Source: Sinonovacula constricta (lineage: Eukaryota > Mollusca > Bivalvia > Cardiida > Solecurtidae). Taken from it: a DNA stretch of 64,000 bases. The position numbers and the translations under genes are program-made. Positions 1 through 64,000 of the stretch are shown here, in pieces. How positions within the stretch are numbered: position 1 is the first letter of the stretch; each line of letters opens with the position of its first letter. The stretch is from positions 2,057,160-2,121,159 of the forward strand of contig CM017567.1 of the NCBI GenBank assembly GCA_007844125.1, read 5' to 3'. Below the pieces are notes generated by a model. That model searched no databases, was not told the origin of the DNA, and worked only from the letters and a program-made list of their open reading frames with translations.

Positions 1-804
1 CTGAGCTACGGATGTAGATATTTCTTGTTTTAATCTAATATAAAATAACACATAAATTAGCTATTGATATCAATATTCTCGTCCGCCGAGTTAAATGACA
101 GATACTTGGTAAAAGAAATGTAACTTATGTGGTCAATAACAAATCGACCAGCTGTGAGTTGATTAAAAATCAGCTCGGTACACATGTTCGTTTGCTGTTG
201 TTCTTTCTTTAAACAAGAGAAAACATTAAATTATGTTTATTATCAATATACAACAATAGTGCTCACTATCATTACGTAATTACAGTTTCTCGTGACTCCC
301 TAAGTGCAAAGACAGTGGCACTCTATTTTTTAAGTGTGAGCCTGAGTGCGCTGTCATCTTGTTAAAATATGCATGAATCCCAATTTTTTATGCTGAAACG
401 ATGCCAGAAGAGATTCCAATAAATCTTAATACATACATTGTTGACATGTTACTGGCGACGCGCTAGAGCGCAACACCTATATATGGAATCCTCACTGATA
501 TTTGCACATGGAGAAAGTCTGTTTAGCGGACCTTCTAACCCTGATAAAATACGGGTCCTCATTCTGTATTCTATTTTATGTATTTCTTTTATACTTGTTT
601 TTGTGTGCCTGTAACTTTCGTGCAAACATGGCAGAAAACGATATATATATTTAAGATTATTTCTTTTTGTTATTAAAATTTCTAAACATTTAACGTTTAT
701 GTACATGGAGGCTCTGTACACCCTTGATCTTATTGAAGATGCAGATGGCTAATTCACTTGCATAAGAGAAAAGTGCAAGACACCAAGAACGCAATAATAT
801 GCTT

Positions 805-1080
805 GAAGTGATCTTGGTCAAGAGGTTTATGTTATAGACTCCGGACCGGGTGGTTCCGAATTCAAACCCTAGACCCATTGTGACACGTTTTCCAAAAAAA
901 AATTATTACGAATTTGAATTATCATTAAAGAAACGATCAACAAAGAAGAAAGCATTTACAAAATAGCTTAAGTGTTCTTGGTCAAGAGGTTCAGGCTGTG
1001 GTCTGGGGATCGGAGGGTTATGTGTTCAAACCTTAGACCTGACATGAGATTTTGTTCCTTGTCCAAGACTTTTATTACAC
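805..1080 (+). mobile_element. Two diverged tRNA-like retroposon heads
   Basis: TTGGTCAAGAGGTTTATG..AATTCAAACCCTAGACC (about 812-875) and TTGGTCAAGAGGTTCAGG..TGTTCAAACCTTAGACC (about 978-1040) are two copies of one tRNA-derived element about 165 bp apart. Confidence 0.6.
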
Positions 1081-2609
1081 GAACATTTTGCTAAAACAGA
1101 ATATTTTTAGACTAATTATAACTTCCTTACTTACATATTTACTAAATGTAGTATTATTATTAATAAATACTAGATATTGTTAAAATATTGCTTTTCATAA
1201 TAAGTCTGTTTGATGTTTTGTAGTATTTCGGTCCTGTATTGAATGGCATACAAGCTTTCACCTGAGAACATCTTTTGTTAAGTTGTAATCTTAATGTCAA
1301 TTCTATGTGTAATTATAAACCCCAGTAGCACATAGTTACATAATAGGATTGCTTTGTTACAACATTTGTTCCATTGGAATTAAGAGCATGCCAGATCATT
1401 ATGTTGTGTTTTTACTGTTTCTCTCAGTATGTCTCTATCCATTTCACCTTAACTGTGTAAAGTAGGTTAAAGTTAAGAAATAATAAAAATTGCTCCTTGT
1501 TTACATATCCCAGATACAAAATGCTTTCATACATTAAAAAAAAGAAACCGAGAAAGAAAGAACATTCCAGAAAAAATATTACCTAAACAATAATAATTTG
1601 TGTAATGTGAGGCTGCTGCAGATATGGATTTTCTGCTAGTACTCATTATTCTTATAGTTAATTGTTATAATTTTGGCAACTTTTTTCTTCTAAACATGTA
1701 ACATCTTGGAAAACCTATTAAATAGTGTCGGCTTAGCTTTTTATTTGGTTTTCAAATAATTCTACGGTCTCAGATATTAAAATTACACAAATTATTTCTG
1801 GAGTATTTTTATACTGAAAACGTTCAAATAAAACGATAACTTTTCAAATATGTCTTTGTTACTGGCTTCCATATTGCTTAAACTTGTTTAACTGTTCCAG
1901 TTTTTGCGTCGCCTTTGATGCTTTACATCAACGACCTTCATTGTCTGTTCAAGGAATGTTTTGCCCGTTTTGCGAGGCTGAAACCAGAATCGTGCCTTAA
2001 CTATAAATAAATATATTTCTATAGCACTCTATCATGCGATGCGCCGCTGTGGTATTATAAGCATAAATTCCTCAGGCGACAATGGCCACTTAAGCCGACA
2101 AAAAAGCTGGATATGCAAATACATAAACAAAACCGAAACAATATACAATAGTAGCGTTTTATGCTTTTCTTTTAAAAAGCATACAATCACGTCACAACAT
2201 ACATACGTGGATGGTATTTTTATCTCCATACGTGGATGGTATTTTTATCTCTGTGTTTATCGATGGTTCTCTTATTCATATTATAAATAATAATTTTTTC
2301 TTGTACAAAAATATAGTTTGACACATACTTTTTAATGAGAATTTAACCTTAAATTATTTATGATTTTAAGAAATAGTGCCCACTTAAAAATCAAGAATTT
2401 TGTTTGAATGTATTCTGTTTATCAGTATTTTTCTGTTTGGATAGTTGTTCTTAACTGAAATTGTAAATGAGTAGAATAAACGTTAAAATTTATAGTTTAA
2501 AATTGTATGTTTTCACTAAACTGTACTGAATTAATAATGAATTTTGATGCAGTGCATAGATATGTTAAAATTGTAATATTCTTTGATGTAACATTTCCTT
2601 TCGTTTCAG

Positions 2610-2635
2610 ATAGTTTACATGAAAATGTAGCTTTG
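2610..2635 (+). other. Exon-like 26-nt segment (possible microexon)
   Basis: A strong acceptor (ctttcgtttcag) is followed 26 bases later by a strong donor (TTTG|gtgagt). One frame is open (SLHENVAL). No partner exons were identified, so it could be a chance match. Confidence 0.2.
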
Positions 2636-3030
2636 GTGAGTCGATATCTACAAATATTCGTGCTTGTTATTTAATTGTAATAAATAATCAAATCGTCTGT
2701 AAACAAGTGGGTGTCAAAACTATCTTCTCATCATACAGGAATGAAAACCCATATTAACCTTTTACTGTAAGCTTTCTCATTCAATATACAATGAGACACA
2801 TAAGCGGATAATCTCCCCTGAATACTTCCTACAGGCAAGTATGTCCTTTTAATTGGATTAATCGGGTTTTATGCTTGTACACCTTAGAATGTATGTTGAC
2901 TTTTATGCCTTTTTGTGATGCCATGGCTAATCATCATCTATGAATACATCCATTTTGTTGTTAAGATAGCATGTATAAGTATTTAAATGGAATAAAAGCC
3001 CATTTTATGCAAAGGTAAGAACTGTCACTG

Positions 3031-3282
3031 TTTGTTATCGCCCTATTTGCGAAAGAACAGACGATACAGTCCAAGAATTTCAACTGAAAGGACCTACCTT
3101 CTATTCAGACTACCTTTGTTATCGCCCTTTTTGCGAAAGAACAGACGATACAGTCCAAGAATTCCAACTAAAATTACCTACCTTCTATTCAGACTACCTT
3201 TGTTATCGCCCTTTTTGCGAAAGAACAGACGATACAGTCCAAGAATTCCAACTAAAACGACATACCTTCTATTCAGACTACC
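3031..3282. repeat. 84-bp tandem repeat, 3 copies
   Basis: Copies begin at 3031, 3115 and 3199 with TTTGTTATCGCCC and end TTCAGACTACC. They are nearly identical. The unit length is a multiple of three, which produces a spurious 84-codon open frame. Confidence 0.95.
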
Positions 3283-3839
3283 TTGAATATTATCTAACAA
3301 AATTTTCTCATTACTCATTAATGTTGTGTTTAAACACAACAATTTCTTAGTGTTTTCGACGATATTGACTCTTTCTAACTACATCTGAAATACATTCAGA
3401 AAGCATCGATGATAATTGATTTAGAAGAATATAAAAAAATTGCGCATTAAATAAATACATGTATTACTTGTTCTGTTTCTTTATACCATTTGTTCTTATG
3501 GTTGTATTATAGTTTTCTTTTGCCACCCACCAAATTTGAAATACTCATCATTAATATGAACATGGCTGTAGGCCTAGTGTGTGTAAATTATTTTATGCGA
3601 TCCAAAAACTTCTAGACGGCGGATTTTTTTTATTAACTCTTGCTAAATGTTAATTCTTTCCATATACCTTGCATCTTGACACTCGAAGATAAGGAATAAT
3701 CAGCAGTCTAGATAACATGCAGCAAAAAGTGTAGATAATGATCAAATAGTTTTCATTGCGGGGAGCGGTACAGACTGACCTGTGTCAGCGTAAAATATTA
3801 AACTTTAGCCTGACCATTTCGTGCTTCGTATGATAAGAG

Positions 3840-4112
3840 GGTTGGGGTTTGTCGGTATTTTTGCCGATACTGTGCAGCAACATTTCTATTATTATAGCAC
3901 AGGGGCACTTATTAGGTGCCTATGGGCTAAACCCGGCCGGTCCATTATACTGACACCAACGAGCCAGGCGTAATGCTGTCCCCTTAGCCCCGAGCGTTAG
4001 GAGGGAAGCCACTTCTACCAACTTTAAAATTTTTGGTTTGACCCGGCCGGGATTTGAACCCGCGACCTCCCGATTCGCAAGCTGACGCTCTACCACCAGA
4101 GCTTTTGCGGCT
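3840..4112 (-). mobile_element. tRNA-derived SINE, family A, copy 1 (12-bp target duplication)
   Basis: On the - strand it starts with a tRNA-like head (A box TGGTAGAGCGTC, B box GGGTTCAAATCCC) followed by a body with CGGCCGGGT and a 3' part ending near GCCGATA. It is flanked by a perfect 12-bp direct repeat GTATGATAAGAG (3828-3839 and 4113-4124), which shows it was inserted as a unit. Confidence 0.92.
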
Positions 4113-5215
4113 GTATGATAAGAGTACGCTTGGTCTTAAGATGTTTGCAAAACTAAGACTCAATCATTCAATATATTTTAATCTTCGGAACACCTTGCCA
4201 ATTTCACTGGAGAGGGCCAAAGACGATGAAACCGTTTGAAGAAGTGCTGCTAAACTAAACCAAACCACGAGAGAAAACGCGCTGTGAGAACCATTGATCT
4301 TTAGCGAATATCATCGCGTATTGAACATTGAGATGTTTGACTAATCGCTGGAAGATGCTTGACAAACGAGTTCTCTCTGCTGGTTCTGGTGTTCGGTTAA
4401 ATAATTGATGGCAATGATACTATAGTATTTATAGAGTCGTGCCGAAATAAGAAAGTGCGATGTTCTCGAAGTGGATGGAATAATGACTCCATGGCCATTG
4501 CCTGTTTCGCCACAAAACATTTATTAGACGGTAATATAGGATATTTTTAAACTAAATGTATACATGCATCAGCTAGCCTGCGATGTACCGGTGGTTCTAT
4601 CCCCGCAATAAGTCTGTGGTCCTCCTCTACCAATCATAAGATGGACGTCGTCACTATGACCACACCTGTGTCGGTGCGATGTATAGCAACAGCAACAGAC
4701 AAAGAACACATACATAGGTAGAACTCTTTCTGGAATGTTCAACCCCTCAGCCTCAATGTATAGAAATTCACACAACCCTTGCTTGGTTTTTTCTTTAGTT
4801 TTCGTTCCCTTTAGAGTCATTAGACTGTATTTTATAGTAGATGTTATGTAGTATGCTTGCATGTTTTCCAAAAACTGCACAAATCAGGTCAACATTTACT
4901 CTGCCGGGTGAAGTTTAGACTTTAAAAGATCTCTTAGTTACTTTCTATACGTTTTCAAATAAATAAATCTAATGTCTTTAAATATCGCAATGTCCCATGT
5001 CTGCAAAACGAATCCACGTCAGTTTTATTTTGATAATATTACTAAATAATATTTACAATAAGTAATCTGTAGTTTAAAAATTATTATAATGCATTTCTTT
5101 GTTAACTTTTTGCAACTTTAAATATAAATAAATGATGAGAGCTTTTGAACTTTAACAAAGAAATCCGATGTTCCAGAAAAAAAATACGATGCATATATCT
5201 ATTATTGCTATCTTA

Positions 5216-5234
5216 AATAATAATAATAATAATG

Positions 5235-5329
<95 letters not shown>

Positions 5330-5352
5330 GATGATAATAATAATAATAATAA
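5216..5352. repeat. AAT/TAA trinucleotide microsatellite, about 135 bp
   Basis: A near-pure (TAA)n tract with a few GAT interruptions, about 100 bp upstream of the ELP2 start. The poly-Asn frame across it is not a gene. Confidence 0.97.
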
Positions 5353-5454
5353 TCTATTCTATTAAAGGGATGCAATCAATATAGAACTAACGCAAAAAGT
5401 AAGTACGAGTTTTTTCCCTTGAGTTAAGCGTCTGAGAGATCTGTTTCATCACAA

Positions 5455-5464
5455 CAATGGCGGC
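5455..5464 (+). promoter_or_regulatory. YY1-like motif overlapping the ELP2 start codon
   Basis: The sequence around the ATG reads CAATGGCGGC and continues CACC. This matches the core of the YY1 consensus (AAnATGGCGGC), which in animal housekeeping genes often sits at or just after the transcription start and can include the start codon. It suggests a short 5' UTR and a TATA-less promoter just upstream. Motif match only; binding is inferred. Confidence 0.4.
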
Positions 5465-8400
5465 CACCATTGACACATGTTACATTAGCGGCGGTTGTAA
5501 CAGAACGCCTCATTGTGCCGACTGGGGAAGAAATAATCTGCTGGCATATGGCTTATGTAATTCAGTGGCAATAAGTCAACCGGAGGTAGGATAAATTTGT
5601 ACATATTTTCTTTATACATTTGTATTATCACTTTTTTTCTACAACAAATTTTATGACGTTTGACGGTTTGTTGGTTGTTTCACAATAACAACACTTGTTG
5701 CAGTTTTGTGTTTTTGTTGAATGAAATTTTTAACTTCAAGAAGATTTTGCGCAACTGATCATCTGATATTTTTATATTTTCAGACATTATCTTAAATACT
5801 AGAAAAAAAGACCTGGCATTGTGTCCGCTTCGGGCTTAAGCCGTGACTGCCTAAGTTCGATTCCAGTCAGCGATATAGCAGTCATAAAAAATAATCATAT
5901 TGGTAAACTAAACAGCCATTAAAGATAAAAGAAAATAGTTGAAAATATTCTGTTCAATTTAAAGTAAAAATGTATCGATTTATATCTATATATTTTGTCG
6001 ATATTTGTCCTTCAATATATTGATATCAACAAAATACAAAAAAGAAGAATAAATGACAACCCTACATTTGTTTGAGTAAAAGGATTTATCTCTTTAACAA
6101 AATTTACTATTTATGCTCATACTGTTTTTGTAAAATGCTTTATTTAATGGTAGGCTCTTTTTTTTACACGAAATTAACATACAACTTAAATATTACCACT
6201 CAAAAAGGAGTTGAAATAGATGCATTGAATGCTAGTTAGTAAAATGAAAATGTAAACATTCCAAAAAATATGAGGGTAAAAGGTAAGATTTGAAAGCTGA
6301 CTCTGAAGCAGAAGATTGTAGGTTTGATCCCTTCCCTTAGTAATGGTATTTTACAATGTCACATCTAGTACAGCATACTTGTTCTAATCCCAAACTTGTT
6401 TATATGTCCTCACCCTCCAATCACGTCACTCAGCTAGGAAAATGAACACACAACTTTTTCAAGATTTAAGTGCTTTACCAACTGAACGTTCTTGGCATAC
6501 GTCTCTGGATAGTGACATTTTCATAACATTCCTATGAGAGCAATAACTGTATTACAACACTTCTTTTTATTTTCAGACTGTGTTGCAGCATGGCTCAATA
6601 CTAAGCACTTTGGCTATCCATAAAGATAGGGTGAACTGTGTTCAATGGATAAAGAGACATGGAGGAAGTAAGTTTGAAGAAGAAAGTCATATGAATATGC
6701 TTTAAAAAATCAAGGATATCACTGCATAAAAGAGAAATGTTACCTTACTTTCCAATGTGGTCGTTTAAGTACACTTCCTGGGTAGAACCAGTACTCATGT
6801 AGCACATACCTGAGATTATGACAAGTAAATAGTCTTGCCCAAGGACTAACATCTCAGGCCAAGTTAGGGGTTCCTGTTCAGGGCCCGTAATTCCAAGTGT
6901 ATTGCCTTAACCACTAGACAACTGATGCGACATTCGAGGTGAAAAATAAATATTTCAGCAGTGGAACAAAATAACATAAACAACTAAAGAAAATACAAAA
7001 ACACACTCTGATAGAAATACGGTAGTTACATCAAGTGTGAATCAAGGTTTATACTTGTACTGGAAAAATAATACATATGCTGAGAATAGTTATCTAACAA
7101 AGTCGGTGTACATTAACCCACCATTGTGTTGACCATATAAATAAATTTGCTTACCGATTCCAAGGTGGTAGAAGCTGCTTTGTTGCAATTTGTGTATGTT
7201 GTTTTTTATGTAAAATTCATTATCAGATTTTTTTTGAGAATTATATGAATTCTTTGTTGAATGCACTGTGCTACAATTAATATACCCAGCATAGATGAAT
7301 AATGAAACTATGTTTATATTCCCTTTTTTAGAAGCTGAAACAGAGTTGGTTTCTGGATCTGTAGACAAAACATTAGTGGTGTGGGAGATTCAAGATAAAC
7401 AGGTAATACAAGAACTCACACTGTAAATGCCATTCTTTAACATTTTGACTCCATTTAACTGCAATGTTGCTATCCGAAAGGTGAAAATTTAAAAGTGTTA
7501 CATTTTGATATAATTTTGACTGTTTTAACACTAAAAATTACAATGTCATTTTGTACATTGAAATAACTAACTGAGCTGCCTAGTAAATTCAAAATATCTC
7601 AATTATCATTAATAATCTTTTTTTTATTTTTAGTAACTGATTTCATATATATTCAGAGCAACAGATAAGGATTGACTGTGAATTGAATATTACCCCACTA
7701 CTTTGAAATTAATTGAGTACCAATAAGCATTATTGAGTACCATGCGTCACATTACTCACTTACACGGAGGTCAATTGAGTACCCAGGGCCTACTGCATTA
7801 AGTCTTAAACCAATAAGCTACGAAATTGCTGGCCGAAGCTATCCAGAAATATCGCCGAAATTATTTTGCAATTAATTACAGCATGCAGGAAGAACAAGCG
7901 TGATCTCATTATTTAATTCTTACTTTGATCAAACTTTTTTTTAAAAAACATAATAGGCAAATATTTATAACTCTTAAAAAATCACATTTCGGCAATAACC
8001 AGCTTGTTATGACTATTAATGAGCGCGCGACTTCGCAAGGAGGAATAGGTCAATGAAACTTGAGCACACCTGCCACTGGCAGCCTTGATTCTATTTAATG
8101 AATTAAAAGTAATATAGTATGTAGTTGTACGGTCTATGACGTAATGTCGGTTAAGCACGCGCTCAATGATTTTGGTTTTACTGAATTAGCAGGTTTTCTA
8201 TTACTGTTTTCACTGTTATGCAACCAAATGATTTTTAAATGAGTAATGGATGTTTTAATTGAATTTTGTCACTCACTATCTCACATTTTTATTGCGTAAA
8301 TGGCCATTTGGAATTGCATATTCATGCAGGTACACACCTTATCTGTTGCTCTGTATATTTAAAAATGACTCTTATAAAAAAAAAATTAGGGAAATTAATT

Positions 8401-11400
8401 TTCAGTAGAAGGCCACATTCTACTTTAACTATTTACAAATGTTTACTCCTTTCTCTAGTTCAAGGCACAACAGACTCTCACTGGACACACAGGTCCGGTA
8501 ACTGCCGTGACAGCCTGTTACCAGGGCAACTGTGATCAAACACCTGAGCTATGTCGGACATTGGTTGTGTCAGCATCTGTAGACTCAACGGTCAGGGTCT
8601 GGTGTAGAGATCCTGGGAAAGGTATTGTTGAATTTTCAATACACATATGCCGGGGATGAATATATGATATCAAAATGTTACACTTTCTTCAGAGAAACCA
8701 ACTGGCTTGATGTGAGAATTCTACTTGCTAGAAACTTATTCAAAGTATAGAAACCTGCTAAATATGAGAAACTCTCTGGCTCAAATGTAAAAAACCTTGC
8801 ATAACATGATTCAAAATGTCATTCCAAAAATGATGAATAATCATTTATGTTTTATATCTCCGACTGTTTCAGATTTTGTCGAGGTCCAGTCTATCAGTTA
8901 TGGTGCAGGATTTGCCCTGGATGTGTCACTAGTTACTGTTCCAGGCACCAGCTGTAAGTGAGATTATTGTTTCTAGATACTAAACCAGTTTTTTGCAGCC
9001 AATGATGGAGAAAAGAGGTTGCGCCTTTCCTGTCCAGCTTTTGGCCATCTGTCTGTCCATCAATCTGTTTATCCATCACACTGTCTGTCCAACTTCCTTG
9101 TCCAAAACTTTTGCTAAATAAATACTTAAAACTTGAAAAATATTATAAGTAGATGTGCAGTGCACAAGAACGCTAATAAATATGTTTTATTTATTTTTAT
9201 CTCCCTTTGAAATTGTGACTTTTCCTTACATTTTCATTAAAATTTAAAATATTACAAAAACGTGTTTCATTCTGCACATTTTAATGAATTTAAATATAAT
9301 TTGGATTATATTGAATTAAACTTATATGTTTACAATCTGTTTTGTGTTACATGGTTAAAAATTTATATGCATATAAACTATTTTGTATGACTTGATTAAA
9401 TGTTTGATGAAAGCTTGTATGTTTACAATCTATGTTGCATGTCATGATTTACCGGTAAATTTCATTGAAAATTTGTATGTTTACAGACTATTTTGTATTA
9501 CATGGTTAAACTTGCAATAAAATTTATGTTTGCAAACTATTTTTATATTACGAGATTACCATTACATGGTCAACAACAACACTGCATAACTGTCAATATG
9601 TCAAAAGGCATGCATGTTCAAATAGAATATGCCTTGTTTTTTTAATATGTCTTTAATAATTTTAGCATAGTCAGTATTGATGTATGCTGTCAGTGTCTTT
9701 AGAATTCTTTTCTGTTGTCAACTATAGCTTAATTGTTTGCTTTCTTTTTTTATTTTGATTCCAAAGGTTATCTCATTTTTTCAGCTATATACTTTTGATA
9801 CAACATTTGCCATATACTGCCTGTGTTTATATATATATTTTGCTGAATAAACTACACAAACTATGTTTATATTTTGTATTTTTCCTTGTCAGGTGTATAT
9901 ATGTTGTTGATTGAGTACAGATAGTATGATGTTTGTACACTGTTTCCCTATCAGGTGTATATATGTTGTTGATTGATTACAGATAGTATGATGTTTGTAC
10001 ACTGTTACCCTATCAGGTGTATATATGTTGTTGATTGATTACAGATAGTATGATGTTTGTACACTGTTTCCCTGTCAGGTGTATATATGTTGTTGATTGA
10101 GTACAGATAGTATGATGTTTGTACACTGTTACCCTATCAGGTGTATATATGTTGTTGATTGAGTACAGATAGTATGATGTTTGTACACTGTTACCCTATC
10201 AGGTGTATATATGTTGTTGATTGATTACAGATAGTATGATGTTTGTACACTGTTTCCCTGTCAGGTGTATATATGTTGTTGATTGAGTACAGATAGTATG
10301 ATGTTTGTACACTGTTTCCCTGTCAGGTGTATATATCTTGTTGATTGAGTACAGATAGTATGATGTTTGTACACTGTTACCCTGTCAGGTGTAAATATGT
10401 TGTTGATTGAGTACAGATAGTATGATGTTTGAACACTGTTTCCCTGTCAGGTGTATATATCTTGTTGATTGATTACAGATAGTATGATGTTTGTACACTG
10501 TTTCCCTGTCAGGTGTATATATCTTGTTGATTGAGTACAGATAGTATGATGTTTTAACACTGTATCCCTGTCAGGTGTACATATCTTGTTGATTGAGTAC
10601 AGATAGTATGATGTTTGTACACTGTTTCCCTGTTATGTGTATATATCTTGTTGATTGATTACAGATAGTATGATGTTTGTACACTGTTTCCCTGTCAGGT
10701 GTATATATATTGTTGATTGAGTACAGATAGTATGATGTTTGTACACTGTTTCCCTGTCAGGTGTATATATGTTGTTGATTGAGTACAGATAGTATGATGT
10801 TTATACACTGTTTCCCTGTCAGGTGTATATATCTTGTTGATTGAGTACAGATAGTATGATGTTTGAACACTGTTTCCCTGTCAGGTGTACTGCTGGCCTG
10901 TGGCTGTGATGATCAGAAGGTCCATGTCTATGTCCAGACAATAGACAGTTCAGATCAGCTTAAGGTAATGTAAGATACTCTCAAGGCATCATCCATGAAG
11001 AACAGCAAGAGTACCTGACTTATAAGTCACTATGATACCTTTATATCATATTATTATGCTAAGCCACAGACTCCAGGAGTTCATGTCATAAAGTAAAAAC
11101 TTAATGTGGGTAGGTCTTTCTACACTGAGCCAGTAATTTTACTCAGACATTTTTCTGGTATCTTCCTTTATCAATAACAATATGACAAAATTACATTTGT
11201 GTAGGATCCATTATTTATAAACAAGTAGAACTTTATGGTAATATAATAATATACTCATTTCTCGATAGTTTCGTCAATTCTCATGATTTCGTTTATTCTT
11301 TTTTTCACTATACCCAATCAGTAGATATGTGTGATTTTTGCTCAATCTGCTTAAATATTATCTTGAGCTAGGTTTAAATGGACAACCAAAAGAAAGAAAG

Positions 11401-14400
11401 AAAAATCAATTCAGTTGTAAACATCAACTTAAAATTGTTACATTACTGATAATATAAATTATTTGTTGTGTTTCTGTGGTCCCTTCTTTGGTTTTTATAG
11501 TATTTATTTCAAAGCACATGATTGAATGTCTGAAATGGTCTACATTTAGATACAGGATTTATTGTAAATATGAAATATAGAAATAAAACGAAATAAATTA
11601 ACAGATTCACGAGAAAACACATTTCTTCTCCAGACATTTAACTTGTTGAAAGCAAAGCCACATTTTAATTTATTGCTATTGTGTTTGACTTAAGTGCTTG
11701 CTTTTTGGTTACAGAGATGCTTAGTAGCAGGGTACATAATTCACAGTTAAACTGGAGATCATTTACAATGACTGACAAGGTTGAAGCTCTTAAGTTGATT
11801 AAATCATGGCAAAAGAGTATACTTCTCAGCTGAAACATCATATTGTGCCACTCATCAATCTCCTATTCAAGACAATTTTAACAATAAAATGTATTGTTTA
11901 TGGAGGTTTTGTCCACTCTGACACCAAACTGGTATCACAGTTACATTGTAATGATGAGTGTAATATCTGATAATAGATGATTCCACAATTGATATGTAAC
12001 TCATTTTATTTCTAGATCAAGTGCTCAAAAATGGAATCTCAAACAAAATTTGCATGTTTCATTTTATGTAAAGGTCATTTGCCATGTGCTTTACAGTAAC
12101 ACTGATTGCATACTTGGGATTAATTAGACTCATTTACAGTTGAGAACTTAAGAAGCCATCCATAATCGCCAATATTTTTTCATAAGAATTACTACAAACC
12201 GGTTCAATGCCTGGTTAAGGTAAGAGTGCCTTCATATATAGGAAGATGTTCAAACTGATTTGTGCCAGTGGTTAAACCCTGACATTAGGATACATTGGTG
12301 AGATAGAAATTGTCTCAATTGTTAGTTAATATTCAAGGTATTCGAAACAGTTGGTAGGTCCTTTAAGTTGGAATTTATGGACTTTATCACCTGTTCTTTT
12401 GCACATATTGCAATTAAAAAAAGTGAAATTTCTTACTTTGGAATAAACATACGCTTAAAATTCCTTTAAATACATATAGAGATATGTTATTTAAAAGAGA
12501 AATGGAAGTGTTTGTTGAGGATGGTTAACCTGGGCATCACAAGAAAGGCACAAAAGTCTACATACACTCCATAGAGCACAAGCATAAAAAACCCAGCAAA
12601 ACAAATGAAAGGACCAACTTGCATTTGGGAATTATATAGGGGTGACTATTCATTAATGTCTCTCATTGTCTGCAATCTTTCTCCACCTAGAATAGCTGGA
12701 CATTACCAATATGACAATCATTGTGTCTGTGCCATCTATCTGATAACAACAGATTACAGGTCATTACAAAAGGTATATTCCTGCTGCTATGTTACAGTTT
12801 GTACAAGGAATCACACTACCTGGACATGAAGACTGGGTGAGGGCTGTGGATTTCACCACTGATGGTAAAATTTTAATATATCTGAAAGTTAAACAAAAAG
12901 ATTATTGTAAACTGGTTGAGTTCGAAAGTTTAATCTGTATATCAATTTTTTTCGGAATGTTGGTAAAGGTGGTGGTGACCTTGCAAAGAGACCTTTGCAG
13001 CTAGAGACATTTGCTTCTATTGTAGAATCATTTTTCAGTTGATTTTTAGCTGGAACAGATGTGAGACAGAGGATTCACCACACTGACATCATGGTTATGG
13101 TGTTACAACTCCCTCACAAGTCTGGGACATCAACAAAGCTTTAAGCTAAACCTTCATTTAACATGCTTTGTTTGCATTTTAGTGTGTGTGGGGGGGTATT
13201 TCTGGTTTAAAATGTAGGCTACCAACATTAAGCAAAAACTTTATGAGTGTGTATGATAATCAGTCATTCTTATCTTTATATGTGTGCTACAGACAGTGGG
13301 GACCTTCTGCTGGCCAGTGCAGCCCAGGATCATCTGATCAGAGTCTGGAGGTTTGCGCCCAGGACTCAAGACTCCCAGGTCCAAGCAGCCTCCGTGCTGG
13401 ATCTACCGGCAGGACAGGATATACAGATGAGGGAAAACACTTTCTCCTTTACACATAAAGGTAAGTTCACATATTCTATCTTGGATTTGATACACTTAAT
13501 AAAACAGGGACAAGCTGTTCATCTCCTTATAACTACTGATACATATGAATTTACCTTTAGATATAACTTGAGGTATTTAATTAAGTTTTAACTAAGCTTC
13601 TCATATTGATTTAAATGAGGGAAAACAATTTCTCCTTCGCACAGAAAGGATTTATTCAAGTATAGTATGGTAGCCTCATGATTAAATTTGTAATTTGTTA
13701 GTTTAACTTATTGTAACATGTAAATGTCAATCAAATAAACCCTTTCACTGCTGCTTGACCTATATCTATTTATAACCACTATCAATGCTCTTATACATAC
13801 ACCATATGTCCTGTGTACAATTATTTTTGAGTGTTTACAGCATTGCTAATTTCCTATGAAAGTATAACCAGAGTTACTCCCCTTGACAGTAACTTACATT
13901 GCTCTTTTTGTCTTAGAACTATTCATATTTTTGAAGATGTAGGAGTGAAATGCCAAAAGAAAAAAGTAAAAGTTCTGGATTTTTTCAACTTTTTTTTCTA
14001 TTTTTGAAAGTCCATAACATTTTTTTTATCACATGATAATTATTAGATTTTATATTATTCTGAATTCATATTCAAGTACCTTTCTAATGATATATAGTTT
14101 TACATATCCAAAATTATAAGCAAGTTATTGACAATTTGACATATGGTATTTTCTTAAGAAATTTATAGAAAATGTCTCAGCATGGGGGGTGGAAAAGGCT
14201 TAGCAGTAAAGGGTTAGTTTAATTACAATAATTCTTGTTTTTAAGTTCTTAATATTTATTAAACTTGTATGTTATTGTCAGACCCAAAACACAAACAGTT
14301 TTATTGTTAGACCAACTTTAATTGAAGGCCAAAACAAACTCAAATGCAATTAACCTATGAAGGATATTATAGTGAAAAAAAAATCTGTGTCAGTGATGAA

Positions 14401-17400
14401 GATATCTGCAGGGCAACGTTTGTATAAAAATGCAAACAGTTTTAAAAAAGACTAATTTTCTACAGGTTCCCCATTAGTGTATGCTGTAAGCTTGGAGACA
14501 GTGCTCAGTGGACATGACAACTGGATATATAGCGTCAAGTGGAAACCAAAAACTTTTATTGGTAATATTTCATCAACTTCCAAACAAAATCAAAACAGAG
14601 ACACTTGTTCCATAATTGAAGACAGATTTTATATGACAACAAGTTATCTGAATTGGTTTGTAACATAATAAATTTCTTAAATGAATAGGTTAACCATGCA
14701 TTTTTTTCTAACCTTTTGTCATCAGTTACCACATATGTAAATGTATAACTGTATATTAATGGGAGATATGTTTGTGAACTATTTTAACTTTTACGACATT
14801 GTAAGAGCTCAAACTTACTAGTATATATACAGCATTGAGGTTGGTAATATGACCCTGCCTTGTTATGTCTATGGTTTAAGCCTCAAAGGATTATTCTGCT
14901 CATGCAAATTACTTTACAGGGCCATATGTTGGCTGCTAGTATGGGACATAACCTATGACCATTATATAAAACTTCATAGACTTGCAAGATTTGACGTAGA
15001 CTCTGACTTTGTATTACCTTTCACAATTCCCTGTCAGATGGCTCAGCATGCCAGGAGATGTGTCTCCTCTCTGTGTCAATGGATAAAACCATGATTCTGT
15101 GGAGGCCTGAGGAGCAGTCCGGAGGTGTCTGGATGGAACAGGTACATGTACTCTGTCTAGTTGAGACATGAACTCTTGGCAAGTTTTCTGAGTGCTGATG
15201 GATGAGTGGTTAGAGTAGTTAATGTCAGAATAGTTGTTTCAAGTTAAGCATATTCTAGTCGAATTTCTATAAATATTACATAGTCACTTGAACTAGACCT
15301 GGTAGTTCAGTCTGTGGAGTGTCAGCTCTAGATCAAAAGGGCCTGGGTTCATTCCCAATCCGTGATGTACCAAAGTTATTAAAAACTGTAGTAGTATAGC
15401 TCCCCAGCTTGTGCTGAAGCGAAAAAAGGGGAGTTCCACGACTGGTCTGGTGTCAGGATAATGGGACTGAGTGTGGTATCATGCCAGGTGTTCACAGCAT
15501 GCTATACAGTGAATGCAGCATAATATCTGCTTCAATTGGACACTGTCTCCAAATAACTGAAATGCTGCTGGTGGTACAATAAAAGACAAAACTAAACCAC
15601 ATGGAAGGCATCTTCTAGCTTATTTGCGGCGTGTTTTTGTGTCGCCTGACTAGGCGACGTATAGGGATTACTTTGTCAGCGTCCGCAGCGTGGGCGGCGT
15701 CCGGATTTCCTTGTCCGGAGCCTAACTTTGTCACCGTAGGTCCAAATGATTCCAAACTTGGTATGCATGTTCCTGGCAATGACTCGAAGTGCCGCGCGCA
15801 AGAACCGTAACTCTACCTTCTTCTGTTTTTTAGTTATTCCCCTTTGATTGATTTTATAGAGCATTTCTTGTCAGGAGCCTAACTTTGTCACCGATTTTTA
15901 GTGCATTTCTTGCGAAGGGCATAAGTGCATGTTTTTTGCAATGAGACAATTAAAAGGTTATTTTATATGTGAATTTTGTGCAAATACATTGCTAATATCT
16001 GTACAACAAAAAAATAATTAACATTTTTTATGTTGACTAACAAAATTTTCATCAGGCGACACTTCTGACTCCTGGAGTTCTAGTTTGTACTTAAAATTCT
16101 CAACTGAAGTCTTATTCCTTCAAGCATAGCTGGAAGTTGCCCTGTTTATATATTAGTGTCAACAAACAAAACCTCTATGTGTTTCAGATGCGCGTGGGAG
16201 AAGTTGGAGGTAACACCCTAGGACTTTACGGTGGAATGTTTGGACCCCACGGGGATGTCATCTTTGCTCATGGATACCAGGGTGCCTTTCACCAGTGGGC
16301 ATATAACAAGGTAAGCATCATTGTTATTGTTACTGCAGCAACAGTTTCCAGCATATAAAGATTTATAATTAACTTCATCATTGTCTTCATCAAGCACATA
16401 ATCATAATCACCATGATATCATAAGACTGAGTACATGTATTTTTATATGTAAGATAAAACTTAATTAAACTCGAGCCATAAAGATACATAATTTTAAAAA
16501 AATTTAATGGCTCATTTATATCCCATTTGCTTATACACAATATATAATTTATCTAAAGCAACTCTATAAACATAACATTTCACAAAACATTTACTCATTA
16601 TATATGCCAAACAGCTTTCTGCATACATTATTAGAGACATATATTACATCTACATTGTACTTGTACGGGACAAGCTTTATTTGAATATTAAGATTCTGTC
16701 CCTCATAAATTCCTATTGACTATAATAGGTCAACAAGAAAAGGTGGTGGTTTATAAGAAATCAGACCAGGTAGAAATGTCAATATATTAATTATGCATGA
16801 AACAGCCATGCATGGAGTGTCCAGATTGTTTCATCAAGTACCTTGTTTATTACAAATTGTATTGCCAAAAATGCTACATATTTCAAATTTATAAATGCAA
16901 AACTTTGCATTAAGTATAAAATCAAATTTTGGTACCAAATCTTTAAAATACTTTTAAATGTTGGTCTATGAAAAATGTAGTGTCACAACTTTCTTAATAA
17001 ATGATGACACTCTGCAAGTAGCACACTGTTGCAATTTCTGCAGGAGCTGAACACATGGGAGCACTGTGTCACTGTTAGTGGCCATTTTGATTCTGTTGAG
17101 GACATAGACTGGGACCCCAAGGGAGGTAACTTTCTGGTCAGCTGTAGTCTAGACGAGACAGTTCGCCTCTACGCTCCTTGGGTCCGGGACAATGGGCAGG
17201 TAAATTGATGTGATGTTTATTCATTTGATATGATTATATTTGAAATACATTCTTTAAAGGTCTGTCAGTACGTATAACCCACAGGTTGGGATGCTAAGGA
17301 AGATAACTTCCTTGTCAGCTGTATCAACAGTCCATTTGGGCGCTCCTTGGGTTTCAGTTGTGGGCAGGAGAGATGGCATGCAAGAACTGTGTTGTATATA

Positions 17401-20400
17401 ATATATATTTCTCTGTATGATCCATGATGTTTAACCTTGCACACAAAAAAAAATGAAGACATATTTTATTCACAAGATCTAAATTGTGAGTCATTTATTT
17501 TTTATTTCTCTTTATTTTAACTACCATATGCATAATATACCATACAAATAAAACATTTTTATTCATTTATTTGTCTGTATATTTTCAGATATCCTGGTTT
17601 GAGATTGCTCGTCCCCAGGTCCATGGATATGCCATACAGTGTATCGCCATGGTGAACAGATATACCTACGCCTCTGGGGCAGATGAAAAAGTAATCCGAG
17701 TTTTTGATGCCCCTGATAATTTTTTAGAGAACTTCTGCTGTTTGTGTGGCCAGGATCTGAAGTCAGAGCAGCAAGGGTTGGGGCGTAGTCGAGCAGTGGG
17801 TGCTAGCGTGCCCGCGCTGGGACTGTCCAACAAGGCAGTGTTCACAGACGGACAGGTGAACCTGACAGAGGATCTGCAGATCAAACCATCAGAAAATGAA
17901 CAGTACACAGATAATGTATTTACTCAGGTCTTACTGAAGGGTATGTTTGCTCACTTATTTGAAAGAATATTTTATTAAATATACCCAATTAGAATATATG
18001 ACAAAGTCGTGTAGGCATTGCAACATATACCAAAATTTGAACAGACGCAGGGCAAAGGTATTCACATGCAAGCCATACTGAAGGATACCATTGTGATACT
18101 AAATGACTTCTTTTTTACATCTTAAGTACACAGAAAGTAATTACCTGAGGAAATGTGTAATCCTGCCAAATATTCTGGTTTTACTGGAAAAAGAACTGTG
18201 AAACCTCCAACTAAGATTCCCAGCCACAAGATCACATATGATAGGCAGATGTGAATAAATATGTATGACTGTTTATACACCCCATGAAGTTTGAGGGACG
18301 TGTATACTAGAGTCAGCATGTCCATCTGTCTATCAGGGCTTCTCCAACAGTTTTTGCATCAGTTTAGATTAAACTTCTTAATTATTTTATGTATCATAGG
18401 AATATTGCAATTACTTTTTTTGTTATGATTACAAATTGCATGAGTTATATTTGTCATAGAAACATTGCAACTGTTACTAAACAAGTTATTTACCTTATAA
18501 AAAAATTTCAGAAATATATAAGAGCAAGATTCATGAACAGGGAACAGATTAAGGCATAAATGTTATCCCTTAGCTTTCAGTTATAGTTTCAATATGTTTC
18601 AGAGCCTCCTACAGAAGAACATCTACTCCAGAATAGTCTTTGGCCTGAGGTCGCCAAGTTGTACGGTCATGGCTACGAGATATTTGCACTGGCTTGTGAT
18701 CCCCAGGGCACTGTGGTGGCCAGTGCATGTAAGGTAGGACACAATCAGATGTTTAACTATGTACCTGTTTTTCATTGATGTAAAAAAATAAAGAAATTAA
18801 TTATCGAAATTGTTTATTTATATAAAATTCCAGAAAGTTTGGACAGTTACTTCTGAAATGATGATTTTATGAGAATGATTCCTGAACTTACCCATAATTT
18901 GTTTATTCAACACTAGCAGTGCTGGTATGATATGAAACTAAAAAGACTATGAATATTTTTTTTTACACTGATTGCTTGGGGTTTTTTACATTTATTTTTT
19001 GAACATAAAAAATAATTTATTACTGGGATAATAATTTTACCATTGTGAAAGATTTTAATATAACAACACCAGTTTTTCTGGATGCAAAAAAAAAAGTTTT
19101 GTGTAAGTGATTTTGTCTTGAAATTTTGTCATTCACTTTTGGAGTTTGTTTTGAATAACTTGATTATTTGATGACATTTCACAGGCAGCCAAGGCTGAGT
19201 TTGCATCTGTGATATTATGGGACACAGCTGCCTGGCAACAGCAGTGTACCCTGGAAGGTCCCAGTCTGACGGTGACCCAGATAGCATTCTCCCACACTGG
19301 AGAGTATCTGCTGACTGTGTCCCGCGACAGAACTTGGTACCTATATAAAAGAAGGCCACATGATGCACCTTCAACAGGTGAGGTTATCTTTATGTGTCTG
19401 TACAAATCAAAAAATACAGAAAATTGTGGTTTAATTACAGGCTAAGACTTAAGATTACAAAGGTTATTGCAGTATGTATTGGCTGGTGTTACAAATATAT
19501 GACAGAGTGTGGTACAATGTTTAATTTGTCAAATTATCAACTTGAAGGCTGCACTTTATCTAATTGAAGTGAACTATGCTACTTCTTTGTTTGTTTATTG
19601 GATTTATCATCCGACCAACAGTATTTCAGTTATCTTGATACGGTTTTCACTTGAAATAGATGTAGTGCTGCCTTCACTGTATATAGCATGCTGTGAACAC
19701 CTGGCATGATACCACACCCAGTCACATCCTGACACCAGACCAACCAGTCATGGAACTACCCTTATTTTTGCTTGAGCGTTAACAAGGGAGCTATACGACT
19801 ACCACTTTAAACGACTTTGGTAAGTCGCTGCTTGAGATCGAACCCAGGGCCTCCTGTGCCTGGAGCCAACACTGTACAGATTGCGCTGCCAGGTCCAGTG
19901 CTACTTCTTTGACTGAAATTCTGAGTGTAAAATATATGCTAGCAAGTTATGATAAAAACTAGTTTGATTAAGGTACCTTTGCTAATAAGTCACTTATACC
20001 TGCTGTTATAGATCCTCTATTCTCCTTGCTGGCCTTTGTGGACAAGAAGACATGTGTGCATTCTCGAATTATTTGGTCCTGTTGCTGGTCTCATGATGAT
20101 TTGTACTTCATGACGGCTTCTCGCGATAAAAAGGTGAGATATATTTCATTACACAGATAAACATTTTTGTGATATTAAGGGAAAATGTAATGTGCTATTA
20201 TTTATTATTACTGTATAAGGATTTCTAAACTATTAGCCTGCTAATAACGTATTTACACGGCTTAGAAAAATAATGAAGATCACGATCAGACAGGTCGGCT
20301 GTGGACTGACTGAACAGCATCTACACAATATGCTGCTCTCTTGCAATATTTCTTGTCATATTTATATGTAGTTGTAAGCAAATAATGAAAGATTTCTTCC

Positions 20401-23194
20401 CACTGACTTGTGGTACCCATTGAGTCTACCTTGGTAGTTTGTCTGGAGTTTTTCTCTACCATATAGCTGGATGTCGCTATAATGATCATAATTGGTCGCT
20501 GTGATGTATTTCAAAAACAAAAACTTAACAAAATGAAGATTTGGTAATACTTTTTCTTAAATGTAGCAAGCTAAGTGTTAAGGAATTATTGCTTTCATTA
20601 ATCATGCCATGAAATATTCTGATCCATTGATATTGTGTGTATGCAGATCCAAGAAGATTTAGATATGGCCATGATCATGTTGTAGGATTGTCTCTTTTTG
20701 TTTCTGGCAAATGTATGTAGTATATTGACATCTTAATCAACTACAGTCTCATCACAATACAAGGAATATCCACCACATCACCCAAATCATTTGTAAAATC
20801 GTAGATTTCATATAATCGTAATGTACCCGTGGACACCTGCTATTTACACAGTTTGGCCATAAATCATGAATCAATCTTTATTAGATATAATGTTGTTAAT
20901 ATTGTAAATTTTGTAATTAAGATTGGAAATAAAAGCAAAGCATGGGGTGATTAATGTATAAATATTTATAAATTAGATGATTGTTTGTTACTATATAACA
21001 TAGTGTGACAAGATAGAATATACAATAGACAACATACAGATGTATATGTTGGCTAGTTCAACATTTTACACAGTGTGTATGTGATGGTTAAGAAAAGGAA
21101 AGTGCAGAATGTTGCAGATATTGCTAAGCTGTTTATCTTCGAATGCATAGATGGATCATAATCTTCATTTCAAGTCCAACCCATTCACATATTTACCTTA
21201 TTAACTAAATGCCATGTTGGTGTAAAGTGATAAACAAAGCATGGTAATAGGAGTTTGAAGGTAAACTGTGGTCACTACCAGAGGTGTGAAATCACGTAGA
21301 TGAGCAGCCAAATTCTGCATGTACTAAGTAAGGTAGATTATTGATTTTCTGGACTTCGATTGACAACCGAGTAAGCCTAGACATCCAATACATCTAAATT
21401 CGAAATATCATAACATTTTTACATAGAATGTATAGGAAGAATGATGGAACCGACTGATGTATCCATAGTAGCCCAAACATTTATTAAATTGTGATCTGCA
21501 GTATCATGGTTCGACTTAACACGAATTTGAAGACAAAAACTTAATGATTATAACATGTTATGCATTGTTAACCTTATCACTGACTGTCATATTTCTATAA
21601 CTTCTATAAAATAATATTTCTTGCCAAAGGTAATTGTCTGGAAATGTCCATCCACATCCAGTGATCCTATACAAGCCGTAGGGAAGCTAGATGTACCTGA
21701 CTCTGCCACAGCTATTGATGTAGCACCAGTAGGCATTTCTGACAACAGGTAAATGTGGGATATGTATAATTGGGTTGTTGTTTTTTATGTACATGGAATA
21801 AAAACATTTAAGTCAACTGAACATTGACAACTAAGCTGTAGGTTACCAATAGATGTTACTAAATGAATACACACCGAGTTATGTGATAATTCTAATTTCT
21901 TAATGAGAATCTAAATGTAAACTTTTAGCTCATTTCTTTTTACATATATCTTTGCATCCTTTATCAGCGACTGGACCTTTTATGGACACAAAATGACTGT
22001 ACCATGTCTTCTTTTGCCAGTTACTTACACTTAACTTTTCTTAGAAGGTTTTTGTGAGTTGTAAATAAACATATAGACCAGCCCACATATGAGTCTGCAC
22101 TTATTTTCTGATGCTTATATTACCGAATAATCTGAATGTATGAAACAAAACCTCATCAGCATTCTTCTGTATGTTTGGATGCTATTTTCTTTGCCAGCTT
22201 CTTCAAATGTGCTCTCATTAATTTATAAAATTCATTTGAGCCTGCATTCATAAGAGTCAATTCTTATTTTCTGATGATGTATAATTAAATAATATTTACG
22301 TATGATAATGATTTTCTTGTCAGCTACCTTGTTTGTGTTGGGTTGGACAACGGAAGCATCCAGTTGTATAAATGGGTGCCAGCAGAAACATCACCATGGA
22401 AACAGTTGGTTGTCCTTGACAACAAGTATCCTTTGTCAAACAGGCAATTGTTTTTATTCATCCTGTTGAATCTGAAAGCATATCTTATCTTTTGTGTATA
22501 AATAATAAAAATTTCAAAGCAACACATTGCATTTCATTGAAGTAAATGGTTTTCTTTTAATGATTTTCAGACAGAGCTTCGTCTTAAGACCTCACTATGA
22601 TTGGACAGATGTAAATATTATCATTCTAGCTTACCAAATGAAAATTAACAAAATATATATCATTGTTCTCACCGAAACTACTTAGCCTTTGAGGTATGTT
22701 ACCTCAGCCTACACTAAGGCAAGTTAAACTAAAATCCAGCCAGATAAGATTTTTATTGTGTGTTTTTTTTCCTTTAGATTGTAATAATTTTTAGTAATAG
22801 TTATTATTAACTTTTTGAATGTTAACATTGGAAATTACATTTATATCAAATCTGATTGACACAAAGCCTTATGAGATGAAAGCATAAATATTTTCAACAG
22901 TCAAAAACAATGGTTATTAATGTGCAGTATGGTGTATAGTGTGGTATTTTCAGTTAATTAGGCATTTAATTTGCTGAACCATATTGATATTATAACCTTA
23001 ACCCTGTGTCCAGTTCTGCCCACCATCTGACTGTTAAGAGACTGAGATTCAGACCATGTCTGGGTTTGGCTGGTATCCATGGTAACCTAGGGTCAAGATC
23101 AGATATAAAGGAAACTGAAGACTGGCTGCAGCTGGCTAGCTGTAGTGCTGACCATACAGTAAAAGTGTATAATATACTGCTGTCCAAACTGTAG
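5457..23194 (+). CDS. ELP2: Elongator complex protein 2 (WD40 protein), 19 exons, complete
   Basis: ELP2 is the WD40 scaffold subunit of the six-subunit Elongator complex, which modifies wobble uridine of tRNAs. Exons: 5457-5585, 6577-6667, 7332-7402, 8459-8621, 8873-8953, 10885-10964, 12798-12864, 13293-13460, 14466-14561, 15038-15141, 16188-16310, 17044-17199, 17589-17940, 18603-18733, 19185-19377, 20012-20133, 21630-21748, 22324-22425, 23014-23194. All introns are GT..AG, and the joined length is 2,529 nt (842 codons plus TAG), close to the vertebrate length of about 826. WD motifs run throughout, e.g. [13 protein letters not shown] (exon 7), [13 protein letters not shown] (exon 9), MDKTMILW (exon 10), [11 protein letters not shown] (exon 13) and SADHTVKVY at the C-terminus. 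Family hallmarks [24 protein letters not shown] and [16 protein letters not shown] are present. The start is the first ATG of an exon whose product aligns with the ELP2 N-terminus. Exon joins are by eye; the exon 18 donor (AACAA|gtatcc) is the weakest. Confidence 0.96.
7654..8353. mobile_element. 700-bp non-autonomous DNA transposon with perfect 17-bp TIRs in ELP2 intron 3
   Basis: Left end CAGAGCAACAGATAAGG (7654-7670) is the exact reverse complement of the right end (8337-8353). TATATT lies on both sides, a possible target duplication of at least 6 bp. The CAG start and short duplication suggest a hAT-like origin, but the family is not certain. No open frame of transposase size is present. 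It ends about 105 bp before exon 4. Confidence 0.85.
9893..10884 (+). repeat. 62-bp minisatellite, exactly 16 units, made of splice acceptors
   Basis: The AG at 9891-9892 and the true exon 6 acceptor AG at 10883-10884 are 992 bp apart, i.e. 16 x 62. Every unit ends in a pyrimidine tract and AG (such as GTTTCCCTGTCAG) followed by GTGTA, the same bases that flank and begin ELP2 exon 6. Units differ by a few substitutions (ATG/ATC, GAG/GAT) and no net length change. See findings. Confidence 0.95.
13740..14213. mobile_element. MITE-like element in ELP2 intron 8
   Basis: The ends are imperfect inverted repeats: CCCTTTCACTGCT on the left and AGCAGTAAAGGG on the right. The interior is AT-rich and non-coding. 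Confidence 0.55.
15288..15597 (+). mobile_element. tRNA-derived SINE, family B, copy in ELP2 intron 10
   Basis: tRNA-like head (ACCTGGTAGTTCAGTCTGTG, then GGGCCTGGGTTCATTCCC) followed by a body containing GGTGTCAGGATAATGGGACT and CAGGTGTTCACAGCATGCTA. The same body is found at 19588-19902, 59650-59815 and 59855-60112. Confidence 0.85.
15639..16062. mobile_element. Foldback/DNA element with GTGTCGCCTGA ends in ELP2 intron 10
   Basis: GTGTCGCCTGA (15639-15649) and its perfect reverse complement TCAGGCGACAC (16052-16062) bound a segment with a GC-rich left half (15650-15800) and AT-rich right half. No transposase frame is visible. It follows the SINE at 15288-15597 and ends 125 bp before exon 11. 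Confidence 0.6.
17272..17372 (+). pseudogene. Decayed duplicate of ELP2 exon 12
   Basis: About 70 bp after exon 12, the intron holds a second, degraded copy of the exon: GGTTGGGATGCTAAGG, GATAACTTCCTTGTCAGCTG, then CGCTCCTTGGGTTTCAG and TGTGGGCAG. It aligns with exon 12 strings TGGGACCCCAAGG, GGTAACTTTCTGGTCAGCTG and CGCTCCTTGGGTCCGG..GGGCAG. The donor after GGGCAG is lost (GAGAGA instead of GTAAAT) and the middle is frameshifted, so it is not usable as a coding exon. Confidence 0.75.
19588..19902 (-). mobile_element. tRNA-derived SINE, family B, copy in ELP2 intron 15
   Basis: Reverse-orientation copy of the family at 15288-15597: TAGCATGCTGTGAACACCTG, then GATCGAACCCAGGGCC (B box) and GCGCTGCCAGGTCC (head). 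Confidence 0.85.
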
Positions 23195-23858
23195 TGCTGT
23201 ATTGTAAAGGTCTACAATATACAGCTGTCCAAACTGTAAAGCTGTACTGTAAAGTTCTACAATATACAGCTGTCCAAACTGTAATGCTGTATTGTAAAGG
23301 TCTACAATATACAACTGTCCAAACTGTAATGCTGTATTGTAAAGGTCTACAATATACAACTGTCCAAACTGTAGTGCTGTATTGTAAAGGTCTACAATAT
23401 ACAACTGTCCAAACTGTAGTGCTGTATTGTAAAGGTCTACAATATACAGCTGTCCAAACTGTAGTGCTGTATTGTAAAGGTCAACAATATACAACTGTCC
23501 AAACTGTAGTGCTGTACTGTTAAGTTCTACAATATACAGCTGTCCAAACTGTAATGCTGTATTGTAAAGGTCTACAAGATACAGTTGTCCAAACTGTAGT
23601 GCTGTATTGTAAAAGTCTACAAGATACAGTTGTCCAAACTGTAATGCTGTATTGTAAAGGTCTACAAGATACAGTTGTCCAAACTGTAGTGCTGTAATGT
23701 AAAGTTCTACAATATACAACTGTCACAACTGTAATGCTGTATTGTAAAGGTCTACAATATACAACTGTCCAGTTAGTGCTGTACTGTTAAAGTTTTACAA
23801 TATACAGCTGTCCAAACTGTAGTGCTGTACTGTAAAGGTCTACAACATACAACTGCCC
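23141..23858 (+). repeat. 45-bp minisatellite beginning in the last codons of ELP2
   Basis: About 15 units of 45 bp follow the ELP2 stop codon, each near GTAAAGGTCTACAATATACA + GCTGTCCAAACTGTA. The first, slightly longer copy is the ELP2 coding end itself (about 23141-23194). Because 45 is a multiple of three, long periodic open frames exist on both strands; they are by-products, not genes. The last units (about 23770-23858) have small indels. Confidence 0.93.
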
Positions 23859-23926
23859 ACATGAATGAAAAATTTCAATTCATGATTGTTTTAAATTCCC
23901 TCTTTGAAATGAAAGAAATGTTTTAG

Positions 23927-24159
23927 TTATCTCCCTTGTGGGAAGGTATTTTTCATATACTTAAATTTAAGAATACATTTTATTTTTAATTTGCTTATTT
24001 TTATATAAAATCACCCAACCTTTTTAATAAATTCTTATCTCAATCAATAAGATCCCATTTTATGCGCATGCTTCAATTTTAAGTATTTTTCAAAAGTTTA
24101 AAATGTGGAAAAGTCTTAAGTTTTTTGCAGTAACTAATACCTACCCACAAGGGGGATAA
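23927..24159. mobile_element. 233-bp MITE in the ELP2 3' region
   Basis: 24-bp terminal inverted repeats with about two mismatches: TTATCTCCCTTGTGGGAAGG at the left and CTACCCACAAGGGGGATAA at the right. The AATAAA at 24026-24031 lies inside it. Confidence 0.7.
24026..24031 (+). terminator. Candidate ELP2 polyadenylation signal
   Basis: First AATAAA after the minisatellite on the + strand, about 830 bp past the stop and inside the 23927-24159 MITE. A second lies at 24487-24492. AATAAA is frequent in this AT-rich DNA, so either call is weak. Confidence 0.25.
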
Positions 24160-27100
24160 GAATGTATTTTTTAAATAGAATAAAGTCCCTGTACTTACGA
24201 AAAGAGGGAATTGGCAAAACATGTAAATGTATCCATGTGTTAACTTGACACAAAGCCAGAGATTGACTAAAGGATAGCCTTTGATGAAGTCAATGTTTTC
24301 AAACAGGACCTTGAAGTCTATTGCAACTATTGTAAAATTGATTTGATGATAAAATCATCTTTAATGATGCTTAAATCTTTACTGTGCTGCCACCTGAGTA
24401 CACATTATTTGGTTAAGTCTGTCTTGCTGAAAATTGACTACTTCATGGATTCAGATCTAACTGACAATCTATACTGAATATGAACAAATAAATATAAATA
24501 TACTGTACTGTGTTAAATTTGTTTTTCCCCACTGAGACACCGTATGTAGTATTGAACATGATAAAGAAAGAGAATTTCTTGTATTATTTACAAGCTTAGA
24601 AGTATGTTACGACCACCAAATAACCGGAAAATCTTTTCAATGGGATTATAAAGAAACACAGAACAAAGCATAGTTTTCATAATTTTTTATATTGTTTAAC
24701 CACAATAAATTGTGTTTGAACATGACAACAAATACTGCGACATGCCTTAGCATGTATAATATAATTATAAAATATACAAGTTACAATGTCCAGGCTAGTT
24801 TTGCCTTGCCTGGACCATCTATAAACACATGGCCTCTATTGCCATTACAAAACATGTACACACAAATCTCTGCTCAAAGGTATAAAACTGGGTGCTCAAA
24901 TGTCAAGTCAGATGTCAGTAAATCACAAATTAGGTACTTTAAACGTGTCTGACCTATAGATAATAAAACGTTTAGTCTGAGTCTAACCTCAAGCATCCCA
25001 TTGATCATATTTTAAAGTTGAAGCAAAATCTGACCAATCAGATGCTTGAGAATTATTTCAGGCAGGGCTTCATCTTAAGACCTCAATAAGATTGGACAGA
25101 TATAAATATTCAAACAAACTTGATCAATCAGCTACTTCAGATCTGTCACAGGCTCGAGCTAAATACTCTTAGCTCAAGTTTGAGACAGTTCTTAGCCTTT
25201 TAATTGGTCAGATTTTACCTAAATCGAACCAAATAGAAACTTGAGAATGGCCACAAGCTTGGGAGTTTTATGACATCTGACCTAATATTTAGTTTGAGAC
25301 AATTCCCTGGCATTTAATTGGTTTTGGATTAAAGGAATTTTTAAATTAAGACTGAAGGATTGAGATTTATCTCACACTTCGGCTCAGTATTATGGTGCCC
25401 CGAGAGCCCAGGTAGGGATTCCATTATACAGCTGTAGACAGGTAAAGATATTCTCCCTGCTGCACTATCAGTGTACAACAGGGAGGGTTCACTGAACAGA
25501 ACTTACTGCCAACATTTCCCACCATAACCACTGGCTTTCCAAAGTTTTAAATGCTATTTAAACCTGATAAACCAGAATGAGACAATAATTTTGAATCTAT
25601 GAACAAAAATATGTATAACGAAAGCATAAGCAATAGTTTTAAGCTTAACCTAAAATTACTTGTATTAAAAAATTGGACAAAAATATAAATTCACTAATTT
25701 TTTTAATCTGAGTCAAGTACACTATGATTATTAACCTAACATCTTAACATAAGACTATGTAATAAATACAACTTAAAATTATGGTAATATACTCAATTCA
25801 CCAATGATTGTTAATTAGATTTAGATACTGTCATGGATGGTCAATAATTTTAAAATCTTTCAAGTTTAAAACTAAATTGAGCAAACCTTTTTGACCTGAA
25901 CAAAATATCCAACATAATTATGTATGACCTTCATACTAATTATTCGGCTAAGTCTTTCTTACCATTAAAAATAATCGGCAGTAACTTGTGTTCAATGAAG
26001 GTTTTATAAATTAAATCATACATGGCAATTACACACAAAAACAAATATGGAAATAATAATAAACAACAAATATAAACAGGCAATGTACAATGGATACAAA
26101 ACAAGAATCGTAAGATAAAAAAATGGTTTTAAATGGGAATTTATAAAAGCACCTGTTGTTTTAAAAAAAATAGCATTAATATGAGTTTATAAGTTGATTA
26201 AGATGAAAGATGATTAAAGACGGCCATGCAATAAAATGTAACTATGAGCTGGTTTTACAATGAATAACTTTAGACATGTTTAACATATATAAATGTATAC
26301 ATGTACTACAAAATGTGCCATCAATTAAAAGCCAATCAAAAGTTTAAAAAATACATAACAATGAAAATATAACAAAATTTACCTTATTTCAAGTAAGTTT
26401 AAATCACAAACACTTAAACAGTTCTGTATATACAGTATATGCATATAAAATCATTTACACAAGATATTTGAATTCAAAACCTTGATATTATATAAACATG
26501 TGTAATACTTATATAAGCTAGGAATAAATAAACTGCTTGAAATGTGTACAACAATATATATTACACAACATATTTTCAGTCATCTCGCTGCTTAAATGAC
26601 ATATCTAACAACTGCTACATAAACTGTTTTGCAAAATTACAAAAGATTACGTTTGTTCATTTGAATAAGGATAGGTTTATTATTCAAAGTAACTGTTGCC
26701 CCAAAATTTGTCAATGTCATTCCCATTACACATAAATATCTTGATTTACAACACAACATAAATATTTAGTTAACTGCAAATGACATTCCACACAATATGT
26801 TTGCCTGGTTTGTAATAAAAAGGGATCAACACTATTCAACATGAACTAGTATAAACTAGTTACCATATAATAATAATAATAAATAAACACATTTCGGAGA
26901 GACCCAGGTCTCTATTAATACATGTTTGTGGCTAGGTTTTTAAGACAATGCTCATCATATAAAAACAAATAGCAAACCTAAAGTTACAACAAATCAGTAA
27001 CAGGGTTTTATCTAAATTTTGAAAAGAAAATACAAAACAAAAACAACACAACATTTCTTAAGTCAAAAAGTAACAACCGATTTGCACTTAAAACTATTCT

Positions 27101-29390
27101 AGAATCTTGTAAATTTGCCACAACACATCCAATATAACACCCCCATGCTTCTACAACCAAACAAGTATTTTTTCAAAATTGTTCCTGATGGTACTGTATT
27201 AATAAAAAAAAAATAAATATGCTCACACTCAAATTTTTGGAAAATTGCCTTTTCCCAAGAGTTAAACATAAATAACTGCTCTCTTTATATATTTGTTTAT
27301 CTTGAACCCATTAATGAAAAAAACAATTTGCCAAAAAAATTAAGTGTGAGTTTTAGAAAAAAAATATTTTGTTTCTTATTCAAGACTGTGTCAATACTTT
27401 TGTCAATAATTTACAACCTAATTGTACTTTAAATGCCAAAATGGTAAAGAACTGCTTTCATGATTTTCTTGTAACTTCTTCCTTTTATCTTCATTCTTTA
27501 CCAAATATGATCCTGGTTTATCAATTTTTGTATCTACTGTATGCATTGTTTACAACCTTAAAAAATACTGTACAACAACCTCAAATATAACTGAAACTGA
27601 GTATAATTAACTAAGAGAAGAATTTAAAAAATTCTCTTCCCAAGACTTTTTAAGTCAACTATCATAGAAGTGAATCAGAATTGCAAATCAAGTGCATTTA
27701 ATGCAACATAATAAAAGCTAATTCCATTAAGATCTACTGCAAGAAGGCATCATTTACATGGACTTGAGAAACAAAGCCTAGTTTTTTTTGTTCTATGTTT
27801 GGACTATCAAGGACTTAATGTTTCTAGCATACTACAATTTATTTGGTGCATGATAAGGTTTGGTTTTTTAAAACAATTCATACAATTCTTATCATCCCAT
27901 TTGTAGCTACATTGAATATCTAAGATATCAGATTTAAAAAAAAATAATAAGTAATTAACAGCTGAGAAAATATGCAAATTGATAAGCTCTTTTACAAAAT
28001 TCAGTGACATTAAAAATTTTGTCAGTTATTTATGACTAACAATATGATTATTGTCTATCGTATGACACACTTTCAAGGGTTTGTCATGGAATATAGAATG
28101 AGAGACAATAATTAAAAAAACATTTTAAACACTTATTTCATAAACAAATATTTAAAGAACCAACAAGAACTTCATAAACCCTAATTATCTTAAAATGGTT
28201 CAACATATAAGAATGTTAAACATTTACAACATTTAAGTGCATAATTTTTTCAACATATAAATTATGAGAGCAAATGATCCAACATGCAACATTTGATAAA
28301 TGCTTACAGTATACTGATTGTCATCTGGTATGTAATGTTCAGTTTGAATGATACAGCTCTTGATGACAGACAATAAAGTCCCAAGTGTTCAAAACATCCT
28401 TCCAATTAAAATTGCCCATACCACATTTATCAGCTTTTCTCACGTTCTTGCATTGTAGGATTGAGTTTTAAAAACTTCCCTACAAATCCTTTGAATTTGC
28501 CACATGCTAGAGGTCTTCAACAAAATGTGGTGGACCATGGTTCGAGTCCAACAAAATTTCTGTAACTCCAGTTAAGATACATAAAAAAAATTTAAATTTC
28601 ATTTCTGAAGACCACAAAAGGTGTCTTATACTGCTACACATCTTTGCAACAAAATCAAGTGCAGGCAAAAACTCTACATTTATATGCCAAACAAATAGTG
28701 TCATTCTAGTGATATTTTTTTTTATTATTTATCACAATTTCTGGCTATCATTTAAGTTAATAAAAGTGAAAATTGAGCCACAAAACTGGTGAGACTGTCA
28801 CTCAGCTTCATTGTTGTAAAATAAGATTGTTTAGAGCCTAGCCAACAATCTCTCAGTCATCCAGAAACAGTTGCAAATATGGGTTCAGCATAATAACACA
28901 CAAGTTAAACTTATACAACTGATTAAATCTCTTGTCTTCTGAACTTCCAAGAATAGGTGTTTCATTATGCAAAAGCCATTAAAACCAACATTACATGATT
29001 GAACCTCTTATCTGGTCTTCGGAGCTTATAAAGTTGATACATTTTTCCAACATAACAGCTGCAGTGCTTTGAGATTGTGTAACCTCGTCTGATTTATTAC
29101 TACAATACCTTGATGAGGACATGGCAATGCACTAATCATATAGAATTAGGTTTATACACGGGGCAAGTTATAAATGTCCTGCTGTGGTGCTCTATCGATC
29201 AAGTAGTCCCATTAACCTCAGTAAACTTCTATCTTTGTGATGTATGAATATTCAGCAGTCCTTCCACCATCTCATTTTGTAGTATATTGGTAAAATGTCA
29301 ATAATTTAGTCCTGTCTTTCCTAGTTTGCCTGTGCTTCTGTACTTCCATGTCATGTTGGTAATTACACACTTCATGAGCACTCTGTCTAC
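24160..29390 (-). other. Repeat-poor AT-rich stretch, probably the HECW 3' UTR
   Basis: No convincing coding sequence on either strand. A palindromic repeat fragment (about 25057-25390) shares its start with 22566-22621 (ACAGAGCTTCGTCTTAAGAC / GGCAGGGCTTCATCTTAAGAC). The rest, about 25.4-29.3 kb, lacks the SINEs that are common elsewhere, which fits a long 3' UTR as in vertebrate HECW genes. The true polyadenylation site cannot be chosen by eye. Confidence 0.4.
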
Positions 29391-29530
29391 ACTGAAGGTG
29401 CTGGTCATCTTTTTGCCGAGTTAATATCATGGACAGTCAGCTAATTCAATGCTGAAGGTGCTGGTCATCTTTTTGCCGAGTTAATATCATGGACAGTCAG
29501 CTAATTCAATGCTGAAGGTGCTGTTCTTCT
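29391..29530 (-). repeat. 60-bp tandem copies of the HECW stop-codon region
   Basis: 29401-29460 and 29461-29520 are identical 60-bp units. They align with 29572-29630, which holds the last HECW codons, the stop and the first 3' UTR bases. A further partial unit starts at 29391. On the - strand the copies read ACCAGCACCTTCAGCATTGA versus ACCAGCACCTTCGGCATTGA at the true end. Confidence 0.85.
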
Positions 29531-29601
29531 TCATGTTCATGTCTAGTCACTTAAGATTCAGCGCTAATTACTTTGCTGTATTATTTTCATGAACAGTCCG
29601 G

Positions 29602-46552
<16,951 letters not shown>

Positions 46553-46729
46553 CTGGAAATAGAGGAGACACAAAATAAATAATGGAGACCATTTATGTCA
46601 ATGTTCTGTGTATTTTTTATTTATTTTTATAAGCCATAGCACAGTGATTACATATATATCTGATTTGTTTTGTTTGTTTTTGAAATACTTTGCAATGACC
46701 ATTTATGATCATTATAGCAATGTCAAGCT

Positions 46730-46915
46730 TTTTTGGTGGAGGAAGACCCCAGACAAATGTCTGGGTAAGACCACCAGCGCACCACAAGTCAGCTGGAAGA
46801 CCTCACTTGAAGTCCTTTGCCCCAAACGAGACTCGAACCTATGCGGTGAGAGGCTAAGCAGTCAGAGGAGTTACAAATCGGCCACTCTACCACTATGCCA
46901 AGGGTGCCCCATATC
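46730..46915 (-). mobile_element. tRNA-like retroposon, family C
   Basis: Reads GGTGGAGGAAGACCCCAGAC, then GAGACTCGAACCTATGCGG and GCCACTCTACCACTATGCC, i.e. a tRNA-like head on the - strand with a B box. Related copies lie at 30755-30975 and 59345-59505 and a fragment at 36985-37080. Confidence 0.7.
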
Positions 46916-48630
46916 TTTATCTGATGCAGGAAGAAAATTATATCTCCACTAATTAATACGTTCTATGGCGGGACAAGATGATCTGAGAAAAGACAAAAAG
47001 GACTGACAAGTGAACTCCACAAAAAAGAAAAGTGAAACACTTGATACATGAGAAATGGAATTTTTTCGGCCAACACAAGATTATTACCTAACTATTAACT
47101 AAGGATACGACACTCCATATCTGGCCTTGAACTACATTTTGTAACATAAACATCCAGAAATGTAAATCAGTTCATGCAAATCTGATAACCAAAAAAGGAA
47201 AGATATGAACTTTTTCCTAACCTGTGAAGGGCAAGTGGTTTTACCCAGGCATAAGTCAGAGATCTTCCTTCATTGACAATTAGCCAGATGTTGCCAATAT
47301 GACCATAATTTTGTCAGTGTGAAATGACAAAGAATAACATTTCCTCAAAACAAGAATTTAAAGACCTTCCTTTAAGCAATACAACTCTGAATTTCTAAGA
47401 ATATCCAAAATATAACTTTCCTCAGTAGCAAATAGAAATATTAAGCAACCCAGACAAAACAGATAATAGGGATAGATGCAGGTATTTTGTGGTAACACAA
47501 TCTCAACGTTTACCTATACTTTACCAAAAGAAATACACCCCTCCATGTCTGGCCTTGAATACAGCTTTCCACAAAAACATCCATACAAGTAAAATTACCC
47601 TTATAAATAGTAAAATAGAACATGAACGATACGATTTCTTCTCAATAAGCACTAACTGACAGCTTACCTATCTTTAACCAAAAATACAACCTTCCATAAC
47701 TGGCCTTGAAATACAACTTCTCACATAAATATCCACACATGTTAAACAACTCTTAAACACTGCAATGAATCCTTCCCTAACAGGGTGGGTATATAAACTG
47801 GATGAGGTAAACGTATCACAAGGATATTATCTGTTTAACTGTGCATACAGGTATTGCTTTACATCAGTTGCCTATCTCAAGCTTCTGACATCAATATTAA
47901 ATATCCAATAAGCGGATCTTGCAAAAAGTGTTAGATTTTGATGCAGGTTTGCAAGTATCTCAGGGTATTAGTGTTACAATAAAAAAATAAAGTTGGAATG
48001 TTCCCTCACATTTCGTCGAAATATTCGACATCCTTATACTTTACCTTTTCCCACAAACTCTGTCATTCTACAAAAATAAAAATTGACAGCATACTTTCAC
48101 ATAAGGAAAAGATGTCCCTGAGTTTTATGTTTCTTTGCACAATCCAACTCATCACTAGAAATATTTCCAACAGTTTCAACTCTTCAATCTCCAAAATTTG
48201 CCAGTTTCATTTAACATGTTACAGTTCATAAATTTTCCACAACTTCAACACTTCTATGAAATACTTCTATTTTATCCCACACTTTTCTTATTACAAAAAA
48301 AATGCATATGTTCACTCTAAATATTTATTAGTCACACCACATCTAATTCACTTAAAAGTCTTATTACCTCATCATCTTCTAATTACTTATTTAAGTGTCA
48401 TTCAGTGTCATTACTTTGGTCATTTTGACACAAACAGATATATATTTTATTCCCTGGCATTTCAACCATCTACAGAAACTAATTGCTGATCTAATTTTTC
48501 ACTTTCCTTGTGAGTAACTTAATCCATATCTAGGGCCGACCTTGGCTAAGTGGTTAGAAACCAACTGGTAATTCCTCAGCCCCACACCATGCGGGTTCGA
48601 GTCCATGGCAGAGAGAGAACTTTTATGTGG

Positions 48631-48900
48631 GATTGGGATTTGGGATTTGCCAGCATTTTTACCGATACTGTGCAGCGACTTTTCTATCATTATAGCACCG
48701 GGTCACTTATGAGGTGCCCAGGGACTAAACCTGGCCGGTCAATTATACTGACACCGACGAGTCTGGTGTAATGCTATACCCTTAGCCCCAAGCGTGATGA
48801 GGGGAGACACTATTACCAACTTTAAAGTCTTTGGTTTGACCTGGCCGGGGTTTGAACCCACTACCTCCAGATCCGCTCTACCACAGCTATTGTGGCCGGT
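48631..48900 (-). mobile_element. tRNA-derived SINE, family A, copy 3, nested in another tRNA-like element
   Basis: Same family in - orientation with a perfect 11-bp target duplication CTTTTATGTGG (48620-48630 and 48901-48911). It has landed in an older + strand tRNA-like retroposon (48533-48630: TGGCTAAGTGGTTAG, then GCGGGTTCGAGTCC). Confidence 0.9.
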
Positions 48901-50281
48901 CTTTTATGTGGTAAGTACTTCTAGTAAAGAAGTACACAATATTTTTTAGTCTTAAATCCCATAAAGACCCATATTTAACAATCCAAAGAAAGAATATCTT
49001 TACTTATAAAAACATAACAAAATGAAGACTTTGGCTTCAAATATGTTTGGCTTCAAATATGTTTATTATTTAACATAACGATGAACCACAGATAATAAAC
49101 TCATCAAATTAAAAGTTGTAGGTTTATACTCATTTATATGTCAAACAATCAACAGTTTAGGTTCCAGCAGACCAGCAGATATTGTCCACTTTACACCAGA
49201 AATTTATCGAAAACACAAACTACACCATCCAAATTAAAATCAGTTGTTTGCTTTAAGTGTTCACACACTTAATAAACTACTTGATGCTGAACAAAAATGG
49301 GTTGTCCTCCACCTGAATAATAGCCATTTAAACATCACACTTCTTTGGGGTCTCTATAATGGGCCTATAGTGTCACTTGCCCTCTCTCTCTCTCTTTCTA
49401 TAAGTGTCTACACACAGCTACCCGACAATGGAGGCTACAACCAACAGGCCCTGTTATGTCTCCATGATTGCTCTGGGCTCTTGTCCATGACAATACAGTA
49501 TACAGACCCATGTACCAGTTCTTCATAATACAAGACATCAGTAGCTGGTGTCAATGGGGGACCCCATGTATCAAATGTCCCTCATAATCTTACAACAGCC
49601 ATCTCCCTTACTGGGATCTCTTCTCTATTGCTTGTGTAGATATGGGAAAATATATAAGCACGACACATTTTGAGCTATGCTCATTAAAAATACATTTTCG
49701 TCCATCACAAAATTACACTTGTCTGGAAATTTTAATAGAACATGCACCCATTCACTATGCATACGATATGTAAGTAAATGACTTATATGGATATATTTTG
49801 ATTATTCTTTAATTGTACATTTGGCCACAAGTCACATGATTTTTAATGAAAAAGTCAGCCAACCATTCCTAATGTTAATCCACTAATCCACACTATGTTT
49901 TATGGGTTTGTAAGAAATGAACTTTTAACAAAAAATTTTTGGTAAGAAAAGCATACAACACATATTAACTTGTCCATGGACAACTTAGACGAAAAATTCC
50001 ACTTGTCCGACAATGAAATTTTCCCGTGTTGGGTAAGTTGGGCCTGAGATTTCAGCACCCCTTAATTTCGTCAACAGCAAAACAGAAGAGGTATTCTGTA
50101 TTCACATACTACTAGTTTATTGGGATGACCCATTTAGCTAATATTATAAGGCAATACTTCCGAACTCTTAAAGGAATCTTGTTTTGTTAAATATTGTTCA
50201 CTTGACCCTTAGCTTGCTACATTTTGTTAAAAACCCATTCTAAATTCTCAGAGGTTTTTTTAATTTAATATTTTATATGTT

Positions 50282-50656
50282 ACATGTCTGGGCTGATATA
50301 CTTATAAACAGAGACTGAGCAGCAAATAGCATAGATCCTGATCAGACAGCTCCCAGCAGGAAAATATATATATGTTGTTACATGTCTGGGCTGATAATAC
50401 TTATAAACAGAGACTGAGCAGCAAATAGCATAGATCCTGATCAGACAGCTCCCAGCAGGAAGATATATATATATATGTGACATGTCTGGGCTGATAATAC
50501 TTATAAACAGAGACTGAGCAGCAAATAGCGTAGACCCTGATCAGACAGCTCCCAGCAGGAAAATATATATATATGTTACATGTCTGGGCTGATATACTTA
50601 TAAACAGAGACTGAGCAGCAAATAGTGTAGATCTTGATCAGACAGCTCCCAGCAGG
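50282..50656. repeat. 98-100-bp tandem repeat, 4 copies, containing the foldback motif
   Basis: Copies begin ACATGTCTGGGCTGATA at 50282, 50380, 50480 and 50578 and end CAGACAGCTCCCAGCAGG. Each holds GCAAATAGCATAGATCCTGA, the arm of the dispersed foldback family, separated by AT dinucleotide runs of varying length. Confidence 0.93.
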
Positions 50657-51584
50657 GATTTGCACTATTATTATTAGGTGCCTAAGTTTTAGAAATACGC
50701 AAGAGTCAACCCGTATAATATGTTCCCTGTTATGGCACATCCTAAATATATGACAAGATATCAGACTAAGTCGTCTTGTGATGCTGATACCTGTAATTAC
50801 AATGCTGATTATTACAATGATTATAATGAAAATTTTCAAAATAAAATTGATGACAATAATGATATAACTGGATAAGTGACCATTTTAATGCATTTTAACT
50901 GTTCAAGAGTTTCAAATTAACATCCAAGGCCATATGCCTATTCACAAGAACATATCAATGAAAACAGGCCGATACTTTTACACTTAACTTGCCATCAAAC
51001 CTGGCTTTGGCTACAAAATTTAAATTGATTTTCCCATCCCCGGCCAAAAATATCTTTGATAGCAATATTGAAGTTTGTTGAATGATAAATAGCATTTAAT
51101 GGGGCTTTCTATGAAGGCAGCTTGAGCCAGATAGTTGGCCCACTTGTTCTAGCAGCTATCAGCACATGCATCTAAGGGGCTAGAACATAACGAGTTCATA
51201 TTTTATCTAGTGTACATCTTTTTTCTATTAAAACCAAAAGTGCATTACTTAAGGTTTGCTGGTGCATTAATTTACGCAATATTCATGCAGCATGAAATTA
51301 GAAAAAATATGTGTTTATAAATAATTATGAGGAGAAGTCGACAATATATTTGATTCTGTTGCTGTTTTTCTACTTAGCATGTCAATAATTAAGTGGCAAA
51401 ATATCAGTCTGTAGATTTTTTACCAAAATGTTGAAGAAAGGTAAAAAGGCATATATAACCTTAATTAGCCTATAAATAATATAGCTGCTGCTGCTGATGG
51501 TGATGTTGATGATAATGAAAGTTAAGATAATGATAATAATGCTCTTCTACAAATTGTCATCTATTTCATTACAATTGAAACCGT

Positions 51585-51630
<46 letters not shown>
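51585..51630. repeat. ATC trinucleotide microsatellite
   Basis: About 15 uninterrupted ATC/TCA units. Confidence 0.97.
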
Positions 51631-54149
51631 CAACCGCTTAATCAAATATATGCCCTGATCGATGTTCAAACCTATGTAGAGAGGGGACAAGAGATCTCCA
51701 ACCAGATAAGCTTTCAAATGCACTGAAACCTCTCTAGATTGGAGTGTCCAATTTCAACATTTACATAAGAATGTTTCACAGAAGATGGCTGTTAGTTTAG
51801 TGTTGGTGTCATTTGCCCATTCTCCCTCACCCAACGTGTATGACGCCTTGAACAATGAACTGATTCTACATGGATGTTTTTTCATCTTTTCCTATTTTCC
51901 TTATTTTTTTTTTCAGCATGACTTCATCCATTTAATAAGGAATTATTTAGTATGCAGTTTGAAGGTTGCTTTTCTTAGATACAAAAAAAAAACTGTATGA
52001 CACAATGTGAAATGTCTTGTGTGAATGTCATAAACAAAGAATGGTACATAGGTAGGAGCTTTCTCTGTTTTTCAATATAGTTTCCACATCAGTGAAGATC
52101 TTTGCAGCCATCTTTGATGGCAACTTCATGGGACTTTTATTTTATTTTATTGTAATTTCACTGACATAAATAAAATTATTGGCTCATCCTTTAACAAAAT
52201 GAACAGTGTATCTTTTGGGGGTTTTTTTTACCGCTTAAACTATCAAAATATAGTTTTGATATTTAAAATACTTCATAAAAGCTGTTAAATTTGATATAAA
52301 ATTCAGTGGTGAGTTTAATACAGCACATATTTTCCGATTTCAGCCTGCATTAGCTTCTGCCTTCAAAGAAGGCTGCCGGAAACTGTCGTATCAGTGCCTA
52401 TGACATCATATGGAAACTATCTATCATAACAACAGCAGTGAGTGAACAGTGCACTCCCCTATTCTCAATGCTTGATTGTGTTATCAGTAAATATTCATAA
52501 CCTCATCAAAAACCATAACGCTTAACAAGGGGACCATAACTCTTTCAAAATAAATTAAGGACTTCCTGTGTTATTGAAATGCTTTCTGCATTGGATTAGG
52601 AACAAGTATACCAATTAGGAAAAGAATTGTTTGTAGTCATTGAGAAATGAACCTGAAACAGAAAGGTAAACTTACGCAAATGCTGGCAAGAGGGTCATGA
52701 CAATAGCTCCATTTTATTTGAAAAGTTGAGTTTAAAAACAATTTTCATAAAAATAACAACCTAGAACATTCAGTCAGTGCCGAATGAATTTAAAAAATCA
52801 ACATATATATATTTATTATACTTATTGATTATCCAGGTGTGAGCAGCATTATCCATACCAATAAACCATGTTAGCTTGAAACACACATGGTGCTGACTTT
52901 CCTGTTCAGCAATGACATAGGCTTATGTAACTGGATGCTCGTGTCAAGACAGGTTTTTTGTAAGGTCAAAGATATCATTGCACCAGGCCACTTCTAGGGC
53001 TGTCTAAACCTGACATGATACATAGGAAATTTATACCATACCATTCTAAAGACTATCCTTGTAAATCCTATTAAACAGATATCCAAATGACTAATTATCC
53101 AGTCCGCATATATAACTTCAAACTGTAAACAGTTAAATATGAATGCATTTAACTAGTCATTAAAAAGAAGAAGCATCAGGTCAAAAGAAATCCAATTAGC
53201 AATGAAGAATCATATTAATTTTTTCACTACAATCTAAAGTAATATCTGTGCTGACATCCAATCTCTGATAGCTTGTTGTCATTCCACTTAACACAGATGT
53301 ACGTAACTATGAACAAATGTTATCTTCTTCACCGCTAAATTTATTACCAAGCCAGAAAAAAATCCTAGTTAATTGTCGATAACTACATGCAACTCAATTG
53401 TTGTAAAAACATATTGTTGGAGACTCGGCAACAAATAGCACAGATCTTAGAGAAAGCTGGCTGTTCTGAACATACGCTATTTGCCTTAATCCTGATCTAT
53501 TTATGCCAAACAGAATGGAGTATAAGCCCTTCCTTTAAATGCATCATCACTGATAAGACAATGTGAGATAAAGGCAAATAACATAGATAGGTGCACTATC
53601 ACTGCATCATCCTTCACACTCCACCGCCTTGTTTTTCTCCTCCTTGTCCTTCATACCCAATACTACTTAATACAACAAACAGTTTCTGCATTCTTCAGCT
53701 AGAGTTAAGCTTACAGGTGATATCTAACAGTTTGGACCAAAAATATTTTCATTAAAAATCATAATAAACCATTGTTTCCTGAACAGATCTTGCAAAATGT
53801 TGTTTACTGATGTCCTACACCTGTCTGAAAAGTGAACCATAACATCACAATTGTCATTTCATAAATGTATTTCCTATCTGAGCCACACGGCACAATTAGC
53901 TATTTTTAAACTAACAAAACCACATGAAAACTTATGTTTTAACTCATCCACATCATCTGTTGAGACGTCAATGTCTATTTTTAACAGGAATCGTTCTTAT
54001 TTTTATAGATTTGAAAAGAATGAACATATAAGTGTTGATTAACAAGTTTTACTGCCTTAAAATTGAGATACTGTTTAAAAATCGTGAAAACTGGTTTTAA
54101 TACATAAGCAGTTTATTAGAATGTAGTTTTTATATTTTTCTATATTTTA

Positions 54150-54272
54150 CATGCGTAGTTTGGTTTTAACCTGCTTACGCTCTATTCACATTTAACTTTT
54201 TATTCGGCGCTGTATGACCTGTTAAGTGTCGGTGTGCAGTTAAACCCAAATAAATAAATAAATAAATAAATG
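54150..54272 (+). mobile_element. Retroposon 3' tail with (AAAT)n
   Basis: GGCGCTGTATGACCTGTTAA, then GTGTCGGTGTGCAGTTAAAC and CCAAATAAATAAATAAATAA. A conserved 3' end followed by a short tetranucleotide tail is typical of mollusc LINE/SINE 3' ends. The 5' extent is unclear. Confidence 0.6.
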
Positions 54273-55002
54273 ATTAGATTGTAACACGCAGAACTATTGA
54301 AGAAAAATCATTTGCTGCAGAAAGGAAATTATAATGTGTTATCATTAATAAATATTTTATAAACATTAATATGTGCACCCACCATCACTCCTTCCTTTCC
54401 TCTTTCTTTCCTCATTTACACCTACAGTATGATCATCTGTAGCAACCAAGAAAACTATCATAACATGTGTTATGATTTAAAAAAAAAAAATCATAGATTA
54501 ATCAGTAGTGATAGCGACCAAGCAATTAGTGTCGTTGACTTGTAACTCTTTAGCCCTTCGCCACTTGTTCAAGTCCTGATGGAGCGAGAACTGTCACATG
54601 GGGAGGTTTTCGGATAACCTGCCAACTCCTCTTCTTCCTCTTTCTAAACCTTATACTCTTCCACACCTACCACTACAGAATGATCATCTGTTGCAACCAA
54701 GAAAACTATCCTGAACATGTGTTATAATTAATAAACTATCTTCCTGACATTTCTACCTTCTTTTTCTAGTTCTCACAAATTGGTACATTCACATCCACCT
54801 TGGGAAGGTTAATTTGACCACAGCATTAGTTTAAATCATCAAAGCATTTTGTTTTTCACTCACATAAATGGGAAGGTTTATTATGAAACAAAAAGATACA
54901 TTATGTTCTAACATTCTCTATCCAATAACTAATAAAAAGGATAGCAATGTTGTGTGACCTTGAATGTTTGGTTTGTTTCATAGAAACATTGCATGGACAC
55001 AA

Positions 55003-55345
55003 CCCCTGCGAAATGGGTTCATGAATTTCATGAACTTATTCAAGAACTTCATGAACTTCATGAACTGGTTCATGAATACCAAAAAATGTTCATCAATTTT
55101 AGATTCATGAACAAGTGTTTATTCATGAATATGTTGAACTTCAAGAACTAGTTTAAGAATTGTTGAAAGGGTTCATGAATGTCAGGAAGAGTTCATGAAT
55201 GCAAGGGAATGGTTCATGAACGTAAGGAAGGGTTCATGAATGTCAGGAAATGGTTCATGAAAAATGTGGTGATGAAACTTAAAATTTAAACTTTAAATGA
55301 CAATTGAGAAATTTTCAATGTTAGTGACTTCATGAACTGAATATT
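55003..55345. repeat. Outer left arm: TTCATGAA-rich block (14 palindromes)
   Basis: Begins CCCCTGCGAAATGGG then TTCATGAATTTCATGAAC. I count 14 TTCATGAA palindromes in 343 bp. Its outer end is an inverted match to the end of 61913-62182. Confidence 0.8.
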
Positions 55346-55687
55346 CATGAACCAGAACTTACAAACTGAACTGGGTTAAATAAAGTAAACAGAAATACTT
55401 TCACTGTGATTTGTCTGCTTGTAATTGCACACTGTTTTAATTAATTAGATTTTGCTTGACAATGCTGAAAGACCAATATCTTCCTTGTAGACATATAGAT
55501 GTGTTAGATAACATTTGAAAAATAATTATGATTGCAATAACAACTCCAGTTCTGCATAAGATAAATTCAATAAATATCATGTGTTTAGAGCTAACTGATA
55601 CAAAAAACATCATGTTAAATTGGTTTAAAACTAACACAATCCCTAGGAGTTAAAAAAATATGAATTTTATCAACTACTGACTTAACA

Positions 55688-56785
55688 AGAGGGCCATGAT
55701 GGCCCAGTATTGCTCACCTGAGTATGACTGCTTTTAACAAAGTTGCTATGGACCTTGTTAATTGAACCCAGATGACCCATATTCGAACTTGACCTAGAAA
55801 TTATTGAAACAATCTCTTTGAAAAATTTCAAGGTTATTTGTACTGAAAATGTTACCTCTAGAGTGTTAACAAGGTTTTTCCATATTTGGGCTCTATGACC
55901 TAGTTTTTTAACCTAGATGTCCCATATTCTAACTTGAGCTACAAATTAACGAAACAATCTCTCTGACAAATTTCCAGGATATTTGGACTGAAAAAGTAGC
56001 CTCTAGAGTGTTAACAAGGTTTTTCGATATTTAGGCTCTGTGGCCTAGTTTTTGACCCCAGATAACCCATATCCAAACTTGAGATACAAATCATCAAAAC
56101 AACCTTTCTGACAAACTTCCAGGACATTTGGACTTAAAATGTAGCCTCTAGAGTGTTTACAAAGTTTTTCGATATTTGGGCTCTGTGACCTAGATGTTTC
56201 AACTCCAGATGATCCATATTCAAACTTGAGCTAGAAACCATAGAATTAAGCTTTCTGACAAATTTCCAGGTTATTTGGAATTAAAATGTTACTTCTAGAG
56301 TGTTAACAAGGTTTTTCCATATTTGGGCTCTGTGACCTAGTTTTTGTCCCAAGATGACCCATACTCCAACTTGAGCTAGAAATCATCAAAATAAAAAAAC
56401 CTGTCTGACAAATTTCCAGAATATTTGGACTGAAAATGTAACCTCTGGAGTGTTAAAAAGTTTTTTACATATTTGGACCATGTTACCTAGTTTTTGATCC
56501 CGGATGATCCATATCCAAATCTGAGCTAGAATTCCTTGAAACGACCTTTCTGACAAATTTCAAGGACATTTGGACTAAAAATGTAACCTCTAGAGCATTA
56601 TCAAGGTTTTTCTACTTTCAGGCTCTGTGACCTAGTTTTTGACCCCAGAAAACCTATATTCAAAACTGAGCTAGAAATCATCGATGGACCTTTCTGACAA
56701 ATTTCCAGGTTATTTGGACTGAAAATGCTACCTTTAGAATGTTAACAAGGTTTTTCCATATTTGGACTCTGTGATACTGAAATAC
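55688..56785. repeat. Diverged 144-151-bp tandem repeat, about 7 units
   Basis: Begins AGGGCCATGATGGCCCAGTA and TGCTCACCTGAG, then units with TGACCTAGTTTTTGACCCC, TCTGACAAATTTCCAGG and CTCTAGAGTGTTAACAAGG. Spacing between successive CCTAG positions is about 144-151 bp. This type of repeat is familiar from bivalve genomes. Confidence 0.88.
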
Positions 56786-56859
56786 CTAGTTGTAACAATG
56801 TTGTTATTTAGTTGCCATTTTTTCAGCTTCCTGGCAGCATTGTTTTCATTGACACATCT

Positions 56860-57190
56860 CCCACACCAAAACGCTCGCTTGCGACAAGCTCGTCACAAGT
56901 TTACGACAAGTTTGCGCAAGCTTGCCGCAATCTTAATAGGATTGCATTTCTTAAATTCTATGGTTGCGGATGCGAGCACGCTCGCTTGCTTGGAAATTAA
57001 GGTTGCGGTTTGGTTTTGTTCGCACACTTCTCGCAATCTTAAATACCATTAAGATTGCGAGAAGCTTGCAGCCTTGCAAGCTTGTAATCTTCTATTCCAT
57101 TAAAGATTGCGATAAGCTTGCGGTCTTGCAAGCTTAAAATTAATTAACATAAGGATTGCAGATAGGTTGTGGTCTTGCAAGCATAAAATT
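56860..57190. repeat. Inner left arm: GCAAG/CTTGC-rich terminal repeat
   Basis: Begins CCCACACCAAAACGCTCGC and continues with many short repeats such as GACAAGTTTGCGCAAGCTTG and GATTGCGATAAGCTTGCGG. It is the inverted counterpart of 61195-61771. Confidence 0.8.
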
Positions 57191-58299
57191 ATTCCAAGAC
57201 ATTAAGAAATTTATTTTGTATTTCTTTAAATAAATAACATTGAAAGAGACATGAAACATGGTCAAGTTCTGTGAAGATTAGGCCCCCAAAAAGTCTTGTT
57301 CTCAAGGTTTTTATAGATTTGACTAAGTCACCTACTTTTTGATCATGTGACCTATTTATTAACTCATCCAAGATTTTATACAGACAAACATTTAATGACA
57401 TTCTGACCAGCGTTGGTTAAGATAGGATCAAAACGGTAGCCTTTAAAGTGATTACGAGCAAACTGTTGATGCAGCTAGATGGACAGTTGGTTATGAGAAA
57501 AGCTCGGCTGAATGTGACATAAAATAGCTCCAAATACATTGTACTAATTGCCAATTTTTTAAACTTTATTTTGTCATTATTTATTATTAAACAGAGATCA
57601 CACAACCATATACAATACAGTCCCAGACTTACTCTCCCTAGAAAGTAATTTGGTAACACTACTTTACTCCTGTCTTGAGTTATTTATAGAAAATCCAAAA
57701 ATATATTTTATAACTTGTCTTGACGACAATTGATCCCTTAAGCAATTCTAAACATATTAATTCTTCCCATGAGATAGCTAGTTACCTACTTAACTTGATC
57801 AATCCTCAAAAAAGAAGATAATGAACAGGAACAAAATAAAATTTATTTAGTAACAGTGACTCAGTCCATCAAACTAATGGACAACAAAAACAATTCCAAA
57901 CTTGGGTATCCCATAAACAAGCTAACTACCAAATTTGATATCAATATCTACATCTGATATCAATATATATCCTGCCTAGACATGGAAAGCAAACTGCTAA
58001 TTAAGTTACAGTGACCTTGACCTGACTGATCACAAAAGCAATATTTAACTATGTTATCATTTAAGACAGCTACAAAACATTTGGTAATAATAGCTCAGTA
58101 AAAAAATGATCCAATTCCAAAGAAGTCAGTTTTTTTATAACTTTTTGTTGTTGTTGTTGTCTTTCGAAAACCTGGTCAAGCAGATCTACAGTCTAATATC
58201 TAGTAGGACAAAAAAAATTACAGAACAGACAGTAGAGTATCATGTTAAAACTACTCTCACTTTATTGGGAATGTGAATAAACACCATTTAATAATACAA

Positions 58300-58446
58300 G
58301 TTTGAAAGTCGCTTTTACGGTGATTCAGTAAAAGTCAATCGTAACTTTCGGAAAATAACTGAAGAAATCGCCGAGGGGTCCCGATTTACAACAGCACAGT
58401 CTACACTTCCGGCCGCGCCAATTTTCAACGAGATGCAAAAAATGTG
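58300..58446 (+). promoter_or_regulatory. Promoter-like GC-rich patch with ETS-type motif
   Basis: A GC-richer patch in AT-rich surroundings, with CACTTCCGG (58404-58412, an ETS-family core) followed by CCGCGCCAATTTTC. It directly precedes an ATG and a good donor site at 58496. A - strand start, for example an untranslated HECW first exon, is also possible. Confidence 0.35.
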
Positions 58447-59344
58447 ATGAAAAAGATGAAGAAATCGACTTTCCTTCACTGGACTGCTAAGCAGAGGTGA
58501 GACATTGATCTACTTAAACAAGTATAAGAAGCAACATATTTTAAATCAGGTTTTCTTAACGTAGTGAGTTTAGTACATTAACTGTTTAGAATGCAAAATT
58601 AACGTGTCAAATATTTTCGCCATTTTTTTTTCAGTTCCGACATTTCACTTTAGTTTTTTCTTATCACAAACGTTTTCTGAAACCGTTGACTTTTCCATAA
58701 ACATTTGTTATCTACTGTATATTTAATTTATGCTTCAGTTAGAGTTGATAAGGTTCTGACAAGTTCGAACGTAAGACATTTTTGTAATATTGTTTTTTTT
58801 AGAGTGACCCGATTAACGGTAATATCCAGTTACCGGATATTTCTGAGTTTACACAAGGATACATTTTATACTATAGGAATAAAGGCACATAAAACGGTTT
58901 CAAGTGGCAACACAATATTTTTGTTGTTGATTACATTGTTGTGTTAAAAAATAAATTTAGGTCACCTGTAATAGATATCCAAGATAACTTGTACATGATG
59001 GTTGAGCACATCATTAACTGTGTTTGCTTGTATGGTATTGCCACTCATGTAAAGTATTTTATTTTCTGTAATAGTTTGAAACAGCCAGATGCAAGTGAAC
59101 AAAAAAGAATCGGAATTGCAGACTGATGTCAATAAGGAAGTCAGTGAAGAGCAACGCATGGATGACAGACAAAAGTTGAAAAGGTACAAAGATAACTATG
59201 CAGCATTTTGACCATTTGTACCAGTTATTGTATTAATGCATTTGCTATTTTTTAGCATTTACAGTGTTAATCATTAATTGCATGGCACAGCTGTTTGTAC
59301 ATGAAGTTGTCATTGTTGGGAAAGCATGTTGTTTTGATTTTGTA

Positions 59345-59505
59345 AATGTTTATTGTTACATCGCACTGACACATTTATGGCCATATTGGTGATGTCCAGG
59401 TAATTATTGGTGGAGGAAAACCTCCCTAAATGAAAGTTCTCACCCCTACCAGGACTCGAACCCACGCGGTGAAGGGCTGAGGAGCTTCAAGTCAGCAAGT
59501 CTGTT
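59345..59505 (-). mobile_element. Family C retroposon copy
   Basis: TTGTTACATCGCACTGACAC, TAATTATTGGTGGAGGAAAA and GGACTCGAACCCACGCGGTG match family C. It is truncated before the head is complete. Confidence 0.6.
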
Positions 59506-59649
59506 TTGATTGCAATATTATAATATTAAAATTAATTAGTATATTTTAAATTTCAATTTCCTTTGTTCTCTGTATTCACTTACATTAATAAAAAAAAATC
59601 TTGCTGTAATAACTTACATTTTGATTTTACTGGCTTTATCTGTGTGTTT

Positions 59650-60112
59650 ATGGTTGGCCTGGTGTCAGGATAATGTGACTGCGTGTGGTATCATGTCAGT
59701 TGTTCACGGCATACTATACACAGTGAAGGCAGAACTATATCGGCTTCAAGTGAACACCGTCTCCAGATAACTGAAATACTACTGTTGGTGGCACAATGAA
59801 CCCAATAAACAATCAAACCACCAACAATATTTAATTTATTTGAAGACAGTGCTCAATCGAAATCAATATAGAGCTGTCTTTACTGATTATAGCATGCCAT
59901 GAACACCTGGCATGATACACCCAGTCACATTATCCTGACACCTGACTGACCAGTCATAGAATTACCTGTCTATTTGCTTGAGTATTAGCCAGGGAGCAAT
60001 AACACTACCATTTAACATGACTTTGGTATGTTGCAGCCCAGACTGAACCCGATGCCTCTAGTACCAGGAGCCAGCACTCTACTGATTGCACTACCAGGTC
60101 TGGTGTTTTACT
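59650..60112. mobile_element. Two family B SINEs, tail to tail
   Basis: A headless + copy (59650-59815, GGTGTCAGGATAATGTGACT) is followed after about 40 bp by a - copy with its head (59855-60112, ending GCACTACCAGGTC). The pair could fold into a long imperfect hairpin if transcribed. Confidence 0.8.
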
Positions 60113-60970
60113 TTTACCCCTTTGTGCATATTAATGCTTATAAAGTAACCAAGATAGTATTTCGTTAAGCTGTACTTGATAGTTCAGCATTTCTCAGCTC
60201 AGGCTTTAAACATAGAAAATATGGGGGTGCTTTTGCCTATAGCTCCTGTTATTTGCTGCTGTTTTCAAATTGCTGTTTTAAAGAATAGGCAAGTTTGCAT
60301 CATGACCAGAGCTGTAAAAGTTTGTGTCAGCATCTAAATTTGTTTTTTGTTTATTTCCGTTTTTTGGTAAAATTTCCAATCTATTTCTTTCAATCTTTGA
60401 ACACTTATTCTGTATCATAATTTGACAGAAAAATCATAAGGTGCCTGTGTGGTGCAAATAACACAAGACCCTCACATACTAAATAGGTCTAACATTGCTA
60501 AATAAAAAAATCAGGTAATAAAAAAATAAATTTAAATAATGCATAATGTTGGATTTTTTTTTCTTTTTCAGATGTAATTGGCGAAAAAATACATTTGCTG
60601 TGCAGGTGAGAGGAAGGATGCAAGATCCTCTCAAGCAGAACTGGAGTTGTCATCTGAGAAATCAACAAGAACTGACTATGAACTGTTTTTGAACACAATA
60701 CCTGTGGTACTATTTCTTGAGTGCATTGTATGTATTTTATTCTTAATGATAAATAGATACTTAAGTTTGATTTAATCAGTTAAAATCCTATTTGCTAGAC
60801 TCCCGAAAATGGCTTGTCATGCTTTCTCATATTAATAATAAGTGCTTAGCGAGATATGGGTTAAGAATATAAATTAATTGATAAGCATCTTTTATTTGTT
60901 TCCTTTAATAAATGACCACTTGTTCTTTGTGTTTTTTGCCATTGTCTTTAATTAAAGTGGAATATATTTA

Positions 60971-61134
60971 GTATCTTTCTGTTGTGTTATTTTCCCTATA
61001 AATTTTTTGTTGTATCAGATTTTTAGGTGAAACCACAAATGTTATCTAGTGATATCTTTCTGTTGTGTTATTTTCCCTGTAAATTTTTTGTTGTATCAGA
61101 TTTTTAGGTGAAAACCACAAATGTTATCTAGTGA
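60971..61134. repeat. Tandem duplication of about 82 bp
   Basis: TATCTTTCTGTTGTGTTATT .. CCACAAATGTTATCTAGTGA occurs twice in a row with two or three differences. Confidence 0.93.
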
Positions 61135-61194
61135 TTTTATTTATGTCAATCTATCCACAACCTTATCCACTCAACGAATTTGATCAAGCCAAGA

Positions 61195-61771
61195 AAAAAA
61201 CAACCCACAAGCTTGGGATGATCAAGCTATTAAGTGAACAATCCTGCAAGCTTGGGATGATAGCGCAAGCTTGCAAGCGTGCCAAACCGCACGCATGGGA
61301 TAAGTGAGCAAGCGAGTCAAACCGCTCGCTTGGCATGATTGCGCATGCTTGCAAGCGAGCAATCAAGCTCGTAAAGGTTCCTATCGCAACCTTGCAAGCG
61401 TGCAAGCGAGCTTCTGAGCGAGCCAAACCGCTCGCTTGACATGATCGCGCAAGCTTGCAAGCGAGCAATTAAGATCGTAATGGTTCCTATCGCAAACTTG
61501 CAAGCTTGCCAAGCGTGCAAGCGAGCTTCTAAGCGAGCCAAACCGCTCGCTTGGCATGATCGCGCAAGCTTGCAAGTGAGCAATCAAGCGAGCAATCAAG
61601 ATCGTAATAGTTCCTATCGCAAACTTGCAAGCTTACTTTTAAGATTGCGGCTTTCTTATCGCAATCTTACCGCAAGCTTAAATAAGATTGCAACACGCTT
61701 GGTTGCAATCTTACCGCAATATTGTCGCAAACTTGTCGCAAGCTTATTTAAGCTTGCGGTTTTGGTGTGGG
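61195..61771. repeat. Inner right arm: GCAAG/CTTGC-rich terminal repeat
   Basis: Dense GCTTGCAAGCGAGC-type repeats, then GATTGCGG and CTTATCGCAATC units, ending GCTTGCGGTTTTGGTGTGGG at 61771. It includes two or three longer repeats with CCAAACCGCTCGCTTGGCAT at about 61312, 61425 and 61537. Short open frames here are by-products of the repeats. Confidence 0.8.
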
Positions 61772-61912
61772 CTGACACACATCAGACTCGTGGTATTCTA
61801 GTAAATACATTAAACTTTCACCCATGTTATTAGATTTTCTTTTTTAATAGACATGTGATGAACTTGGTCATCTGTCAGTGCCATACTTTTCTAGCTACGA
61901 TTTTACATCTTC

Positions 61913-62182
61913 ATGAATTTGTTCATGAAGTTTATGCTCAAAGGTTCATGTTTTTTCTCATGAATATGTTCATGCATAAATTCATGAATTAGCAAAGTTC
62001 ATGAAATCTAGTTTTAACTTTATTATGATTTTTTATTCATGAACTTATTCATGACTTAATTCATGAATGATCAAAGTTCATGAAACCTAAATTTTATTTT
62101 TCACGATTTATTTATTCATGAATAAATTCATGAACTTTTTCATGTATTTATTCATGAATTTCATGAACTTTTTTCACCGGGG
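61913..62182. repeat. Outer right arm: TTCATGAA-rich block (11 palindromes)
   Basis: 11 TTCATGAA palindromes in 270 bp, ending GAACTTTTTTCACCGGGG. The reverse complement of that end, CCCCGGTGAAAAAAGTTC, resembles the left arm start at 55003. Confidence 0.8.
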
Positions 62183-64000
62183 AACTGTGCTCTAATTGGT
62201 GCCGACTAGATATTACTTTCAGTGCACATGTGTTGCTGGCTAATCTGGATCTATTTTTTTGTCTAAACCTAAGCAAACTGTTCTTAGTGGGTTAATAGTT
62301 AAGAACCCTCCAAAGGTAACCCACCTGTTAACAATAATTGCAAAACTTATCAAAACATGTTTTTATAAATAATTTTGGCCTAGTTATCAATTATTTCCTG
62401 TTTGTATTTCAGTACCTAATGATCTTTCAAAAATGCATATGAGCCTTAAAACCTTGATTGATAAAAAAATAAACAAATAAATCAACTATCCTCCCTCACT
62501 CACCCCTTCCACCACCAGCCCTCATTGGGTTCTCTCACACCTATGCACATATGGCAGGATGGTCCAGAGGTACCACCATGCCACACCTTACCCATGTCCT
62601 GTATAGCAAGTACTTAACAAAAGGTGCACCCACCAGATCATGCACCTGCAGTGCACATGGTCTGGGTCACCTAATACTAGGACCTGGTAAGCATTCATCG
62701 CACAGAAAGGCATAAACAACATGTGTAGAACCAGATCAGCCAGCTACAAACAGGGTCTAAACTATTTGCTATAGCAGTTCATTGTGTTACATATACATGA
62801 TATTGTCAGCAGAGAGCTATGAGATAAGTTTTGGATTTTATTAAATGCAGAATGTTAAGGGTTTATACTAGATCCTGGTTGATTATGCCACAGGTGGCTA
62901 ACACATGTGGAAGTAGTTTATTGAATAGCAACGTGTTAAAACTTGTTGATTTTTATATCATGTGAATGTTATAATACAATACTTTTTTGTTAAAAAATCA
63001 AATTCCTTAGTGAAATATAGAATTCATCACCATTCTTCTCAAACACTTTTTTAATGATCCTAATGTCATTTATTTGATGAATTTGATCAAATATTCCTAC
63101 AGATACAGATGTTTAACATATACTACTCTAGTCTTTAACTAGAAACTTTTAAATTATTTATAATTTTGAAACAAACAATAATTAACTATGCATAAAATGA
63201 TCTGGTTCAGGCAAATAATTACGTAGATCAAAATCAACCAGACTTTCTGATTAGGATCTGCACTATTTGTTGATAAGTCTCTAGCAATGTAACTTGATAT
63301 GTCTGCATGAAGTTATAAGCCAAATATTAAGTACAAGTTATTAACAATTCTTAATAATTGCTCTGGGTTAAGTTCCCTTACTGTTTGATTACTTCAGACC
63401 CTTGTTTTTTATTCTTTATTGTCATCATTTCACCATTCACCAAATCGTTATTCCTCCATACACACAAAATGCTCACTTTAAAAGACAACCAAATGATGAC
63501 ACCACGTTACATCAAAAAGAAAAAGCTGGCAATCCTTCCAATGAAGAAACAATCTCATCCTTAGCATATACATTGTAACCTCTCCCATTGCACTTTCATT
63601 CGTTCATGAATGGCATACTAAGCCTCTCTCAAGCCTCTCCTCAGCTGTGAACATTTGTAACACCCCTCTCACACACTTGGCCTTAATAGCAACAATAAAA
63701 CCATCTTGAACCCCCCAGGAACAGCCTTACATACCTGCACCATTCAGCACTCCCTTCTTCCTCTCAGCAGCAGTTTATCTTTATAATACTTCCTGTCTCT
63801 ATATATCCCATAAAATCAGTACTTTCTTTCCTTTTTTTCATTATCAAGCATGATGGCATTGCCAATCCCTTCTTCCTGGCACTATATATATTACTAATAT
63901 ACTTCTGGGCATTTCCCATCTTTCCCCATCCCATTGAGACTGTTGAAGACAGAAGATGCTCCCGGATGGGTATTTTGTCACAAGAACAGTTTGTAGTATA
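62183..64000. other. Right end of window, no gene recognised
   Basis: Contains two diverged foldback-family arms (62705-62765, 63207-63275). On the - strand TGGTGCAG|gtatgtaag near 63735-63750 is a possible donor, but no coding exon was recognised with it. Confidence 0.5.

Follow-up and report, generated by a model that had tools for sequence, protein, structure and literature searches.

Results

Gene models and the array in intron 5

The window, by which is meant the whole stretch of 64,000 nt of Sinonovacula constricta DNA that was analysed, carries an ELP2 gene on the plus strand, from about 5463 to 23194. A tblastn search with a human ELP2 sequence returned colinear exons. Bivalve ELP2s were the closest proteins to the resulting model among the best 120 of 1642 matches, with identities, within those 120, of 68% for Mercenaria, 67% for Ruditapes, 65% for Mya and 63% for Mactra. 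The gene name proposed in an earlier reading of this DNA from its letters alone (hereafter the sequence-only reading) was thus borne out. Eighteen introns were modelled in ELP2 and 16 in a HECW2-like E3 ubiquitin ligase gene on the minus strand (29602-44396), three of the latter being doubtful, and the shortest of the 34 was 251 nt. Sixteen of the 17 internal exons of ELP2 were shorter than 200 nt. ELP2 exons are numbered from the first coding exon found, and "exon 6" is to be read in that sense. The HECW2-like gene has one very long coding exon (42577-39629, 2949 nt as modelled, with a doubtful 3' end), and an AAT microsatellite of 46 copies (5216-5353) stops some 110 nt upstream of the earliest ELP2 coding exon detected.

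Intron 5 of ELP2 lies between coding exon 5 (8873-8953, plus strand, donor GCT/GTAAGT after 8953) and coding exon 6 (10885-10964, plus strand, 80 nt), and contains a tandem array of 16 complete 62-bp units (9893-10884, plus strand), the last of which ends at the true acceptor. The TRF call was 9881-10889, with a period of 62 bp, 16.3 copies, 95% matches and 0% indels. Each unit starts with GTGTA, which is also the first 5 nt of exon 6, and ends with CAG, except for one that ends with TAT; the unit therefore takes in the 5-nt start of exon 6 together with 57 nt from the end of the intron. The mean identity between pairs of units was 95.1%, with 13 distinct sequences among the 16 units and 10 variable columns out of 62. 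The junction motif recurs in both flanks of the array: on the left it is matched at 12 of the final 14 nt, and on the right in the 5 nt next to the array. An indel-free array of 16 copies of 62 bp is not a chance event.

The array is real and had been located correctly by the sequence-only reading, which slightly miscounted the spare sites. It had listed sixteen spare acceptors, and 15 spare AGs were counted here: CAG/GTGTA was read at 16 of the 17 in-register junctions, and the junction ending at 10636 reads TAT/GTGTA, its AG having been lost (TAT in place of CAG at 10634-10636, plus strand). The same reading had described seventeen equivalent AGs at 62-bp steps; the register is exact, without indels, but the 16 AGs that are present differ in acceptor score from 1.16 to 10.24 and are not equivalent.

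Reading frame at the junctions

The last junction, AG at 10884 followed by GTGTACTGC, enters the ELP2 coding frame. Joining exon 5 to exon 6 at this position gave a protein that aligns without gaps to Mercenaria ELP2, and the codon split over the two exons (T/GT) encodes a Cys that is also found in the Mercenaria and Ruditapes proteins; the aligned residue is Arg in Mya and Mactra ELP2. The claim that only the last AG properly meets coding sequence was therefore upheld, as this join yields the homologous protein in the right frame. Exon 5 was also joined to each of the 16 upstream in-register positions (the 15 with an AG and, hypothetically, the dead junction without one), and in every case a TAG was reached 29 nt after the junction, in agreement with the early TAG that had been predicted. 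Thirteen introns lie downstream of the stops in the region of the exon 6 junction. Nonsense-mediated decay is expected for a stop ahead of later introns, and since 13 introns follow the stop, mRNA made with a spare AG would be expected to decay.

Strength of the acceptors and candidate branch points

A weight matrix was trained on 30 acceptors and 30 donors of ELP2 and the HECW2-like gene, leaving out the exon 6 acceptor and the intron 5 donor and dropping three of the 16 HECW2 junctions as doubtful. The real exon 6 acceptor scored 6.27, within the range of the real acceptors (0.69-10.72, leave-one-out). The 15 spare in-register AGs scored from 1.16 to 6.95, apart from the leftmost, TTTGTATTTTTCCTTGTCAG (9873-9892, plus strand), which had been missed as the strongest of all 16 and scored 10.24. 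The AG nearest upstream of the real one, at 10822, scored 6.95, and its use would make an exon of 142 nt, inside the length range of ELP2 exons. Use of the last AG alone is not explained by site strength, because the site at 10822 scores as well as the real one. Among the decoy AGs of the other ELP2 introns, 31 of 642 reached the median unit score; acceptor scores at the level of the units are uncommon but not rare among ELP2 intron AGs.

A second acceptor-like site, TACAG/ATAG, was found 34 nt ahead of the unit AG in all 16 units and had been overlooked previously. In the last unit it lies at 10831-10850 (plus strand, weight matrix), and it has the equivalent place in every other unit. These sites scored 5.86-8.66, and nine of the 16 exceeded the real acceptor. 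Joins to three of the 16 were tried, and all three gave stops within about 20 codons.

The sequence-only reading had proposed TTGAT as the branch point of each unit AG. The motif is indeed present in 16 of 16 units, and in the last unit its A is 44 nt upstream of the AG. It is nevertheless a poor candidate, because other AGs intervene before the unit AG is reached: three in 11 of the 16 units, including the last, and two in the remaining five. ATGAT, 25 nt ahead of the AG and within an AG-free stretch, is a candidate branch point.

The unit junction as a donor

The suggestion that CAG/GTGTAT could also act as a weak donor agreed with its score of 5.14, which is low within the range seen for real donors at this locus: 25 of the 30 outscored it in leave-one-out tests, and the value was reached by 40 of 706 decoy GTs. 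The real intron 5 donor itself scored 4.68. The unit donor has an A at position +5, where 19 of the 30 donors have a G, and GTA at positions +3 to +5 was found in none of the 30. Exon 6 has a middling donor of its own at 10964 (8.57, in a range for real donors of 1.5-12.3, leave-one-out).

Ratchet (recursive) splicing needs a good 5' splice site to be regenerated after the first step. The site regenerated by joining exon 5 to a unit, GCT/GTGTAT, scored -3.02, compared with 4.68 for the real donor. Stepwise splicing through zero-length exons is unlikely because the regenerated donor is very weak.

Variation within the array and its origin

The acceptor zone covers 20 of the 62 columns of the unit and holds five of the 10 variable columns (hypergeometric P(<=5) = 0.95). 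Nothing suggests that the spare acceptors are maintained by selection, and one of them is already dead. The sequence-only reading had offered a kinetic trap, a tunable regulator or tolerated junk; maintenance of the spare acceptors by selection was not supported, the acceptor zone being no less variable than the rest. RNA folding of two single units and of one pair of units was no better than that of shuffled sequences (z of 0.14, -0.12 and 1.09). Neighbouring units were more alike than distant ones (231 of 10000 shuffled orders were as extreme).

An original copy was looked for to the left of the array. The core of 9811-9892 was unremarkable in comparison with the unit (1130 of 5000 shuffles and 853 of 12554 real windows were as good), and inclusion of the acceptor motif was needed for significance (22 of 5000 shuffles did as well). 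No signal was obtained for 9741-9835 as a left-hand copy (702 of 1000 shuffles as good). We infer the duplication history, because no left-hand original is recognisable beyond the acceptor motif. The exon 6 acceptor was the only one of 68 exon edges tested with a nearby copy of its own 20-mer (at most 4 mismatches, within 1500 nt).

Given that the array extends 5 nt into exon 6, its units are bound to be in register with the real acceptor. With random placement of this array within the span of ELP2, an end would overlap some exon edge by 0-5 nt with a probability of about 0.024. The 23 arrays of the window were also compared with the exon and stop edges of both gene models; two of the 23 lay at such an edge, and random placement most often gave three or four. 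The position of the array is thus unremarkable on its own, as arrays at edges are no commoner than expected at random. A base-rate sample of 200 kb, from 20 stretches of the same chromosome (7650 N), contained 34 arrays with a period of 20 or more. Five of these had a unit AG with an acceptor score of at least 6.27 and nine had AGGT, and none had an AG/GT with an acceptor score of at least 6.27, so arrays here do not ordinarily have this signal. The simplest account of the AG/GT signal is that the unit derived from the real boundary.

Further duplications within ELP2

A second array, of 15.6 units of 45 bp (23159-23859, plus strand, TRF), starts in the last coding exon of ELP2 and repeats the end of the coding sequence, stop codon included. 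Downstream of the real stop (TAG, 23192-23194) there are 13 spare in-frame stops. The unit encodes the peptide NIQLSKL, which is nearer to the end of Mactra ELP2 than is the last exon of the window itself (NILLSKL).

Two decayed copies of coding sequence were detected, each in the intron following its source exon. The end of exon 8 (13427-13461, reaching 1 nt past the donor edge) recurs 188 nt downstream at 13615-13649 (plus strand), with 89% identity over 35 nt and a BLAST E-value of 1.5e-7. A copy of exon 12 lies 177 nt downstream at 17280-17380 (plus strand); the part found by BLAST, 17280-17323 (77% over 44 nt, E-value 2.5e-4), corresponds to sequence inside the exon, and the match crosses the donor edge and extends to 17380 only with lax gap costs. 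In a control with 100 shuffled windows, BLAST returned 11 matches at E<=1e-3 and none at 1.5e-7 or below. The exon 8 copy stands by BLAST alone, because no shuffled window reached its E-value; for exon 12, none of 1000 shuffles was as good in a pairwise test. In the HECW2-like gene, no comparable copy (E<=1e-3) was seen for any of the 15 internal exons, as modelled. In ELP2, coding sequence seems to have undergone frequent local tandem duplication, in a small sample that sets one gene against one other.

Occurrence in the assembly

The assembly searched comprised 1.22 Gb in 177 contigs. A DNA search that skips very common words located the array only once in it. All 13 genome matches to the Mya ELP2 protein fell in this locus (some ELP2 exons were unmatched), and none of the 13 was a retrocopy showing a spliced exon 5-6 junction. 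Elsewhere in the window, outside both arrays and their edges, only short and weak matches to the unit were present, and a 26-mer of the unit had no exact match in viral contigs.

Discussion

Relation to known repeats at splice sites

Minisatellite-like repeats that span an intron-exon boundary, called mirages, have been described in lancelets in Adh3, BflGb6, BflGb9, TnC and PGBD5, with reported variation in length and reportedly without disturbance of the regular mRNA or of splicing (PMC3087553, PMC3902484). The ELP2 array shares three features with them: it is tandem and minisatellite-like (16 x 62 bp, 0% indels), its units span the boundary, of which the last is the real one (AG at 10884, with 5 exon nt involved), and AG/GT is kept in 16 of 17 junctions, with one TAT/GT. 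In the lancelet repeats too, as far as the relevant passages go, tandem units lie across the boundary and many but not all of them keep AG/GT, and in PGBD5, as in ELP2, more than one boundary of a single gene is affected. The differences from the lancelet cases in these passages are the host, here a bivalve, the gene, ELP2 not being named in them, the dimensions of 16 units of 62 bp, and a unit that takes in no more than 5 nt of exon.

A mirror form is found on the donor side in human ABCA7, where the 25-bp unit of a VNTR in intron 18 starts with the exon 18 donor and the length of the VNTR affects splicing; in one isoform a single unit is kept and shifts the frame (PMC5954066). According to the passages of that report, both repeats hold a real splice site and carry it through the intron, but the ABCA7 repeat is C-rich, has about 12 to 427 units, is linked to disease and has a measured effect on splicing. 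Tandem duplication of AGGT can lead to intron gain (the Rogers model), as described for a potato RdRp, vertebrate ATP2A1 and the yeast genes SPOG_01682 and SOCG_00815 (PMC4974935). As presented in the parts of that paper concerned, the CAG/GT unit junctions and the intron-like ends of the units are similar to those seen here, the fission yeast genes have several tandem units crossed by an intron, and the potato duplicated segment included the 3' end of an intron. Those segments were mostly exonic and a new intron was reported, whereas the ELP2 array lies inside an intron. Searches of open-licence literature, most subscription papers being outside the scope, met no mollusc case of a boundary-spanning repeat array. 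The ELP2 array seems to be an instance, in another phylum, of a repeat type already described, and suggests that boundary-spanning minisatellites occur in molluscs too.

Fate of the array during splicing

We consider it probable that the array is a mirage, that is, a minisatellite across the intron 5/exon 6 boundary, of which the last AG is used and which is removed with the intron. Given the anatomy, frame and stops observed, we propose how the array may have arisen, how the last AG could dominate and how decay would follow. A unit across the boundary may have expanded by unequal exchange or slippage. Exon definition would then pair the donor of exon 6 at 10964 with the nearest acceptor; the AG at 10884 would thereby be used, and the array would leave with intron 5. 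If a spare AG were occasionally used, translation would meet a stop after 29 nt for an in-register AG, or inside some 20 codons for a TACAG site (three of 16 tried), and the mRNA would presumably be degraded. Functional tolerance of the array is most likely; by analogy, the lancelet mirages, which are reported to leave the regular mRNA intact, would support this. The three further local duplications of coding sequence in ELP2 (the stop codon, the exon 8 end and exon 12) also favour the mirage reading. Site strength does not account for exclusive choice of the last AG: the site at 10822 matches the real one, and the strongest site, at 9892, is the farthest away.

A rival reading is that real and spare acceptors are in competition, the unit count fixing how much ELP2 pre-mRNA is lost to decay, so that variation in copy number would tune ELP2. 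Every upstream in-register join reaches a stop, the sites at 10822 and 9892 and nine of the 16 TACAG sites outscore the real AG, and in ABCA7 a VNTR carrying the exon 18 donor is reported to alter splicing and to give an isoform with one out-of-frame unit (PMC5954066). We regard such tuning as doubtful, since the spare sites are not conserved, one has been lost, and the lancelet mirages, in the passages available, are reported not to interfere with splicing (PMC3087553, PMC3902484). A further reading is an artefact, with the array being a stutter or a mis-joined repeat of the assembly. A single assembly was used, and several kinase exons occur twice in it with identical scores, which might indicate that it holds duplicated stretches. 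A stutter would nevertheless be hard to reconcile with 13 distinct sequences among 16 units, with the greater likeness of near units (231 of 10000 orders as extreme), with flanks that are in frame with ELP2, or with the single place found both for the array and for ELP2. Assembly error is an unlikely source of the array, and little weight is given to it here.

Units, or the whole array, might also be excised as introns in a nested or recursive manner, giving the same mRNA whichever AG is used first. Every unit starts with GT and ends with AG, with one exception, and the CAG/GTGTAT donor at 5.14 exceeds the real intron 5 donor at 4.68. Cutting out 9893-10884 would put the strongest acceptor (9892, 10.24) directly ahead of exon 6, and in fission yeast introns across four and two duplicates have been reported for tandem 24-bp AGGT repeats, in the part of the paper concerned (PMC4974935). 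The probability of splicing of this kind is nevertheless slight: the stepwise form would depend on a regenerated donor that scores only -3.02, the A at +5 and the GTA at +3 to +5 are at odds with the donors of this locus (G at +5 in 19 of 30, GTA in none), and excision of a single unit of 62 nt would be far below the shortest modelled intron. The specific form in which the whole array is a nested intron, with its donor CAG/GT at 9892 and its acceptor AG at 10884, and is cut out before the rest, is given a slimmer chance again. If it were true, the strongest acceptor of the region would be rejoined directly to exon 6, and any number of units would be tolerated, as the array would always run from GT to AG, making the end of the intron copy-number-proof.

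The locus is a natural test of the choice made by the spliceosome, which has to take one of sixteen near-identical in-register acceptors with 16 TACAG sites between them. If the number of units varies, ELP2 alleles would be a ready dose series for competition between acceptors.

Other repeats in the window and the assembly

A diverged array with a period of about 145 bp, and longer-period forms of 292 and 442 bp, was found at 55762-56774 of the window. Examples of the kinase exon pairs with identical scores are C3:29868851/C3:35365837, C11:26256981/C11:26980417 and C2:31295017/C2:36751232, in contig and position. Some of these pairs lie on opposite strands of one contig, and may be recent duplications or haplotypes kept twice.
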